Source of the DNA: Serratia sp. M24T3
Lineage (GTDB): Bacteria; Pseudomonadota; Gammaproteobacteria; Enterobacterales; Enterobacteriaceae
Assembly (NCBI RefSeq): GCF_000257645.1
Contig: NZ_AJHJ01000004.1
Location: 62,001 to 126,000, forward strand
Length of the DNA stretch: 64,000 nucleotides
Direction: 5' to 3'
A program made the position numbers and the translations under genes. Within the stretch, counting starts at the first letter, position 1, and each line of letters begins with the position of its first letter. The notes under the pieces were generated by a model. It saw only the letters and a program-made list of their open reading frames with translations, was not told the origin of the DNA and searched no databases. Of this stretch, positions 1 to 64,000 are shown in pieces.

Positions 1-731
1 ACGCCGCAGCCGGAAATAGTCATCGCCTTTAATCCGCTGGACATGGGATTTTCATAAATCGGTTTCAGCGGCAAAGGACGTATGGCGAACAGGGCGCTGA
101 GTGCGTGACCAAAGAATGAGCGATTTCCATAGCTAAGAAACGGCGTCGGCATGCCTTTTTCGGCAATCGGATACAGTGGTTTACCGTCGCTATCGGGCGC
201 GCAGACGGCAATCGCCAGTTCTTTGCCAAGTTCAATATAAGGAAAACGTTCAAGCTGTTTCATCAGAGCCACTGAATCATGGGTGTAAGTCAGCAGAAAG
301 TCGGTTTTGCCGTCCAGCAGCAGGGCAATGTTGCCAGCGAAAGAAGGGGGATGGTCGGAAAGCCGTATACAGCCGCACTGGTGGGTGGGATCAACCTTGT
401 TTATCCAGTCCGGAAAAAAGGTTTGCGCCAGCGTGTTCAGCGAGGCGAAATGCAAAATCGAACTTTTTTGCATGTGGCGTTCGCGCAATTCTCCGCGCAG
501 CTGAGTGAGTGAAAACACCATCTCCGAGGCGGTGGTGAGAAATTCCTGCCCCTCTGGCGTCAGTCGGATCGGATAAGTTTTACGGTCAAACAGCGGCACC
601 CCCAGCCATTCTTCAAGCTGTTTAATACGGCGGCTTAGCGCTGACTGAGTAATGTTGCGTTCCCCGGCTGCGCGAGTGAAGCTGTAACAGTGCGAAACGC
701 TCAAAAAATCTTCAAACCACTTTAGTTCCAT
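1..731 (-). CDS. LysR-type regulator, HypT-like subgroup (3' end beyond window)
   Basis: The frame is open from ATG at 731 (minus) down to base 1 without a stop, about 243 codons, so the C-terminus lies outside the window. The first 60 residues form a LysR winged helix-turn-helix (SFTRAAGERNITQSALSRRI, then QLEEWLGVPLFDRK). The middle part has an LysR substrate-binding look, with a CAPDSDGKPLYPIAEKG stretch. From memory the spacing of these blocks resembles E. coli HypT (YjiE), the hypochlorite-responsive regulator; that subgroup assignment is inference. The gene is divergent from dppA across 0.8 kb of non-coding DNA, so it could regulate either its own promoter or dpp. Confidence 0.8.
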   Translation of the reverse strand, partial: MELKWFEDFLSVSHCYSFTRAAGERNITQSALSRRIKQLEEWLGVPLFDRKTYPIRLTPEGQEFLTTASEMVFSLTQLRGELRERHMQKSSILHFASLNTLAQTFFPDWINKVDPTHQCGCIRLSDHPPSFAGNIALLLDGKTDFLLTYTHDSVALMKQLERFPYIELGKELAIAVCAPDSDGKPLYPIAEKGMPTPFLSYGNRSFFGHALSALFAIRPLPLKPIYENPMSSGLKAMTISGCG

Positions 732-958
732 ATAACAAACCCCTGGCTAGTTATGGCGAACATATCTACGGGAGAGATGAGACGTTTTAAGGCTCAATAA
801 GAAAAGGCGACGGCAGAAATTAGCTATTTTTAAGAAGGGATAAATAATGCAACAAACGCGCCACTGTATTAATAATCGGTAACATCCTCTTAAATTTACG
901 GTTCTGAGCATTTTATTCCGCTGTATAAAAAACAAACCTGCATCGTTACGGGCTTTTA

Positions 959-977
959 TTGCACCTCAACGGTGCAA
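959..977. promoter_or_regulatory. NtrC-like enhancer palindrome
   Basis: TTGCACC-TCAAC-GGTGCAA is a perfect palindrome with a five-base spacer. It matches the classic NtrC (NRI) half-site arrangement TGCACC-N5-GGTGCA. It lies about 570 bases before dppA, a usual distance for an enhancer. I could not find a clear sigma-54 promoter (GG-N10-GC) between it and dppA, so function is inferred from the motif only. Confidence 0.5.
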
Positions 978-1361
978 ATTACTTTTTCTAATGCGTAACG
1001 GTTTGTTTGATGAATAAAATAACCTCAATTCGGGCACCTCTTTAGAGGTAGCTTTCAGCACGATCAGCTGCCAATTACCCAAATTTAAAAAATAACCGTT
1101 CAGATAATCTCCTTTTGTCGCAGATTTTTTAGACTTTTTATTTGGCGTAATGTGCTGGTTATTTGGTGGTAATTAGTTGTATGTCCTGAGGTAATGGCTT
1201 ATGACTAAATATTAATCCTATAAATGTTAATTGGCTGTTTTTTTATGTTTGTTTGCTGTTACTCACAGTCTTTGTAAAAGCCTGTGCGTTATATTGACGA
1301 CGCCGGAGAGAGTTGCCAAATTGATGTGAACAGGATTGACCAGAAGATTCATCCGGTAATT

Positions 1362-1386
1362 ATTTGCACCCTTTTTTGGTGCAAAT
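1362..1386. repeat. Second TGCACC/GGTGCA inverted repeat
   Basis: ATTTGCACC and GGTGCAAAT form a perfect 9-bp inverted repeat around a T-rich 7-base loop. The half-sites are the same as in the palindrome at 959-977 but the spacing is two bases longer than the NtrC arrangement. In RNA it would be a stable hairpin in the dppA leader. It may be a weak NtrC site or a leader structure. Confidence 0.45.
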
Positions 1387-1460
1387 GTTTCCCCCCAAAG
1401 CTCTCTGGTGGCGTCGGTCACACGTCTGAAAATCACTTCTGCAGCTACCAGACAAACACT

Positions 1461-1490
1461 CTCACCCGTAAATAAAAAATAAAGGGTGAG
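1461..1490 (+). repeat. Hairpin in the dppA leader
   Basis: CTCACCC at 1461-1467 pairs with GGGTGAG at 1484-1490 over a 16-base A-rich loop. It lies 55 bases before the dppA start, within the likely untranslated leader. No T-run follows, so it is not a terminator; it may stabilise or fold the leader RNA. Confidence 0.4.
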
Positions 1491-1498
1491 GTGAGCTG

Positions 1499-1523
1499 AA
1501 ACACAACACACATCCACATCACC
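1499..1523 (+). promoter_or_regulatory. CA-rich putative GcvB target in dppA leader
   Basis: The stretch AAACACAACACACATCCACA and the next few bases contain almost only C and A and lie directly before the Shine-Dalgarno of dppA (GGAG at 1533-1536). In enteric bacteria the small RNA GcvB represses dppA through its GU-rich R1 segment pairing with such CA-rich leaders. The pairing here is inferred; gcvB itself is not in the window. Confidence 0.55.
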
Positions 1524-1544
1524 ATTATAGATGGAGCAAAAGCG

Positions 1545-3152
1545 ATGAGAATTTCCTTGGGAAAATCAGGCCTGCTGAAGTTCAGTATGGGTTTGATTGC
1601 GCTAACCGTGGCAGCCAGCGTTCAGGCAAAAACGTTAGTTTATTGTTCTGAAGGCTCGCCAGAAGGCTTTAACCCGCAGCTTTTCACTTCGGGTACGACT
1701 TATGACGCTAGCTCCGTACCAATTTATAACCGTCTGGTTGAATTCAAAACCGGGACAACCGAAATCGTTCCTGGTCTGGCCGAGAAGTGGGACGTCAGTG
1801 CCGATGGTAAAACTTATACTTTCCATCTTCGTTCCGGCGTGAAGTGGCAGTCGAGCAAAGATTTCAAACCAACGCGTGATTTCAACGCTGACGACGTACT
1901 GTTTTCGTTCAACCGTCAAAAAGATGCCTCTAACCCTTACCACAAGGTATCGGGCGGCAACTACGAATACTTCGACGGTATGGGCATGGGCGATCTGATC
2001 AGTAAAATCGTTAAAGTTGACGATCACACTGTCCAGTTCGTGTTGAACCATCCTGAATCACCATTCCTGGCCGATATGGCGATGGATTTCGCGTCGATCA
2101 TGTCATCTGAATATGCCGATGATGAAATGAAAGCCGGTACGCCAGAAAAAATCGACCTGAACCCAATCGGTACCGGTCCGTTCCAGATGATGCAGTACCA
2201 GAAAGACTCACGCATTCTGTACACCGCATTCAAAGGCTATTGGGGCGTGAAGCCTAAACTGGATCGCCTGATCTTCTCCATCACGCCTGACGCCTCCATC
2301 CGTTACGCTAAATTGCAGAAAAATGAGTGCCAGGTCATGGCCTATCCAAACCCTGCAGATTTGGCGGCAATGAGAAAAGACACCTCAATCAACCTGATGT
2401 CAGAACCCGGTCTGAACGTGGGTTATCTGTCGTTTAATACCCAGAAAAAACCGTTGGATGACGTGAAAGTTCGTCAGGCGCTGACCATGGCCGTGAACAA
2501 GAAAGCAATTATCGAAGCTGTTTATCAGGGCGCTGGCCAGGCGGCTAAAAACCTGATCCCACCAACAATGTGGGGCTATAACAACGACGTTAAAGATTAT
2601 CCGTATGACCCGGCGAAAGCGAAAGAACTGCTGAAAGAAGCGGGCCTGCCAAACGGTTTTACCACCGACCTGTGGGCGATGCCGGTTCAGCGTCCTTATA
2701 ACCCGAACGCGCGTCGTATGGCTGAGATGATTCAGGCTGACTGGGCGAAAATCGGTGTGAAAGCCAATATTGTTACCTACGAGTGGGGCGAATACCTCAA
2801 GCGTGCTAAAAACGGCGAACACCAGACTGTGATGATGGGCTGGACCGGCGATAATGGGGACCCGGATAACTTCTTCGCTACTCTGTTCAGCTGCCAGGCT
2901 GCCAAAGATGGTTCCAACTACTCAAGATGGTGTTACAAGCCGTTTGAAGACGTGATTCAGCCAGCCCGTGCTGAATCTGATCACGACAAACGTATTGCGC
3001 TCTACAAACAAGCTCAAGTGATCATGCATGACCAGGCTCCGGCTCTGATCATTGCCAACTCCACCGTTTACGAGCCAGTGCGTAAAGATGTGATCGGCTA
3101 TGTAGTCGATCCACTTGGCAAGCACCACTTCGAAAATGTCGATATTAAGTAA
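1545..3152 (+). CDS. dppA: Periplasmic dipeptide-binding protein DppA
   Basis: The product is the 535-residue solute-binding component of the dipeptide ABC importer; the E. coli protein is the same length. An N-terminal signal peptide (Lys-rich start, hydrophobic core, SVQA cleavage near residue 28) is followed by mature KTLVYCSEGSPEGFNPQLF, the typical DppA start. The rest is an SBP_bac_5 fold. It opens the dppABCDF operon, with a GGAG ribosome site 8 bases ahead. A hairpin lies between it and dppB, which probably keeps DppA more abundant than the membrane parts. It binds dipeptides and, in E. coli, also haem and takes part in peptide chemotaxis. Confidence 0.97.
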   Translation: MRISLGKSGLLKFSMGLIALTVAASVQAKTLVYCSEGSPEGFNPQLFTSGTTYDASSVPIYNRLVEFKTGTTEIVPGLAEKWDVSADGKTYTFHLRSGVKWQSSKDFKPTRDFNADDVLFSFNRQKDASNPYHKVSGGNYEYFDGMGMGDLISKIVKVDDHTVQFVLNHPESPFLADMAMDFASIMSSEYADDEMKAGTPEKIDLNPIGTGPFQMMQYQKDSRILYTAFKGYWGVKPKLDRLIFSITPDASIRYAKLQKNECQVMAYPNPADLAAMRKDTSINLMSEPGLNVGYLSFNTQKKPLDDVKVRQALTMAVNKKAIIEAVYQGAGQAAKNLIPPTMWGYNNDVKDYPYDPAKAKELLKEAGLPNGFTTDLWAMPVQRPYNPNARRMAEMIQADWAKIGVKANIVTYEWGEYLKRAKNGEHQTVMMGWTGDNGDPDNFFATLFSCQAAKDGSNYSRWCYKPFEDVIQPARAESDHDKRIALYKQAQVIMHDQAPALIIANSTVYEPVRKDVIGYVVDPLGKHHFENVDIK

Positions 3153-3208
3153 TTGATGTAGAAATGAATCAGGTCGTTGTTCGTTAAAGCAATGTGAGCT
3201 AACAATAA

Positions 3209-3234
3209 GCCCGGAGAGCTACGGTTCCCCGGGC
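3209..3234 (+). terminator. Intercistronic hairpin dppA-dppB
   Basis: GCCCGG (3209-3214) pairs with CCGGGC (3229-3234) and is followed by ATTTTA. It sits in the 105-base gap between dppA and dppB. It is likely a partial terminator or a 3' stabiliser of the dppA message, explaining higher DppA output; this is inference from position. Confidence 0.5.
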
Positions 3235-3257
3235 ATTTTATACAGAGAGTACGGGAT

Positions 3258-4277
3258 ATGCTGCAGTTCATACTCCGACGTTTGGGGTTAGTGATCCCAA
3301 CGTTTATCGGCATTACTTTGCTGACCTTTGCCTTCGTGCACCTGATCCCCGGCGACCCCGTAACGATTATGGCCGGTGAACGCGGTGTTTCTCCTGAGCG
3401 CCACGCTCAGCTAATGGCAGAAATGGGGCTCGACAAGCCTCTTTATCAACAATATTTCCATTATGTGGACGGTGTGCTGCACGGTGATCTGGGCATGTCG
3501 TTGAGCAGTCATACGCCGGTATGGCACGAATTCATTCCACGCTTTGAGGCGACACTGGAACTGGGGATCTGCGCGATGATTTTCGCGGTGATTGTCGGTA
3601 TCCCGGTGGGCGTGCTGGCGGCGGTAAAACGAGGATCGGTATTTGACCATACGGCGGTAGGGATTTCCCTGACCGGCTATTCGATGCCGATTTTCTGGTG
3701 GGGGATCATGCTGGTCATGCTGGTCTCGGTTCACTGGAATATCACGCCCGTTTCCGGGCGAATAAGCGATACCGTCTTCCTGGATGACAGTAAACCGCTG
3801 ACCGGTTTTGCGCTGATTGATACCCTGATCTGGGGCGAGCCGGGCGACTTCAAAGATGCGGTGATGCACATGATCCTGCCGGCGATTGTGCTCGGCACCA
3901 TCCCCTTGGCGGTGATTGTGCGTATGACGCGTTCTTCGATGCTTGAAGTTCTCGGCGAGGACTACATCCGCACTGCCCGCGCCAAAGGTGTGAGTCGCAT
4001 GCGAGTTATCGTGGTACACGCCCTGCGTAACGCCATGCTGCCGGTGGTCACAGTGATTGGTTTGCAGGTCGGTACGCTGCTTGGCGGCGCGATCCTGACT
4101 GAAACCATCTTCTCATGGCCGGGCGTCGGACGCTGGCTGATAGAGGCTTTGCAGCGCCGCGACTATCCGGTAGTGCAGGGCGGTGTATTGCTGGTCGCCA
4201 CGCTAATTATCCTGGTTAACCTGTTGGTGGACGTGCTGTACGGCATTGTTAACCCGCGTATTCGTCACAAGAAATAA
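3258..4277 (+). CDS. dppB: Dipeptide ABC transporter permease DppB
   Basis: The 339-residue protein begins MLQFILRRLGLVIPTFIGIT, the conserved first membrane segment of DppB/OppB permeases. It carries the BPD_transp_1 domain with the EAA loop (GEDYIRTARAKGVS near residue 235) that contacts the ATPases. About six membrane segments are visible. It pairs with DppC to form the inner-membrane channel for dipeptides. Length and sequence match E. coli DppB closely. It is separated from dppC by 10 bases, consistent with one transcript. Confidence 0.96.
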   Translation: MLQFILRRLGLVIPTFIGITLLTFAFVHLIPGDPVTIMAGERGVSPERHAQLMAEMGLDKPLYQQYFHYVDGVLHGDLGMSLSSHTPVWHEFIPRFEATLELGICAMIFAVIVGIPVGVLAAVKRGSVFDHTAVGISLTGYSMPIFWWGIMLVMLVSVHWNITPVSGRISDTVFLDDSKPLTGFALIDTLIWGEPGDFKDAVMHMILPAIVLGTIPLAVIVRMTRSSMLEVLGEDYIRTARAKGVSRMRVIVVHALRNAMLPVVTVIGLQVGTLLGGAILTETIFSWPGVGRWLIEALQRRDYPVVQGGVLLVATLIILVNLLVDVLYGIVNPRIRHKK

Positions 4278-4287
4278 GAGGCGCACA

Positions 4288-5202
4288 ATGACTCAAGTTA
4301 CTGAACCTGTCGCCGGAGTACTGGTTACGGGCGCACCGACGCCCATGCCGCCAATGCGTGAGTTTTGGCACTACTTCAAGCGAAACAAAGGGGCCGTTAC
4401 CGGTCTGGTTTACATCATCATCATGCTGGTATTGGCTATCGGCGCAAATGTGCTGGCTCCTCATGGCCCGGCTGAACAGTTCCGCGATGCGCTACTGAAA
4501 CCGCCGGTCTGGATGGATGGCGGCAGCTGGAAATTCCTGTTGGGCACCGATGACGTTGGCCGCGATATCCTGACTCGCCTGATGTACGGCGCGCGTCTTT
4601 CGCTGCTGGTCGGCTGTCTGGTGGTGGTTCTTTCGCTGATTTTTGGCGTGATCTTTGGCCTGTTCGCGGGTTATTACGGCGGCGTGGTCGATGCAATCAT
4701 CATGCGCGTAGTTGATATCATGCTGGCACTGCCGAGCCTGCTGCTGGCTCTGGTGCTGGTGGCAATTTTTGGCCCATCGATTGTCAATGCGTCGCTGGCG
4801 CTGACCTTTGTCGCCTTGCCGCACTATGTTCGTTTAACTCGCGCTGCGGTGCTGGTTGAGGTCAATCGCGATTACGTGACTGCCTCCCGCGTGGCCGGGG
4901 CGAGTGCAACGCGTCAGATGTTTGTGAACATTTTGCCCAATTGTCTGGCTCCGCTGATCGTGCAGGCCTCGCTCGGCTTCTCCAACGCCATCCTCGACAT
5001 GGCGGCTCTCGGCTTCCTGGGCATGGGCGCACAGCCGCCAACGCCCGAGTGGGGCACAATGCTTTCCGATGTGTTGCAGTTCGCGCAAAGCGCCTGGTGG
5101 GTCGTGACCTTCCCTGGCGTGGTCATTCTGCTGACGGTATTGGCATTTAACCTGATGGGAGATGGCTTGCGTGATGCCCTCGACCCGAAACTCAAGCAGT
5201 AA
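4288..5202 (+). CDS. dppC: Dipeptide ABC transporter permease DppC
   Basis: The product has 304 residues when started at ATG 4288, after AAGAGGCGCACA; an earlier in-frame start inside dppB is unlikely. It has the N-terminal OppC_N segment ([20 protein letters not shown]), then a BPD_transp_1 domain with the EAA-type motif ([15 protein letters not shown]). About six membrane helices are seen. It forms the second half of the dipeptide channel with DppB. E. coli DppC has about 300 residues. The stop lies 10 bases before dppD. Confidence 0.96.
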
Positions 5203-5212
5203 GGGGCGAGAG

Positions 5213-6235
5213 ATGGAAGCGACAATAATTCAAGATGTACCAGTGGGCAAAACGCTGCTCACCGTAAATAAGCTGTCGGTACACTTTGGCGATCAGGGCA
5301 CACCTTTTCGCGCCGTGGACCGCATCAGTTATACCGTCAAACAGGGGGAAGTGGTCGGTATCGTGGGCGAATCTGGCTCAGGTAAGTCCGTCAGCTCGCT
5401 GGCATTGATGGGCTTAATCGATTTCCCCGGCAAGGTGATGGCCGATACCCTGGAGTTTGGTGGTCAAAATTTACAGGGCATCAGCGAGAAGCAGCGTCGG
5501 CAAATCGTCGGTTCTGAAGTGGCGATGATTTTTCAGGACCCGATGACCAGCCTAAACCCTTGCTACACCGTGGGTTTCCAGATCATGGAAGCTATCAAGG
5601 TGCATCAGGGCGGCAACAAAAAGACGCGTCGTCAGCGCACTATCGATCTGCTTAATCTGGTCGGTATTCCTGACCCGGCGTCACGTCTCGATGTTTATCC
5701 GCACCAACTTTCCGGTGGGATGAGCCAGCGCGTGATGATAGCGATGGCGATTGCCTGTCGGCCCAAACTGTTGATTGCCGATGAGCCAACCACCGCTCTC
5801 GATGTCACTATTCAGGCGCAAATTATCGAGCTGTTGCTGGAACTGCAACAGAAAGAAAATATGGCGCTGATGCTAATCACCCATGATTTGGCGCTGGTCG
5901 CCGAAGCGGCGCATCACATTATCGTCATGTACGCCGGGCAAGTGGTAGAGACCGGTCCTGCAGCCGAGATTTTCCGCGCGCCTCGTCATCCTTATACCCA
6001 GGCGCTGCTGCGTTCGCTGCCGGAGTTTTCCACCGACAAGGCGCGCTTGCAGTCTCTGCCAGGCGTGGTGCCGGGCAAATATGACCGTCCAAATGGCTGT
6101 TTGTTGAACCCGCGCTGCCCTTACGCCAACGATCGCTGCCGTAAAGAGGAGCCTGCTTTGCAAGGCGAACCGGGCCGCCAGTCCAAATGTCATTATCCGC
6201 TGGATGATGCCGGGAGACCAACCTATGAGTCTTAA
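5213..6235 (+). CDS. dppD: Dipeptide transporter ATP-binding protein DppD
   Basis: This 340-residue ABC ATPase starts at ATG 5213 after a GGGGCGAGAG ribosome site. Walker A (GESGSGKS near residue 56), the signature LSGGMSQR and Walker B ([12 protein letters not shown]) are present. The C-terminal oligopeptide/dipeptide extension with the cysteine-rich [11 protein letters not shown] segment, which is typical of DppD/OppD, is complete. It powers dipeptide import with DppF. It is about 13 residues longer at the N-terminus than E. coli DppD. Its end overlaps dppF by 11 bases, indicating translational coupling. Confidence 0.95.
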
Positions 6236-7241
6236 TCACACCACCGGAAAGCAGCCGCTGCTGAAGGCTATCGATCTGAAAAAACACTATGCGGTTAAAG
6301 GCGGGATGTTTAAGCCTGAGCGCACAGTAAAGGCTCTGGACGGCGTCTCTTTCGAACTTGAACGCGGCAAGACTCTGGCCGTAGTGGGAGAATCAGGCTG
6401 TGGTAAATCCACGCTGGGCCGGCTATTGACCATGATTGAAGTGCCGACCCACGGCGAACTTTATTATCAGGGGCAGGACCTGCTCAAGCCAGACGTCACC
6501 GCTGAAAAGCTGCGTCGCCAGAAAATCCAGATCGTGTTCCAGAACCCTTACGGTTCATTGAATCCGCGTAAGAAAGTCGGGCAGATTCTGGAAGAGCCGC
6601 TGCTGATTAATACCAAATTGAGCAGTGCTGAACGCCGCGAAAAAGCTCTGGCTATGATGGCAAAAGTAGGTCTGAAAACTGAGCATTACGACCGTTATCC
6701 GCACATGTTTTCTGGTGGGCAGCGTCAACGTATTGCTATCGCTCGTGGCCTGATGCTGGACCCGGACGTCGTGATCGCCGATGAACCCGTGTCGGCGCTG
6801 GACGTTTCCGTTCGTGCGCAGGTATTAAACTTGATGATGGACCTACAGCAGGATCTCGGGCTGTCGTACGTATTTATTTCGCACGATCTTTCAGTGGTTG
6901 AGCACATCGCCGATGAAGTGATGGTGATGTATCTCGGGCGTTGCGTGGAAAAGGGCTCGAAAGAGGCGGTATTCAGTAATCCGCGTCATCCTTATACTCA
7001 GGCTCTGCTATCGGCAACGCCGCGACTGAATCCTGACGACCGCCGTGAGCGCATCAAGCTTACTGGCGAATTGCCAAGCCCACTGAATCCGCCGGCCGGC
7101 TGCGCGTTTAACGCCCGCTGTCGTCGTGCTTTCAGCACTTGTACGCAGGTTCAGCCACAGTTGAAGCAGTACGGTGATCAGCTGGTGGCCTGCTTTGCCG
7201 TCGATCAGGACGAGCAGGAAAATACCGGTACTCACGGATAA
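6225..7241 (+). CDS. dppF: Dipeptide transporter ATP-binding protein DppF
   Basis: The 338-residue ATPase partner of DppD starts at ATG 6225 ([20 protein letters not shown]), inside the end of dppD. Walker A (GESGCGKS), signature FSGGQRQR and Walker B ([12 protein letters not shown]) are intact. The C-terminus has the family's second cysteine-bearing block ([14 protein letters not shown]). It completes the operon; an inverted repeat just after the stop probably ends transcription. Sequence is close to E. coli DppF along its length. Confidence 0.95.
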
Positions 7242-7258
7242 TTCAGACTGTTCCCTCT

Positions 7259-7282
7259 CGCCGGTCGGGTCTCTGACCGGCG
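7259..7282 (+). terminator. Hairpin after dppF
   Basis: CGCCGGTC (7259-7266) and GACCGGCG (7275-7282) form a perfect 8-bp stem with an 8-base loop, 17 bases after the dppF stop. There is no strong T-run, so it may be a Rho-dependent end or a 3' stabiliser of the dpp message. Confidence 0.55.
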
Positions 7283-7436
7283 AACTTCTAGTCAGACTCC
7301 TCGATTAATCTTTGTATTTATTGGAAATACTCCACCTATACTGCTGCGCATTTTCGCAAAACAGCGTTACTGCACCAGTGCCTGCTAGCTGCTATCATGC
7401 TTTTCGTGAGCTTTTGGGGATAATTAGTGGAGAAAT

Positions 7437-8222
7437 ATGTTGCGGGTAAGGCGTTCATTAACGATTAAACAGATGGCAGCAGTGTCCGGCGTGGCTCTGG
7501 TGACAATCTGCTTTTTTATCGCCATCCAGCTGTTTCACTTTGTTGAACAGCGGAGGGAGGACTACGCCCAACAGCTGGAAAATATTGCCCATTCTGTTGT
7601 CAGGCCGTTAGCTCAGTCGGTGGTTGATGCTAATTTCCAGGAAACCCAGCACATTCTCAATACGCTACGACCGGTTGGGATCCTCAATCGTGCCAATGTC
7701 GTGCTGCCAAGTCAGATTTCCGCGCTGAGCACCCATTTCCCCGAAGGGCGTTCAGTACCGGAATGGGTGATGAAAAGCTTTGATCTGCCTATCAAAGTCA
7801 CCGTTCCGCTTTATTCTCCGGCGGCGACTTCCGAAACGGCAAAACCGCTGGCTTATCTGGTTTTGCAGGCCGATCCTTATCGTATGTTCCAGTTTTTCGT
7901 CAGTACGCTTTCCACCATGGTGACGACGTATTTACTGCTGGCATTGATCCTGTCAATTGCGATTAGCTGGTGTATTAACCGTTTGATTATTCACCCTTTA
8001 CGCGCTATTGCTCGTGAACTGGAAGCCCTACCTGAAAGCAGCGTGCATTATCATCAGCTCGCCGAACGACCTCGCCACAATGACGACGAGCTGGGCCTGC
8101 TAATCCGCAGTTATAATCGCAATCAGCAGCTGCTGGATAAAGCCCTTAAAGCTTTGCAGGAAAAGCACGATCGCACTGATTCTGACACTGCACTCGCTGA
8201 ACCTTCAGAAACAGAGCAGTAA
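7437..8222 (+). CDS. HmsP/YhjK (PdeK)-like sensor lacking GGDEF and EAL domains
   Basis: The 261-residue protein starts MLRVRRSLTIKQMAAVSG, like the N-terminus of HmsP/YhjK, the c-di-GMP phosphodiesterase encoded at this place (between dpp/bcs and dctA) in E. coli and Yersinia. It keeps two membrane segments (about 10-30 and 155-180), a periplasmic sensor region between them and a HAMP-like linker (INRLIIHPLRAIARELEALP to DDELGLLIRSYNRNQQLL). It then stops after a polar tail. The roughly 400 residues of GGDEF and EAL seen in the family are absent, and the 461 bases before dctA are too few to hold a remnant. It cannot itself make or degrade c-di-GMP; it might act as a stand-alone sensor or be decayed. 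Confidence 0.8.
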   Translation: MLRVRRSLTIKQMAAVSGVALVTICFFIAIQLFHFVEQRREDYAQQLENIAHSVVRPLAQSVVDANFQETQHILNTLRPVGILNRANVVLPSQISALSTHFPEGRSVPEWVMKSFDLPIKVTVPLYSPAATSETAKPLAYLVLQADPYRMFQFFVSTLSTMVTTYLLLALILSIAISWCINRLIIHPLRAIARELEALPESSVHYHQLAERPRHNDDELGLLIRSYNRNQQLLDKALKALQEKHDRTDSDTALAEPSETEQ

Positions 8223-8683
8223 TGTTCTGATCATACTGTCCGAATTGAGAATCCTATAAAAGCTGAAGTTGCTGAACTCAGGCCAGAGGCGGATGTTTAT
8301 TGTTCAATAACGTTAATTCTGGACAATAAAATGTAATTTCAGCCGCCAAAACAGCGGGGAATTTTGCAACAAAATTTCTCCTCGTTGAAACACAAATTCA
8401 TAACCCCTCAAACACCCCGCAAAGCCGCTTGATTACTGGCTTCAATTAATATTAATATTTATTTAATTTTTTAGCTGAATCCTTTCAGTTCACCTTTTCT
8501 AACAACAATGATTGCCAAACGAAACAATTTATTTCCATCCTGTTATGTCGGTGTTATTTTCCGGCTGTCGCTATGCGCTCGACTGCTGTATATGTATGGC
8601 GATGTACCCTCCGTCTTTCGGGACGTTTCGTTCCAGCGTCTTGAAATCTTTGGGGATACTTTCACTACAGGATGGCCGTATAA
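8223..8683 (+). other. Intergenic region before dctA
   Basis: No gene is supported in these 461 bases. The first half is AT-rich, the second holds the likely dctA promoter and leader. I saw no recognisable remains of GGDEF or EAL coding sequence in any frame and no strong terminator after the preceding gene. Confidence 0.6.
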
Positions 8684-9964
8684 ATGAAAACAACAATATT
8701 TAAGAGTCTTTATTTCCAGGTGTTGACTGCGATAGCCCTCGGGGTATTGCTGGGGCACTTTTATCCAGAGCTGGGGGCGCAGATGAAGCCGTTGGGTGAT
8801 GGCTTTGTCAAACTAATCAAAATGATTATTGCTCCGGTAATCTTCTGTACTGTGGTTACCGGTATTGCAGGGATGGAAAGCATGAAAGCGGTCGGCCGTA
8901 CTGGTGCGATTGCTTTACTTTATTTTGAAATCGTTAGCACTATCTCGCTGATACTCGGGTTGATTATCGTCAACGTCGTGCAGCCAGGTGCCGGAATGAA
9001 TGTTGACCCGGCGGCGCTTGATGCCAAAGCGGTGGCCGTTTATGCCGAACAGGCGCAAAGCCAGGGAATTATTCCATTCCTGTTAGATATTATTCCTAAC
9101 AGTGTGATTGGCGCGTTTGCCAGCGGGAATATCCTGCAAGTTCTGCTGTTCGCGATTCTGTTTGGTTTTGCCCTGCACCGCCTGGGCGACAAAGGCCAAC
9201 TGATGTTTAACTTCATCGACAGCTTCTCGAAGGTGATTTTTGGCGTCATCAACATGATCATGCGCCTTGCTCCTATCGGTGCATTCGGGGCCATGGCCTT
9301 TACCATCGGTAAATACGGCGTTGGGTCGCTGGTACAGCTAGGTCAGCTGATCCTCTGCTTCTACCTGACTTGCGTGCTTTTTGTCGTGGTGGTTCTCGGC
9401 CTGATCGCGCGATTTACCGGTTTCAATATCTTCAAGTTTGTTAACTACATCAAAGAAGAATTGCTGATCGTACTGGGTACTTCTTCATCAGAATCGGCAC
9501 TGCCGCGCATGCTCGACAAGATGGAGAAACTGGGTTGCAAAAAATCGGTGGTGGGGCTGGTTATTCCTACCGGCTACTCGTTTAACCTCGACGGAACGTC
9601 TATCTATCTGACCATGGCGGCGGTGTTTATTGCGCAGGCAACCAACACGCATCTGGATATCTGGCATCAGATTACCCTGCTGGTGGTGCTGCTGTTGTCC
9701 TCAAAAGGGGCGGCTGGCGTGACGGGCAGCGGATTTATCGTTCTGGCGGCAACGCTTTCTGCGGTTGGGCATCTGCCGGTTGCCGGTTTGGCACTGATTC
9801 TCGGTATTGACCGCTTTATGTCGGAAGCGCGTGCGTTGACTAACCTGGTCGGCAACGGTGTGGCGACTATCGTAGTAGCGAAATGGTGTGACCAGCTTGA
9901 TGAAAAACAGCTGAATGACACCCTTTCTGGTAAAACGGCGCTGCCTGTCGATAAGGCCGCCTAA
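8684..9964 (+). CDS. dctA: C4-dicarboxylate:cation symporter DctA
   Basis: This 426-residue inner-membrane carrier begins [20 protein letters not shown] and is nearly identical in layout to E. coli DctA (428 residues). It belongs to the DAACS/SDF family. It has the serine-rich reentrant loop ([18 protein letters not shown]), the helix-8 signature ([16 protein letters not shown]) and the second loop ([20 protein letters not shown]) that bind substrate and sodium or protons. It imports succinate, fumarate, malate and aspartate aerobically. A strong terminator follows. DcuS/DcuR and CRP control in E. coli is known for the family; I did not find a clear CRP site here. Confidence 0.97.
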
Positions 9965-9993
9965 TTATTCCCCGTATTTCAGTTATTTAAGAT

Positions 9994-10021
9994 GGCCATT
10001 TTTATTAAAATGGCCTCTTTT
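9994..10021 (+). terminator. Rho-independent terminator of dctA
   Basis: GGCCATTTT (9994-10002) and AAAATGGCC (10007-10015) form a perfect 9-bp stem with a TATT loop, followed by TCTTTT, 30 bases after the dctA stop. Confidence 0.85.
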
Positions 10022-10079
10022 GAAGCTAATTTCTCTTTTAATCCACCGCTTGCTTGATGTAAGCGATGGATTATCTTCA

Positions 10080-10161
10080 TAATATACCTATAAACACTCT
10101 CCATCCCGAATCTCGAAAACGGCCAGGCCGTTATGAAAGCCAGCCCTTAGGGCATTTTTTT
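10080..10161 (+). ncRNA. Candidate small RNA with two hairpins
   Basis: After a possible -10 box (TATAAA-type bases near 10090) lies AACGGCC-A-GGCCGTT at 10118-10132, a perfect 7-bp palindrome. It is followed by GCCC-TTA-GGGC (10143-10153), which runs into A and seven T residues (10155-10161). The second hairpin with its T-run has the form of an intrinsic terminator but no coding gene precedes it, because dctA already has its own terminator upstream. This suggests a short independent transcript. No known family was recognised. Confidence 0.35.
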
Positions 10162-10359
10162 CATTGTTGCCCGCGACATATGCGAAGTTATGCTGTCTAA
10201 CACAGTGCTACACTCGCCGTTTTCGTTTATTGCATTCGAGCTTGCCGCCTCTGAATAGGGTAAGAGCAAGATTTGATTATTGAAAATTGGATTTACCCCC
10301 GTAGTTTGCATCACCTTGGATGCCTATACGAGGGGTAGAGTTATTATGTAGGGGTTAAC

Positions 10360-11901
10360 ATGCAGGGCACCAGAATTCGCTTACTCCTTGGTGGGTTGTT
10401 GTTGGCTTCGGCTTACAGCAACGTGCAGGCCGAAGCATTACAACCCGATCCGGCCTGGCAACAGGGTAAACTGGATAACGGCTTTAACTGGCAATTGCTT
10501 ACTACGCCGCAGCGTCCCAACGATCGCATCGAACTGAGATTAGTCGTTCGTACCGGATCGCTGGCAGAAAATCCGCAGCAGCAAGGCTTCGCGCACTTTT
10601 TACCGCGCCTGGCATTAATCCGCAGTGAAGGTTTTACCACTGCTCAGCTCCAGTCTTTTTGGCAACAGGCGATTGATAATCAACGCCCGATGTCACCCGC
10701 AGTCACGTCCTACGACTTTACCTCCTACAACTTGAGTTTGCCGAACGGCCGCCCTGATTTGATTAAGTCGGCGTTGCACTGGTTGGTTGATACCAGCAGC
10801 AAAATGGTGGTCACTCCAGATTCTCTGCATGCCGCCTGGCAGGCTCCACAGGACCCGATCGACTCAGTGCCGTCTGACTCTGGCGATGGCTGGTGGCGTT
10901 ACCGTATTGGCGGCTCGACGCTGGTTGGACACAGCCCGGAACTGTTGCCAGCCAAAACTGTGAAAGCGGCCGATCTCGGCAAGTTCTACCACCAGTGGTA
11001 CACCCCAGACGTGATGACACTCTACGTGGTGGGTAACGTAGATAGCCGCGCCATGGCCGAGCAGATAAAAAGTGCCTTCGCGTCGTTAAAAGGCAGTCGC
11101 CAAATACCACAAACGATGCCAACTTTGTCTGATGTTGCGCCAAAAGTGATGTCGACGTTTGATCCTTCATTAACTCAGGACCGGCTTTCACTGATGTGGA
11201 GCATGCCGTGGCAACCTATCCAAGATTCACCAGCGCTAAATGCTTACTGGCGCAGCGATCTGGCGCGTGAGGCGCTGTTCCTGCACTTGCAGCAGGCGCT
11301 GAAAACTCCAGCTGACAGCAAAGAATCCAAAGACGGTGGCTCGATTCAACCCGCGCTTGGCTTTGATTGCCGTGTGCAATACCAGCATGCGCAATGCGCA
11401 GTTCGTATGGAGGCGCCTAAGGAGGCGATTCAGCCAGCGTTAAAACGCCTGGCTGGCGAATTGGTTAAAGTCCGCGATAATGGCCTGTCACAGGCTGAGT
11501 TTGACGCGTTGGTTGCTCAGAAGAAAGACCAGCTCGGTCAGCTATTTGCCATCTATGCGCGTACCGATACCGGTGTATTAATGAGCCAGCGCCTGCGTTC
11601 ACAGCAAAATGGCGTGGTAGATATCGCCCCGGAGCAGTATCAAAAACTGCGCCAGGCATTTTTGTCGACCCTTACGCTGCCTGATTTTAATCAGGAGCTG
11701 AAACAGCAGCTGTCGCATGACCCTTCAATGATGCTGGTACAACCTAAAGGCGAAGCTGAGCTGAGTGTGAAAACGCTTCAGGATACCTATGACTCGATCG
11801 TAGTCCCTACGGCAGCGACACCAGCGGATGCTCCACCGAGTACCGATGCCTCCCAGGCTTCAACTTCGGCGGGTTCAGGCAGTTCGACTACGGTTCAGTA
11901 A
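10360..11901 (+). CDS. yhjJ: YhjJ, M16-family zinc-peptidase-like protein without catalytic motif
   Basis: The 513-residue protein has a signal peptide (MQGTRIRLLLGGLLLAS to VQA) and an M16B peptidase-like fold. It matches E. coli YhjJ (498 residues) throughout, including the start and the QGKLDNGFNWQLLTTPQRP segment. The zinc motif HxxEH of active M16 enzymes is absent: the matching place reads GFAHFLPRLAL. It is therefore probably a periplasmic non-catalytic homologue, as in E. coli. The tail is rich in Ala, Ser, Thr and Pro. The place between dctA and kdgK is conserved. Confidence 0.93.
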   Translation: MQGTRIRLLLGGLLLASAYSNVQAEALQPDPAWQQGKLDNGFNWQLLTTPQRPNDRIELRLVVRTGSLAENPQQQGFAHFLPRLALIRSEGFTTAQLQSFWQQAIDNQRPMSPAVTSYDFTSYNLSLPNGRPDLIKSALHWLVDTSSKMVVTPDSLHAAWQAPQDPIDSVPSDSGDGWWRYRIGGSTLVGHSPELLPAKTVKAADLGKFYHQWYTPDVMTLYVVGNVDSRAMAEQIKSAFASLKGSRQIPQTMPTLSDVAPKVMSTFDPSLTQDRLSLMWSMPWQPIQDSPALNAYWRSDLAREALFLHLQQALKTPADSKESKDGGSIQPALGFDCRVQYQHAQCAVRMEAPKEAIQPALKRLAGELVKVRDNGLSQAEFDALVAQKKDQLGQLFAIYARTDTGVLMSQRLRSQQNGVVDIAPEQYQKLRQAFLSTLTLPDFNQELKQQLSHDPSMMLVQPKGEAELSVKTLQDTYDSIVVPTAATPADAPPSTDASQASTSAGSGSSTTVQ

Positions 11902-11972
11902 GCGAATGTTTGGCGCGTAGAGTCTTGAAGGCGTTTTATATAGATGCCTTGTGTCTGATTTCAGCGCCCTAT

Positions 11973-12013
11973 AACAGGCAGCCATCACTTTTTAAAAGCG
12001 TGGGTTGCCTGTT
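11973..12013. terminator. Bidirectional terminator between yhjJ and kdgK
   Basis: AACAGGCA (11973-11980) pairs with TGCCTGTT (12006-12013), flanked by T-runs on both strands. The two neighbouring genes converge here, so it can serve both. Confidence 0.75.
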
Positions 12014-12050
12014 TTCGTTTATTAAAGGGTTAGCTATTTAAATCATAGAG

Positions 12051-12986
12051 CTATTTAGACGGCATAGCGGCTAGCGGGATAATTGCCCCGCGATACTGAA
12101 TGACCGTGCTGGCGGTAAGATGCCCGCACTGTGCCGATTCAACGGCATTTGCGCCAGTCAGCCTCTTGGCCAGATACCCCGCACTGAAAGAATCTCCCGC
12201 CGCAGTGGTGTCGATTACCTTGTCTTTCTCCAGCAAAACAGCCGGGATCTCAAACTCTTCAGCTTCGCTATCCGAGACTATGCAGCTTTCTGCCCCGCGT
12301 TTTATCACAATTTCGCTCACTCCAATGGCATGGGTCCGAGCTATCACCTTCTCAAAGGGCTGTTTACCCCATAGCAGGTCTTCATCGTCGAGGGTCAGGA
12401 ACGCGATGTCAGTATAGGAAAGCATATCCATGTAGGCCCTCTGGGCCTGTTCTTTACTTTCCCAAAGGCGTGGCCGGTAATTGTTATCAAAAATTACCTT
12501 ACCGCCACGTCCGCGACACTTGTTGAGCAATGCCATGAGCCGAGCACGATTATCGTCGCTCAGGATAGCCAGGCTTATTCCGCTGAGGTAAAGATAATCA
12601 AAATCTGCCAGCTTCTCGCACAGCGCTTCGGAGTCCGGGCCATTGAGCCAGTAACGTGCAGCGGCATCATTGCGCCAGTAATAGAAGGTTCTCTCGCCGG
12701 CAGGATCGGTTTCAATTACGTACAGTCCCGGTAATTTATTCTCCAGACGCTGCACAAGATCTGTTTCAACCCCTTCTTTCTGCCAGGCGGCCAGCATCTC
12801 ATTGCTAAAACTGTCAGTGCCGAGTGCCGTAACGTAATGCACCTTAAGCTCCTCGTCGTTAACCTGACGAGCGATATAAACCGCAGTATTAAGCGTATCG
12901 CCACCAAAACCTCGGTTTAATGAATCGCCTTTTTGTGAGAGCTCGATCATACATTCGCCGATTACGGCAATATTTTTTATAGTCAT
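12051..12986 (-). CDS. kdgK: 2-dehydro-3-deoxygluconokinase
   Basis: KdgK phosphorylates 2-keto-3-deoxygluconate to KDPG, linking pectin, hexuronate and related breakdown to the Entner-Doudoroff aldolase. The 311-residue protein is a PfkB-family sugar kinase with the N-terminal GFGGDTLNTAVYIARQV block and the C-terminal catalytic DTTAAGDSFSAGYLA (Asp of GD is the base). Length and sequence match E. coli KdgK (309 residues). The neighbours yhjJ and yhjG are as in E. coli. A KdgR-like palindrome lies about 80 bases before the start. Confidence 0.96.
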   Translation of the reverse strand: MTIKNIAVIGECMIELSQKGDSLNRGFGGDTLNTAVYIARQVNDEELKVHYVTALGTDSFSNEMLAAWQKEGVETDLVQRLENKLPGLYVIETDPAGERTFYYWRNDAAARYWLNGPDSEALCEKLADFDYLYLSGISLAILSDDNRARLMALLNKCRGRGGKVIFDNNYRPRLWESKEQAQRAYMDMLSYTDIAFLTLDDEDLLWGKQPFEKVIARTHAIGVSEIVIKRGAESCIVSDSEAEEFEIPAVLLEKDKVIDTTAAGDSFSAGYLAKRLTGANAVESAQCGHLTASTVIQYRGAIIPLAAMPSK

Positions 12987-13066
12987 TATGCGCGCCTGTC
13001 AGTCATTCAGTAGGGTTTAAATAAGATACGTTCTAGTCTCTTCGTAGGTGAAGTTTCAGTCAATAG

Positions 13067-13090
13067 AAATAAAACAACGTTTTAGTATTT
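13067..13090. promoter_or_regulatory. Possible KdgR operator before kdgK
   Basis: The sequence AAATAAAACAACGTTTTAGT and the next four bases is an imperfect palindrome centred on AAAAC/GTTTT. It resembles the AT-rich KdgR operator with its central AAAC-N-GTTT core. Its place in the kdgK/yhjG divergent region fits control of kdgK by KdgR. The match is by eye only. Confidence 0.4.
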
Positions 13091-13234
13091 TCCAAGACGT
13101 CTCGAAGTTCCTGAATTCATTTGTGGGCTTTTGCTCACAGAAATGCTCCTCTGACCGCGTCGCCGTGCACCGACCCACATTCTCAACTATCTTTAATTAA
13201 ACTTTTCAAATAATTGTCTGACAGGAACGCACCT

Positions 13235-15298
13235 ATGACACGCACAGGAAAAGCGCTGAGTTGGACGGCTGGAATACTGGTCATTCTGGTAGTCGCTATC
13301 ATTATTTTTATAGCGCTATTCGACTGGAACCGCCTGAAACCCATGATTAATCAGAAAGTATCGACTGAACTGAACCGACCCTTCGCCATTAAGGGTGATT
13401 TAGGCGTTGATTGGTCGCGTCAAAAAGATGAAGGCGGATGGCGCGCCTGGGTGCCATGGCCGCATCTCCATGCCGAAGATATTGTATTGGGTAACCCGGA
13501 AGATGTTCCCGGCGATAAACCCATGGTGCATTTACAGCGCGTTGACGCCAGCCTGTCTCCCTTGGCGCTGCTCGATAAAGAAGTTTTAATCCCTCGTATC
13601 TGGTTGAAACAACCCGACGCGTCGCTTATCCGCCTTGCCGATGGCAAAAATAACTGGACCTTTAATCTCGCCAATAGCGACAGCAAAGAGACTAATCAGC
13701 CGCCTTCCGCCTGGTCGTTCAAAATGAATGACATTGTGTTCGACCGTGGGCAAATCGATTTCAAGGATGCGACTCTTAAGGCCGATTTTCGTGCGGTAAT
13801 TGACCCGTTGGGCAAGCCATTGCCATATGTTGAGGTGACCGGCAAACAAACCGATAAAAACAGCAAAGACAAGGGCAAACCTTATACTCCGGACTATGTG
13901 TTTGGCTGGAAGGTTGATGGTAAATACAAAGGGGAGCCACTGTCGGGCGACGGCAAGATTGGCGGCATGCTGGCCTTGCAGGACCCGGATGCGCGTTTCC
14001 CACTCCAGGCCGATGTGCGCTCGGGTAAAACTCGTGTAGTGGTCGCCGGAACGTTAACCGATCCGCTAAATTTAGGGGCGCTAGATTTACGGCTGAAATT
14101 CTCCGGGCAAACGCTGTCCGATCTTTATGGCCTGACTGGTGTGCTGTTACCGCAGACTCCGCCGTATGAAACTGACGGGCACCTTATCGCTGAGTTACAC
14201 GATAAAAACGGTGCTAAATTCCAATATCAGGGCTTTAACGGCGAGATTGGCGACAGCGATATCCATGGTTCCCTGACCTACACCGCCAGCAAGCCGCGTC
14301 CTAGTTTGAACGGCGAACTGTCTTCCAACCAGCTGCGCTTTGCCGATCTCGCGCCGCTTATCGGTGCCGATTCCAATACGGATAAAGCCAAACGTGGTGA
14401 AACGACCCGTCAGCCTTCCGACAAAGTCCTGCCGGTTGAGAAATTTGATACCAAGAGTTGGCGTGTGATGGATGCCGATGTGAAATTCAGCGCCAAGCGC
14501 ATCGAGCACGGCAAGTCTCTGCCGCTAAGCGATTTGAATACCCATCTCAAATTAAATGACGGCGACCTGCTGCTAGATCCGCTGCGCTTCGGATTTGCTG
14601 GCGGCAGTCTGAATTCTACTGTCAGACTCGAGGGGGATAAATCGCCGATGCAGGGCCGAGTTGATATGCACGCCCGTGGTTTGCAGCTAAAAGAGTTGGT
14701 GCCTAATGTGCAGTCGATGAAGAAAAGCCTGGGTCAGCTTAACGGCGATGCCAAGCTTTCCGGCACCGGTAACTCAGTAGCGGCACTGCTCGGAACCAGC
14801 AACGGTGAGATGAAACTGTTGATTAACGACGGCGTAATCAGCCGTGGTTTGATGGAAATTGCGGGCCTGAATGTCGGTAACTACGTGGTTGCCAAACTAT
14901 TTGGCGATGATGAAGTCGCGATCAACTGTGCAGCAGCCGACGTGAATATCAAGAGCGGTCTGGCGCGGCCAAGCCTGCTGGTATTCGATACAGAAAATGC
15001 CGTAATAAATATCAGCGGCACCACAAACTTTGCCAATGAGCGTCTGGATTTATCGATTGACCCAGAAAGCAAAGGGCTGCGGGTGCTGACTTTACGTTCT
15101 CCGCTCTACGTGCGCGGGACCTTTAAAAGTCCTGATGCAGGGGTAAAACCGGGGCCATTGATTGCTCGTGGCGCAGCAGCGGTGGCTTTGGGGGCGATTG
15201 TGGCACCCGCGGCGGCGCTGTTGGCGCTGATTTCGCCGAGCGACAATGAATCGAACCAGTGTGGCGCTATCCTGCAAAAAATGAAGGCCGCTAAATAG
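13235..15298 (+). CDS. yhjG: AsmA-family protein YhjG
   Basis: The 687-residue protein starts at ATG 13235 after ACAGGAACG; a TTG 21 bases earlier is less likely. A single N-terminal membrane anchor (TGKALSWTAGILVILVVAII) is followed by FDWNRLKPMINQKVSTELNR, the AsmA signature, and a long beta-rich periplasmic part. It matches E. coli YhjG along its length, ending in the CGAILQKMK tail. AsmA-like proteins are thought to bridge the periplasm for phospholipid traffic or outer-membrane assembly; the exact role of YhjG is unknown. It is divergent from kdgK. Confidence 0.93.
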   Translation: MTRTGKALSWTAGILVILVVAIIIFIALFDWNRLKPMINQKVSTELNRPFAIKGDLGVDWSRQKDEGGWRAWVPWPHLHAEDIVLGNPEDVPGDKPMVHLQRVDASLSPLALLDKEVLIPRIWLKQPDASLIRLADGKNNWTFNLANSDSKETNQPPSAWSFKMNDIVFDRGQIDFKDATLKADFRAVIDPLGKPLPYVEVTGKQTDKNSKDKGKPYTPDYVFGWKVDGKYKGEPLSGDGKIGGMLALQDPDARFPLQADVRSGKTRVVVAGTLTDPLNLGALDLRLKFSGQTLSDLYGLTGVLLPQTPPYETDGHLIAELHDKNGAKFQYQGFNGEIGDSDIHGSLTYTASKPRPSLNGELSSNQLRFADLAPLIGADSNTDKAKRGETTRQPSDKVLPVEKFDTKSWRVMDADVKFSAKRIEHGKSLPLSDLNTHLKLNDGDLLLDPLRFGFAGGSLNSTVRLEGDKSPMQGRVDMHARGLQLKELVPNVQSMKKSLGQLNGDAKLSGTGNSVAALLGTSNGEMKLLINDGVISRGLMEIAGLNVGNYVVAKLFGDDEVAINCAAADVNIKSGLARPSLLVFDTENAVINISGTTNFANERLDLSIDPESKGLRVLTLRSPLYVRGTFKSPDAGVKPGPLIARGAAAVALGAIVAPAAALLALISPSDNESNQCGAILQKMKAAK

Positions 15299-15306
15299 GC
15301 CTTCAT
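15281..15306. terminator. Hairpin overlapping the yhjG stop codon
   Basis: ATGAAGGCC (15281-15289) pairs with GGCCTTCAT (15298-15306), a perfect 9-bp stem containing the last codons and TAG of yhjG. It lies between yhjG and the convergent cdh. No long T-run follows. Confidence 0.5.
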
Positions 15307-15333
15307 GCTTCACATCTTGAGTCGATAAAGTGC

Positions 15334-16152
15334 TTATTGGACGTTTATCGGCGGATTTTTCTCATAGGGAGGAATCGGATCCAGGACTGTACATTTGTGG
15401 TCCTGGATCTCTTCTGTCGAGGCATCATTTAGCCCAAGCAGGCTGCGTTTATTGGCTAACAGCAAGAAATCCCCACCCTTAAGGCTTACCATTGCCAATC
15501 CGTAATGCCCCATTTTTTGACGGGCTTCTGGTACGCCGTCAGCCAGCAAACGGAATGCTCCTTTCTCACTCAGCTCGGCCGGTGAAACTTTACGAGCGAG
15601 ATAAGTGTGGCCTTTCAGCTTTTCTGGCAGCTCCTGCCAGCGATAACCAATTTGGCCAGCCTCATCGCTTAACTGAGTTTTCACCTTTGGCAGCAGGCAG
15701 GAGATATGAATGTGCATCTGATTCTGGCTGCGGCCAAATTGTGAGTTAATCGCCAGCGAAATATTACTGTCATCAATTGGCTTGCCGTATTTATCCGCCA
15801 TAAAGTGCCTTGCCTGCCAGGCCTGAGCAAAGAAATTCGGCGTTCTGTCTTCAAGCAGCGCCGGGCTCTCAATGCCGGTGATCCTCTCGGTCGGCATCAG
15901 CAAATACTGTAACGGGCCTTCCATATCTTTGAGGACAACGAAACCTTGTTTTTCATCAACCTGAGAACAGGGGGCAGGCTGCCCATTCTTTTCCTGATCG
16001 GGTAGACATTTCTGACTGATGATATGCCATAGGGCATTGGGGTGACGTGAATCATGCCAGATATATTTATGCCAGAAGTGGTGAACTGGAAAATAGGCAA
16101 CAGCCAAAAAGACGATAACAAGAGGGAAATGCAAGCGAGGTCTTAAGCGCAT
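15334..16152 (-). CDS. cdh: CDP-diacylglycerol pyrophosphatase
   Basis: Cdh hydrolyses CDP-diacylglycerol to phosphatidate and CMP at the inner membrane. The 272-residue product has one N-terminal membrane segment (HFPLVIVFLAVAYFPV). It then shows the family blocks ALWHIISQKCLPDQ, GPLQYLLMPTERITGIESP, NFFAQAWQARHFM and the HIT-like NQMHIHISCL with the catalytic histidines. All conserved blocks are intact. In E. coli cdh sits elsewhere, next to pfkA/sbp; here it is inserted between yhjG and yhjE, an odd placement in an otherwise collinear block. Confidence 0.93.
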   Translation of the reverse strand: MRLRPRLHFPLVIVFLAVAYFPVHHFWHKYIWHDSRHPNALWHIISQKCLPDQEKNGQPAPCSQVDEKQGFVVLKDMEGPLQYLLMPTERITGIESPALLEDRTPNFFAQAWQARHFMADKYGKPIDDSNISLAINSQFGRSQNQMHIHISCLLPKVKTQLSDEAGQIGYRWQELPEKLKGHTYLARKVSPAELSEKGAFRLLADGVPEARQKMGHYGLAMVSLKGGDFLLLANKRSLLGLNDASTEEIQDHKCTVLDPIPPYEKNPPINVQ

Positions 16153-16206
16153 GTGAAACTCTTTAATAAAACCCGCTACCGACGCTGCCGGGAGCGGGCA
16201 AAATAA

Positions 16207-17529
16207 TCAGAGTGACTGGTGGCGGGTCTCTTTGGTCAGTATCAGGGCAATCAACGTGAGCGTTGCCATGGATGCCAGATAAACGCCGACATAAAACAGC
16301 CCATAATGGGTTGCCAGCCAGGTTGCAATATAAGGGGCCACGGAAGCGCCTAATATTGAAGACACATTATATGAGAAAGAAGCGCCGGTATAGCGAACTT
16401 CTGTTGGGAAAAGTTCCGGAAGTAACGCCCCCATTGGACCGAAGGTCAGCCCCATAACGCTGAAGCCACACAGCAGGAAAATCATAACTGAAGTGATAGA
16501 ACCGCTGCTGATTACCGACGGGAAGGTCAGTGCAAAAACAATAATTAGCAAGGTTATACAAATCATGGACTTGCGACGTCCAAACTTGTCAGCTAACTGA
16601 CCGGCAATGGGCACCATCACGCCAAAACCGATTACGCCAATCATCAGCATCAGCAGGAAATCGTTTCGGGCAATACCCAGACCGGCCGGTTTTGCGGCGG
16701 TGCCGTAGCCCAGCGAGTACACAGTCATAATGTAAAAAAGCGTGTATGTCGCCACCATGATAAAGGTCCCCAGCAGGGTGGCCTTCAGGTGCTTGCTGAA
16801 CAGGCGGCCAATCGGCACTTTAACCTGCTTGCCCGCTTTGGCGATTTTGGCGAATACCGGCGTTTCATGCAGTGAAACGCGAACATACAGGCCAATCAAT
16901 ACCAGCACAGCGGAAAGCAGGAAAGGCACGCGCCAGCCCCAGTCGATGAACTGTTGCTCTGTCAGCAGCCAGGAGAGCAGCAGGAACATGCCGTTGGCAA
17001 TGAAGAAGCCGATCGGCGCACCCAGCTGCGGGAAAGAACCATAGAGCGCGCGTTTTTTCGGTGGCGCATTTTCAGTGGCCAGCAGAGCCGCACCGCCCCA
17101 TTCGCCGCCAAGGCCCAGGCCCTGACCAAAACGCGCCAGTGCCAGCAGTAACGGAGCAAACACGCCAATAGTGGCATAGGTTGGCAGCAGGCCAATAAGT
17201 ACGGTCGAAACGCCCATGGTCAGCAATGAAGCAACCAGCGTAACTTTGCGGCCCACGCGGTCGCCAAAGTGGCCAAACAGCGCCGAGCCGATTGGTCGAG
17301 CGACGAAGGCAATGGCGAAAGTTGCCAGAGACTGTAGCGTGGCCGCGGTCGGATCGCCCTGAGGGAAGAAAATATGCGGGAAGACAATAACGGCTGCTGT
17401 CGCATAGATATAAAAGTCAAAAAACTCGATGGCGGTACCAATCAGGGAAGCGATGATAACTTTGCCGCGAGAATTCTGGCTAACGAGTTCCGCGTCGGCC
17501 TCGAGTTCTGGGGTGATGGTGGCTTGCAT
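16207..17529 (-). CDS. yhjE: MFS metabolite:proton symporter YhjE
   Basis: The 440-residue transporter begins MQAT and has twelve predicted membrane segments. The MFS loops are visible: FGHFGDRVGRK after segment 2 and ADKFGRRKS in the middle. It is very close to E. coli YhjE (440 residues, same ends down to KETRHQSL) and belongs to the MHS branch, which carries organic acids or osmolytes. The substrate of YhjE is not established. It lies downstream of yhjD on the same strand, separated by 344 bases that contain the yhjD terminator, so it is probably transcribed alone. Confidence 0.93.
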   Translation of the reverse strand: MQATITPELEADAELVSQNSRGKVIIASLIGTAIEFFDFYIYATAAVIVFPHIFFPQGDPTAATLQSLATFAIAFVARPIGSALFGHFGDRVGRKVTLVASLLTMGVSTVLIGLLPTYATIGVFAPLLLALARFGQGLGLGGEWGGAALLATENAPPKKRALYGSFPQLGAPIGFFIANGMFLLLSWLLTEQQFIDWGWRVPFLLSAVLVLIGLYVRVSLHETPVFAKIAKAGKQVKVPIGRLFSKHLKATLLGTFIMVATYTLFYIMTVYSLGYGTAAKPAGLGIARNDFLLMLMIGVIGFGVMVPIAGQLADKFGRRKSMICITLLIIVFALTFPSVISSGSITSVMIFLLCGFSVMGLTFGPMGALLPELFPTEVRYTGASFSYNVSSILGASVAPYIATWLATHYGLFYVGVYLASMATLTLIALILTKETRHQSL

Positions 17530-17873
17530 AAGTGTTTCTTATTAGTTTTTTATGTAAATGGATTTGATTAAAAAAAGCATCTTAAGCACTGCTATAGCGA
17601 GTTTCAACCGCGCGAGACAGCCTGAAAACAGCGTTTTCGGCTGAATTGGGAGATTCCGCCAAAAAGGTGGCGGCTCGGCAGCTATAAGTATCTTGAATGG
17701 ATAATTTTCAGAGTAACATTCTGTAAAAGAGTGAAAGAAAAGTGAGCTAGGTAGTGGGTTGTTCTGACTTTTGGAAACGGAAGGGCACTGTTTAAGAGTA
17801 ATGCACTACTTTTGTGACTGTTTTATGGAATTAAATGCCAGATAGCAGGCGCTGTCTGGCATGATGGAATTGA
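17530..17873 (-). other. Intergenic region yhjD-yhjE
   Basis: These 344 bases hold the yhjD terminator (17835-17862) and the yhjE promoter region, including a small CCGCCA/TGGCGG inverted repeat at 17656-17673. No gene is supported. Confidence 0.6.
17835..17862 (-). terminator. Terminator of yhjD
   Basis: ATGCCAGATAGC (17835-17846) pairs with GCTGTCTGGCAT (17851-17862) with one G-U pair and a four-base loop, 12 bases after the yhjD stop on the minus strand. A weak T-rich stretch follows on that strand. Confidence 0.75.
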
Positions 17874-18899
17874 TTACGCTCTGGAAGCATTGTCAGGTTG
17901 GTCAACCGGCGGATCGTCATGATAGCGCGCGGTAGCTATCCAGGCTGCGCAAAAAAGCGTCAGGCGGGCGAAGAAATAGAAGAACGCCATCAGGCCAATC
18001 ACGGAACCGAAGGCTGCTCCCGACGGAGAACTTGCCAGACGCGGCAGCATCATGGTCATCACAAACTTGATCACTTCGAAACCAATGGCAGCGATGAGCG
18101 TGCCGCGAAACAGCGCTTTCCTGCGCGGCTTGTGGCGCGGCAGAATCCAGAATATCCACAGAAATAACAAATAATTGGCGAACACAGAAATCACTAGTGT
18201 AATAATTGTCATCACCGGACGCAGCCAGTCAATGCCGCCCAGCCCCAACGCATCGACGATAGATTGCTGAGCAGAACCGGCAATCGAGGTCAGCGAAAGA
18301 GTAATAATCAGCGCCAAAACTAGCCCAACCAGTGAGATCAGGTCACGAATATAGCGGGTATAAATTTTTTCCTGGTCCTTGGGATTACGCTCCCAAACGT
18401 CGCGAGACTGTGCTCGAATCGCTTCGCGCAAATTTCCCATCCAGCTTATGCCTGAATACAGAGCAATGACCAATCCTGACAGGCCAACGGCAGTTCTCTG
18501 CTGTATGGCTGTGTTTACCGTGCCTTTTAAGGTATTTGCCAGATTAGGGTCGCTGATGCTGTTAACGATTTTATTGATCAACTGAGCCAGCAGATCAGGA
18601 TTTGAGGCCAGCACGAAACCGACGGCGGCAAAAGAAACCATCAAAATCGGGATTAGCGATAGAAAAGAAAAATAGGTTATCGCCGCGCCAAACTGGCTGC
18701 CCAGTCGGTCGTTAAAACGATCCATCGCGCGGATAAGATGCGAGACCCAATGCCAGGCTCTGACGTGACTAATCACGCTTGAGAAGCCCGACAACGTGTC
18801 GTCTACCGCCCGATTGCCGGTTTTAATATTGATTAGCGGCTTTTCGCTATCCTGTTTTTTGATTGATTCTTTGGTGGGTAATGACATTAATCCACTCAT
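17874..18899 (-). CDS. yhjD: Inner membrane protein YhjD (YihY/BrkB family)
   Basis: The 341-residue protein has about six membrane segments and the family core (RLGSQFGAAITYFSFLSLIPI, then GISWMGNLREAIRAQSRDVW). E. coli YhjD has 337 residues and the same genomic place. In E. coli a point change in YhjD suppresses loss of lipid A Kdo, and a role in lipid IVA export was proposed; its normal function is not settled. The N-terminal 60 residues are polar and variable. A start at the first Met (18899) or at MSLPTKESIKK is possible. Confidence 0.9.
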   Translation of the reverse strand: MSGLMSLPTKESIKKQDSEKPLINIKTGNRAVDDTLSGFSSVISHVRAWHWVSHLIRAMDRFNDRLGSQFGAAITYFSFLSLIPILMVSFAAVGFVLASNPDLLAQLINKIVNSISDPNLANTLKGTVNTAIQQRTAVGLSGLVIALYSGISWMGNLREAIRAQSRDVWERNPKDQEKIYTRYIRDLISLVGLVLALIITLSLTSIAGSAQQSIVDALGLGGIDWLRPVMTIITLVISVFANYLLFLWIFWILPRHKPRRKALFRGTLIAAIGFEVIKFVMTMMLPRLASSPSGAAFGSVIGLMAFFYFFARLTLFCAAWIATARYHDDPPVDQPDNASRA

Positions 18900-18989
18900 T
18901 CCTTAGCAATTTTTTGGACTCCAGACATTTAGTATAGTCATCGTCAGCGGTAATGATCTGTCCGTTCCGAAATCAGTTTTAGAAAAAGC

Positions 18990-19889
18990 TTATGCTATAT
19001 AGGCTTGCATTATTTCACTCAGCCAATCCATAAAGATTTTTACTCGGCGAGAGAGGTGTCTGCGGTGAGGATAGACCAGCGTGACCGGCATTGGCGGCGC
19101 GCGAAAAGGCGTGAGAATACTGACCAGCTGGCCGTTGGCGAGATAAGCGCGAACGCCAATAAGCGGCACCTGAATAATCCCCAGCCCCGACAGGCAGGCA
19201 ACAGTATAGGTTTCAGTGCTGTTAACCGTGACCGCTCCGCCGCTTTTTACCGTTTTTAGGTCTTTACCTTCAAGATATTCGAACTCACTGCCGCGACTGC
19301 GTAACGCCTGGTCGTAGATTACCATGGCATGATTGGCGAGCTGTTCGGGATTCTCCGGCGTGCCGTAGCGCTTTAGGTAATCCGGGCTGGCGCAGTTCAC
19401 CACCTGCAAATGTCCCAGCGGGCGGGCTATCAGCCCTGAATCTTTCAAATTGCCGACGCTTATCACGCAGTCGAAACCTTCGCGCACGACATCAACGCGA
19501 TGATCGGTGCTGCTCAGTTCAATTTCCAGGGCCGGATAGCGATTCAGAAACTCTGCCAGACGCGGCAATACCAGATGTGTGGCCATGGTCAGCGGCATAT
19601 CGACCCGAAGTTTGCCGCTGACCGTTGTTGGGTTCGACTGAAACATCGACTCCAGCTCATCCATGTTGGCCAGCAACTCTTTGCAACGTTCGTAAAAAAC
19701 TTGCCCGTCCTGGGTTAGCTGAACGCGTCGCGTTGAACGATGCAGCAGGCGTGCCGACATTCTCGTTTCTAACTGTTGAACCAGTCGCGAAACGCTGCCT
19801 TTAGGCAACCCCAAACTTTCAGCGGCGCGAGTAAAATTGTTCAGCTCCGCAACTCGGACAAAAACCTGCATTGATTGAATTTTATCCAC
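18990..19889 (-). CDS. yhjC: LysR-type regulator YhjC-like
   Basis: The 299-residue protein starts at GTG 19889 (VDKIQSMQVFVRVAELNNF), preceded by GGGGAAAAT; an upstream ATG has no ribosome site. It has a LysR helix-turn-helix (NFTRAAESLGLPKGSVSRLV) and substrate-binding domain, and matches E. coli YhjC in place and sequence. It is divergent from a short-chain dehydrogenase with a strong palindrome between them, so it probably controls that gene and itself. The inducer is unknown. Confidence 0.9.
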   Translation of the reverse strand: MDKIQSMQVFVRVAELNNFTRAAESLGLPKGSVSRLVQQLETRMSARLLHRSTRRVQLTQDGQVFYERCKELLANMDELESMFQSNPTTVSGKLRVDMPLTMATHLVLPRLAEFLNRYPALEIELSSTDHRVDVVREGFDCVISVGNLKDSGLIARPLGHLQVVNCASPDYLKRYGTPENPEQLANHAMVIYDQALRSRGSEFEYLEGKDLKTVKSGGAVTVNSTETYTVACLSGLGIIQVPLIGVRAYLANGQLVSILTPFRAPPMPVTLVYPHRRHLSRRVKIFMDWLSEIMQAYIA

Positions 19890-19945
19890 ATTTTCCCCGC
19901 GAGAAAGCTGGATTGTTGTCAAAAACGAGACAGTGAAACTCATTT

Positions 19946-19974
19946 TAGACTATTTATCATTAATAAAGAGTCTA
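19946..19974. promoter_or_regulatory. Operator-like palindrome between yhjC and the SDR gene
   Basis: TAGACTATTTAT (19946-19957) and ATAAAGAGTCTA (19963-19974) are inverted repeats matching at 11 of 12 positions around CATTA. The LysR box T-N11-A occurs within it. It sits in the divergent promoter region and is the likely binding site of the neighbouring LysR protein. Confidence 0.6.
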
Positions 19975-20017
19975 ATAGGCTATATATCACACAATCGTAC
20001 ATCTCTGGAGTCTGAAA

Positions 20018-20776
20018 ATGAGCAAAAAAATCGCATTAGTGACCGGTGGTAGCCGTGGATTAGGTAAAAACGCGGTATTAAAGCTGGCGGAACAGGGAAT
20101 TGACGTGATTCTGACTTATAACAGTCAGCGTGAAGAAGCCGAATCTATAGTTCGCGAAATTGAAGCGAAAGGCGCGAAAGCAGCAGCTCTACAGCTCAAC
20201 GTCGTCGAAAGTCAGGGCTTCAATGCCTTTGTCGCACAGGTAAAATCGGTACTGGAAAAAGTCTGGCAGCGCGAGAATTTCGATTTTTTAGTAAATAATG
20301 CAGGCATTGGTATTAATGCTCCTTTTGCCGAAACCACTGAGGAGCAGTTTGACCTGCTGATGAATATTCACCTCAAGGCACCGTTTTTCCTGACCCAAAA
20401 GCTGTTGCCTCTGATTGCCGACGGGGGTCGTATCCTGAATGTTTCTTCCGGTCTGACGCGTTTCTGTTTGCCGGGCTATGCCGCTTACTCTGCCATGAAA
20501 GGCGCGATGGAAGTCCTCACCCGTTATCAGGCTAAAGAACTGGGCGCGCGCGGTATTGTGGTAAACATTTTGGCGCCGGGAGCGATTGAAACCGATTTTG
20601 GCGGCGGCACTGTACGTGACAACCAGCAGGTTAATCAGTATGTTGCTAATAATACGGCTCTGGGGCGCGTCGGCCTGCCCGATGATATTGGCGGGATGAT
20701 TGCGATGCTGCTCAGCGAGCAAAGTGGCTGGGCCAACGGCCAGCGCATCGAGGCGTCAGGCGGCATGTTCTTATAA
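20018..20776 (+). CDS. Short-chain dehydrogenase/reductase
   Basis: This 252-residue protein is a classical SDR. It has the cofactor motif TGGSRGLG at residues 9-16, NNAG near 92, the catalytic Ser in NVSSGL and YxxxK as YAAYSAMK near 160. The final GQRIEASGGMFL is the usual SDR tail. It reduces or oxidises an alcohol/ketone pair with NAD(P); the substrate is not evident. It is divergent from the yhjC-like LysR gene and probably regulated by it. Confidence 0.88.
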   Translation: MSKKIALVTGGSRGLGKNAVLKLAEQGIDVILTYNSQREEAESIVREIEAKGAKAAALQLNVVESQGFNAFVAQVKSVLEKVWQRENFDFLVNNAGIGINAPFAETTEEQFDLLMNIHLKAPFFLTQKLLPLIADGGRILNVSSGLTRFCLPGYAAYSAMKGAMEVLTRYQAKELGARGIVVNILAPGAIETDFGGGTVRDNQQVNQYVANNTALGRVGLPDDIGGMIAMLLSEQSGWANGQRIEASGGMFL

Positions 20777-20843
20777 TTTATTCACTTCGCTGGCGCATTT
20801 CGTTTATTAAACATTTCTTTATTAAATTGAAAAAGGAGCTCCA

Positions 20844-21404
20844 ATGCAGCCAGCGATTATCCCCGTTCTCGAAACCCCCCGCCTGACTTTACTTCCGTTG
20901 ACTCCCGAAGATGCGCCCGTTATCCAGCGTGTTTTCCCGCATTGGGAAATCGTAAAATATCTCGCCAATACAGTTCCCTGGCCCTTTCCCGATCACGGGG
21001 CACATAATTATGTCAATAATGTAGCGCTCGCGGCTGTTGCCCAGGGAACGGGATGGTTCTGGACCTTGCGTCGCAAGGAGGATCCCTCCGAGCTGATAGG
21101 CGTGATTTGCCTGACCGATACGCCAGATAATAACCGTGGATTCTGGCTATTGCCGTCCTGGCAGAAACAGGGACTGATGGCGGAAGCCAGCGTGGCAGTA
21201 ACCGATTTTTGGTTCAATACGTTGAAACGTGAGGTACTGCGTTCTCCAAAAGCTAGCCCAAACAAGGCATCCAGGCGTATTTCTGAAGCCAGCGGCATGC
21301 GACTTGTGCGCATTGAAAAGAAAGCCTACGTCGGTGGAGAATTTGATTCTGAGCTGTGGGAAATCAGTCGTGACGAATGGAATACTCTGCACAGTAAAAA
21401 ATAA
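20844..21404 (+). CDS. GNAT N-acetyltransferase (RimJ/RimL-like)
   Basis: The 186-residue product starts after a strong AAAGGAGC site. It opens with LETPRLTLLPLTPEDAPVI, the usual beginning of RimJ/RimL-type acetyltransferases, and has GFWLLPSWQKQGLMAEA, the acetyl-CoA binding region. The acceptor is unknown. It is followed by an AT-rich gap and then the cytochrome b561 operon. Confidence 0.8.
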   Translation: MQPAIIPVLETPRLTLLPLTPEDAPVIQRVFPHWEIVKYLANTVPWPFPDHGAHNYVNNVALAAVAQGTGWFWTLRRKEDPSELIGVICLTDTPDNNRGFWLLPSWQKQGLMAEASVAVTDFWFNTLKREVLRSPKASPNKASRRISEASGMRLVRIEKKAYVGGEFDSELWEISRDEWNTLHSKK

Positions 21405-21494
21405 TAAAAATATTACCGAATAGATCTCAGTCCTCGGCTGTTAACTGAATATTCTCTATTACTTTGAATATTATTTTAACTCTGGGGCACTTTT

Positions 21495-22079
21495 ATGGAT
21501 AACACCGAGCTTGCGAACTCTGCGGCACCTTCGCGAAAACGTTACGATCATCTGACCATTCTGCTGCACTGGTTAAGCGCCGGTTGCGTGATTTTTCTGT
21601 TTGCCAGCGCCCATATCTGGGAAGTGCTGGAACGCGGAACGCCGCTGCGCAAGGGGCTGCAATCAATCCATATTTCCGTGGGTATTCTGCTGGCGATAGT
21701 GATTATCTGGCGGCTGCTCTGGCGTGTTACTCACCGCGCGAAACTTGATGCAATCGCGATGCCGCGCGTGATGTCGCTTGTTTCAAAGCTGACCCATTGG
21801 GCACTTTACGGCCTGCTGCTGGCGCAAATTACTCTCGGATTTTTATTCCGCTGGGCCCAGGGCGAACCTTTCTATTTCTTCTCAATATTCCCCATTCCTG
21901 ACTTTTTCGGTATCGACCCCGGCCTGCGCCGTACTTTTGGCATGTTGCACAACAATGTGGCATGGGCGCTGATTATTCTGGCTGGTCTTCACGCGCTGGC
22001 CGCGTTGTTCCACCACTATGTACTGCGTGACGGTGTTTTACGGCGGATGTTATCTTCAACTGACAGGACGGCACCATGA
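21495..22079 (+). CDS. Cytochrome b561-type membrane protein
   Basis: The 194-residue protein belongs to the cytochrome b561/Ni-hydrogenase b family, with four predicted membrane helices and haem-ligating histidines (HLTILLHWLSAG, SIHISVGILLAIVIIWRLLW, GMLHNNVAWALIILAGLHALAALFHHYV). It likely moves electrons between quinol and a periplasmic or membrane partner. Its stop overlaps the following TPR gene by four bases (ATGA), and the ECF sigma pair follows, so the four genes look like one operon. Confidence 0.88.
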   Translation: MDNTELANSAAPSRKRYDHLTILLHWLSAGCVIFLFASAHIWEVLERGTPLRKGLQSIHISVGILLAIVIIWRLLWRVTHRAKLDAIAMPRVMSLVSKLTHWALYGLLLAQITLGFLFRWAQGEPFYFFSIFPIPDFFGIDPGLRRTFGMLHNNVAWALIILAGLHALAALFHHYVLRDGVLRRMLSSTDRTAP

Positions 22080-22639
22080 AACTCTCTACAGTGACTCACG
22101 GTTTTAAAGTCAACAAAACGGCCCCTAAACTTTGTCTTCTCATGCTGATTGCCGGCCTTTCTGGCTGGTCAATGATGGCACATGCGATGGGCGATGATTC
22201 CAGTAAAACCCCTGATTGCCCGAAAGGACAGGTTTACGACAGCAAAACCAAAACCTGCATGATTGAGAAAAGCAGCATGCTTACCGATCAGGATAAAACC
22301 CAATATGCCTATCATCTGGCAAAAACAGGGCGCTATCAGCAGGCATTAACGGTTTTGGATACCCTCAAACAGCCGAATACCAAAGAGGCGTGGAATTATC
22401 GCGGCTACGCGACACGAAAACTCGGGCGCACCGACGAGGGCATCGGTTATTATCAGAAATCAATTGCCCTGGATGCTCGCTATACTTTGGTCCGCGAATA
22501 TCTGGGTGAAGCCTATATAATCAAAGGGCGACCGGATTTAGCCAAAGCCCAGCTGGCGACGATAAAATCCCTGTGCGGTACCAGCTGTGAAGAATATCGG
22601 GACTTGCATGCTGCCATCGAGGGGCATCCGGAAGCCTGA
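22076..22639 (+). CDS. TPR-containing periplasmic protein
   Basis: The 187-residue product has an N-terminal export signal (APKLCLLMLIAGLSGWSMMAH) and a small Cys pair region (CPKGQVYDSKTKTC). Tetratricopeptide-type repeats follow (AYHLAKTGRYQQALTVLD; YATRKLGRTDEGIGYYQKSIALD). It probably scaffolds a partner in the periplasm. It is coupled to the cytochrome b561 gene by a four-base overlap. It is followed after 33 bases by the sigma factor. Confidence 0.85.
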   Translation: MKLSTVTHGFKVNKTAPKLCLLMLIAGLSGWSMMAHAMGDDSSKTPDCPKGQVYDSKTKTCMIEKSSMLTDQDKTQYAYHLAKTGRYQQALTVLDTLKQPNTKEAWNYRGYATRKLGRTDEGIGYYQKSIALDARYTLVREYLGEAYIIKGRPDLAKAQLATIKSLCGTSCEEYRDLHAAIEGHPEA

Positions 22640-22672
22640 TTAATCGCGCCTGATAACCTGAGGCAAAGAGAA

Positions 22673-23194
22673 ATTACCACTCCTGACCTGCGTAATGAGT
22701 TGAGTCTGTGTCTGGCGCGTTTGTGGCGCTACGCAATGGTGTTGTCAAAAAAGCGCGACGTGGCCGACGATCTGGTGCAGGCAACCTGCGTTCGTGCTCT
22801 GGAACGCGGGCATCAGGTTGATGGCGCGACGTCAATTGACCGTTGGTTTTTCTCTATTCTGCACTCTATCTGGATCAACGAAATCCGCGCTCAGCAAGTT
22901 CGGCGCGGGCAAGGTTTCGTTGATATCGGTGACCTCGATGCTTTACCTGACGAGTTCGACAATCAACGGCAGGCGAATCAGGTGATGCAGCGCGTCAATC
23001 AGCTGCCGGAAGCTCAGCGCAACGCGATTTTTTTGGTTTACGTGGAAGGTTTCACGTATCAGGAGGCGGCGCGAACGCTTGACGTGCCAATCGGTACCAT
23101 CATGAGCCGTCTGGCAAGCGCACGACAAACGTTGGCAAAAAATCCGCCGGCTTCTGCTCGACTTTCTCAACGGGGAGAGAATCATGACCGATAA
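22673..23194 (+). CDS. ECF RNA polymerase sigma factor, apparent ATT start
   Basis: The protein has sigma region 2 (LWRYAMVLSKKRDVADDLVQ to SIDRWFFSILHSIWINEIR) and region 4 (LPEAQRNAIFLVYVEGFTYQ to GTIMSRLASARQ). The family layout places the start near residues TTPDLRNELSLCLARLWRY. In this frame the only codon there is ATT at 22673, preceded by GAGG with a 9-base gap; the frame opens at TGA 22637 and no ATG, GTG or TTG occurs before TTG 22700, which would cut off the start of region 2. An AUU start (173 residues) is my reading; TTG 22700 (164 residues) is the alternative. The anti-sigma gene overlaps its end. Confidence 0.8.
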   Translation: MTTPDLRNELSLCLARLWRYAMVLSKKRDVADDLVQATCVRALERGHQVDGATSIDRWFFSILHSIWINEIRAQQVRRGQGFVDIGDLDALPDEFDNQRQANQVMQRVNQLPEAQRNAIFLVYVEGFTYQEAARTLDVPIGTIMSRLASARQTLAKNPPASARLSQRGENHDR

Positions 23195-23975
23195 TTTTTC
23201 ATTTTCTCCCGTTAACGACACCCTGTTGGTGGCTTATCTGGATAACGAGCTGGATGCCGAGCAGCGAATCAAGCTCGAGCAGCGCCTGCAACACGATGAG
23301 GCGCTATCTGCCAGACTTGAAGCATTGGCCCACAGTCAGCTCGATTTTAGCGGGGCTTTTGAACCCTTGCTGGCTCAGGCTCCGGTGGCGTCGTTGCAAA
23401 AAAATCTCGACGCATTGAGCGATAAAAAAGCACCTGATTCTTCACGCGACGGGGTTACGCGTCGCAGTTTGCTGGCGGCAGCCATAGGCCTGGTGGCGAT
23501 TGGCATGGGCGTGGAGCGCTATGCTTTATCCCCCTCGCAAAACACGGTTGACGACGGGTGGCGTAATCTGGTCGCGCAATATATGTCGCTGTATTCAGCC
23601 GAAACACTGGCCGATATTAACGATTCCCCTGCCGAGCAAAAGCAGGAATTGGACCGCGTTGCCCGTGAAGTGGGCATCGGTCTGTCGCCTGCGCAGCTAA
23701 AGCTTAGCGGCGCTCAGCTCAAGAATGCGCGTATTCTGCGCTATGACGAATACAACATTGCGCAGATTTCTTGGCTAGATGAACAATTTGGTCCGTTGGC
23801 GTTATGCATAACCCGCAGCGACAAATCGAACGATCAGGCCCAGGCCGCAGAGGTTCGCCGTGGAATGAACGTCGTTTATTGGCGGCGAAATGGCTACAAC
23901 TTTATGCTAATTGGTCGCGCACCTGCCAAAAATATTCAACAGCAAGGCCTAGAGCTGCTAAATAATATTTCCTGA
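23184..23975 (+). CDS. Anti-sigma factor, single-pass membrane protein
   Basis: The 263-residue protein begins with a cytoplasmic anti-sigma domain (TLLVAYLDNELDAEQRIKLEQRL), then a membrane segment preceded by RR (RRSLLAAAIGLVAIGMGVERY) and a periplasmic C-terminal domain. The zinc HxxxCxxC motif of ZAS anti-sigma factors is absent. It overlaps the sigma gene by 11 bases and should hold the sigma factor at the membrane until a periplasmic signal arrives. The neighbouring cytochrome b561 and TPR proteins are plausible partners of that signal. Confidence 0.85.
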   Translation: MTDNFSFSPVNDTLLVAYLDNELDAEQRIKLEQRLQHDEALSARLEALAHSQLDFSGAFEPLLAQAPVASLQKNLDALSDKKAPDSSRDGVTRRSLLAAAIGLVAIGMGVERYALSPSQNTVDDGWRNLVAQYMSLYSAETLADINDSPAEQKQELDRVAREVGIGLSPAQLKLSGAQLKNARILRYDEYNIAQISWLDEQFGPLALCITRSDKSNDQAQAAEVRRGMNVVYWRRNGYNFMLIGRAPAKNIQQQGLELLNNIS

Positions 23976-24361
23976 TATTTAATTGAGTGAAATGGCTTAA
24001 TAAATGACGAATATAACGAATCAGGCGGTTCGTTATTTGCCGTGTGTCATTTTTTTATATTTTTTTATTAGGAATATTTTTATCTATTCGCCGTTTTATT
24101 AATAAGATTAATTCTTAGTTTTTATGTGTGAAATTAATGTTATCAATTTGTTTATACATTTAAGCGTAATTATTAACATTTAATCATAATTTTGTTACAT
24201 ATGCCTGCGCAAAACAGAAGCAAATACTGTGACTCCCGTCACAAATACCCCTATGATAATTCAGCCTTTATCTTCAGTAGGGGCGCTGATTAACGTAAGT
24301 ATTTTCAAATAATTATATCTACTTCATCGCCACGCAGCAGGGTTTCGCTATAGGGAGTCAT
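23976..24361 (+). other. AT-rich intergenic region before the dehydrogenase operon
   Basis: The 386 bases hold a perfect ATAACGAA/TTCGTTAT hairpin (24013-24036) with T-runs soon after, probably ending the sigma operon. A long AT-rich stretch follows that should contain the promoter of the dehydrogenase genes. No coding frame is supported. Confidence 0.6.
24013..24036 (+). terminator. Probable terminator after the anti-sigma gene
   Basis: ATAACGAA (24013-24020) and TTCGTTAT (24029-24036) form an 8-bp stem with loop TCAGGCGG. Two T-runs follow within 35 bases, 37 bases after the stop codon. Confidence 0.55.
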
Positions 24362-24934
24362 ATGAAAGATAACAGCCATGCAGAAGAAAAATCTGAACTC
24401 AGCGGAAAAGGGCTTTCACGCAGAAATTTAATTTCACGTTCAAGTTCATTAATTGCTACTTTTGCATTAGTTTCCGGCGGATTAACTGCAGTACCTGCTT
24501 TAGCCGCCAGCGAAAATAATGATTCCGCAGATCTGAACGGATTTATTCGCCTGTCACGATTACTTACCGGCCACAATAGTCTGGATGTTCAATTAGGCGA
24601 GCGTCTTTACAACGCGCTAAGTCAGCAAAATACAAAATTTGCGGATTGGGTAAAACAGCTAACACTTTACGTACAGCAAAATAATATCCCTGATGTAGAA
24701 ACTCTCGATGAAAAGTTAAAACAGCAGCCTCTGCATGAACCAATGATGGCCATTATTAAAGCTTGGTACAGCGGCGTAATTGAGCCTGGATATCACGCCA
24801 CGGTTTACGGTTATCAACAGGCATTAATGTATCAGATACCTCGTGATGGCATGGTGATTCCGACCTACGCGCACAATGGTCCGGATTATTGGGTTGCTAA
24901 CCCGCCGCCGGTTGATCGACTACTGACTTTCTAG
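24362..24934 (+). CDS. FAD sugar/polyol dehydrogenase small subunit (FdhS/SldS-like)
   Basis: The 190-residue protein has a twin-arginine leader (LSRRNLISRSSSLIATFAL) and the FAD-SLDH small-subunit layout. Its C-terminal block, from IIKAWYSGVIEPGYHATVYG to PTYAHNGPDYWVANPPP, is the family signature. This subunit is needed for export and maturation of the FAD-bearing large subunit through the Tat pathway. The gene order small - cytochrome c - large is that of fdhSCL, fructose dehydrogenase of Gluconobacter; sorbitol and glucose dehydrogenases have other orders. The exact sugar is not proven. Confidence 0.82.
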   Translation: MKDNSHAEEKSELSGKGLSRRNLISRSSSLIATFALVSGGLTAVPALAASENNDSADLNGFIRLSRLLTGHNSLDVQLGERLYNALSQQNTKFADWVKQLTLYVQQNNIPDVETLDEKLKQQPLHEPMMAIIKAWYSGVIEPGYHATVYGYQQALMYQIPRDGMVIPTYAHNGPDYWVANPPPVDRLLTF

Positions 24935-25108
24935 AGATAAACAACTCGTTACCGTTACGAGCTAAATATCACCGAATTGGCTTGCTGGGCAAAACGGTTA
25001 ATTTCGAATGTCATTTTCACGTCTGAAAGGTTTTTTCCCACGGGAAATTCCAGGGCTTTTTGCGCCCAAAATTCAGCGCGCATTTTTAATAAAAATAGTG
25101 AAAAGCTA

Positions 25109-26602
25109 ATGGAGAGCAGGTCCTTGCCAATTAAAAACTCATTTACCCGTAATACACCGCTGAGGCGCGTTCTTTATTGTGTGGGGATTGCCGCGTCAGT
25201 GCTGATGGGTGCTAGCGCAGCACAGGCCGCAGAGAGTCTGCCATTGGCCGCCCCTTCAAGTAATCAAACCGGGGTTGATTTAATTTCTCGTGGTAAATAT
25301 CTGGCGATTGCCTCTGACTGCGCCGCCTGCCACACCGATCCTGCGACTAAAAATGTTTTTGCCGGTGGCTACGCTATTCACTCGCCAATGGGCATTATTT
25401 ACTCTTCCAACATTACGCCATCCAAAGAATTTGGTATCGGAAATTACACTGAAGAGCAGTTCAGCCAAGCGGTGCGTGACGGTATCCGCGCAGACGGCAG
25501 CCATCTTTATCCGGCCATGCCTTATCCGTCTTACGCCGGGTTGACCGATGCTGATATTCACGCGCTGTATGCCTACTTTATGCAGAGTGTTGCGCCGGTT
25601 GATATTAAACCGCAGCAAACCGCGCTGAGCTTCCCGTTTAATATGCGTTTCTCGATGATTGGCTGGAATCTGTTGTTCCTGCATAACAAGCCATTTACGC
25701 CAGTTGAATCTCAGGATGCTACCTGGAATCGCGGTAAGTATCTGGTAGATAACGTCGAGCACTGTAGCGAATGCCACACCCCGCGTAACGCATTGATGGC
25801 ATTGCAGGGGGGTAAAGCCCTCTACAGCGGCGCGATGCTGGGCAGTTGGCATGCGCCGAATCTGACCAGCGACCCAGTCAGCGGTTTGGGTGGCTGGAGC
25901 GATCAGGATCTGGCGCAGTATCTGCAAACTGGCCACGTCAATGGCAAGGCGCAGGCCGCAGGGCCAATGGCCGAAGCAGTGACTAACAGCCTGCAATATC
26001 TGCATCAGGACGATATCAACGCCATTATCACTTACCTGCGCACATTGCCGCCGGTTCGCGACCCGGCGCAAACCAAGGCTGCGTCTGATTTTGGTACCGG
26101 TACCAACACGGATACGGCAACCCGCGGCATTCATTCGATCTCGAAATTCCTTGCTGCGGATGCTTCAGGACAAACGTTGTTCGACGCTGCTTGCTCGAGC
26201 TGTCATCAGCCTGACGGTAAGGGAACGGCTGACGGCTTCTATCCGTCTCTGGTTCACAACACCACTTTGGGCGGTGATTCACCCGACAACCTGGTTTCGG
26301 CGATTCTGTTTGGCGTACAGCGCACGGTTAACGGTAAATCAGTGCTGATGCCGGCATTTGGCCCGTATTCCGACGTGCAGACGCTTACTGATAATCAGAT
26401 TGCGACCTTAAGTAATTATCTGTTCAAGCAGTACGGCAATCCGCAGCTTTCCGTGACCGAAGAACAGGTGAAAACCATTCGACAGGGTGGAGCAACGCCG
26501 CTAATCGCCAAAATTGCCAAACCAGCTGCCATTGCTGGCGGGGTAGTTGTGCTGCTGCTGATTGTGCTGCTGTTGGCATGGAGTCAACGCCGCCGCCGCT
26601 AA
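25109..26602 (+). CDS. Membrane-bound triheme cytochrome c subunit of FAD dehydrogenase
   Basis: The product, 497 residues from ATG 25109, has an export signal (RRVLYCVGIAASVLMGASAAQA). Three haem-binding motifs follow (CAACH near 71, CSECH near 219, CSSCH near 360), and the C-terminal membrane anchor ends in RRRR. It passes electrons from the FAD subunit to ubiquinone. The start is uncertain: TTG 25124 has a better-placed GGAGAG site. The 174 bases before it are non-coding, with a short CTCGT/ACGAG hairpin. Its place between small and large subunits fits the fdhSCL type. Confidence 0.88.
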   Translation: MESRSLPIKNSFTRNTPLRRVLYCVGIAASVLMGASAAQAAESLPLAAPSSNQTGVDLISRGKYLAIASDCAACHTDPATKNVFAGGYAIHSPMGIIYSSNITPSKEFGIGNYTEEQFSQAVRDGIRADGSHLYPAMPYPSYAGLTDADIHALYAYFMQSVAPVDIKPQQTALSFPFNMRFSMIGWNLLFLHNKPFTPVESQDATWNRGKYLVDNVEHCSECHTPRNALMALQGGKALYSGAMLGSWHAPNLTSDPVSGLGGWSDQDLAQYLQTGHVNGKAQAAGPMAEAVTNSLQYLHQDDINAIITYLRTLPPVRDPAQTKAASDFGTGTNTDTATRGIHSISKFLAADASGQTLFDAACSSCHQPDGKGTADGFYPSLVHNTTLGGDSPDNLVSAILFGVQRTVNGKSVLMPAFGPYSDVQTLTDNQIATLSNYLFKQYGNPQLSVTEEQVKTIRQGGATPLIAKIAKPAAIAGGVVVLLLIVLLLAWSQRRRR

Positions 26603-26670
26603 TCCTGACGTATCGGATTAGGTACTGATTTATCGCGCTTTTAGGCGCATACAGAATTTTGAGGTTCAAC

Positions 26671-28302
26671 ATGTCTAAAGAATTAAGTGCAGACGTCGTC
26701 ATTATCGGCGCTGGGATTTGCGGTGGTTTTGTCGCCAAAGAATTGGCCGAAGCGGGATTGTCGGTGCTGGTGCTGGAAGCAGGCCCACGCTGGGAACGTG
26801 CGCAGGTAGTTGAAAACTGGCGTAATATGCCACCTATCAACAAATCTGAATCCGACTATGCGACGCCTTATCCAGCATCACCTTGGGCGGTTCATCCCCA
26901 GTTGCATCCTTATAATGAGTATCCCCAGGTTGATGGCCCTGATGCCTCCGCCTATCGGCAGGGCGTAGTGCGCGGCGTGGGCGGAACTACCTGGCACTGG
27001 GCGGCCTCGACCTGGCGTTTTCTGCCACATGATTTACAGCTGCACACCACCTATGGTGTAGGCCGCGACTGGGCGGTGACCTATGACGAGCTGGAAGATT
27101 ATTACTATCGTGCCGAAGTGGCGATGGGTGTTAACGGCCCAAATGACACCACGCTGAAGTATGTGGCACCGCGTAAGCAGCCGTTCCCAATGGAACCGAT
27201 GCCTTATGGGCCTGCCGACCGCCTGTTTACGGAAGTTGTAGCCAGGGCGGGTTACGAAAACACGCCGGTTCCTCAGGCCCGTAACAGCCGACCTTATGAT
27301 GGACGCCCTCAGTGCTGCGGTAACAATAACTGCATGCCAATCTGTCCTATTGGGGCAATGTTCAACGGGATTCTGGCGATTACCAAAGCTGAACAGCTGG
27401 GCGCGAAAGTGATCACCAATGCGGTGGTTTACAGCATGGAAACCAACTCCTCGAATGAAATCGTGGCGGTTAACTTCTATGATCCAGATAAAAATTCGAC
27501 TCGTGTGACCGGCAAGACCTTTGTTTTGGCGGGCAACGGGATAGAATCGCCGAAACTGTTGCTATTGGCGGCCAACGATCAGAATCCTGACGGGATTGCC
27601 AACAGTTCCGGTCACGTTGGTCGAAACATGATGGACCATCCGGGAATTCTGATGAGCTTCCAGGCTGCCGAACCTGTTTGGACCGGCGGTGGCTCGGTGC
27701 AGATGAGCTCAATCACCAACTTCCGCGATGGTGATTTCCGCCGCGATCATTCTGCGATTCAGATTGGCATGAACAACACCTCGCAGAACCACAAAGCGGG
27801 TGTGAAAGCCTTGCAGATGGGCTTGGTCGGTAAAAAACTGGATGCAGAAATCCGCCGTCGCGCCGCCTGTGGCATGGATATCTATGTTAACCACGATATT
27901 CTGGCTAACCCGGATAACCGCCTTCGTCTTAGCACCACCAAAAAAGATGGCCTCGGTATTCCATTCCCCCACATAACCTACGATGTGGGCGACTATGTGC
28001 GCCGTGCCGAGCCAAGTTCACGCAAGCATTTACAGCAGATTGCTGAACTGTTTGGCGCGACCGAAATCGAGTCCACTCCGTACTTCAACCCGAACAACCA
28101 CATTATGGGCGGGACGATTATGGGGCACGATCCCTAGGATTCGGTGGTTGATGGCTGGATGCGTACCCATGATCATCGCAACCTGTTTATCGCTTCCGGC
28201 GGGGCAATGGCTTCAGCGGGTACCGTCAACTCGACGCTGAGCATGGTGGCGCTGTCATTGCGTGCGGTGGACGCTATCAAGAAAGACATGCTGCACGCCT
28301 GA
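26671..28302 (+). pseudogene. FAD (GMC) sugar/polyol dehydrogenase large subunit with in-frame amber codon
   Basis: The gene starts at ATG 26671 and encodes a GMC oxidoreductase with the FAD motif (IIGAGICGGFVAKELAEAG), a Cys-rich cluster region (CCGNNNCMPICPIGA, near residue 215) and the GGTIMGHDP block. TAG at 28135-28137 (codon 489) interrupts it, but the same frame continues as DSVVDGWMRTHDHRNLFIAS and on to TGA 28300-28302. That completes the conserved GMC C-terminus, which holds the catalytic Asn region (GTVNSTLSMVAL). Full length would be 543 codons, as expected for FdhL/SldL-type subunits. As read, the product lacks the last 54 residues and should be inactive unless the amber codon is suppressed or is a sequence error. 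Confidence 0.87.
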
Positions 28303-28326
28303 TAAACTGTTTTTAAAGTTGTAGCG

Positions 28327-28362
28327 AAAAACCGGCAGCCTTGCAGCGGACTGCCGGTTTTT
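28327..28362 (+). terminator. Strong terminator of the dehydrogenase operon
   Basis: AAAAACCGGCAG (28327-28338) pairs perfectly with CTGCCGGTTTTT (28351-28362), followed by more T residues, 24 bases after the TGA at 28300. Its position after TGA rather than after the amber codon supports the longer gene model. Confidence 0.9.
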
Positions 28363-28466
28363 TTATGCGCCTGACAAAGCCGCGTCTTTCGGGGGAAGAA
28401 TAAAATGCCTATCATGAATATATACTCATAACCGGCAGTTTTTAAATGCCATCCAGAGACCTGACA

Positions 28467-29372
28467 ATGAGAGATCTGCCGCCAACCGCTACCTTGCGGG
28501 CCTTTGAAGTTGCAACCCGTCACGCCACGTTCACCTCTGCAGCAGAAGAATTGCATATCACCCAAAGCGCCGTCAGCCATCAGCTAAAAAATCTCGAAGA
28601 GATCTGGGGCTTGCAGCTTTTTCAGCGCGGCAAGTCACTGAGTCTGACACCTGCAGGGGCTGCATTGGCGCCCATCGTCCGTGAGTTTTTCAGTAATCTT
28701 GAAGCCACGCTTGCCGACTTGAGAGAGCAAAAGGGCAAAGTGCGGCTTAACGTCAGCACTACTTATTCTTTTGCGTTGAAATGGCTGCTTCCCCGTTTGC
28801 CGAGCCTTTCCCAGCAGCATCCAGAAATATTAATCGCGTTGGAAACTACCGATAAAGCGATTAATTTTTCCGGTTCAGAATCGGACGTCGCGATCCGTTT
28901 TGGCGCGGGGAATTATCCCGCCTTATTCTCGGAGTTTATGTTTCGAGAGCAAATTTTTCCGGTCGCCAGCCCCGAACTTTTAAAACGCTTCGGGACGCCG
29001 CAGGAGCCAGCCGAATTATTACGCTATCCGCTACTTACGCGAGATGGCGCAGATTTGGTACCAAAATGGGAATCGTGGTTTCAACAGGTTGGCGTGGGTA
29101 TTTCGTCGCTTAAGGAAAGTGTTCGATTTGCAGATACCAATATGACAATAGAGGCGGCGCTGTTAGGCCAGGGGCTAGCGTTGGCCCGCAGCGGACACGT
29201 CGAGGCCGAGATAAGTTCTGGCAGTCTGCTCCGGCTGTTTGACGTGCCGTTTCCTTCGCCCGTTGCTTACTATTTTGTCTGCCCAAAAGGCATCGAGTCG
29301 CAGCCACACATCATCAGTTTCCGTGACTGGTTGCTGAAAGAGTGCGGCAAAGCTCAGCAAGCTTATCAATAA
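28467..29372 (+). CDS. LysR-type regulator, GcvA-like
   Basis: The 301-residue protein starts at ATG 28467 (MRDLPPTATLRAFEVATRH), preceded by AGAGACC; an ATG 21 bases earlier has no ribosome site. The DNA-binding domain (TFTSAAEELHITQSAVSHQL) and the LysR effector domain with a GcvA-like pattern (NVSTTYSFALKWLLPRL) are clear. It lies between the FAD dehydrogenase genes and a DMT exporter, so it may control either. The target and inducer are unknown. Confidence 0.87.
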   Translation: MRDLPPTATLRAFEVATRHATFTSAAEELHITQSAVSHQLKNLEEIWGLQLFQRGKSLSLTPAGAALAPIVREFFSNLEATLADLREQKGKVRLNVSTTYSFALKWLLPRLPSLSQQHPEILIALETTDKAINFSGSESDVAIRFGAGNYPALFSEFMFREQIFPVASPELLKRFGTPQEPAELLRYPLLTRDGADLVPKWESWFQQVGVGISSLKESVRFADTNMTIEAALLGQGLALARSGHVEAEISSGSLLRLFDVPFPSPVAYYFVCPKGIESQPHIISFRDWLLKECGKAQQAYQ

Positions 29373-29446
29373 AGCATGAGCATTTACTCATGGTTCAATG
29401 AGGAGATTTCGCTGTTTTCCCAAGCTCGATTTACTTAGGATGAGCT

Positions 29447-30274
29447 ATGCCTTTTCATATTATTTTATTAATACTTTTTGCCGCACTGTTGCATGCCAGC
29501 TGGAATGCCCTGCTGCGCGGCGGGGCCGACAGGCTTTGGTCGATGACAATTATGTGCATCGCGGTGGCGGCTGTCTGTGCCCCAATAGCGCTGTATGTCG
29601 GGCTGCCAGCCACAGCGAGCTGGCGGTACGGACTGCTCTCGGCCGCGCTGCATGTCGGCTACAACCTGTTTCTGGTCAGAAGCTACAAGACTGGCGATTT
29701 GGGGCAAACTTATCCGATTTCACGCGGTTCTTCGCCGCTGTTGATCACCTTGGCTGCGGCCATTTTTGCCGGTGAAAAAATTGGAACCAGTGCGCTGTTC
29801 GGCGTTGCGCTGGTGTCTTGCGGGATTATTTCGCTGGCTTTCAAAGGGCGGCGCTTTGCCGTTCCAAGCCTGCCGTATGCTTTGGGAACCGGATGTTTTA
29901 TTGCCGCTTACAGCGTGACAGACGGCATCGGCGTGCGCCTTTCAGGAGACGCCATGGCCTACACCGTCTGGATGTGCGCCTTGTGGGGCGTCTTTATGCC
30001 GCCGGTTTATATCGCTCTGCGCGGTGCTAAAAGTTTATTTACTGTCAGAAATGGATTGATTGCCTCTTCTATTGGCGGATGGGTCTCACTGCTGGCCTAT
30101 GGCATCGTGATTTATGCCATGACCAGCGCACCGATGGGAGCCGTCTCGGCATTGCGCGAAACCAGTGTGTTGTTTGCGGCAGTGATTGGCTATTTCTTCC
30201 TGAATGAGAAATTAACCGTCAGAAAGATGCTGGCGTGCACGGTGATTGCCATTGGCACCATCATTATCGGCTGA
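29447..30274 (+). CDS. DMT (EamA) family transporter
   Basis: The 275-residue protein has about ten hydrophobic segments and the EamA internal repeat. It starts MPFHIILLILFAALLHASWN and ends EKLTVRKMLACTVIAIGTIIIG. Proteins of this family export amino acids or other metabolites. It follows the GcvA-like LysR gene by 74 bases on the same strand. The substrate cannot be told from sequence. Confidence 0.85.
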   Translation: MPFHIILLILFAALLHASWNALLRGGADRLWSMTIMCIAVAAVCAPIALYVGLPATASWRYGLLSAALHVGYNLFLVRSYKTGDLGQTYPISRGSSPLLITLAAAIFAGEKIGTSALFGVALVSCGIISLAFKGRRFAVPSLPYALGTGCFIAAYSVTDGIGVRLSGDAMAYTVWMCALWGVFMPPVYIALRGAKSLFTVRNGLIASSIGGWVSLLAYGIVIYAMTSAPMGAVSALRETSVLFAAVIGYFFLNEKLTVRKMLACTVIAIGTIIIG

Positions 30275-30387
30275 CGGCTTACCGATACAGTGGGCGATTT
30301 ATTTATAAAAGCTTTTGAGTGCCCTGGGTTGGCCGGATTTTTCCGGCTTTTTGGAAAGTAAGCAGACGATTATGGCGGGAGATATTT

Positions 30388-31281
30388 ATGACGACTGAAA
30401 ATCCGACCGTTGCTCTCATTGGGCCGGGGGCAATTGGTACGACGATAGCGGCGGCTTTGCATGAGGCCGGACGCACTCCGGTGATCTGTGGCCGCACGGC
30501 TCACCAGCGTCTGGAGTTGCGCTTCGACGGCGGCAGTGTGGTCGTCCCAGGACCCGTTCTGAACGATCCCATCAAGATTACCGGTACTTTTGATCTGGTA
30601 TTTGTCGCGGTCAAAACAACTCAGGTAGCGGCGATTGCTCCATGGCTAACTGCGTTGTGCAGCGAGAAAACCGTGGTTTGCGTACTGCAAAACGGCGTCG
30701 AGCAGGTATCGCAGTTAACGCCTTACTTGTCGGGCGGCCCGATTTTACCTTCGGTGGTTTGGTTCCCTGCACAACGTGAATCCGATGCCTCGGTGTGGCT
30801 GCGTGCCAAGCCGCGCCTGACCTTGCCGGAAACTCCGGCGACCCAAATCGTGCTGACCGCTTTGCGCGATACGCGGTGTACGGTCGATGTCGCGCAAGAT
30901 TTCACCTCTGTAGCCTGGCGAAAGCTTTTACAGAATGCGGCTGCGGGTTTGATGGTACTTACCGGGCGTCGCGCCGGAATGTTCTCCCGCCCTGATATTG
31001 CCGAGCTGGCAATGGCCTACTTGCGTGAATGTCTTGAGGTTGCTCGTGCTGCAGGAGCGATTCTTGGCGACGAAGTGCCACAGCAGATTGTTGAAGGATT
31101 CCAGAGTTATCCTGCCGACATGGGGACTTCAATTCTCGCCGACCGTCAGGCTGGACGACCGCTGGAGTGGGATATTCGCAACGGCGTGGTGCAGCGATAC
31201 GGCCGCGTCCATAACATTCCAACGCCAATGAGTGATTTGCTGGTACCACTGTTAGCCGCCTCTAGCGATGGGCCCGGCTAA
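30388..31281 (+). CDS. Ketopantoate reductase-like (ApbA/PanE family) oxidoreductase
   Basis: The 297-residue product starts at ATG 30388 after GGCGGGAG. The N-terminal Rossmann motif is GPGAIGTTIAAALHEAG. The C-terminal ApbA_C domain contains AWRKLLQNAAAGLMVLTGR and the family lysine. It is only distantly like PanE; such paralogues reduce various 2-oxo acids with NADPH. It is probably co-transcribed with the DMT exporter. A hairpin with T-run follows its stop. Confidence 0.8.
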   Translation: MTTENPTVALIGPGAIGTTIAAALHEAGRTPVICGRTAHQRLELRFDGGSVVVPGPVLNDPIKITGTFDLVFVAVKTTQVAAIAPWLTALCSEKTVVCVLQNGVEQVSQLTPYLSGGPILPSVVWFPAQRESDASVWLRAKPRLTLPETPATQIVLTALRDTRCTVDVAQDFTSVAWRKLLQNAAAGLMVLTGRRAGMFSRPDIAELAMAYLRECLEVARAAGAILGDEVPQQIVEGFQSYPADMGTSILADRQAGRPLEWDIRNGVVQRYGRVHNIPTPMSDLLVPLLAASSDGPG

Positions 31282-31778
31282 CCGGCTCGTGCGAAAAAAT
31301 GCCCAGTCCACGTTGCTTCACCTGCTTCGGGGCTGGTTTTTAGTCATCGGTATGGCTCGAATGTTTACTATTCATCTGCTTAATCATTCTGTGCGGTTTT
31401 TAATCACCTCAATTTCTGAATCCTTTCCGCTGATCGTAATTTAATCATTCAAATCCTAATTTTTATTTAATCTTTCAATTCAAGTTATTGCGAATTTTCG
31501 TGCTGTTTTAAGCAAGGATTTACGTGAATAGCTGGTTAATTTTTTCCAATAACTATGCCATTATCATAATATTTGAAGAATTAAATTTATTATCGTGTAA
31601 GTGACAATAATGTTATGTTAGTTACGTAGATTGGTATTTTTTGTTAAAAATAACCACTAGGTTAGTGTGGAAAACACAGGCCGCTTTTGATACTCCCCGT
31701 ATTAGGAAGATAGAGCCGCCTTGGTCACAAGGAACGTGGGTTTTTCACCTGCTTTAGCTAAAAAGTGAGAAGTTAACC
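31282..31778 (+). other. Intergenic region before mqo
   Basis: These 497 bases contain a likely terminator (31303-31341) and then about 400 AT-rich bases that form the mqo promoter and leader. No coding frame is supported and no regulator site could be named with confidence. Confidence 0.6.
31303..31341 (+). terminator. Probable terminator after the ketopantoate reductase-like gene
   Basis: CCAGTCC (31303-31309) pairs with GGGCTGG (31330-31336) with one G-U pair and a long loop, followed by five T residues. Confidence 0.5.
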
Positions 31779-33422
31779 ATGAAAAATCGACTTTCCAGTG
31801 CTCTAGGCATAGGCCTGATGGCGCTGTCTAAACACGCGGCAGCGGCGGAAAATAAAATCGTTGATGTTGTCCTGATCGGTGGCGGAATTATGAGCGCCAC
31901 TCTAGGCACGTACCTCCAGGAACTGGAGCCTGACTGGTCGATTAACATGTACGAGCGACTGGATAGCGTGGCCGACGAAAGTTCCAACGGATGGAATAAC
32001 GCAGGCACCGGTCACTCAGCGTTGGCTGAAATGAACTATACCCCGGAAAAAGCTGACGGTTCGGTAGATATCTCCAAAGCGGTAGATATCAACGAAGCGT
32101 TCCAGATCTCTCGCCAATTCTGGTCCTATCAGGTTGAGCAAGGGGTGCTTGGCGAACCGCGCTCATTTATTACCAGCGTGCCGCACATGAGTTTTGTCTG
32201 GGGCGAAAAAAACGTAGAGTTCCTGCGTAAGCGCCACGCGGCGCTGCAAACCAGCACGCTGTTTAGCGGCATGGAATTCTCTGAAGACCGCGCGCAAATC
32301 GAAAAATGGATCCCGCTGGTGCTCGAAGGCCGTAAAGCCGGTGAGAAAGTGGCTGCCACGCGCATTGATAGCGGTACTGACGTGAACTTTGGCGCAATCA
32401 CCCATCAGCTGGTGGAATCGCTGCGCAAGAAACCAAACTTCAGCCTGAATCTTGGCCAGGAAGTTAAAAACATTAAACGTAATGCCGATCAGACCTGGAC
32501 CGTGACTTTCGCCAGCACCAAAGGCGGTCGCGAAACTTCAGTGACGACACGCTTTATCTTCATCGGTGCCGGCGGCGCATCATTAACATTGCTGCAGAAA
32601 TCCGGTATTCCAGAAGCCTCTTTGTACGGCGGTTTCCCGGTCGGTGGTGAGTTCCTGGTTACCGATAATCCAGAAATTGTCAAACGTCATCAGGCCAAGG
32701 TGTATGGCAAGGCTTCCGTTGGCGCACCGCCAATGTCAGTGCCGCACCTTGATACTCGCGTGCTGGATGGCAAAAAAGTGCTGCTGTTCGGGCCATTCGC
32801 TACCTTTTCCAGCAAGTTCCTGAAAAATGGCTCGCTGTGGGACCTGTTTGGCACCGTGAATCTGCATAACATCTTCCCGATGGTTCGCGTAGGTTTGGAT
32901 AACTTCGATTTAGTGAAATATCTGGTGGGTCAGGTGATGCTCACTGAAGAGCAGCGTTTGGCTGCATTGAAAGAATACTTCCCCGACGCGAAGAAAGAAG
33001 ACTGGCGTTTAGTGGTTGCCGGTCAGCGCGTGCAGATTATCGAGAAAGACGGCAAGCAGGGCGGCGTGCTGCGTCTCGGTACTGAAGTTGTCACCTCGCA
33101 GGATGGCTCGATTGCCGCACTGTTGGGTGCCTCACCGGGTGCTTCTACCGCTGCGCCGATCATGTTGCAGCTGATGGAGAAGGTGTTCAAAGATAAGGTG
33201 GCTTCGCCTGAGTGGCAAAGCAAGCTGAAAACCATGATCCCTTCTTACGGCCAGAAACTAAACGGAAACGTTGAGCTGGCGGAAAGAGAAATGAACCGCA
33301 CCAGCCGTATTCTGCAACTGGAAACTGCACAGCCTGCACCGGTAGCCAAGCCTGCGGCCACTGTTCAGCCAGTGGTTCATGCCCAGAAAGAAGAAGCCGA
33401 GCAGGAAGAACTCACCTCCTGA
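31779..33422 (+). CDS. mqo: Malate:quinone oxidoreductase
   Basis: Mqo oxidises malate to oxaloacetate at the membrane and reduces quinone, a branch of the citric acid cycle that avoids NADH. The 547-residue protein has an N-terminal hydrophobic stretch, the FAD motif ([20 protein letters not shown]), and the family blocks [16 protein letters not shown] and [21 protein letters not shown]. coli Mqo has 548 residues. The C-terminal 40 residues are Ala/Pro/Glu-rich and variable. A stable hairpin follows. It supports a quinone-feeding respiratory style together with the PQQ and FAD dehydrogenases nearby. Confidence 0.97.
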
Positions 33423-33438
33423 CCGCAATGCTTTCAAC

Positions 33439-33470
33439 GCCTTGCCTCACTTTTTACAGTGAGGCAAGGC
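33439..33470. terminator. Hairpin after mqo
   Basis: GCCTTGCCTCAC (33439-33450) pairs perfectly with GTGAGGCAAGGC (33459-33470), a 12-bp stem. It lies between mqo and the convergent PanE-like gene. A second inverted repeat (CAGGGGAGCTG at 33476, CAGTTCCCCTG at 33518) follows. T-runs are lacking. Confidence 0.6.
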
Positions 33471-33551
33471 AGAAACAGGGGAGCTGCGACTCGGTCGCTC
33501 AAGAATTTCCGAATTTCCAGTTCCCCTGTCTATCAAGCCCTTACACGCGTT

Positions 33552-34481
33552 TTACTTTTTCTCGATACTTTCCTGATAAACCGACATATGGCTATACGCA
33601 GCATTCACCAGCGGCGTAGTCAGCCCGGCTTTTTTCGCGATCGCAACCAGATCGCCGAGGATCTGATCTGCTTCTACCGGCAGCCCTTTGATCATGTCAC
33701 GATACATTGAAGTCGTCTGGATCGAGTCTTTCTGGGAGAGTTCTTTGATGATATTGGCCGTGATATTTGCTCGCTCCTGATAGCCTCCGGCAACGACAAT
33801 CGACACCATTTCATGCACAAAGGCTTCGATAAACTCCACACCGCCTTCAGCACGCGCAACCTGGCCGATATTGCCGCGCATCAGGCAGGCAATGCCGCCC
33901 ACGCTTGCCAGGAACAGCCATTTTTCCCACATTTCGCTGATGATATTGTCGGACAGGCGTGCGGAAATTCCGGCAACCTGCAACTCGGCATCCAGTTTAG
34001 TTGCCCGTTCGCTGCGTTCTCCATTAACCTCGCCATAAATAAGCTCATTAAGCGCGGTCATTTGATGAACCTGACCTTGCTCATCCAGCGTAGCGTTGAT
34101 GCGACACAGGCCACCCAGCGCGCGTTCCTTTCCGAAGCGTTGCTGAATAATTTCCAGATGGCGCATGCCGTTGAGCACCGGGATTATCAGCGTTTGAGCG
34201 CCAACCGCGGGCGCAAATTCTTCCAGCACCGCCTCGAGTGAGAAGCCTTTAACCGTCAGGATAATCACGTCGTAGGTTTGGTTAAGATCAGAGGCGAGGA
34301 CTAATTTGGGCTGTATGGTGAAGCTTTCGTTCTTGGCCTCGACTCTCAGACCGGATTTTTTTAGCGCCTCGGCGCGTTTTTCACGTACCAGGAAAGTCAC
34401 ATCTTTACCCGCCTGCACAAGTCGCGCACCGAAGTAACCGCCCGTTGCACCGGCTCCCACCACCAGAATTCGCATACCCAT
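33552..34481 (-). CDS. Ketopantoate reductase-like (ApbA/PanE family) oxidoreductase
   Basis: The 309-residue protein shows the Rossmann motif ILVVGAGATGGYFGARLVQAG and an ApbA_C domain with the catalytic-type lysine region (EMWEKWLFLASVGGIACLMRG). It differs clearly from the other PanE-like protein in the window at 30388 and from true PanE. It may start at the first ATG or at MRILVV six bases later. It is divergent from the lactonase gene that begins the catabolic locus at 34711, but on the other strand, so membership in that locus is uncertain. The substrate is likely a 2-oxo acid. Confidence 0.82.
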   Translation of the reverse strand: MGMRILVVGAGATGGYFGARLVQAGKDVTFLVREKRAEALKKSGLRVEAKNESFTIQPKLVLASDLNQTYDVIILTVKGFSLEAVLEEFAPAVGAQTLIIPVLNGMRHLEIIQQRFGKERALGGLCRINATLDEQGQVHQMTALNELIYGEVNGERSERATKLDAELQVAGISARLSDNIISEMWEKWLFLASVGGIACLMRGNIGQVARAEGGVEFIEAFVHEMVSIVVAGGYQERANITANIIKELSQKDSIQTTSMYRDMIKGLPVEADQILGDLVAIAKKAGLTTPLVNAAYSHMSVYQESIEKK

Positions 34482-34666
34482 TTCCTTTCATCATCATGTC
34501 TTGAAGACAGAGTCGTTGAGGTTAATTGTTAATAAAAACATCTCCCTCAACATAGAGGCAACGGTCGGCGCACGTCAACTGCAGAAGAGTAAGCACTGCC
34601 TTCAATTTATCCAATTGTGTACTTTGTATTATTGTGTGAGTGCTATCACCTTTTTATCATATTGAC

Positions 34667-34677
34667 TGATTGTATGA
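34667..34677. promoter_or_regulatory. Shared motif TGATTGTATGA, site 1 (before lactonase gene)
   Basis: The 11-base word TGATTGTATGA occurs 34 bases before the lactonase start. It recurs inverted at 38369-38379 and, nine bases of it, at 42631-42639. Sites of FadR/GntR-type regulators are often AT-rich with TTGTATGA-like cores. I infer that these are operators of the GntR protein encoded at 42639. Confidence 0.5.
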
Positions 34678-34710
34678 TGGAAGGACGTTATTTAAACAGG
34701 GTGAACCGCC

Positions 34711-35514
34711 ATGTCGTCAGAAAACGAGAAATATCGCATCTACGCCATCAAGTATGCGCACCATGATCGCATGTCGAGTGAAAACTTTATTGGCGGCGAT
34801 CCTCACGACGTGCCGATGCCGCTGGATTACTACGTCTGGGCTATCGTTGGCACCGCCGCGACTTATGTGGTCGACATGGGATTCGACGCCGAAATGGCCA
34901 GCCAGCGCGGGCGTACCATCATACATAGCGTAGAGCAGGGGTTGGAGCGGGTGGGGATCATCGCCGCAGAGGTTAAAGAAGTCATCATCACTCATATGCA
35001 TTACGACCACGCCGGAAATCACGACCTGTTTCCGAAAGCGCGCTTTCACCTGCAGGACAGTGAAATGGCATTTTGTACCGGTCGCTGCATGTGCCACCAG
35101 GGCATCAGGCACGCGTTCGAGGTGGAAGACGTGAAATCGATGGTGGGCAATGTTTTTGCCGGCCGCGTGCAGTTTCATGACGGCGATTCCGAGCTGGCAC
35201 CGGGGATAACGTTACATCGCGTTGGCGGTCACTCAGATGGCTTACAGGTAGTGCGGGTTCAAACCGAACGTGGCTGGGTAGTATTGGCCTCTGACGCTTC
35301 GCATTATTACGCCAATATGCAGCGCCAGCAGGCTTACCCTATTGTTTATAATATCGGTGACATGCTCGAAGGTTTCGTGACGCTGCGGCGTCTGGCCGAT
35401 TCCGACGACCATATTATCCCCGGTCACGATCCGCTGGTGCTGCAACGCTATCCCGCATTCGACGCTGAAACAGAGCAATGGATTGCGCGGGTAGACCTTG
35501 TACCTGAGCGATAA
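34711..35514 (+). CDS. Metallo-beta-lactamase-fold hydrolase, N-acyl-homoserine-lactonase-like
   Basis: The 267-residue protein has the two-metal motif HMHYDH (His95, His97, Asp99, His100), a further metal His in VGGHSDG, Asp in LASDASHYY and His in IIPGHDP. This is the arrangement of the AttM/AiiB lactonase group. It therefore probably opens a lactone ring in the cytoplasm (no signal peptide). It is the first gene of the locus with NIPSNAP, dehydrogenase and decarboxylase-like genes, so the lactone may be a catabolic intermediate rather than a quorum signal. A direct quorum-quenching role remains possible. Confidence 0.82.
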   Translation: MSSENEKYRIYAIKYAHHDRMSSENFIGGDPHDVPMPLDYYVWAIVGTAATYVVDMGFDAEMASQRGRTIIHSVEQGLERVGIIAAEVKEVIITHMHYDHAGNHDLFPKARFHLQDSEMAFCTGRCMCHQGIRHAFEVEDVKSMVGNVFAGRVQFHDGDSELAPGITLHRVGGHSDGLQVVRVQTERGWVVLASDASHYYANMQRQQAYPIVYNIGDMLEGFVTLRRLADSDDHIIPGHDPLVLQRYPAFDAETEQWIARVDLVPER

Positions 35515-35535
35515 CCCCCTTAAAGGAGCAATAAA

Positions 35536-35862
35536 ATGATTGTAGAAATGCGTGTTTACCACTGTGCCGCAGGCCGTTTACCGGCATTACAGGAACGTTT
35601 TAGAAATATCACGCTGGCATTTTTCGACAAATACGGCATCAAGCAAATCGGCTTCTGGACCACGGTAGTTGGGCCAAGCAATCACGCGCTGACCTACATG
35701 CTGCAATGGGAAAGTCTGGCCGAACGTGAAGAAAAATGGAACGCGTTTCAGGCCGATGCCGACTGGCAGGCCAAACGCAGCGCGACTGAAGCACAGCAGC
35801 CTATTGTAGAAAGAATAGAAAACCACTTTTTAGCTCCGACGGATTACTCGGCACTGCGTTAG
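35536..35862 (+). CDS. NIPSNAP family protein
   Basis: The 108-residue product (MIVEMRVYHCAAGRLPALQE) has the ferredoxin-like NIPSNAP fold with the conserved GFWTTVVGPSN and YMLQWESLAERE blocks. Bacterial NIPSNAP proteins are often found in catabolic operons, but their chemistry is mostly unknown. It starts after AAAGGAGC, 21 bases from the lactonase stop, and is surely in the same transcript. Confidence 0.8.
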   Translation: MIVEMRVYHCAAGRLPALQERFRNITLAFFDKYGIKQIGFWTTVVGPSNHALTYMLQWESLAEREEKWNAFQADADWQAKRSATEAQQPIVERIENHFLAPTDYSALR

Positions 35863-35931
35863 TCCGCAGTTCTACAGTCCGTTTAACACAATGAGCTAGT
35901 CAACCATTCGTTGTTAAATAAGGGCCCTGAA

Positions 35932-36831
35932 ATGAATTCGCTCAAAAAGATAGGCTTTATCGGTTTGGGAATGATGGGAACGCCGATGGTGAAATGCCTG
36001 GCCTCGGCGGGCTTCACGCTGTTTATCACAGACGTCGATACCCAGCGGGTAAAAACGCTGTGCGAGGAACTCTCCGCGACGCCGCTTGATGAGAGCAATG
36101 CGGGAAAACTGGACGCGCTGATCACCATGTTGCCGAATTCCAATATTGTTGAAAGCGTGCTGCTCGACCCGGCGAAAGGCTGGGCATCACGGCTGGCGAA
36201 ACAGTCAGTGGTGATCGACATGAGCTCCTCCGAGCCGGAACGCTCGCGGCAGCTCGGCAAAACGCTGGAGGCTCAGGGCCTGCTTTATCTTGATGCGCCG
36301 GTGTCTGGTGGCGTGAAAAAAGCGGTTACCGGTGAGTTGTCGATTCTGGTCGGCGGCGATGCCGCGGTGCTGGAAGTTTGCCAGCCGCTGTTGCAGGCGA
36401 TGGGTAAAAGCATTTTACACATCGGCGCTGCTGGTGCGGGTCACGCGGCCAAGGCGCTGAATAATTATGTTTCGGCGGCCGGTCTTATCGCCACCGTCGA
36501 GGCGCTGCACATAGCCCAGCGGTTTGGGATTGAGCCTGCGGTAATGACCGACGTGCTCAATGCCTCAACCGGGCGCAGCAATACTTCCGAAAACAAGGTA
36601 AAACCGTTTATGTTGAGCGGCTCTTTCGGGTCGGGCTTTGCGCTGCAATTGATGAACAAAGACCTGAAGATTGCCCGCGCGCTGTCAACGGCGGTGGGTT
36701 ATCCAATGAAGCTGGGTGTCGCCTGCACAGATATTTGGGATCACGTCTCTCAGCAAGCTACGCCAACCACCGATCACACTGAAATGTATCGATTTTTGGC
36801 GGATGAAAAATTTTCCGACAAGCCAGAATAG
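35932..36831 (+). CDS. Beta-hydroxyacid dehydrogenase (3-hydroxyisobutyrate dehydrogenase family), paralogue 1
   Basis: The 299-residue enzyme starts at ATG 35932 after AAGGG. It has the NAD-binding GFIGLGMMGTPMVKCLASAG, the substrate-binding block DAPVSGGVKKAVTGELSILV and the catalytic-lysine motif GHAAKALNNYVSAAGL. Enzymes of this family oxidise 3-hydroxy acids, or reduce tartronate semialdehyde and succinic semialdehyde-like aldehydes. A second family member lies in the same locus at 40400. The substrate here is unknown. Confidence 0.87.
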   Translation: MNSLKKIGFIGLGMMGTPMVKCLASAGFTLFITDVDTQRVKTLCEELSATPLDESNAGKLDALITMLPNSNIVESVLLDPAKGWASRLAKQSVVIDMSSSEPERSRQLGKTLEAQGLLYLDAPVSGGVKKAVTGELSILVGGDAAVLEVCQPLLQAMGKSILHIGAAGAGHAAKALNNYVSAAGLIATVEALHIAQRFGIEPAVMTDVLNASTGRSNTSENKVKPFMLSGSFGSGFALQLMNKDLKIARALSTAVGYPMKLGVACTDIWDHVSQQATPTTDHTEMYRFLADEKFSDKPE

Positions 36832-36898
36832 TTGCTCCCGAGATTATGGCGGGGCCAAAACGCCCTTAATTTATCCTCTGCAAGCCACGGAGTTTGTT

Positions 36899-38335
36899 AT
36901 GACTCACGCTGCCCAATTCTATATCGATGGCCAATGGGTTGATCCCGTCACGCCGTCGTGGTTTGAACTGATTGACCCTTCCACCGAGCGCAGTTTTGCC
37001 CGTCTTGCAATGGGCGATGCCGCCGACGTTGACCGCGCTGTCGCTGCTGCTCGCCGCGCGTTACCGGCGTTTTCTGCGACGACCTCGGCTGAACGTCTGG
37101 CGTTATTGCAGCGCATTGTGGAAATTTATCAGCGCCGTTATGAAGAGTTTGCGGAAACTATGCGCCTCGAAATGGGCTCACCGATTACTTTTTCCCGTCA
37201 GGGACAGGCATCGCGCGGTCCGGCACATCTTAATGCTCTGATTGAAGTGCTGAAAACTTTCGAATTTGAACACCAGCAGGGCACCACGCGCCTGCGTCTT
37301 GAGCCGGTGGGTGTCTGTGGGTTGATTACCCCGTGGAACTGGCCGGTGAATCAGATTGTAGTGAAAATCGCCCCTGCGCTGGCGGCCGGTTGCACCATGG
37401 TCCTGAAACCAAGCGAATATTCGCCGCTGACCGCGCTGCTGTTTACCGAGGTGCTGGAGGAAGCCGGAGTGCCGCCGGGAGTGTTTAACCTGGTCAACGG
37501 CGACGGACCCCGCGTCGGTGCGGCAATTGCTGCGCATCCGGATATCGACATGGTGTCGTTTACCGGTTCGACTCGTGCTGGTATCGAGGTGGCAAAAACT
37601 GCTGCCGAAACCGTTAAGCGCGTAGCGCAAGAATTGGGCGGTAAATCGGCCAATATCCTGCTCGACGATGTGAATCTGCAAGATGCGGTGACCCGCGCGG
37701 TAGCGGCCTGTTTCACCAATTCTGGCCAGTCCTGTTCCATTCCAACTCGCCTGCTGGTGCCGCGCCCGCTGCTACAGGATGCCGCCGAGATTGCCCGTAA
37801 AGCGGCGCTGACCTATCGCCTCGGTCCAACGGAAGATGCAAATACTCAGCTCGGCCCGTTGGTTAATCGCAATCAGTTCGCCCGCGTGCAGAAGCTGATT
37901 CAGCAAGGTATCGATGAAGGTGCAGAGCTGGTGGTTGGCGGCGTGGGGCTGCCCGACGGATTCAGTCAGGGTTATTACGTCAAACCGACAGTTTTCAGCG
38001 CGGTAACGCCTGAAATGACCATCGCCCAGGAGGAAATTTTTGGCCCGGTGCTGTCGATAATGCCCTACGACACAGAAGAGCAGGCTATCGCCATCGCCAA
38101 CGGCACCGATTACGGTCTGGCGGCCTACGTGCAGTCTGCATCGCAAGAAAGAGCAAGATCCGTGGCTCGCCAACTGCGCGCCGGTAACGTGCATCTGAAC
38201 TATCCACCGGCCGACTTTCAGGCACCGTTCGGCGGTTATAAACGCTCGGGCAATGGGCGTGAATGGGGCGAGGCCGGATTACGGGAATATCTGGAAATCA
38301 AATCCATGGTTGGTTTTGGATTGTCTGACGATTAG
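36899..38335 (+). CDS. Aldehyde dehydrogenase (NAD(P)+)
   Basis: The 478-residue protein starts at ATG 36899 with CGGAG ahead. It shows the ALDH active site: GLITPWNWPVNQIVVKIAPAL, catalytic Glu in ELGGKSANI and catalytic Cys in NSGQSCSIPTR, followed by QEEIFGPVLSIMPY. It oxidises an aldehyde to an acid. Sitting next to a beta-hydroxyacid dehydrogenase, it may finish oxidation of an alcohol to an acid within the locus. A hairpin follows its stop, ending the first transcription unit. Confidence 0.92.
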   Translation: MTHAAQFYIDGQWVDPVTPSWFELIDPSTERSFARLAMGDAADVDRAVAAARRALPAFSATTSAERLALLQRIVEIYQRRYEEFAETMRLEMGSPITFSRQGQASRGPAHLNALIEVLKTFEFEHQQGTTRLRLEPVGVCGLITPWNWPVNQIVVKIAPALAAGCTMVLKPSEYSPLTALLFTEVLEEAGVPPGVFNLVNGDGPRVGAAIAAHPDIDMVSFTGSTRAGIEVAKTAAETVKRVAQELGGKSANILLDDVNLQDAVTRAVAACFTNSGQSCSIPTRLLVPRPLLQDAAEIARKAALTYRLGPTEDANTQLGPLVNRNQFARVQKLIQQGIDEGAELVVGGVGLPDGFSQGYYVKPTVFSAVTPEMTIAQEEIFGPVLSIMPYDTEEQAIAIANGTDYGLAAYVQSASQERARSVARQLRAGNVHLNYPPADFQAPFGGYKRSGNGREWGEAGLREYLEIKSMVGFGLSDD

Positions 38336-38338
38336 CAC

Positions 38339-38360
38339 TGTGGCAAAAAAATTTGCCACA
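38339..38360 (+). terminator. Hairpin after aldehyde dehydrogenase gene
   Basis: TGTGGCAAA (38339-38347) pairs with TTTGCCACA (38352-38360) over an AAAA loop, three bases after the stop. It probably separates two transcription units; the next unit has its own operator-like motif. Confidence 0.55.
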
Positions 38361-38368
38361 ATTCATTG

Positions 38369-38379
38369 TCATACAATCA
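38369..38379. promoter_or_regulatory. Shared motif TGATTGTATGA, site 2 (inverted)
   Basis: TCATACAATCA at 38369-38379 is the reverse complement of the word at 34667. It lies 41 bases before the start of the decarboxylase-family gene, directly after a terminator-like hairpin, where a promoter is expected. Confidence 0.5.
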
Positions 38380-38419
38380 TACATGTCAATCATGCCAGTG
38401 TGGCTAAAAGGAAAATATT

Positions 38420-38815
38420 ATGGAAAACAATTCGAGCTTTGAGAAAGGTTTTGCCAATCGTAAAGAGGTACTGGGCGCGGGACACGTAGAAAAGTCCTGG
38501 TCCAACGCCGATGACTTCAATCGCCCAATGCAAAAACTGGTCACCGAATACTGCTGGGGCGATATCTGGGGCGACCCAACGCTGAGTTTCAAAACTCGCA
38601 GCATGCTGAATATCGCCATGCTGACGGCGATGAGTCAGCACCACGAGCTTGCGGTCCACGTTAAAGGAGCACTTAACAATGGGGTGAGCAAAGAAGAGAT
38701 CCGTTCAGTGCTGATGCAGGCTGGGGTCTACTGCGGCGCGCCTCTGGCACTGGCGGCGTTTCGCGTTGCCAGTGAAGTGATTAAAACCTGGGACGAGGAA
38801 AAAGTTAAAGCCTGA
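38420..38815 (+). CDS. Carboxymuconolactone decarboxylase (CMD) family protein, PcaC-like
   Basis: The 131-residue protein has the CMD fold with TLSFKTRSMLNIAMLTAMSQ, HELAVHVKGALNNGVSKEEI and VYCGAPLALAAFRVASEV, the pattern of PcaC rather than AhpD. The CxxC pair of AhpD peroxidases is missing; only one Cys is seen. It may decarboxylate a lactone acid, or isomerise an intermediate. It starts after AAAAGGAAAA. No other beta-ketoadipate genes are present, so a role in protocatechuate breakdown is not supported. Confidence 0.85.
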   Translation: MENNSSFEKGFANRKEVLGAGHVEKSWSNADDFNRPMQKLVTEYCWGDIWGDPTLSFKTRSMLNIAMLTAMSQHHELAVHVKGALNNGVSKEEIRSVLMQAGVYCGAPLALAAFRVASEVIKTWDEEKVKA

Positions 38816-39030
38816 TGTAACGGGCATCAATCCTTTTTTCTCTAACAATATTTTTAACGATATCTGTTTCAACAACATCTGTTTCGCCAGCACCAGCAGC
38901 CTGTTCGTGAGTCAATAACGTCAAGTCAGCAAACGTCTTACCTGCATTGCCTGCCCGTTGGGCTAACGCCTGGCGGTCCCCTACACACGCATCCATAAGA
39001 GATGCGGCAATAAAGAGACTGGAGACTGAA

Positions 39031-40377
39031 ATGGAAACTCTGACCGCACAAGTCGGCGCACGTCAGGCCGAAAGTGAGCAATCCATTGATGTAAAAAGAA
39101 AGAGTGCGATTAAAGGCGCATTCTTTTCCGAATATATCGATATGTTTGATATCTACCTGCCGGTGGTCGCCCTGTCGCCGGTGCTGTTTTACTTCCAGCC
39201 GCCGAATTTATCGGCCGGTACAGAAACGATTTTAGCCTCACTGGTGTTTATCACCACGCTACTTGGCCGACCGCTGGGCGCGCTGCTGTTTGGCATCATG
39301 GCCGACAGCATTGGCCGCCGAAAAGCTTCGATCTATTCCGTCTCGGGATTCGGTGTGGTGACACTGCTGATAGCCTGTCTGCCGGGGTATCAAACTCTGG
39401 GGATCGGTGCCTACGTTTTACTGGTGCTACTGCGCTTTGTTGATGGGATTTTTCTCGGCGGCGGCTATACCGGAGCCATGCCGTTGGCCATCGAATATTC
39501 GAAAAAACACCAGCGCGGCTTTGTCGGCGGGCTGATTATCAGCGGATTCCCGGCGGCCTATATCAGCATCAACTTATTCACCATGCTGGTATTTTTCCTT
39601 TTTCCACTCAACGGAGTCAACTCGCCCTACGCTCAATGGGGTTGGCGCGTGCCGTTTGTCATTGGTGGCGTGATGGCGGCATTTTTAGCCTTCTATTACA
39701 TCTTCAAAGTTAAAGAATCAGAAATCTGGCAAAGCGAAGTGGGTGGCGAGAAACGTGAAAAACTGGCGTTGACCGAGCTACTGCGCGGCAAGAGCGGGCG
39801 TAATTTACTCCAGGTATTGCTGATGATGAGCGGCTTCTGGCTGACACAAAATATCATCACTATCTATCTGCCTACCGGTTTGCTGGTACACACCCTGCAT
39901 CTCAGCGGTCTGCAAATGACCTCGACGCTGCTGGTCACCTACTGCGTGCTGTTTTTCAGCTACATCGGTTCGGGAATGCTGGGTCAGAAATTTGGCCGTC
40001 GCCGTTTCTTCCTGATTGCCGGGCCGCTGATCGTGGTACTGGGTTCCGCGCTGCTCTATGTGCTGACTTCAGTGCCGGGGCTGTCGCTTGGCTCCATCAT
40101 GCTGCTGGTCGCGGTATTGGCAGTGCTGGTGACCTCGCCGTGGGGCGTCATTATTACCTACATCAATGAGCGATTTGTTACTGACGTACGCGCCACCGGC
40201 TTCGGCATGGGCTTTAGCCTGTCGGTGATTATCCCCTCGTTTTATGCCTTCTATATGGACTGGCTAAGCGCGTTAATGCCGCTGGCGTTGACCTCAGTCG
40301 TGCTGTTGGCGCTGGGCGGGATTATTGGAACCGTCGGGGCCTATATGGGTCCAGAAACTAAAGATGTCGATTTCTAA
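39031..40377 (+). CDS. MFS transporter, sugar/aromatic-acid-type symporter
   Basis: The 448-residue carrier starts at ATG 39031 after GGAGACTG. It has twelve predicted membrane segments, the GIMADSIGRRKAS loop after segment 2 and the QKFGRRR central loop. It resembles MHS/AAHS-type proton symporters for organic acids. In this locus it is likely the importer of the substrate. A 215-base non-coding gap before it is unusually long for the operon, and holds a small CGCATC/GATGCG inverted repeat. Confidence 0.87.
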   Translation: METLTAQVGARQAESEQSIDVKRKSAIKGAFFSEYIDMFDIYLPVVALSPVLFYFQPPNLSAGTETILASLVFITTLLGRPLGALLFGIMADSIGRRKASIYSVSGFGVVTLLIACLPGYQTLGIGAYVLLVLLRFVDGIFLGGGYTGAMPLAIEYSKKHQRGFVGGLIISGFPAAYISINLFTMLVFFLFPLNGVNSPYAQWGWRVPFVIGGVMAAFLAFYYIFKVKESEIWQSEVGGEKREKLALTELLRGKSGRNLLQVLLMMSGFWLTQNIITIYLPTGLLVHTLHLSGLQMTSTLLVTYCVLFFSYIGSGMLGQKFGRRRFFLIAGPLIVVLGSALLYVLTSVPGLSLGSIMLLVAVLAVLVTSPWGVIITYINERFVTDVRATGFGMGFSLSVIIPSFYAFYMDWLSALMPLALTSVVLLALGGIIGTVGAYMGPETKDVDF

Positions 40378-40399
40378 CGCTTTTTTGGAGAACAACCTG

Positions 40400-41299
40400 A
40401 TGAACACCGATCGGATTGGATTTATTGGTTTAGGAAATATGGGCGGCCGCATGACGCGCTGCCTGGTTGACGCCGGAATAACTGTGCTGGGTTTTGACCC
40501 GGTAAGCAGCCGCGCCGCCGCTGCCGGAGCCAGCGCGGCGGCTTCAACGGCTGACGTGATGGGTTTCGCCGACGTGATAATGCTCTCACTGCCGGACAGC
40601 AAAGTGGTGGAGTCGGTGGTCGAGGGCGATAACGGCCTGCTGGCAAACTGTCGCAAAGGCCAGACGGTGATTGATCTCAGCACCGCTGCTGCCAGTTCGA
40701 CTATTCGCCTGCACGGCCTGTTTGCCGCCAAAGGTGTTGCCTATATTGATGCCGGTATTTCCGGCGGCGCGGCGGCGGCCGAAAAAGGCACTTTAACGCT
40801 GATGGTTGGCGGCGAAGAGTCTGCGATTAACGCGATAGCCTGGGCGTTTAAACCGATCGCCGCCAAGGTGATTACCATGGGCGAAAGTGGCAGCGGCCAC
40901 ACCACCAAGTTGCTGAATAATTTCCTGAACGCGGTCAGTCTGGCCGCCACCGCCGAGGTGATGGTGGCGGGTAAAAAGGCTGGATTGGACTTGCACCGCC
41001 TGCTCGACGTGCTTAACAGCAGCAGCGGCGTAAATTTCGCCACTCTGAATCGTTTCCCGAAAATTGTCGACGGCGATTATCTCGAAGGCGGCCTGAGCGG
41101 CAAGCTGATGACCAAAGACGTGGCGCTGTATGTCGATCGCGTGCGCGAACTGGGAGTGGTGTCGCTCAATGCCTCAGGTCCGCTGGCCAGCTTTGGCCTC
41201 GCGACTTCTTTGGGCTATGGCGACGTGATAAGCAATCGGGTGGTGGACGCGATTGGCGACGTATCCGGCGGTATTCGCCTGCACAGTAAATCTCAATAA
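40400..41299 (+). CDS. Beta-hydroxyacid dehydrogenase family, paralogue 2
   Basis: The 299-residue enzyme starts at ATG 40400 after TTTGGAG. It has the NAD motif GFIGLGNMGGRMTRCLVDAG, the block DAGISGGAAAAEKGTLTLMV and the lysine motif GHTTKLLNNFLNAVSL. It has the same length as paralogue 1 at 35932 but many differences in the substrate loop, so the two probably act on different intermediates, or on different stereoisomers. It is 22 bases from the MFS gene. Confidence 0.87.
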   Translation: MNTDRIGFIGLGNMGGRMTRCLVDAGITVLGFDPVSSRAAAAGASAAASTADVMGFADVIMLSLPDSKVVESVVEGDNGLLANCRKGQTVIDLSTAAASSTIRLHGLFAAKGVAYIDAGISGGAAAAEKGTLTLMVGGEESAINAIAWAFKPIAAKVITMGESGSGHTTKLLNNFLNAVSLAATAEVMVAGKKAGLDLHRLLDVLNSSSGVNFATLNRFPKIVDGDYLEGGLSGKLMTKDVALYVDRVRELGVVSLNASGPLASFGLATSLGYGDVISNRVVDAIGDVSGGIRLHSKSQ

Positions 41300-41311
41300 A
41301 GGAGACAGACG

Positions 41312-41701
41312 ATGAAAGTATTTCATGGCAGAGATAAAGGCGTGATTTCAGAACAGCGCAGCAGCACCTTTAGCGGCGAAGTGTGGGGCGATCCGGTGAT
41401 GCCAACCACCGACAATGTCACCATTAATAACGTCTTCTTCGCCCCCGGCGGCCGCACTTATTGGCATACCCATCAGCAGGGGCAAATCTTGCAGGTGATC
41501 TCCGGCAGCGGTTGGGTTTGCGTCGACGGCGAGCAACCGCAAGCGATTCGCGCCGGCGACACAGTGTGGATACCGGCAGACGAACGCCACTGGCACGGCG
41601 CCGGGAAAGACAGTTTTATGCTGCATACCGCCACCTCATTAGGTAAGACCGATTGGCAGGAAGAAGTCGCCGAAGAGGTGTATCAGCAGGCGGTACGTTA
41701 A
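41312..41701 (+). CDS. Cupin protein similar to cupin hydroxynitrile lyases
   Basis: The 129-residue single-domain cupin has the metal motifs YWHTHQQGQILQV (two His and one Gln) and PADERHWHGA (further His). This order, with FAPGGRTYWHTH and VWIPADERHW, is that of the manganese cupin hydroxynitrile lyases such as GtHNL and their CMD-linked relatives. It begins after AAGGAGAC, 12 bases from the previous gene. Whether it cleaves a C-C bond of a hydroxy compound here is inference. Confidence 0.82.
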   Translation: MKVFHGRDKGVISEQRSSTFSGEVWGDPVMPTTDNVTINNVFFAPGGRTYWHTHQQGQILQVISGSGWVCVDGEQPQAIRAGDTVWIPADERHWHGAGKDSFMLHTATSLGKTDWQEEVAEEVYQQAVR

Positions 41702-41776
41702 TCGAGCCAGTCAACTCACAGAATTTTACGGCTGCGCGCATTGGCGGTGGCCGTAGCAACGGGAGAAACCAGCATC

Positions 41777-42547
41777 ATGAATCTCAGCGACCAGCAGCAA
41801 ACCGTAAAAGCGGCGTTTATTCGCCAGCATCAATTCTGGGACGCGCAGTGGGAAAGCCTGCTGCGTCAGGACGTAGATTTTGTCGAAGGTTATCTTAAAT
41901 TTTCCGCCGTACCGTGGAAGAAAAATCATCTGGAAAACAAAGTTAAGGCATTTATAGCTCTCAGCGCCAGCGTTGCTTCCACTCATCTTTATCAGCCTGG
42001 CATCGCTCAACATCTGCGGGCTGCAGTGGCGTTTGGCGCGACGCAGCAGGAGCTTGTCGAAGTGTTGGAGCTCACCAGCACGCTGGGCATTCACGCCTCC
42101 AACGTTGGCGTTCCGCTGCTGCTTGAGGTGCTGGAAGAAGAAGGGCTGCGCAATGGCCCAGAGCCGCTGGACGAGCAGCGCGAGACCTTGAAGCAGGCGT
42201 TTATCAAGAATCGGGGTTACTGGCATGCATCATGGGACGGTTTGCTGGAGCTGGACCCGGATCTCTTTGATGCCTATATTGAATTTTCATCTGTGCCGTG
42301 GCGTACCGGCGTGCTGGAGCCAAAAATCAAAGAGCTGATTTACTGTGCTTTCGACGCCTCGGCGACACATTTATACAAGCAGGGTCTCAAGCTGCATATG
42401 CGCAACGCAATCAATTACGGCGCAACCAGGGAGGAGATTATGGAGGTGCTGGAGATTGTTAGCGTAATCGGCATTCACGGTGCACTGGTGGCTGCGCCGA
42501 TGGTCGAGCAGGCCTTGGCGCAGGCCAGCTTGTTGCACGCTTCCTGA
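41777..42547 (+). CDS. Tandem CMD-family protein (two CMD domains)
   Basis: The 256-residue product starts at ATG 41777 after GGGAGAAACC. It contains two copies of one domain: FIRQHQFWDAQWESLLRQDVD with VAFGATQQELVEVLELTSTLGIH, and FIKNRGYWHASWDGLLELD with INYGATREEIMEVLEIVSVIGIH. The copies align along about 120 residues. No CxxC is present. Family members are annotated as carboxymuconolactone decarboxylases but chemistry is often unknown. It ends the operon before the regulator gene. Confidence 0.82.
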   Translation: MNLSDQQQTVKAAFIRQHQFWDAQWESLLRQDVDFVEGYLKFSAVPWKKNHLENKVKAFIALSASVASTHLYQPGIAQHLRAAVAFGATQQELVEVLELTSTLGIHASNVGVPLLLEVLEEEGLRNGPEPLDEQRETLKQAFIKNRGYWHASWDGLLELDPDLFDAYIEFSSVPWRTGVLEPKIKELIYCAFDASATHLYKQGLKLHMRNAINYGATREEIMEVLEIVSVIGIHGALVAAPMVEQALAQASLLHAS

Positions 42548-42630
42548 GCCGGCTTTAGCCTAAAAGATAAGCGTCGCTTTTCATTAATCGGGCCGCTATG
42601 ATGACAGTAACTTTTATTTGTCGGACAGGA

Positions 42631-42639
42631 ATACAATCA
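42631..42639. promoter_or_regulatory. Shared motif, site 3 over the GntR start codon
   Basis: ATACAATCA, nine bases of the inverted motif, ends on the A of the GntR start codon. Binding here would block the gene's own expression. It is a shorter match than the other two sites, so confidence is lower. Confidence 0.35.
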
Positions 42640-43307
42640 TGTCTTCTGATATCGGCCTGGTGCGGCCTGAAACGCTGCGTTTTCAGGTGGAAAATGCATT
42701 ACGACAAGCGATTATCAACGGGCGTTTTGCCCCCGGCGAGCGGCTGATCGAGCGCGAACTCTGTGAAACGCTGGGCGTCAGCCGTACCTCGATTCGCGAA
42801 GCGCTGCGCAAGCTGGAGGCTGAAAAGCTGGTGGATATCGTGCCGCATAAAGGGCCAATCGTTGCCAGTATTTCTATTAAAGAAGCCGCCGATCTCTATG
42901 CGCTACGCGGATTGCTGGAGGGTTTTGTCGCCCGCGAGTTCTCGCAGACTGCCAGCGAAGCTGATATTGCCAAGTTTGCTGCCTCGGCTGCTGAACTGCG
43001 CAAAGCCGGAGAGGCGCAGGATCAGGCCGGAGTGTTGCAGGCCAAGAATGCGCTTTACGGCATTATGTTGGAACGCTGTGGCAATGAGCTGGTGCGTGAA
43101 GCCTTGACCAGCCTGCATTCGCGGGTCAACTTACTGCGTGCGACCTCACTGATGCACCCTGACCGCCTGCCGCACAGTCTGGAGGAAATTGATTCGCTGT
43201 TACAGGCAATTAAAGCGCGTGACGGCGATGCGGCAGAGAAAGCGGCCAGACTGCACGTCACTAATGCGCAGAAAGTGGCGTTGGAAATGCTGAGTAAAAC
43301 GGCTTAA
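42639..43307 (+). CDS. GntR-family regulator, FadR/FCD subgroup
   Basis: The 222-residue protein starts at ATG 42639 (MSSDIGLVRPETLRFQVENAL). The winged helix (GRFAPGERLIERELCETLGVSRTSIREAL) is followed by an all-helical FCD ligand-binding domain, with ALRGLLEGFVAREF, NALYGIMLERCGNELV and a final His-bearing helix (AARLHVTNAQKV). FCD regulators respond to small carboxylic acids, often the first substrate of the adjacent pathway, and usually repress. It is the likely controller of the 34.7-42.5 kb genes. Confidence 0.88.
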   Translation: MSSDIGLVRPETLRFQVENALRQAIINGRFAPGERLIERELCETLGVSRTSIREALRKLEAEKLVDIVPHKGPIVASISIKEAADLYALRGLLEGFVAREFSQTASEADIAKFAASAAELRKAGEAQDQAGVLQAKNALYGIMLERCGNELVREALTSLHSRVNLLRATSLMHPDRLPHSLEEIDSLLQAIKARDGDAAEKAARLHVTNAQKVALEMLSKTA

Positions 43308-43394
43308 CTTACTGAAATTAATCAGCACGATAAAGTCTTTTGCGGTGCAAAACGGTGTCTGCCGGTAAAGTATTTTTTAGATAAATAGATAAAT

Positions 43395-43444
43395 AAAAGG
43401 GCGAGCGCGAACTCCTTAACAGCGGAGACGCAGCTCGCCTTTTT
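43395..43444. terminator. Bidirectional terminator between gntR-type gene and permease gene
   Basis: GGCGAGC (43400-43406) pairs with GCTCGCC (43433-43439). Four A residues precede and five T residues follow, so it can act for both convergent genes. Confidence 0.75.
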
Positions 43445-43459
43445 CGTTCACGGGCAGGG

Positions 43460-44731
43460 TTATTGAGTCGCTTTGGCCCCTATTTTTGAGAACAGGCCAC
43501 AAAGCAGCGCCGCGACCAGTAATGACGGAATAGTCGCGCCGAGATTTGGGTAAAACTGTGCAATCAGATGATAGGTCGCAATCCCTAAAATCCACGCAAT
43601 CAGCGCGCGCCAATCCAGGCTTTTCTCCGCGGGCTGGCGATGACGCAGCACAAAGTAGCTCATCAATACCACGCCAAACAGCGGCGCAAACACTGAGCCA
43701 ATCAGCAGCAGGAAATTCTCGTAGCGGTCGAGTGGAATACCCCAGGCAATCAGCGTACAAATTAAACCAATTGCCCAGCTGAGTTTGCCGATGTTAAGCG
43801 GCAACAGGGTTCCGGTAGACAGCGCGGCAGAGTGGATGTCGGCGAAGGTGTTTTCGTGTTCGTCGACCAGAATCAACAGCAGTGGAATACCCAGCGCGAC
43901 GCCAGACAGCGCCAGCAGCAGCGCATTGCTGTCCTGCGAGCTGACAAAGGCCAGCGTGTAAGCCGCGCCCAGCGCCATCATCCACAGGCTGCCGAGGAAG
44001 AAACCACAGGCAGTGCCGAAGAAATTCTGCCGGGTGGATTTGCCAAAGCGAGTGTAATCCGACACCAGCGGCAGCCACGATAGCGCCATCGACACCACAA
44101 TGTCGCAGGCCAGTGCGAACGGCATGCTGCCATCTCCGGCTTTGTGCCACAGCGTGCTTAACGAGGCGTGTTGCAGCAAGTTGATGCTTAACCAGCTACA
44201 ACTGGTGATCAGCAGCCAAATACCCCAGCGGCGCAGCACCACGCGGATAAACGCCAGCGGGCCACACACTGCCAGCAGCGTAGCGACGAAACCGAAAATC
44301 CAGGTCCACAGAGTGGGATTCGCCCAGAAACTCTCCGCGCCCCACGCCTGTTTAGCCAGCAGACTGGCGGCGTCGCGCATCACCACAATCTCGAAAGCGC
44401 CCCAGCCAATCAGCTGCAAAATATTGCACAGCGCGGGCAGGGCGATGCCTTTTTTACCCAGGCTCAACGTTAACGAGGACATCGACGACATCCCGGTTTG
44501 CCCGCCGATCACCCCAACCAGCGCCAGCAGGATCACGCCAACCAGCGTGCCGGTGAAAATTGCCAGCAGAGAACCAGCCATGCCCAGCCCCGGCGCTAAA
44601 ATCGCACCGGCCTGAAGCACCATCAAGCCCATTCCCAGCGAGAACCAGAGCGAGAACAGATCGCGCCAACCCAGCACCCTTGTCTTGGCGGTGACAGGCT
44701 GTGCCGGAGTATAAATACTATTGTTTTTCAT
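43460..44731 (-). CDS. NCS1 permease, CytX-like (hydroxymethylpyrimidine/cytosine type)
   Basis: The 423-residue protein has about twelve membrane segments and belongs to the nucleobase:cation symporter-1 family. The start (LGWRDLFSLWFSLGMGLMVLQAGA) and LPLVSDYTRFGKSTRQNFFGTACGF resemble CytX, the predicted hydroxymethylpyrimidine transporter, and CodB. CytX genes often have a TPP riboswitch; none was found in the 90 bases before this start. The substrate is therefore open: hydroxymethylpyrimidine, cytosine or a related base. Confidence 0.8.
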   Translation of the reverse strand: MKNNSIYTPAQPVTAKTRVLGWRDLFSLWFSLGMGLMVLQAGAILAPGLGMAGSLLAIFTGTLVGVILLALVGVIGGQTGMSSMSSLTLSLGKKGIALPALCNILQLIGWGAFEIVVMRDAASLLAKQAWGAESFWANPTLWTWIFGFVATLLAVCGPLAFIRVVLRRWGIWLLITSCSWLSINLLQHASLSTLWHKAGDGSMPFALACDIVVSMALSWLPLVSDYTRFGKSTRQNFFGTACGFFLGSLWMMALGAAYTLAFVSSQDSNALLLALSGVALGIPLLLILVDEHENTFADIHSAALSTGTLLPLNIGKLSWAIGLICTLIAWGIPLDRYENFLLLIGSVFAPLFGVVLMSYFVLRHRQPAEKSLDWRALIAWILGIATYHLIAQFYPNLGATIPSLLVAALLCGLFSKIGAKATQ

Positions 44732-44818
44732 GTGGTTAATATCATCAGCAAGCAGAGCGCTTTTTATACCACACTTAGTGCATCAGCGTGATGGCGAGCG
44801 CACTTTTTAGACTGGGTT

Positions 44819-45547
44819 TTACTTTTGCTGCGGACTAAGGCCGTTTAAGAGTAGCGCAACCACGTGCTGTGCCAACTGCTCGGTATTCGGGTGATCACCG
44901 GTTGATGATTTATAAACGCGGGACGAGGCGATAGGTAAAAAAGTCAGGCCAAACAGCGAGATAAAAATTAGCTCCGGGTTAAGCCCGGCATTGAGTTTGC
45001 CTTCTTGCTGCCAGCGCGCCAGACTGCGCAGTGATTCATCTCGCTGCCCGCTGCCATAGCGTTGCTCCATCCGCGTTTTGAGCATGCCGCTTTCGCTGAT
45101 GATTTCACGTACCCACAGCGCGGCAAACCATTCGTGCTCGACGGAAATATCAATAAACTGTTTAGCCAGTCGAGTCAGCGCGATAACCGGATCGTTGGCC
45201 GAGTCCTGAAACAGAGTACTGAACGAGGCGCGAATCGGCAGAAAACGCTCTTCAATCAGTACATCGAGCAGCTGTTCGCGGGTATTGAAATAATAGTGCA
45301 GCATGGCGGGCGTGACGCCGGCCTCGCGGGCAATTGCGGTCAATGGGGTATCGGCAATCCCTTGGCGTGCAAACATCGCCAATGCCGTCTCCAGCAAGAG
45401 GTGACGGCGTTCCGCACCTTTTGCTACACCGGAAGGGCGCCCTGGCCGACGCGACAAACTCTTTGAATCTTCAGATAATTTTCTCTGCAAATCACCGGGT
45501 TTTTCAGATTTTTTACTTTTCATTTTTTCAACAGACCCATTGACCAT
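44819..45547 (-). CDS. TetR/AcrR-family repressor
   Basis: The 242-residue protein has a long Lys/Arg-rich lead (residues 1-40), then a TetR helix-turn-helix (ALAMFARQGIADTPLTAIAR to TPAMLHYYFNTREQLLDVLI). The helical C-terminal part should bind a drug-like ligand. It is divergent from a DHA2 efflux pump, with a palindrome in between, the usual form of a local efflux repressor. The start at ATG 45547 has GGAG 12 bases ahead; MKSKKSEK eight codons later is an alternative. Confidence 0.87.
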   Translation of the reverse strand: MVNGSVEKMKSKKSEKPGDLQRKLSEDSKSLSRRPGRPSGVAKGAERRHLLLETALAMFARQGIADTPLTAIAREAGVTPAMLHYYFNTREQLLDVLIEERFLPIRASFSTLFQDSANDPVIALTRLAKQFIDISVEHEWFAALWVREIISESGMLKTRMEQRYGSGQRDESLRSLARWQQEGKLNAGLNPELIFISLFGLTFLPIASSRVYKSSTGDHPNTEQLAQHVVALLLNGLSPQQK

Positions 45548-45566
45548 TGGTGAAGTTAACTCCTAT

Positions 45567-47126
<1,560 letters not shown>

Positions 47127-47223
47127 CGGGCCACCATTGCCTCAATATTCCCTCTCAAACATCGGGCAAAATGCACTAAGCTTTGTATTCTAATTTGATA
47201 ACAACAGGATATGAGGGGCGCGT

Positions 47224-49056
47224 ATGTTGTTCCGTCGTTTTGAACGGATTATTGATGTGTTTAAAGAGCAGCCCCGCGAGGAGGCTCCCGGTACCGTTTG
47301 GCCGTTCTACTTTTACTATCTACGGCAAGTGTGGCCGAGTTTTCTGGCCCTGTTGATCGTCGGTTTGATTGCCTCGCTGATTGAAGTTTCGCTGTTCAGC
47401 TACCTTTCCACCATTATTGACCTGACACGCACGACGCCTGCGGCCAGTTTCTTTAGTGTTCACGCTCCAGAACTGCTGTGGATGGCGGCGGTGGCGCTGG
47501 TGATGCGGCCGATATTTATCGGCTTGCACGATTTGCTGGTCCATCAAACTATCAGCCCCGGCATGACCAGCCTGATCCGCTGGCAAAATCATAATTACGT
47601 GCTGCGCCAGAGCCTGACTTTTTTCCAGAACGATTTTGCCGGACGCGTTGCTCAGCGCATCATGCAAACCGGCAATTCGCTGCGTGATTCTGCGGTGCAG
47701 GCGGTAGATGCCATCTGGCACGTGGTGATTTATGCAGTCAGTGCGCTGGTGCTGTTTGCCGAAGCCGACTGGCATTTGATGATTCCGCTAATCGTCTGGA
47801 TCGTGCTTTACGCCCTCAGCCTGTGCTATTTCGTGCCGCGGGTAAAAGCCCGTTCGGTGGAGCAGTCCGAGGCGCGTTCCAAGCTGATGGGCACCATCGT
47901 TGATGGTTACACCAATATCACCACCCTCAAACTGTTTGCGCATACCGATCTCGAGCAGCGCCACGCCCGAGACGCGATTAACGAGCAGACTGAAAAAATG
48001 CAGCTGGCCGGCCGCCTGGTGACCAGCATGGATGTGACGATCACCACGCTAAACGGCCTGTTGATTGTCTGCACCACCGGTCTGGCGCTGTGGCTGTGGA
48101 CACAGTCATTAATCAGCGTCGGGGCAATCGCGCTGGCGACCGGTTTGGTTATTCGTATCGTCAATATGTCGGGCTGGATCATGTGGGTGGTGAACGGCAT
48201 TTTCGAGAATATCGGCACCGTGCAGGATGGTCTGGAAACTATTGCCCAGCCGATCAGCGTGACCGACCAGCCGCAGGCACCGCGTTTGCAGGTGAGTAAA
48301 GGTGAGATCTGCTTTGATCAGGTCGATTTTAACTATGGCAAAAGCCGCAGTGTGATTAACGGCTTCGATTTGACCATTCGCCCAGGGGAGAAGATTGGCC
48401 TGATAGGGCCGTCGGGCGCGGGTAAATCCACGCTGGTCAACCTGCTGTTGAGGTTGTATGACCTCGACGGTGGCCGCATTCTGATTGATAGTCAGGATAT
48501 CTCGCAGGTCACGCAGGAGAGCCTGCGCGCGCAAATCGGCATGATTACGCAGGACACTTCGCTGCTGCATCGTTCGATTCGCGATAACCTTTTGTACGGG
48601 CGGCCAAACGCCACAGAAGAAGAGCTGACCAACGCGATTCGTCAGGCGCGCGCCGACGAGTTTATTCCGCTGCTTTCTGATTCGCAGGGCAGAACGGGTC
48701 TGGATGCGCACGTCGGCGAGCGCGGGGTGAAACTTTCTGGCGGCCAGCGTCAGCGTATTGCCATTGCCCGCGTGCTGCTGAAAAACGCGCCTGTCCTGAT
48801 CATGGATGAAGCCACCTCGGCGCTGGATTCTGAGGTTGAGGCAGCGATTCAAGAAAGCCTGGAAACGCTGATGACCCATAAAACGGTGATCGCCATTGCG
48901 CACCGCCTGTCGACTATCGCCAAGATGGACCGGCTGGTGGTGCTGGATCAGGGGAAAATCGTTGAGATTGGCAGCCACGGCGAGCTGCTGGCGCAAAACG
49001 GGCTTTATGCTCGGCTGTGGCAGCATCAGACCGGCGGTTTTGTCGGCATGCAATAA
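47224..49056 (+). CDS. ABC exporter, fused permease and ATPase half-transporter
   Basis: The 610-residue protein joins an ABC_membrane domain (about residues 35-320, six helices) to an ATPase with Walker A GPSGAGKST, signature [16 protein letters not shown] and Walker B VLIMDEATSALD, then the His switch (AHRLSTIAKMDRL). It should act as a homodimer exporting lipids, drugs or peptides. It lies downstream of the DHA2 pump, possibly in the same efflux regulon. Specific substrate cannot be told. Confidence 0.92.
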   Translation: MLFRRFERIIDVFKEQPREEAPGTVWPFYFYYLRQVWPSFLALLIVGLIASLIEVSLFSYLSTIIDLTRTTPAASFFSVHAPELLWMAAVALVMRPIFIGLHDLLVHQTISPGMTSLIRWQNHNYVLRQSLTFFQNDFAGRVAQRIMQTGNSLRDSAVQAVDAIWHVVIYAVSALVLFAEADWHLMIPLIVWIVLYALSLCYFVPRVKARSVEQSEARSKLMGTIVDGYTNITTLKLFAHTDLEQRHARDAINEQTEKMQLAGRLVTSMDVTITTLNGLLIVCTTGLALWLWTQSLISVGAIALATGLVIRIVNMSGWIMWVVNGIFENIGTVQDGLETIAQPISVTDQPQAPRLQVSKGEICFDQVDFNYGKSRSVINGFDLTIRPGEKIGLIGPSGAGKSTLVNLLLRLYDLDGGRILIDSQDISQVTQESLRAQIGMITQDTSLLHRSIRDNLLYGRPNATEEELTNAIRQARADEFIPLLSDSQGRTGLDAHVGERGVKLSGGQRQRIAIARVLLKNAPVLIMDEATSALDSEVEAAIQESLETLMTHKTVIAIAHRLSTIAKMDRLVVLDQGKIVEIGSHGELLAQNGLYARLWQHQTGGFVGMQ

Positions 49057-49066
49057 TCAGTAAAAG

Positions 49067-50194
49067 TCAGGGCTGCTCCTGACGATAAGGCAGCGCGTCG
49101 CGGGCTTCGATTGCCCAGGCGCGCACGCCTTCTCGCTCCTGAATCAAATATTCCTCAACCGCGCTGCGAAGCCCCAGATGGCGTAAATAGTGCCAGGAAT
49201 GAGTAAATACCGGTTCAAATCCGCGAATTAATTTGTGCTCTCCCTGCGCTCCGGCGTCGAAACGTGCAAGCCCTTTTGCAATCGCGTAATCCATCCCCTG
49301 ATAAAAACAGGTCTCGAAATGCAGTCGGTCAAACTCGGCCAGGCAGCCCCAATAGCGACCATAAAAAGTGTCGCCGCTGACCAGACTCAGCGCCATCGCC
49401 ACCGGTTTACCCTGTTGCTCGGCCATGACTACCTGAATGACTTCCGGCATGCGCTCGGCCAGCAGGCTGAAAAAATCGCGGGTCAGGTAAGGCTCACGAC
49501 CGCGCATGTAATAAGTGTTGGCATAGCAAGCGTAGATAAAATCCCACTGTACTTCAGTGAGTTGTGCGCCTTCGAACCATTGAAATTCAATTCCTTGCGC
49601 AACAACTTGTTCGCGTTCCTTGCGCATCTGCTTGCGTTTGCGCGAGGTCAGCGTATCGAGAAAATCCTGAAAATCGCGATAGCCGCGATTATGCCAGTGA
49701 TACTGACAGCCCAGCCGATGCAGCCATTCTGACGGGTCACCCATCAACTGATTATCGCGCGAGTCGGTAAAGTTAATATGTGCGCTGGAAAGGTCGCGCT
49801 GCTCGAGAAAATGCGGGATCGACTGCAACAGATTTTGCGCCGCCTCTGGCGTACCGAGCAGCCTTCTGCCGCCGACCGGGCTAAAAGGAGCCGCGCCGAG
49901 CCATTTTGGATAGTAAGGAATTCGCGCCCGATAACAGGCATCGGCCCAGCCGTGGTCAAAAACGTATTCACCGGACGAATTGGATTTGCGATAACCTGCA
50001 ATGGCTGCCAGCGTTTTTCCGCCTTCTTGCCACAGCAAATGTTCACCTTGCCAACCGGATTTTGGGCCCAGCGAGCCGCTGTCTTCCAAAGCAGTCAGAA
50101 ACGCGTGGCGCAGAAAGGGCTGTCCGGCAGGAACTAACGCATCCCACTGTTCGGCGGAAAGTGCGCCGAGATGCGTAAGGGAGATTAACGACAT
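49067..50194 (-). CDS. FemAB-like GNAT-fold protein (DUF482/PF04339 type)
   Basis: The 375-residue protein shows the family blocks PFLRHAFLTALEDSGSLGPK at the start, GYRDFQDFLDTLTSRKRKQM with its basic run, and the C-terminal ARFDAGAQGEHKLIRGFEPVFTHS. It belongs to the peptidoglycan-linked acyltransferase-like group of unknown substrate. It ends 10 bases from the convergent ABC exporter. A copy of the first codons of this gene occurs again at 51141-51190 between two fimbrial genes. Confidence 0.85.
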   Translation of the reverse strand: MSLISLTHLGALSAEQWDALVPAGQPFLRHAFLTALEDSGSLGPKSGWQGEHLLWQEGGKTLAAIAGYRKSNSSGEYVFDHGWADACYRARIPYYPKWLGAAPFSPVGGRRLLGTPEAAQNLLQSIPHFLEQRDLSSAHINFTDSRDNQLMGDPSEWLHRLGCQYHWHNRGYRDFQDFLDTLTSRKRKQMRKEREQVVAQGIEFQWFEGAQLTEVQWDFIYACYANTYYMRGREPYLTRDFFSLLAERMPEVIQVVMAEQQGKPVAMALSLVSGDTFYGRYWGCLAEFDRLHFETCFYQGMDYAIAKGLARFDAGAQGEHKLIRGFEPVFTHSWHYLRHLGLRSAVEEYLIQEREGVRAWAIEARDALPYRQEQP

Positions 50195-50293
50195 ATTTTT
50201 TCCCCGAAGAATTACAGCAATAGCCTTAGAGCATCGAATTCTGGCGGGGATACGTCAATCTCTTTTTTGTATGGGAGAATTGGCGATGAGAGG

Positions 50294-51097
50294 TTAAGGG
50301 CAGGTTAATGTGGCAGTCAGGTTTGCCTGGTATTTTCCTGCCTTGGCTGATTTGCCGACGTATAAAGTCAAAGGAATATCGCCACGACGCGGGTCGGTTT
50401 GCCATGAGTTATTGGCCGAGACAAACTCAGAAGATGCGTTGACATATACGTCATCAGAATCATTCAACCGTAAACGGCCATTTTTCATTGAGCGAGAGGT
50501 AATTTCGACATTGCCGTTGCCCTTGTAGTTAATTCTTTGCGAATAACTACGCTCAGGCGAGACGCTGCCAAAGGCAATAATATCTGGCGTTAGTTTGGCA
50601 GAGCATATTTCTGGTGAGGGTAGGGTAACTGTTTTAGCAAAGATACTTTTTCTATCATTTTCATGTCCCTTGAAAATCATAGAGACATCCAGGGATAAAT
50701 ATTGCGGGGATTTGCAATTGTTAACAATTTCCCCCGTGAGTTTAATACGATATTGTACCCGCTCATTGGGCATTTGAGGGCTATTCCAGTGACTATTCTC
50801 GGGGCCAAATTTTCTGATGTACTGATTCTTGAAAGTTACCGGGCTATTCCAGTATAAAATGACGTTTTTTAGCGAGATACAGTTTTCACTCATAGTTATT
50901 TTATTTAAAAAAAATTTGTAATCCCCAGTTAGAGTGAAGCTCGATGAAGTTTCTTCGTCATTTAATTTCGTTGTGCTTGCTCCGCCAATAAACATCTCGG
51001 CAGCCAGTGCCTGAGATATAAATATTAAATTTATGGCAATTAAAAATAGGATAAATAACCTGGCAGTATGATTGCCATTAAGTGCAGTAAATATCAT
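50294..51097 (-). CDS. Fimbrial tip/adhesin-type subunit A
   Basis: The 267-residue protein starts at ATG 51097 with AAGGATA ahead. A hydrophobic signal (LFILFLIAINLIFISQALAAEM) is followed by a variable domain and a C-terminal pilin-like domain (ICSAKLTPDIIAFGSVSPER to GKYQANLTATLTCP, with the paired Cys). Two-domain length and the place at the end of a chaperone-usher operon suggest an adhesin or tip subunit. It shares its C-terminal domain with the neighbouring subunit B. Confidence 0.72.
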   Translation of the reverse strand: MIFTALNGNHTARLFILFLIAINLIFISQALAAEMFIGGASTTKLNDEETSSSFTLTGDYKFFLNKITMSENCISLKNVILYWNSPVTFKNQYIRKFGPENSHWNSPQMPNERVQYRIKLTGEIVNNCKSPQYLSLDVSMIFKGHENDRKSIFAKTVTLPSPEICSAKLTPDIIAFGSVSPERSYSQRINYKGNGNVEITSRSMKNGRLRLNDSDDVYVNASSEFVSANNSWQTDPRRGDIPLTLYVGKSAKAGKYQANLTATLTCP

Positions 51098-51140
51098 TGA
51101 AAATATATCCTTATATTTTATTGGCAACACAGATATGATC

Positions 51141-51190
51141 TAACGCACCTCACTCCCTGGCCGAGAGTGCGCCGAGATGCGTAAAGGAAA
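51141..51190 (-). pseudogene. Duplicated fragment of the 5' end of the FemAB-like gene
   Basis: This minus-strand stretch reads FTHLGALSA before a stop, matching LTHLGALSA near the start of the gene at 50194. At the DNA level the core of some 20 bases (AGTGCGCCGAGATGCGTAA) is identical and the flanks about 70% alike. It lies just after the 3' end of subunit B, as the real gene lies after subunit A. It is best explained as the scar of a tandem duplication. Confidence 0.7.
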
Positions 51191-51205
51191 AGGGTCGGTG
51201 AAAGG

Positions 51206-52035
51206 TCAGGGGCAATTTAGTGTGGCGGTAAGGGTAGCGCTACTCTCACCACTATCAGCTTTCGTAGAAACATTTAATTCCATAGGAATAATGCCACTAT
51301 TGCTATGGAATGGTGTTTCCCAGATATACATAGGCCCGATAAACTTTTTGGGGACTGAGATATTCATATCTGAGCTGTTACCAAGATATAGATGGCCATT
51401 GTCCATAGAGCTTGATGTAAAACTTATACGGCCGCCACCTTTAATATCATAATTCAAGTTTTTAGTATTTGTTTTACCACGAGTAACATCACCAAAGGAT
51501 ATTTTGTCAGGGGTTACTGAGGCTGAACACGTTTTAACATGGGGAATATGTAAAGTATTAGTCAGCAATACGACTTTAGAAGCGCCACTTTTTAAGTCGT
51601 TGAGGCTTTCAACTTTTATAGTAATGTCGAAATCTTTATCATCGCACCTATTATATATTTCTCCTTTCATTATGAAGCTCTCAAGAATCCCATCAAAGGT
51701 GGCGTAATTTGAGTTTCCAAAAAATATATCATCACTAGCAGTTACACGTTTTACAGAACTTAAAGTTCTTTCATTCCAAGACAGTTCTCCATGAGCTATA
51801 GAAAGGCAACTCGATATCGTACTCTTGCCATAGTTTTTGTCTGTTGTAAAACTATAAATTGTGTAACCTGGTGCGCCAACTATGCTATTACTATGACTCG
51901 CCGGAATGCCAATATCAACATCTGGACTATCCCCATGCGAGGAAATGTCAGCACAATAAGCAGTGGAAGTGCAGCATGTTAAGAAAACTATCAATATCTT
52001 AAAATTTTTTTTATTATTGAGATAATTAAATTCAT
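51206..52035 (-). pseudogene. Fimbrial tip/adhesin-type subunit B, frameshifted in signal peptide
   Basis: The open part (51994 to 51206) encodes a signal-peptide core (IVFLTCCTSTAYCADIS), a variable domain and a C-terminal domain homologous to subunit A (TCSASVTPDKISFGDVTRGK to ESSATLTATLNCP). Its only in-frame start is a poor TTG. An ATG at 52035 with AGAAG ahead begins MNLIISIIKK, but a run of eight T residues at 52005-52012 (A on the coding strand) puts it out of frame. One more base in the run would give a complete signal peptide. The protein is presumably off in this sequence. Confidence 0.7.
52005..52012 (-). repeat. Homopolymer tract A8 (coding strand) in subunit B signal peptide
   Basis: Eight identical bases lie within the signal-peptide codons of subunit B. 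A change to nine (or six) joins the ATG at 52035 to the long frame. Such tracts are typical slippage sites. Confidence 0.6.
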
Positions 52036-52114
52036 AGCGAGTATTCTTCTTTTATTTATAATGAGTGCTGTGCTAATCCAGAGCCTTTTTAACAAGACTC
52101 CGGATCTTTATTTT

Positions 52115-52654
52115 TTAATCGTAGGTAACTTCAAGGTTTATGCTGCTAGTGACATCTCCAGCGGTAACAGCTGCTTCTGTTTGTACCACTGATGCATTTA
52201 AATTTAGATCAGTTGTGCCTGTGGGTTTAGTTATTGGATATTCACCTAAACCTGAACTCTTAGAAAGTTGTTTTGTTAGCTTATCCCCCCCCATGATTTT
52301 TATCCCAAAACCCTTTGCCGCGCCTGTATTTTTGAATAAATCATTATCAGTGGCGTCTTCTGTACCTGTTGCTGATACTTTGACTCCCGTGGCTCCCGCA
52401 CCACATTTACTTAATGTTAATTTAAAAGGTTTAGCACTTGATTCACTATCTACACTGGTAAATTGATTTAAAGATAAACGGCCTAAAGCAACAGTTGCTG
52501 ATGGGGTGTCGAGGGTACAAGTATTAGAAACTACCGATGCGGTAACGGTGATTACTGCTGTATTCCCAGCCGCCGCCTGAGCGCCCCAGCAGGTTGCTAA
52601 TAAAGCAGCGGCGACAACGCTTAAAGTAGCGGTTTTTTTGCTATTAAATGACAT
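52115..52654 (-). CDS. Major fimbrial subunit (FimA-like pilin)
   Basis: The 179-residue protein starts at MSFNSKKTATLSVVAAALLA, with a signal peptide cut after AQA. The mature pilin has the conserved Cys pair (SNTCTLDTPSATVALGRLSL; LSKCGAGATGVKVSATG) and ends in the family form SSINLEVTYD, whose penultimate Tyr is a chaperone-binding mark. It lies 73 bases after the usher stop. It should form the fimbrial rod through donor-strand exchange. Confidence 0.88.
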   Translation of the reverse strand: MSFNSKKTATLSVVAAALLATCWGAQAAAGNTAVITVTASVVSNTCTLDTPSATVALGRLSLNQFTSVDSESSAKPFKLTLSKCGAGATGVKVSATGTEDATDNDLFKNTGAAKGFGIKIMGGDKLTKQLSKSSGLGEYPITKPTGTTDLNLNASVVQTEAAVTAGDVTSSINLEVTYD

Positions 52655-52727
52655 GTGTAGATTTCTCATTGATTGAGTAAGTGAAAAGCAGCCGGTCATC
52701 CGGCTACGTAGGTAAAATAGGTTCAAG

Positions 52728-55335
52728 TTAACGGCACACCGCCTGAGTGCGGGCCATCGACTGCTGCAGGGCATTTTCCGGCAGGGCGTATTTCGCAATG
52801 CAGTGCTGATCGGCCGCTTCGCCCCACTGGGCGTTGAGGGTGCCGGTCAAGGCAAGGCCGGTGAGGTAAACCACGCCATCGTCGCCCACCAGGCTGACGC
52901 TGTCGGTGCTGGAAATCGTGCTGCCAAACGGCAACGGCTGGCCGTTATGAGTGAGAGTCATCAGAGTACGAATGCCGGTGCGGGCCTTGAAATCAGCGCG
53001 AACCATTGCGCCCTCGGTTGGCACCACGTTGGCGACCACGTTGTCGAGATCGGTATGGTCATCCAGCTGGTTAATATCCAGCGCCACGCGGTTCTCGCGA
53101 TAATCACTGGCATACGGCACCACGGTGTAGCCACGCCAGTCGGTATGCAGACCCGTGCCGTTTTCAATGCCAATGCCGTTGGCACCCGGCGCGGCAACCA
53201 GTACGTTGGTACGGCCTAAATATTGCCCGAAAGTCAGTCCGTTGCGATGCAACACCGCGCCGCCGGAGAGCCCGTAACTTATCTGACGATGGTCGCGGCC
53301 GTAGCTGTAACCGGTGCTGGCGTTGCCATAAGTCCCGCTGTAATCCAGCCCGACATTGCCGCTATTGCCGCCGTGGCGGTCATACCCCTGCGACACATTC
53401 CAGCTGAGATTATTTTCTGCCAGCGCGTTGCCACTCAGCCCCGCCTGATGGGTGAAGCTGCCGTCACTGTTACGGTCCGTGCTGAAGTTGGCCCACATCG
53501 AGTGATGCTGCGAAGTGCTGTCGCCGTGCGGCAACCAGGCATCCATCGGCACTGACATTGAAAGGAACACCGTTTTATCTGCATCCGGCTGACCGCTGAT
53601 GCGGTTATAACTCACTGAAAGGTTGTAGCTTATCTGGCCGAAAGTGTTGCTATAGCCACCTCGCAGGGCATGGGTCGCGGCGGATTTGTTCCAGTAAGTC
53701 TGGTGGGTCGCGGTGATATAAATCGAGCCAAAATCCCCTAGCGTCTGTGAGATATTGACTTCAAGACTGGCACGTCGGCTGTTGTAAAGGTTGTAATAGT
53801 CGCTATAAGGGCGTTTAACCGGCAGGCCGTCGAGGCCCACGCGATCATAGTCGTAGCGCCAGCCGGTCATGGTTTTCAGCGCAGTTTCGTCGAGCGTGTG
53901 AAAGCCTTGAGTGGAATAGCGGTAACCGGCCAGTTGCAGCGTGGTGCCAGTAGAAACCAGCGATCGGCCATAGAGGAAACGCACCGATTGGCCCTGATGC
54001 TTGCTGCCATCGCTGAGGGTACTATCGGCCTGAGTGACGTCGGCAGAAATTGCGCCCCAGTCGCCCATATTCATGCCCGCACCCAACGCGGCGGCCTGAT
54101 AACGCTCGGCCAGCTGCACGCCGCCATAGACAGTCATGTTGTGCGGCAGCCCCCACAGTAGAGTGGCCTGGGCAAAGTCTGGGCTTGAGTAACGATCGCT
54201 GCTGCTGTGATAGCGCCCGGCAGTGAGGGCGTAGCGCAAATGTCCGTCACGCTGGAGCATCGGTACCGAGGAATAAGGCACCAAAAAATGATTAACGCTG
54301 CCGTCGGCTTCGGTCACTGTGACATCGAGATCGCCACCCGAAGACATCGAATACAGGTCATTGATATCAAAGGCGCCTGGCGCAACAAAGGTCTGATAAA
54401 TAATATTGCCGTGCTGGCGGATCTCGACCCGTGCATTGCTGCGCGCGACGCCTTTGACCGACGGGGCAAATCCGCGCTGAGTGTCTGGGTACATGTCGTC
54501 GTTACTGGCAAGCTTGGCGCCGCGAAAAGACAGTGAATTAAATACATCGCTGCCAGTAAAGCTATCCCCCAAGGTCAGTTCGCTGCGTAGGGGGATAATC
54601 GTGCGTTGAGCATAGGTTTCAAGGTGCTGCCAGCGGCTGCTGTTACCGAGGCGGCTTTGGTAACCGGTCCAGTTACTGTTGTCGCGCAGCCGCCAGGCGC
54701 CGAGATTTAACCCACTGTTCAGGCTCAAGTAATTACTGCTGCTGTTGCCGTAACGGCCATAATTGGTGCTGCCATTAAAGCGATAACTTAGCAGTGCAGC
54801 ATTGACGCCCTCATCCCAGCGTTCAGGCGGGATCCAACCTTGCGGCAGATTTTTCATCGCTGCCTGCGGAATGCTGATGTCCAAACGCATCTTCTGAAAG
54901 TCGAACGCGGTGAACGCCTGTGGAATATAGGCCCCAGGTGCGACACAAGTGCCTTGAGGTAATGCCGCAAGTGCAGGGAATATGGGAGTATTAACCTCGA
55001 GGAGGTCAAGATCCGCCTTGGTCAGACAGGCCATTAATCCCGTATTATCGTGAGGCGACGGCGGCGAAAAATGCTGCAGCACATCGGCAGTGGGCAAAGA
55101 AACAAAACGCATTTTGCGGGTTGATGCCTGGTTGCCGTTGAGGAAAATATCCACCTGATAAACACCGGGCAGCTGGGTGCCGGGCTGTTCGAATCGCGTC
55201 AGGTCAGCCACTGGTTGACCATTATTCGCATCCAACATGGCGGGATCGAAATAAAGCCCGGCGTTAGCGCTGGTTGAAAAAAAGTGTCAGTAAGAAAAGA
55301 GCCAGAGGTCTTACACTAAAAAGCCTTTCAGGCAT
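52728..55335 (-). pseudogene. Fimbrial outer-membrane usher, frameshifted in signal peptide
   Basis: The long frame from 55238 to 52728 (836 residues) is an intact usher: N-terminal domain (VADLTRFEQPGTQLPGVYQV), beta-barrel, plug and C-terminal domain ending in a Cys pair. It begins one residue inside the conserved FDPAML block, so the signal peptide is missing. An ATG at 55335 starts MPERLFSVRPLALFLLTLFF, a good signal peptide, but runs to a stop after 23 residues. A seven-A tract at 55277-55283 separates the frames, and removing one base yields LTLFSTSANAGLYFDPAML. As read, a functional usher would not be exported. Confidence 0.87.
55277..55283 (-). repeat. Homopolymer tract of seven in the usher signal peptide
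   Basis: Seven A on the plus strand (T on the coding strand) lie between the signal-peptide start and the mature usher frame. Six (or nine) bases would restore one continuous reading frame. Confidence 0.75.
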
Positions 55336-55495
55336 TACGGATAAATTTTTTCTACCTAAGTGTCGGTGTGATTTATTCATGTGCTGCTATTTTCTTTTAT
55401 ATTTTTTATCATACGGAAACAGGCGTCTCGTCCTTATTAAAGGAATAGGCGGCAAGTCAGGTCAGTTAATTAAATCCAAATAATAATTATCTGAA

Positions 55496-56203
55496 TTACT
55501 CATCAATTTTTTTCTTGATGATGTCGCTGTTACCACCAAAATCATTAATGGTTCGATAGCTGATTGTGTGAGTATTACCGGCAGGCAGAGGCAGCGTGGC
55601 CTGTTCTTTTGGTGCAATCATGATCCCTGGAATATCTTCATTACCGTACTTTATTTCCGTCATTGTGAGGTAATAAGGACTAGGGTTTGATATGTGCAAA
55701 GTGTTGCCAGTTTTATAAAAATGCAAACTTTGTGGTGCTGTATTAACGTCTTGTGTTAAACCTTTCGGGCGAACAAATAATTTTATCCGGTTGGCGGTCG
55801 CCAGCATAAGAACGCTGCCGCTAGTGACTTTTGATTTATCCAGAGAAGGAATAGCTTTTTCAATAAAGTAATAAAGCGACTCGCGATCGCCTGGCAACTC
55901 CTTGCCTACGTGCATTATTCTTACCACGTTTTCATTTTTCGGACCGCTCAGGTACAGCGGCGGAGTGACGATAAAATCTTGGGTTTTATTGCCGGCGGCA
56001 TCTTCAACGCGAGACTGCACCAGAAATGATTCTGTGGTTGAAGAATTCGTCATTGAAATGCTGACCTGCTTACTGCCCTGTGGATAGACAATGCGCGTGC
56101 CTTGAATTGATAATCCGCCTTCTGCCTGAGCGTAAAGAGGGGCAAGCATTGCCGATAGTATGAAAACTAAGGTTGCTGTTTTTTTAACATGAGATAAATT
56201 CAT
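55496..56203 (-). CDS. Periplasmic fimbrial chaperone (FimC/PapD family)
   Basis: The 235-residue protein has a signal peptide (TATLVFILSAMLAPLYAQA). Two immunoglobulin-like domains follow, with the chaperone landmarks GTRIVYPQGSKQVSISMTNS, FIVTPPLYLSGPKNENVVRI (binding strand and Arg) and ANRIKLFVRPKGL. It binds pilin subunits and delivers them to the usher. It is the first gene of the minus-strand fimbrial operon; the frame is intact, unlike the usher next to it. Confidence 0.92.
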   Translation of the reverse strand: MNLSHVKKTATLVFILSAMLAPLYAQAEGGLSIQGTRIVYPQGSKQVSISMTNSSTTESFLVQSRVEDAAGNKTQDFIVTPPLYLSGPKNENVVRIMHVGKELPGDRESLYYFIEKAIPSLDKSKVTSGSVLMLATANRIKLFVRPKGLTQDVNTAPQSLHFYKTGNTLHISNPSPYYLTMTEIKYGNEDIPGIMIAPKEQATLPLPAGNTHTISYRTINDFGGNSDIIKKKIDE

Positions 56204-56520
56204 AGTTCTGCCGTCAGAATGGTTATTATTAATGGATATATTATTTCAATAAAAGTTTTATGATTTTTATATATCGCTTGGAATTATTGCGAGGGAGTGT
56301 ATGTATATTTGTGTCCGAGATCATCCTGACAAGTCTGGGAATATTATTAACTAATAAGATGATTTAACTAATGTCACTTTTATCTTTGTTGGTTTAGTGA
56401 AAATTAATTATAAAAAATCAGGCTGGGATTAATTTTATTTAATAGAGTTTAATGAAAATAAAAAAGCCAGACGTTTTTGGCGTCTGGCTTTTGGAGAGAA
56501 ACGGGTGAATGCCCGAAATA
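56204..56520 (-). other. Intergenic region before the fimbrial operon
   Basis: The 317 bases are AT-rich and should hold the fimbrial promoter. At their right end is the terminator of the MFS gene (56462-56492). I saw no invertible-element repeats like those of fimS. Confidence 0.6.
56462..56492 (-). terminator. Terminator of the glucarate-type MFS gene
   Basis: AAAAGCCAGACG (56462-56473) pairs perfectly with CGTCTGGCTTTT (56481-56492). On the minus strand it is followed by a T-rich tract, 28 bases after the MFS stop. Confidence 0.88.
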
Positions 56521-57918
56521 TCAGTGATGCGCCTGATGTCCTGAATTGAAAGTGTGTACTGAAGATTGAGAGGTATCGTTCTGATCTTTTTTGAATCGCT
56601 CAATTGGCCCCATGACGAACAGGAACAGCAGCGCACCAAGAATACAATGCGCGCCGACAAACAGCAGGCCCATACTGTAATTACCGGTAATGGCGACGAT
56701 ATAACCAAACATAATCGGCGTAACGATACCGGCGACGTTGCCGACGCAGTTAAATATTGCTCCAGCCAGCCCCACCGCTTCTTTTGGCGCGGTATCGCTG
56801 ATCACTGTCCAGGTTCCGGCACCGGCGGCCACGCCTTTACCAAAGAACGCAAAGGACATGATGGCGACAATCCACACATTGCTGTCGATCACCGCGGCGC
56901 CTATTAATGTTGCAGCCATTACCATTCCGACGATATAAGGCGTTTTACGCGCCCATGACAGTGACCAGCCTTTGAGAAGTAGATAATCAGAAATATAGCC
57001 GCCAAATATGCCGCCGGCAAAACCGCATAATGCGGGGGCTACAGTCGCAAAACCGGCGTGTAATATATCCATGCCGCGCGCCTGAACTAGATAAATCGGG
57101 AACCAGGTAATAAAGAAATAACTCAGCGCAATAATGCAGTACTGGCCGAGGTAGGCGCACCACAGCATTCTGCTGATTAACAAACCGTTGATTGTCGCAC
57201 GCGATAATCGCGATTTAGCCTTACGTTCGTGCACAGAATCGATATCAACCAACCCGCCGCCATCGATAATATGATCCAGCTCCTGCTTTGAAACTAATGG
57301 ATGATGGCGCGGTTCGCGCATGAAAAACATCCACACTACGAAAGCTCCAACGCCGATTATTCCTAATACAAAGAACGGCCACTGCCAGCCGAACTCTGAG
57401 ACCAGCCAGCCGGAAAGCGGCGAGAAAATAGCGACGGCGAAATATTGCGATGAGGCAAACAGTGAGGAGGCTCTGCCGCGTTCTGCTCTTGGAAACCACA
57501 TAATGGTGACGCGAGCATTGGCCGGAAAACTGGGTGCTTCAATCAGGCCCAGCAGGAAGCGCAGGCTAAACATAATAAAAATCGCCCCCGCAACGCCTTT
57601 TTCAAACTCGCCGACAAAACCCATTGCCAGCGTTGATAGTGACCACAGGACCAGCGTGACACCATAAACTCGTTTGGCGCCGTAGCGATCGAGAAACAGC
57701 CCGCCGGGAATTTGCCCTATGACATAGGCCCAGCTAAAGGCCGAAAGAATAAAGCCTAATTGAATGGAACTGAGTCCGAATTCGTCCTTAATTGCCGATC
57801 CCGAGATGGATAAAATAGAGCGGTCGGCGTAGGCCACCACCGATAAAAACAAGATCATCATCAGGATACCGATGCGGACATAGGATTTCTTTTCGGGACT
57901 GTTTTTTGACAATGTCAT
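56521..57918 (-). CDS. MFS anion:cation symporter, GudP/GarP-like
   Basis: The 465-residue transporter has twelve predicted membrane segments. It begins with the ACS-family block SVVAYADRSILSISGSAIKDEF and includes GQIPGGLFLDRYGAKRVYG and FPANARVTIMWFPRAERGRAS, as in the glucarate/galactarate transporters GudP and GarP. It likely imports a sugar acid. No sugar-acid dehydratase is beside it, so the substrate is inferred from family only. The tail is rich in His (FNSGHQAHH). Confidence 0.85.
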   Translation of the reverse strand: MTLSKNSPEKKSYVRIGILMMILFLSVVAYADRSILSISGSAIKDEFGLSSIQLGFILSAFSWAYVIGQIPGGLFLDRYGAKRVYGVTLVLWSLSTLAMGFVGEFEKGVAGAIFIMFSLRFLLGLIEAPSFPANARVTIMWFPRAERGRASSLFASSQYFAVAIFSPLSGWLVSEFGWQWPFFVLGIIGVGAFVVWMFFMREPRHHPLVSKQELDHIIDGGGLVDIDSVHERKAKSRLSRATINGLLISRMLWCAYLGQYCIIALSYFFITWFPIYLVQARGMDILHAGFATVAPALCGFAGGIFGGYISDYLLLKGWSLSWARKTPYIVGMVMAATLIGAAVIDSNVWIVAIMSFAFFGKGVAAGAGTWTVISDTAPKEAVGLAGAIFNCVGNVAGIVTPIMFGYIVAITGNYSMGLLFVGAHCILGALLFLFVMGPIERFKKDQNDTSQSSVHTFNSGHQAHH

Positions 57919-58298
57919 CTTCTTTCCCTTTTATCTATTTGAGTTATCAACCGATTAGAGCGGCAGGGACAGAATAATATTGCTCTAAAAATATTCTGAC
58001 CTATCAAATATAGAAGGGCTAAATGAGGCAGGCATTGGGCTGATGTCGAGAATTAGCGGAAATAAATAAGTAATATTTGTGAAAGCACACAGCAGGCTTT
58101 GATATCGCCCACAGTATTTTAAAAAAACTGCAAGATGCTGAGTTGGCGTTGTTATTCTGTGATTTAGATCCTGGAGATATTCAGAAAGGGAAGAATTAAC
58201 TTAATGCGCGGTATTTTATCGAGTCTTTAAAAAGGGAGATATTACAAAAGATATTTATGCTCAGGCGGAATAGGTGCCTCGCCTGAGCATAATAGATA
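57919..58298 (-). other. Intergenic region between wrbA and the MFS gene
   Basis: The 380 bases contain the wrbA terminator (58256-58291) and the MFS promoter. A short plus-strand frame near 58105-58197 (ending DLDPGDIQKGKN) has no start or ribosome site and matches nothing I know; it may be a gene remnant. Confidence 0.5.
58256..58291 (-). terminator. Terminator of wrbA
   Basis: TATGCTCAGGCG (58256-58267) pairs perfectly with CGCCTGAGCATA (58280-58291), eight bases after the wrbA stop on the minus strand. The following minus-strand bases are T-rich (ATATCTTTT). Confidence 0.75.
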
Positions 58299-58898
58299 TT
58301 ATGCTTTAAGTTTGGCCGCAATTTGTGCCACATACTGCCCTTGATGGCGGGCAATAGTCAATTCACGAGCATCCGGCTGACGAGAGCCGTCACCGCCTGC
58401 AATGGTTGAAGCACCGTAAGGTGTGCCGCCGCCAACTTGAGAAATATCGAACAACTCCGGTGAGCTATAACCAATTGGTACAATGATCATCCCGTGGTGT
58501 GCCAGTGTGGTCCAGGTTGACGTAATGGTCATTTCCTGGCCGCCGCCAGTGCCGGTCGAGGTAAAGACGCTGGCAACTTTGCCGACTAACGCGCCTTTTG
58601 CCCACAGGCCGCCAGTGCGGTCGAGGAAGTTGCGCATCTGACCGGACATGTTGCCGAAGCGAGTCGGAGTACCGATGATGATAGCATCGTAATCACCCAG
58701 CTCTGACGGATCGGCAATCGGGGCTGCCTGCTCGCTCTTGCCGCCAGCCGCCGCAAAAGACTCTGCATCCATTACTTCTGGTACACGTTTCAGCGTAACT
58801 TCAACGCCTGCAACACTTTTTGCACCTTCTGCAACGTTCTGCGCCATGGTTTCAATGTGACCATACATTGAATGATAAAGTACTAACACTTTAGTCAT
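58299..58898 (-). CDS. wrbA: NAD(P)H:quinone oxidoreductase WrbA
   Basis: The 199-residue flavodoxin-like FMN enzyme starts at ATG 58898 ([20 protein letters not shown]) after GAGGAACC. A longer reading upstream is unlikely. FMN-binding loops [26 protein letters not shown] and STGTGGGQE are intact. It reduces quinones with two electrons, limiting oxidative stress; E. coli WrbA has 198 residues. It stands alone, with its own terminator. Confidence 0.95.
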
Positions 58899-59171
58899 CT
58901 TTGGTTCCTCATTTAGGGGCGTAGGTTTGGTATCAGTACCCAATAACTTTGCGAAGAAATGACTCAGTAATCCCACGTTAAGCTCCACAACTTTGGGTTG
59001 TTGATGCGTTAAAGATTACATCCTCACCCCTAATTGGTTACATAACAACCGCAAACTTTTGACCGCTTCGGTCAGTTTTATTGAACCAGTTGAGGAAGAG
59101 TGAGAGAGGAAGATTGAAGCAACCAAGACTGATTTGAAGCCAATGGCGGGCTATAATCAGTTTGTTTTACA

Positions 59172-61616
59172 TTAATTATTCAGCACCCACAATGGATTAA
59201 CCCCTTGATTTAGCTTTTGATAAAAAGTCATTAGCTGTTCTTGCGTAAGGCTTGATATCGCCTTTGCGGTAAGTGCGGGGGCGTAGGCATGCTGGCTCAG
59301 CCAATGTTCTCGGGCTTGCTCAATGCTGTCTGAGTTCTTAACCTCAAGACTGCGCAACAGATCGGCACATTTTTCCGTGAACAGCCTTTGCGGGAGATCG
59401 ACAATTATTTCATTCATATCGCCGATAAATCGTCTAATCTCGCTGATTATCTGCACAACGGAATGGGTAGGTGACTGTACGGCAAACAGCAATCCAAACT
59501 CTCCGGCTGAGGGCATAAAGCGGCAGGTCACCACGTAGCCAATATTCTGCTCAACCCGTAAACGCTGGAAAAAACGCGGCTCAAAAAGTGAGGCCAGAAT
59601 GCGCCATGCAGCATGGCAGACGGCGGTTTGCTCTACCAGCGGGCAAAACAGCAGCACGGCGGCATCTTTGCTGGTCGTTGAGAAGGTGTGCTTTGTCATT
59701 GGCGGAATATGGAGGCGCGCGGAAAAAGCCTTTGCATTAATTGCTCCGGGGAAGCGGCTTAACAGGTTCGAAACGCGGGCTTGCAAAATGGCATCACCGC
59801 CATAAAGCTCCGCCCGCCAGGCAATGTCCGGCAGAGAAGGCGATCGGTCATCCTCCAGCGATTCGCCGCTCAGCAGACGCGGTAACCCCTTGAGCAGGCA
59901 ACGAATAGCAACATCGGTTTGCATCCTTTGTTTAGCCTGCTGAAATTGCCGTTCACCCTGGGCAATCTGCGCCTCGGGTAATCCATTCAGGCGGTCAATC
60001 ACTGCCTCAAGCGTGTTTATCATCACTTGCTGACGGCCACTTAACTGCAAGAGCCATCGCCCTTGAATATTTTCAAATGAAAGCGTGCCGCCAAGATGGG
60101 CGCAGTGTCCAATAATGGCGCGCAGGCTGGCCTGCAAAATATATCCCCAGCGCAGCGAGAGCGGATGACCCAACTCAGGACCGAGGATTAAAACACCCTC
60201 GTCGTTATCGCCCGTTTGATACGGCAAAATAACCAGTTTCTCAGGCAATCTTGGGGTGGCAATGTTGTTATTTGGAATGATGTTGTTAGCTGAAAAATTG
60301 ATATCCTGCGGATAAAAAAACAGCTCTGGTGCATTTATATTGCTGTCGGCCAACCAGGTTATCGGTTGTAAAGGCAGGTCAAAACCTTGCACTGTTTGGA
60401 GCCCTGCATTGATTACGGGCGCAACCCAAAGGCGAGTCAGATTTTCGGTATTAAGCTGGCTCAGCAGGTTATTCCAGCCCGTCAGCAAGTCATTTTTACA
60501 CTCAGTAATGGACGGAAATCCGAAGGCATCGGCGCGTAGTCGATCCACGGGAGTTAAGCGGTTGAAAGCTTTTTGAGCGAGCATGGCGTAGTGATTTAAA
60601 TTTAATTCGCCGACCTGCGATAACGCCTGCAACCAGTGAAAAAATAGCCCCTCAACCTGTGCCGCGCAGGATTGCAGTGCGTTGTTGAGCATAAACTCAA
60701 AGGTGACAATCGCATCTTTTTTGCTGCAGTACGGCACCATAAGATTCAAAGTGTCGCATAATCCTAACGTTCGCAGAATCGCCAGCAAACTCTTTTCTGC
60801 TTCATCGCTGAAAAACTGGCGTAGCAGGCTGAAGGATTGCCGACCCTGTGGATGCGTATTTTTCAAGGCAAAGGTCAAATGTAGCCGGGAATTATCGCTT
60901 TGCTGCAATACGAATGCGCGTTGATTTTTCAGCCGGAGCGGCTCAACGACCGGCGGTAACGACTTGTCGCTGGCGGGGAAAACGCTACCGTATTGCTCGG
61001 CCAGCGCGGTTAATTCTTTAAAAGACTGCGGACCAGAGAGCCACAACGTCAAATTATCGGCATGAAAAAAACGCTGGTGATAGTCGCGTAATGCCTGCTG
61101 AAGTGCCTGTATGTCTTGGCCAAAATAGGCGAGATTGCCAACGTGAAAATGCGCCAAAGCCTGCGGTGATTCAAACGCGACGCCAAGTGCGGCTTCGTAT
61201 AACGTGTCGCTATCGGTGCTAAGCATGCGGAATTCGGCATCGATAACTGCCGTTTCCTGCGAGATTGCATCCAGCGAAAGCAGCGGAAAGGCCAGCATAT
61301 CGGCCAGTCTGGCAAATCCGTCTGCCAGCCTGGCGGCAGTGATATCAAAAAACCAGGCGGTGGAGGTCGGTAAGGTGGTAGCGTTTAGCCGCGCGCCCTC
61401 GGCCTGCGCCCAGCTCATCAGGCGTTGTTCACCCTGATAGCCACGGCTGCCGGAAAACACCACGTGCTCGAATAAATGGGCCAGTCCGGGCCATTGTTTT
61501 GGCTCGTGATGGCTGCCCGCCGCCAGATTAAACAGAACGGCCGAGCGTGAAGCCTGCGGATCGTGGTTAAGAATAACCCGCAGGCCATTGGCCAGCGTCA
61601 GCCGTTGTTGCATCAT
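59172..61616 (-). CDS. pqqF: PQQ biosynthesis zinc peptidase PqqF
   Basis: PqqF is an M16A-type metallopeptidase thought to cut the PqqA peptide during PQQ synthesis. The 814-residue product has the inverted zinc motif HLFEH at residues 47-51 with the distal Glu in the ETAVIDAEF helix, and a C-terminal inactive half. Enteric PqqF proteins are about 760-830 residues. Its start overlaps the pqqE stop by four bases, so the gene ends the pqq operon, as in Klebsiella. Confidence 0.92.
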
Positions 61617-62758
61617 GATACTGACGTTTTAAAGATCAATTGTTGCGAGTTTCTGCGATTGCGGAATTGCAGCTGATTGACCTGAATATTAGTGCAGTTG
61701 GCTTGCTCGCGCGCTTGGAGAATCATCCCGTGATGTTCTGATTTCGAGCATACCGGATCGGCATTGTCGGCATTGCCTGTCAGCATAAACGCCTGGCAGC
61801 GGCAGCCACCAAAGTCTTTCTCTTTTTCAGAACAGGAACGGCAAGGTTCCGGCATCCAGTCAAAGCCGCGATATTTGTTAAAACCAAACGAGTTGTACCA
61901 GATGTCTTGCAACGACTGCTCCAGCACCGACGGGAATTCGACCGGTAACTGGCGCGCGCTGTGACATGGTAGCGCCATGCCTTCCGGGGTTACGCTGAGG
62001 AAAATCGCCCCCCAGCCGCCCATGCAGCCTTTCGGACGCTCTTCATAATAGTCTGGCGTCACGAACAGCAGATTGGCCAGATTACCTTTGTCGGCCATCT
62101 TGACGCGGTAGTCGGCAACCACCGCTTCGGCTTCGGCGATTTGTTGGCGAGTCGGCAGCAGGCCTTCGCGATTAAGCTGCGCCCAGCCGTAAAACTGACA
62201 GGTTGCCAGCTCGACATCGTCGGCCTCTAGCTCAATGCTGAGTTCGATAATTTTATCGATCTGATGAATGTTATGGCGATGCAGCACGAAGTTAAGCACC
62301 ATCGGGTAACCGTGGGCTTTCACTGCTTTCGCCATGTCCAGTTTTTGCTGGAAAGCCTTGGCAGAACCCGCCAGCGCAGCATTCAGCGTTTCATCACTTG
62401 CCTGGAAACTGATCTGAATATGGTCCAGACCCGCTTCGGCGAAGGCATCGATTTTCTTCTCGGTTAAACCAATGCCTGAGGTGATCAGGTTGGTATAAAA
62501 ACCGAGGTCACGTGCCGCTTTGATAAGCTCAGGCAAATCCTTGCGCACCAGCGGTTCGCCGCCGGAAAAACCTATCTGTACAGCGCCCATCTCGCGGGCC
62601 TGTTCAAACACCGTAATCCATTGTTCGGTGGTCAGCTCTTTTTCCTGCTTGGCAAAATCAAGCGGGTTGGAGCAGTAGGGACACTGCAACGGACAACGGT
62701 AAGTCAGCTCCGCCAGCAACCAGAGCGGCGGTTTGACTTGAGGTTTAGGCAGGTTCAC
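61613..62758 (-). CDS. pqqE: PqqA peptide cyclase PqqE (radical SAM)
   Basis: PqqE joins the Glu and Tyr side chains of PqqA using S-adenosylmethionine radicals. The 381-residue protein has the radical-SAM cluster CPLQCPYC (Cys22, Cys26, Cys29) and [14 protein letters not shown]. The C-terminal SPASM cysteines lie in [20 protein letters not shown] and [10 protein letters not shown]. It overlaps pqqD by 14 bases and pqqF by four, showing tight coupling. Confidence 0.96.
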
Positions 62759-63032
62759 GGAAAATTATCCACTTTTGTTCGTAGGCTTGGGCAAAAAACT
62801 CTTTTACGTCGTCGTCAACGCCGCCGGCTTCCGGGAAGCGTTGATTCAGCCCATCAATAATTTCAGACAGCAGACGTTTACCGTCGACGTTTTCCAAAAT
62901 CATCGCTGCGCTTTCGTTGAGTGTTGCCATGCCTTCAGGGTAAAGGATTACGTGGCTGTTCTGAGTCGGTTCCCACTGTAAACGGAAACCACGGCGGAAC
63001 ATCGGCACCTGATTGACGTTAATTTCGATCAC
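62745..63032 (-). CDS. pqqD: PqqA-binding chaperone PqqD
   Basis: The 95-residue protein binds the PqqA peptide and presents it to PqqE. It has the family blocks [40 protein letters not shown] and [20 protein letters not shown]. It overlaps pqqC by four bases and pqqE by 14. It is full length for the family. Confidence 0.95.
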
Positions 63033-63796
63033 AGAAGCTTTCCTCTATGCCACACCGGCTGCTGCGTTACGCTGTGGTAAGGCGCGCGGTCAAGCTCGTA
63101 GGCCATGGTCATTGAGTCGAGCATGGTCCATAGAATATCCAGCTTGAACTGCAGGATTTCCAGCATACGCTGCTGCTTCTCAACGGTATTACAGTACTCC
63201 AGTGCCAACGCCAAACCGTGCTCGACGTCGCGATTTGCCTGACTCAGGCGGCTACGGAAGTAGTGATAACCTTCTGGCTGGATCCAGGTGTAGTGATTAG
63301 GCCAGCTGTCGAGACGAGACTGATGAATTTGCGGCGCGAACAGCTCGGTCAGCGAGCTGCAGGCCGCCTCCTGCCACACGGCGCGACGGGCAAAGTTGAC
63401 GTAGGCATCAACCGCGAAACGCACGCCGGGAAGCACCATTTTTTCTGACAACAGCACTTCGCGGTCAAGGCCCACGGCCTCTCCCAGCTGCAACCAGGCT
63501 TCAATTCCGCCTTCATTATCGCCTTGACCGTCGTGGTCGAGAATACGCTGAACCCATTTGCGACGCGTTTGCGCATCTGGGCAGTTTGCCATGATCGCCG
63601 CATCTTTCATCGGAATACTGGTCTGATAATAGAAACGATTGGCAACCCAACCCTGGATCTGTTCACGCGTAGCCTGGCCATTGTGCATCGCAATATGATA
63701 AGGGTGGTGAATATGATAATAAGCCCCTTTGGCGCGCAGGGCCTGTTCAAACTCTTGTGGCGTCATAAGTGCCGCCGAGGAATTAAATGAGTTCAT
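63029..63796 (-). CDS. pqqC: Pyrroloquinoline-quinone synthase PqqC
   Basis: PqqC performs the last ring closure and oxidation giving PQQ without a metal. The 255-residue all-helical protein has [40 protein letters not shown] and [21 protein letters not shown], which carry active-site His, Arg, Lys and Tyr residues of the family. Position between pqqB and pqqD is standard. Length matches the Klebsiella enzyme (about 251). Confidence 0.96.
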
Positions 63797-63805
63797 CTAT
63801 GTTTC

Positions 63806-64000
63806 CTAAAGTTCAATGCGCATGCCGTCCCAACTGACTTCGATACCTTGCTCATTCAGAGCCTGCCTTTCAGCAGAAGATTCATCGAGAATTGGGTTGG
63901 TATTGTTAATATGAATGAGGATCTTGCGCTCGGCAGGCAGCGAAGAAAGCAGCTCCATCAGGCCTTGCTTTTCGGCCAGTGCCAGATGCCCCATATCTTT
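63806..64000 (-). CDS. pqqB: PqqB, C-terminal part (5' end beyond window)
   Basis: The frame is open from the right edge to a stop at 63806 and gives the last 64 residues of Pqq[21 protein letters not shown], then [17 protein letters not shown] with the conserved HINNTNP, ending GMRIEL. PqqB is a metallo-beta-lactamase-fold protein, recently linked to hydroxylation of a PQQ intermediate. pqqA and most of pqqB lie to the right of the window. Confidence 0.93.

Follow-up and report, generated by a model that had tools for sequence, protein, structure and literature searches.

Ten genes that read in the same direction occupy 34711-43307 on the + strand of the window, the whole 64-kb stretch of DNA analysed here from Serratia sp. 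M24T3, an enterobacterium of plant and soil type. Translations of the open reading frames, together with Pfam and NCBIfam profiles, confirmed the set, which runs in the order MBL, NIPSNAP, HIB1, ALDH, CMD1, MFS, HIB2, cupin, CMD2 and GntR. The earlier note on this DNA had placed a ten-gene catabolic set on one strand from 34667; the gene set stands, and that start falls in the promoter region, with genes from 34711. Every Pfam match quoted for the ten genes below exceeds its gathering cut-off.

34635..34650, + strand: candidate CRP-like site TGTGAGTGCTATCACC (TGTGAN6TCA), before the first gene
34670..34680, + strand: degenerate copy TTGTATGATGG of the predicted GntR operator, shortly after a -35-like TTGACT (34662-34667)
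34711..35514, + strand: MBL, metallo-beta-lactamase-fold hydrolase, putative lactonase (Lactamase_B PF00753, 46.5 bits)
35536..35862, + strand: NIPSNAP family protein (PF07978, 83.6 bits)
35932..36831, + strand: HIB1, beta-hydroxyacid dehydrogenase of the 3-hydroxyisobutyrate dehydrogenase family (PF03446 and PF14833)
36899..38335, + strand: ALDH, aldehyde dehydrogenase with a GQSCS active-site motif (Aldedh PF00171, 518.6 bits)
38339..38360, + strand: terminator-like stem-loop between ALDH and CMD1 (hairpin count against shuffles)
38366..38376, + strand: predicted GntR operator TTGTCATACAA, 54 nt before CMD1 (palindrome TTGTNNNACAA)
38420..38815, + strand: CMD1, single-domain carboxymuconolactone-decarboxylase (CMD) family protein, PcaC-like (PF02627, 83.6 bits)
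39031..40377, + strand: MFS transporter of the metabolite/H+ symporter type (MFS_1 88.5, Sugar_tr 82.2)
40400..41299, + strand: HIB2, second beta-hydroxyacid dehydrogenase, DAG(I)SGG type (PF03446 and PF14833)
41312..41701, + strand: small cupin related to manganese hydroxynitrile-lyase cupins (Cupin_2 PF07883, 42.7 bits)
41777..42547, + strand: CMD2, tandem CMD-domain protein with two diverged repeats (PF02627, 69.2 bits, two stretches)
42618..43307, + strand: GntR/FCD transcriptional regulator (GntR PF00392, 71.4 bits; FCD PF07729, 83.3 bits)
42618-42628, + strand: near-operator TTGTCGGACAG at the GntR gene start

Start codons were refined by reading for HIB1 (ATG 35932), HIB2 (ATG 40400) and CMD2 (ATG 41777). 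MFS starts at ATG 39031, which is Met29 of a longer frame and is conserved in at least 97% of the 50 sequences aligned, and GntR starts at TTG 42618 or ATG 42639, the ATG being preceded by an AGGA-type site. The motifs quoted earlier are present in the translations: HMHYDH in MBL, GQSCS in ALDH and HTH...ERHWH in the cupin.

The gene set recurs in distant bacteria

Using CMD2 alone as the query, we fetched 80 loci from Proteobacteria and Actinomycetota (45 proteobacterial, 35 other). HIB2 was found in 77 of these (at least 55% identity), the cupin in 75, MBL in 74 (threshold just 25% identity), HIB1 in 71 and CMD1 in 65, and the complete core of these five genes in 58. Reciprocally, all ten plasmid records with HIB2 (71-82% identity) carry CMD2 and the cupin within about 1.5 kb. 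The conserved co-occurrence that the earlier note had proposed as a check was thus borne out. The divergence of CMD2 correlates with that of its nine partners (r 0.55-0.93), as is partly expected from shared ancestry alone. Carriers include plant- and soil-associated Paraburkholderia, Caballeronia, Pseudomonas, Rouxiella and Sodalis and many Actinomycetota. Because the set recurs in distant genomes, it goes beyond chance; a fortuitous cluster of unrelated genes, for which we found nothing beyond the fact that the families are individually common, is contradicted by this recurrence, the correlated divergence, the plasmid records and the operator conservation described below, and we give it almost no credence.

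The set is not uniform. NIPSNAP is present in 42/45 proteobacterial loci, both it and ALDH are missing from all 35 others, and CMD1 is missing from 13 of those 35, so the pathway may not be identical everywhere. Three loci (L062, L084 and L085) have CMD2 without HIB2, cupin or HIB1; in L062, CMD2 adjoins polysaccharide genes. A transporter accompanies every locus, either the MFS protein as part of the set or another carboxylate-type one in its place. A plasmid cluster of Marinobacter sp. M3C shares ALDH, a HIBADH-type enzyme, a CMD protein (52%), the cupin (56%) and FCD-type GntR proteins (41%, 50%) with the Serratia locus; it differs in having a TRAP transporter beside the cupin and, in the stretch read, no MBL, NIPSNAP, tandem CMD2 or second HIBADH.

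The locus occurs in 4/6 genomes of the genus (own included) and in 4/295 genomes of the family, a count that takes in the own genome and others of its species; in the order (1/394) and phylum (1/398) samples the single hit is the own genome, and a search of E. coli gave no match. In two relatives without the enzymes (G001 and G002), the flanking genes lie close together. Recent insertion into an empty site was rejected, because the GntR gene (77% and 70%) remains between the flanking genes in both; G001 also keeps NIPSNAP (88%). Judged from these sequences, their state looks like loss from an ancestor with the locus, stepwise growth of the locus being an alternative. A ketopantoate-reductase-like gene (33552-34481) and a malate:quinone-oxidoreductase-like gene (31779-33422), both named from their translations, were discarded as members, since both also occur in G001 and G002. 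Elsewhere, neighbours in Burkholderiales include SDR, MmgE/PrpD, a third HIBADH and a GpmA-like phosphoglycerate mutase, and in Actinomycetota SDR, DUF6282 and PotBC-like ABC proteins; these are suggestive, not decisive, pointers to acids as the substrate.

Enzyme families and their limits

Among the matches listed, none of the ten proteins reaches a named NCBIfam cut-off, so each step is assigned purely from family chemistry. MBL carries the HxHxDH metal motif of the MBL-fold hydrolase superfamily (as HxHYDH; H95, H97, D99 and H100); at least 97% of 78 sequences conserve these residues. Its best NCBIfam models are the N-acyl homoserine lactonases AiiA, AidB and AttM, which would fit signal quenching or detoxification, in which MBL would break down either N-acyl homoserine lactones or some toxic lactone, leaving the fragments to be consumed through the other genes. 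However, its scores of 59.7, 53.4 and 47.9 bits are far below the respective cut-offs of 375, 360 and 390 (as is that for AhlS, 48.9 against 475), and MBL is the most variable core gene, at 25-40% identity in Pseudomonas and Actinomycetota versus 58-79% for HIB2. The lactonase is therefore not the defining part of the locus, and we consider such a role improbable.

HIB1 and HIB2 both combine NAD_binding_2 and NAD_binding_11 domains with a conserved Lys and Asn, as in the beta-hydroxyacid dehydrogenase superfamily. DAPVSGG, K175 and N179 are conserved in HIB1, and K171 and N175 in HIB2; we take these Lys and Asn residues to be catalytic. Both score below the HIBADH equivalog cut-off of 291.6 (203.7 and 179.9 bits), and the closest solved chain to HIB2 is 3cky, a 2-hydroxymethylglutarate dehydrogenase. 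ALDH reaches no NCBIfam cut-off among the matches listed (25 of 42). Plasmid-borne relatives of ALDH at 60% have varied neighbours, among them choline dehydrogenase, trehalose synthase and ABC transporters, and gave no hint of a substrate.

The attKLM/blcABC system catabolizes gamma-butyrolactone with an MBL-fold lactonase, a hydroxyacid dehydrogenase and a semialdehyde dehydrogenase encoded in one regulated operon. The same enzyme types occur here, also under regulation, and the succession from lactone to hydroxy acid, semialdehyde and acid fits MBL, HIB1 and ALDH. As a counterpart of that route, the locus would encode a lactonase, a HIB-type 4-hydroxybutyrate dehydrogenase and a succinate-semialdehyde dehydrogenase, but ALDH scores 340.9 bits against 646.35 for the last of these and MBL 47.9 against 390 for AttM. 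The attKLM/blcABC dehydrogenase belongs to another family than the HIB type, and five further conserved enzymes (CMD1, CMD2, the cupin, HIB2 and NIPSNAP) would be left without a task, which makes this equivalence very unlikely.

The closest NCBIfam model to CMD1 is PcaC (TIGR02425), whose equivalog cut-off of 155.7 bits neither CMD1 (136.3) nor CMD2 (44.0) reaches. The locus resembles the protocatechuate (pca) system in placing an acid symporter and a lactone hydrolase next to a PcaC-like CMD protein. Unlike that system, the locus has no pcaHG, pcaB, pcaIJ or pcaF, nor any other protocatechuate gene among its ten, and it adds two beta-hydroxyacid dehydrogenases, the cupin and the tandem CMD protein. 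With CMD1 below the PcaC cut-off and the other nine genes not pca, exclusion of the beta-ketoadipate pathway, as argued in the earlier note, is supported. A related proposal is an aromatic, ring-cleavage branch acting on a butenolide or muconolactone-like acid, in which CMD1 and CMD2 would be PcaC-like, MBL would replace the enol-lactone hydrolase PcaD and NIPSNAP would resemble muconolactone isomerase. Besides the PcaC match, it draws on a lactonase adjoining the PcaC-like protein and on the distant cluster L085, in which alpha/beta hydrolases and an amidohydrolase accompany CMD2 and an MBL protein. Ring-cleaving dioxygenase, thiolase and CoA-transferase are nevertheless absent from the locus and from the annotated recurrent neighbour families, and to our knowledge two or three beta-hydroxyacid dehydrogenases are foreign to aromatic ring-cleavage routes; we judge this branch unlikely.

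The closest solved chain to CMD2 is 2q0t (E 1.8e-107), a putative gamma-carboxymuconolactone decarboxylase subunit solved without an assigned function. It is identical, over the two stretches compared, to the CMD2 of Paraburkholderia xenovorans LB400, encoded in the same operon, and thus appears to be this operon's CMD2 from that strain. A paper on Trichomonas also concerns CMD proteins (PMC5615479).

The cupin matches the solved chains of the Granulicella cupin hydroxynitrile lyase (4bif, 4uxa and 8oz8) and of TM1010 (2f4p); about 110 residues align, including the metal-site histidines and glutamine. At least 97% of 80 sequences conserve H52, H54, Q58, H93, H95 and H105, which presumably form the metal site; aligned with 4bif, the cupin appears to have the metal-site residues of (R)-mandelonitrile lyase. 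Unlike the Granulicella enzyme, it has no cyanohydrin context, and it scores 119.7 bits against the cut-off of 140 for (R)-mandelonitrile lyase (NF049940). The MFS protein best matches the metabolite/H+ symporter model TIGR00883 (185.2 bits; cut-off 443.45). This match and the dicarboxylate-type TRAP transporter beside the cupin in the reduced Marinobacter relative indirectly support import of an acid, which we infer for this symporter.

A conserved predicted operator and a CRP-like site

A GntR winged helix and an FCD domain place the regulator in the GntR/FCD family, whose members bind palindromic operators of the TNGTNNNACNA type. The palindrome TTGTNNNACAA, which is of this kind, occurs once in the window (38366-38376) and in 34/39 loci with the GntR regulator, at a distance of 60-96 nt from the gene that follows; each shuffle gave 0-3 sites. 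Its position shifts with the start of the transcription unit, before MBL, HIB1 or CMD1, and it is the probable GntR operator. The near-operator at the GntR gene start is found in 8/39 related loci, including all four enterobacterial ones. The degenerate copy TTGTATGATGG aligns with TTGTATGACAA in Sodalis (L010) and TTGTCATACAA in Raoultella (L048), both lying between -35-like and -10-like hexamers. The view that the locus is catabolic and carries a dedicated GntR regulator is supported.

TGTGAN6TCA, which we take as the CRP consensus, is present in 5/5 enterobacterial promoters (the window, Rouxiella silvae L014, Sodalis L010 and L023, and Raoultella L048), in 0/32 non-enterobacterial operator upstreams and in 21/20000 shuffled 80-nt upstreams. 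Together, the operator and the CRP-like site fit an inducible, catabolite-controlled carbon-source operon. The ten genes probably form two or more transcription units, because the stem-loop and the operator both lie between ALDH and CMD1; the region holds ten stem-loops of this type versus 12.1 expected from shuffles, so that at 38339-38360 is not significant by itself. Paraburkholderia has a AAAAATTTTGC-like run at the same position. The 12-base motif TTGTCWKACAAT is found five times in the Serratia genome, and its reversed control equally often, so the motif alone defines no regulon. A second perfect TTGTCATACAAT in that genome (contig G000:C15) precedes a D-2-hydroxyacid-dehydrogenase-like gene, with a GntR-type gene of its own nearby (both named by reading).

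A proposed acid or lactone pathway

The earlier note had recognized no familiar pathway, and we likewise found no description of the gene set in the literature searched, a collection of mainly open-access papers. As the ten genes recur in very distant bacteria with a shared predicted regulator-binding site, we propose, with a probability of about 0.6, that they form an inducible carbon-source operon for an undescribed route, whose substrate would be a small carboxylic acid with a lactone either as one of its forms or as an intermediate of its breakdown. The symporter would take up the acid and MBL would open the lactone. HIB2 and HIB1 would use NAD(P) to oxidize beta-hydroxy acids and the corresponding semialdehydes, or one of them would act as a reductase, and ALDH would convert semialdehyde to acid. 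A beta-oxo intermediate would then be decarboxylated or cleaved by CMD1, CMD2 and the metal cupin to give central metabolites, NIPSNAP possibly serving as an isomerase. The order of these steps is our inference. GntR would repress through TTGTNNNACAA in or near the promoter until the substrate or an intermediate releases it. In enterobacteria CRP is the probable activator, which would place the operon under catabolite control.

The ten genes include no CoA ligase, kinase or aldolase, and the route therefore appears to use free acids. More tentatively, it is possible that a route free of CoA and kinases is common to Proteobacteria and Actinomycetota, in which the tandem CMD protein and the hydroxynitrile-lyase-like metal cupin would jointly cleave or decarboxylate a beta-oxo acid supplied by two dedicated beta-hydroxyacid dehydrogenases.

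If the proposed acid or lactone pathway is correct, it would be present in the plant- and soil-associated genera named above and in many Actinomycetota, and its enzymes would at present be misnamed by homology as lactonase, carboxymuconolactone decarboxylase, 3-hydroxyisobutyrate dehydrogenase and mandelonitrile lyase. The predicted operator offers a handle, as whatever ligand frees GntR from TTGTCATACAA is expected to be the substrate or a product close to it. The pathway would also provide a natural role for hydroxynitrile-lyase-type cupins and for the orphan structure 2q0t.

Gene content and family assignment

The 5.25-Mb genome that holds the window encodes ten genes of the locus in a single direction.

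34711 to 43307, + strand: ten genes, in the order MBL (putative lactonase of the metallo-beta-lactamase fold), NIPSNAP, HIB1 (beta-hydroxyacid dehydrogenase), ALDH, CMD1 (single-domain, PcaC-like), MFS transporter, HIB2 (beta-hydroxyacid dehydrogenase), small cupin, CMD2 (tandem CMD) and GntR regulator

Among the matches listed (25 of 42 for the ALDH), none of the ten proteins reached a named NCBIfam cut-off, so each is described here only at family level, with no reaction assigned to it. Residues retained by at least 97% of the sequences aligned are H95, H97, D99 and H100 of MBL, DAPVSGG, K175 and N179 of HIB1, K171, N174 and N175 of HIB2, C279 and E245 of the ALDH, H52, H54, Q58, H93, H95 and H105 of the cupin, and H105, H197, H206 and H233 of CMD2, which are presumably the catalytic or metal residues of their families. 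Because residues of this type are conserved, all enzymes of the locus look functional.

The solved chain nearest CMD2 is 2q0t (E 1.8e-107), the letters of which are those of Paraburkholderia xenovorans LB400 CMD2 over the two stretches compared; in that strain (locus L070), CMD2 is surrounded by NIPSNAP, HIB1, ALDH, CMD1, MFS, HIB2, cupin and GntR genes. Both HIB1 and HIB2 have 2-hydroxymethylglutarate dehydrogenase (3cky) as their nearest solved relative, and 8x78 is the best solved match to MBL. Solved matches to the cupin are TM1010 (2f4p) and three Granulicella proteins, 4bif, 4uxa and 8oz8, the latter three being hydroxynitrile lyases.

Conservation of the locus

A scan with CMD2 alone as the query returned 424 pattern stretches, and a relative is encoded in 208 of them. 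From these we kept the best 80 loci and looked in them for partner genes, using the window proteins as queries. HIB2 was found in 77 of these 80 CMD2-selected loci, the cupin in 75, MBL in 74 (at an identity threshold of only 25%), an HIB1-like gene in 71 and CMD1 in 65, with absences being upper bounds because contig ends cut some loci. The earlier note had joined these families in one catabolic locus, and they do keep company elsewhere: all five are present in 58 of the best 80 loci. HIB2, cupin and HIB1 are all missing from three CMD2 loci (L062, L084 and L085). The 45 proteobacterial loci include MFS in 43, ALDH in 42, NIPSNAP in 42 and a GntR of at least 60% identity in 36; the 35 others, assigned to Actinomycetota from record titles, include MFS in 2, and none has NIPSNAP, ALDH or GntR. 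In the reverse test, with HIB2 as the query against plasmids (E 1e-50 or better), CMD2 and the cupin adjoined HIB2 in all ten records matched. As annotated, Sodalis praecaptivus pHS1 has all ten genes in identical order, Paraburkholderia offers another example, and in Acidiphilium an SDR replaces the ALDH. CMD2 distances also correlate with those of each of the nine partners (r 0.55–0.93; label shuffles, p <= 0.0005); shared ancestry accounts for part of this correlation.

None of the papers listed by searches of an open-access library concerned this gene set. CMD, oxidoreductase or epimerase genes adjoin ECF41 sigma factors, where the CMDs have a CxxC motif, according to excerpts of PMC3426412, but that is a different association from this locus; excerpts of PMC6449761 hold no content on it.

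A conserved candidate operator and a CRP-like site

We scanned the operon spans of the 39 of 84 loci in which GntR is at least 60% identical. We found 36 copies of the palindrome TTGTNNNACAA, distributed over 34 of the 39 loci, compared with 0–3 sites in ten local shuffles; each of the 34 loci has one copy 60–96 nt upstream of a gene. That gene is MBL in two enterobacteria, Salipiger and Methylobacterium, HIB1 in most Caballeronia, and CMD1 in Paraburkholderia and Caballeronia glathei. The two leftover sites lie within HIB2 (L010) and 240 nt upstream of MBL (L087), and of the five loci that lack an exact site, three (L014, L023 and L060) carry a copy with one mismatch ahead of CMD1. In the other 45 loci we counted nine sites, spread over seven loci, versus 0–2 in shuffles; five of the nine are 43–106 nt upstream of CMD1 or MBL, in Acidiphilium, two Pseudomonas, a Paraburkholderia contig and an actinomycete.

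38366-38376: exact candidate operator, 54 nt before CMD1, the only exact site in the 64 kb
34670-34680: degenerate copy before MBL, immediately 3' of a -35-like TTGACT

In Sodalis, Raoultella, Caballeronia and Methylobacterium, the intact copy is bracketed by a -35-like and a -10-like hexamer, a position that would suit a repressor. All five enterobacterial loci have a CRP-like site 33–35 nt upstream of the operator copy before MBL, and none of the 32 others does; among 20000 shuffled upstreams, 21 contained one. Both the window and 8 of the 39 loci, including all four enterobacterial ones, have a near-operator with one mismatch across the start of GntR. Genome-wide, TTGTCWKACAAT occurs five times, as does its reversed control, which counts against a simple regulon. 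A second TTGTCATACAAT in the same genome (L121:6816-12545; G000:C15) is flanked by ABC-transporter ATPase-like and D-2-hydroxyacid-dehydrogenase-like genes, with a GntR-like gene nearby (named by reading translations).

Distribution and history

Of six genomes from the genus, four carry HIB2. In the other two, the flanking genes are the same and have between them either GntR and NIPSNAP (G001) or just GntR (G002), a state that reads best as loss of the locus. The GntR gene there (L111 and L112) outlives the enzymes it would control, with only NIPSNAP beside it in G001; it may be left over from gene loss, or else it regulates some other target. The locus is rare nearby: it occurs in 4 of the 295 family genomes, in 1 of 394 at order level and in 1 of 398 at phylum level, and a DNA search found none in Escherichia coli. 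In the topology alone of a CMD2, HIB2 and cupin tree, Rouxiella groups with Sodalis sp. dw_96 and Caballeronia, and Sodalis praecaptivus and Raoultella group with alphaproteobacteria; because these groupings cross orders, the locus has likely been transferred between orders.

Two ketopantoate-reductase-like genes (named by reading the translation) lie about 2 kb apart at 30319-31281 and 33552-34481 of the window; the latter adjoins the locus in all six genus genomes examined.

Variants and the proposed pathway

Burkholderiales and Pseudomonas loci carry an extra SDR, MmgE/PrpD protein and third HIBADH-type enzyme. Eleven loci, all from Burkholderiales, also encode, between CMD2 and GntR, a GpmA-like phosphoglycerate mutase, which may point to a glycerate-type product.

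L040:11075-11833: GpmA-like phosphoglycerate mutase between CMD2 and GntR (TIGR01258, 252.4 bits; cut-off 81.7)

Actinomycetota loci have a different SDR, and some of them add DUF6282 and a PotBC-like ABC transporter. A Marinobacter plasmid holds a reduced relative with ALDH, HIBADH, CMD and cupin genes and a TRAP dicarboxylate-type transporter. Since MBL in Pseudomonas and Actinomycetota is far less like the window protein (25–40% identity) than HIB2 is (58–79%), the lactonase step seems exchangeable, and HIB2, CMD2 and the cupin do not.

In a Streptosporangiaceae locus (L085:2435-12444), CMD2 (56%) occurs with an MBL protein, two alpha/beta hydrolases, an amidohydrolase, an SDR and a Peripla_BP_4/BPD_transp_2 ABC transporter, perhaps a different lactone pathway employing the same tandem CMD. 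On Sinorhizobium meliloti pAK76 (L124:1846-9698), a cupin about 51% identical has aldo/keto reductases and a CMD protein as neighbours; the cupin–CMD pairing is thus found in further contexts.

What the sequences show is the gene content, the co-inheritance of the genes, the candidate operator and the CRP-like site; the class of substrate and all individual reactions of the proposed pathway are inferred. Because of the HIB families, our guess is that the substrate would be a hydroxymethyl-branched or tetronate-like acid.
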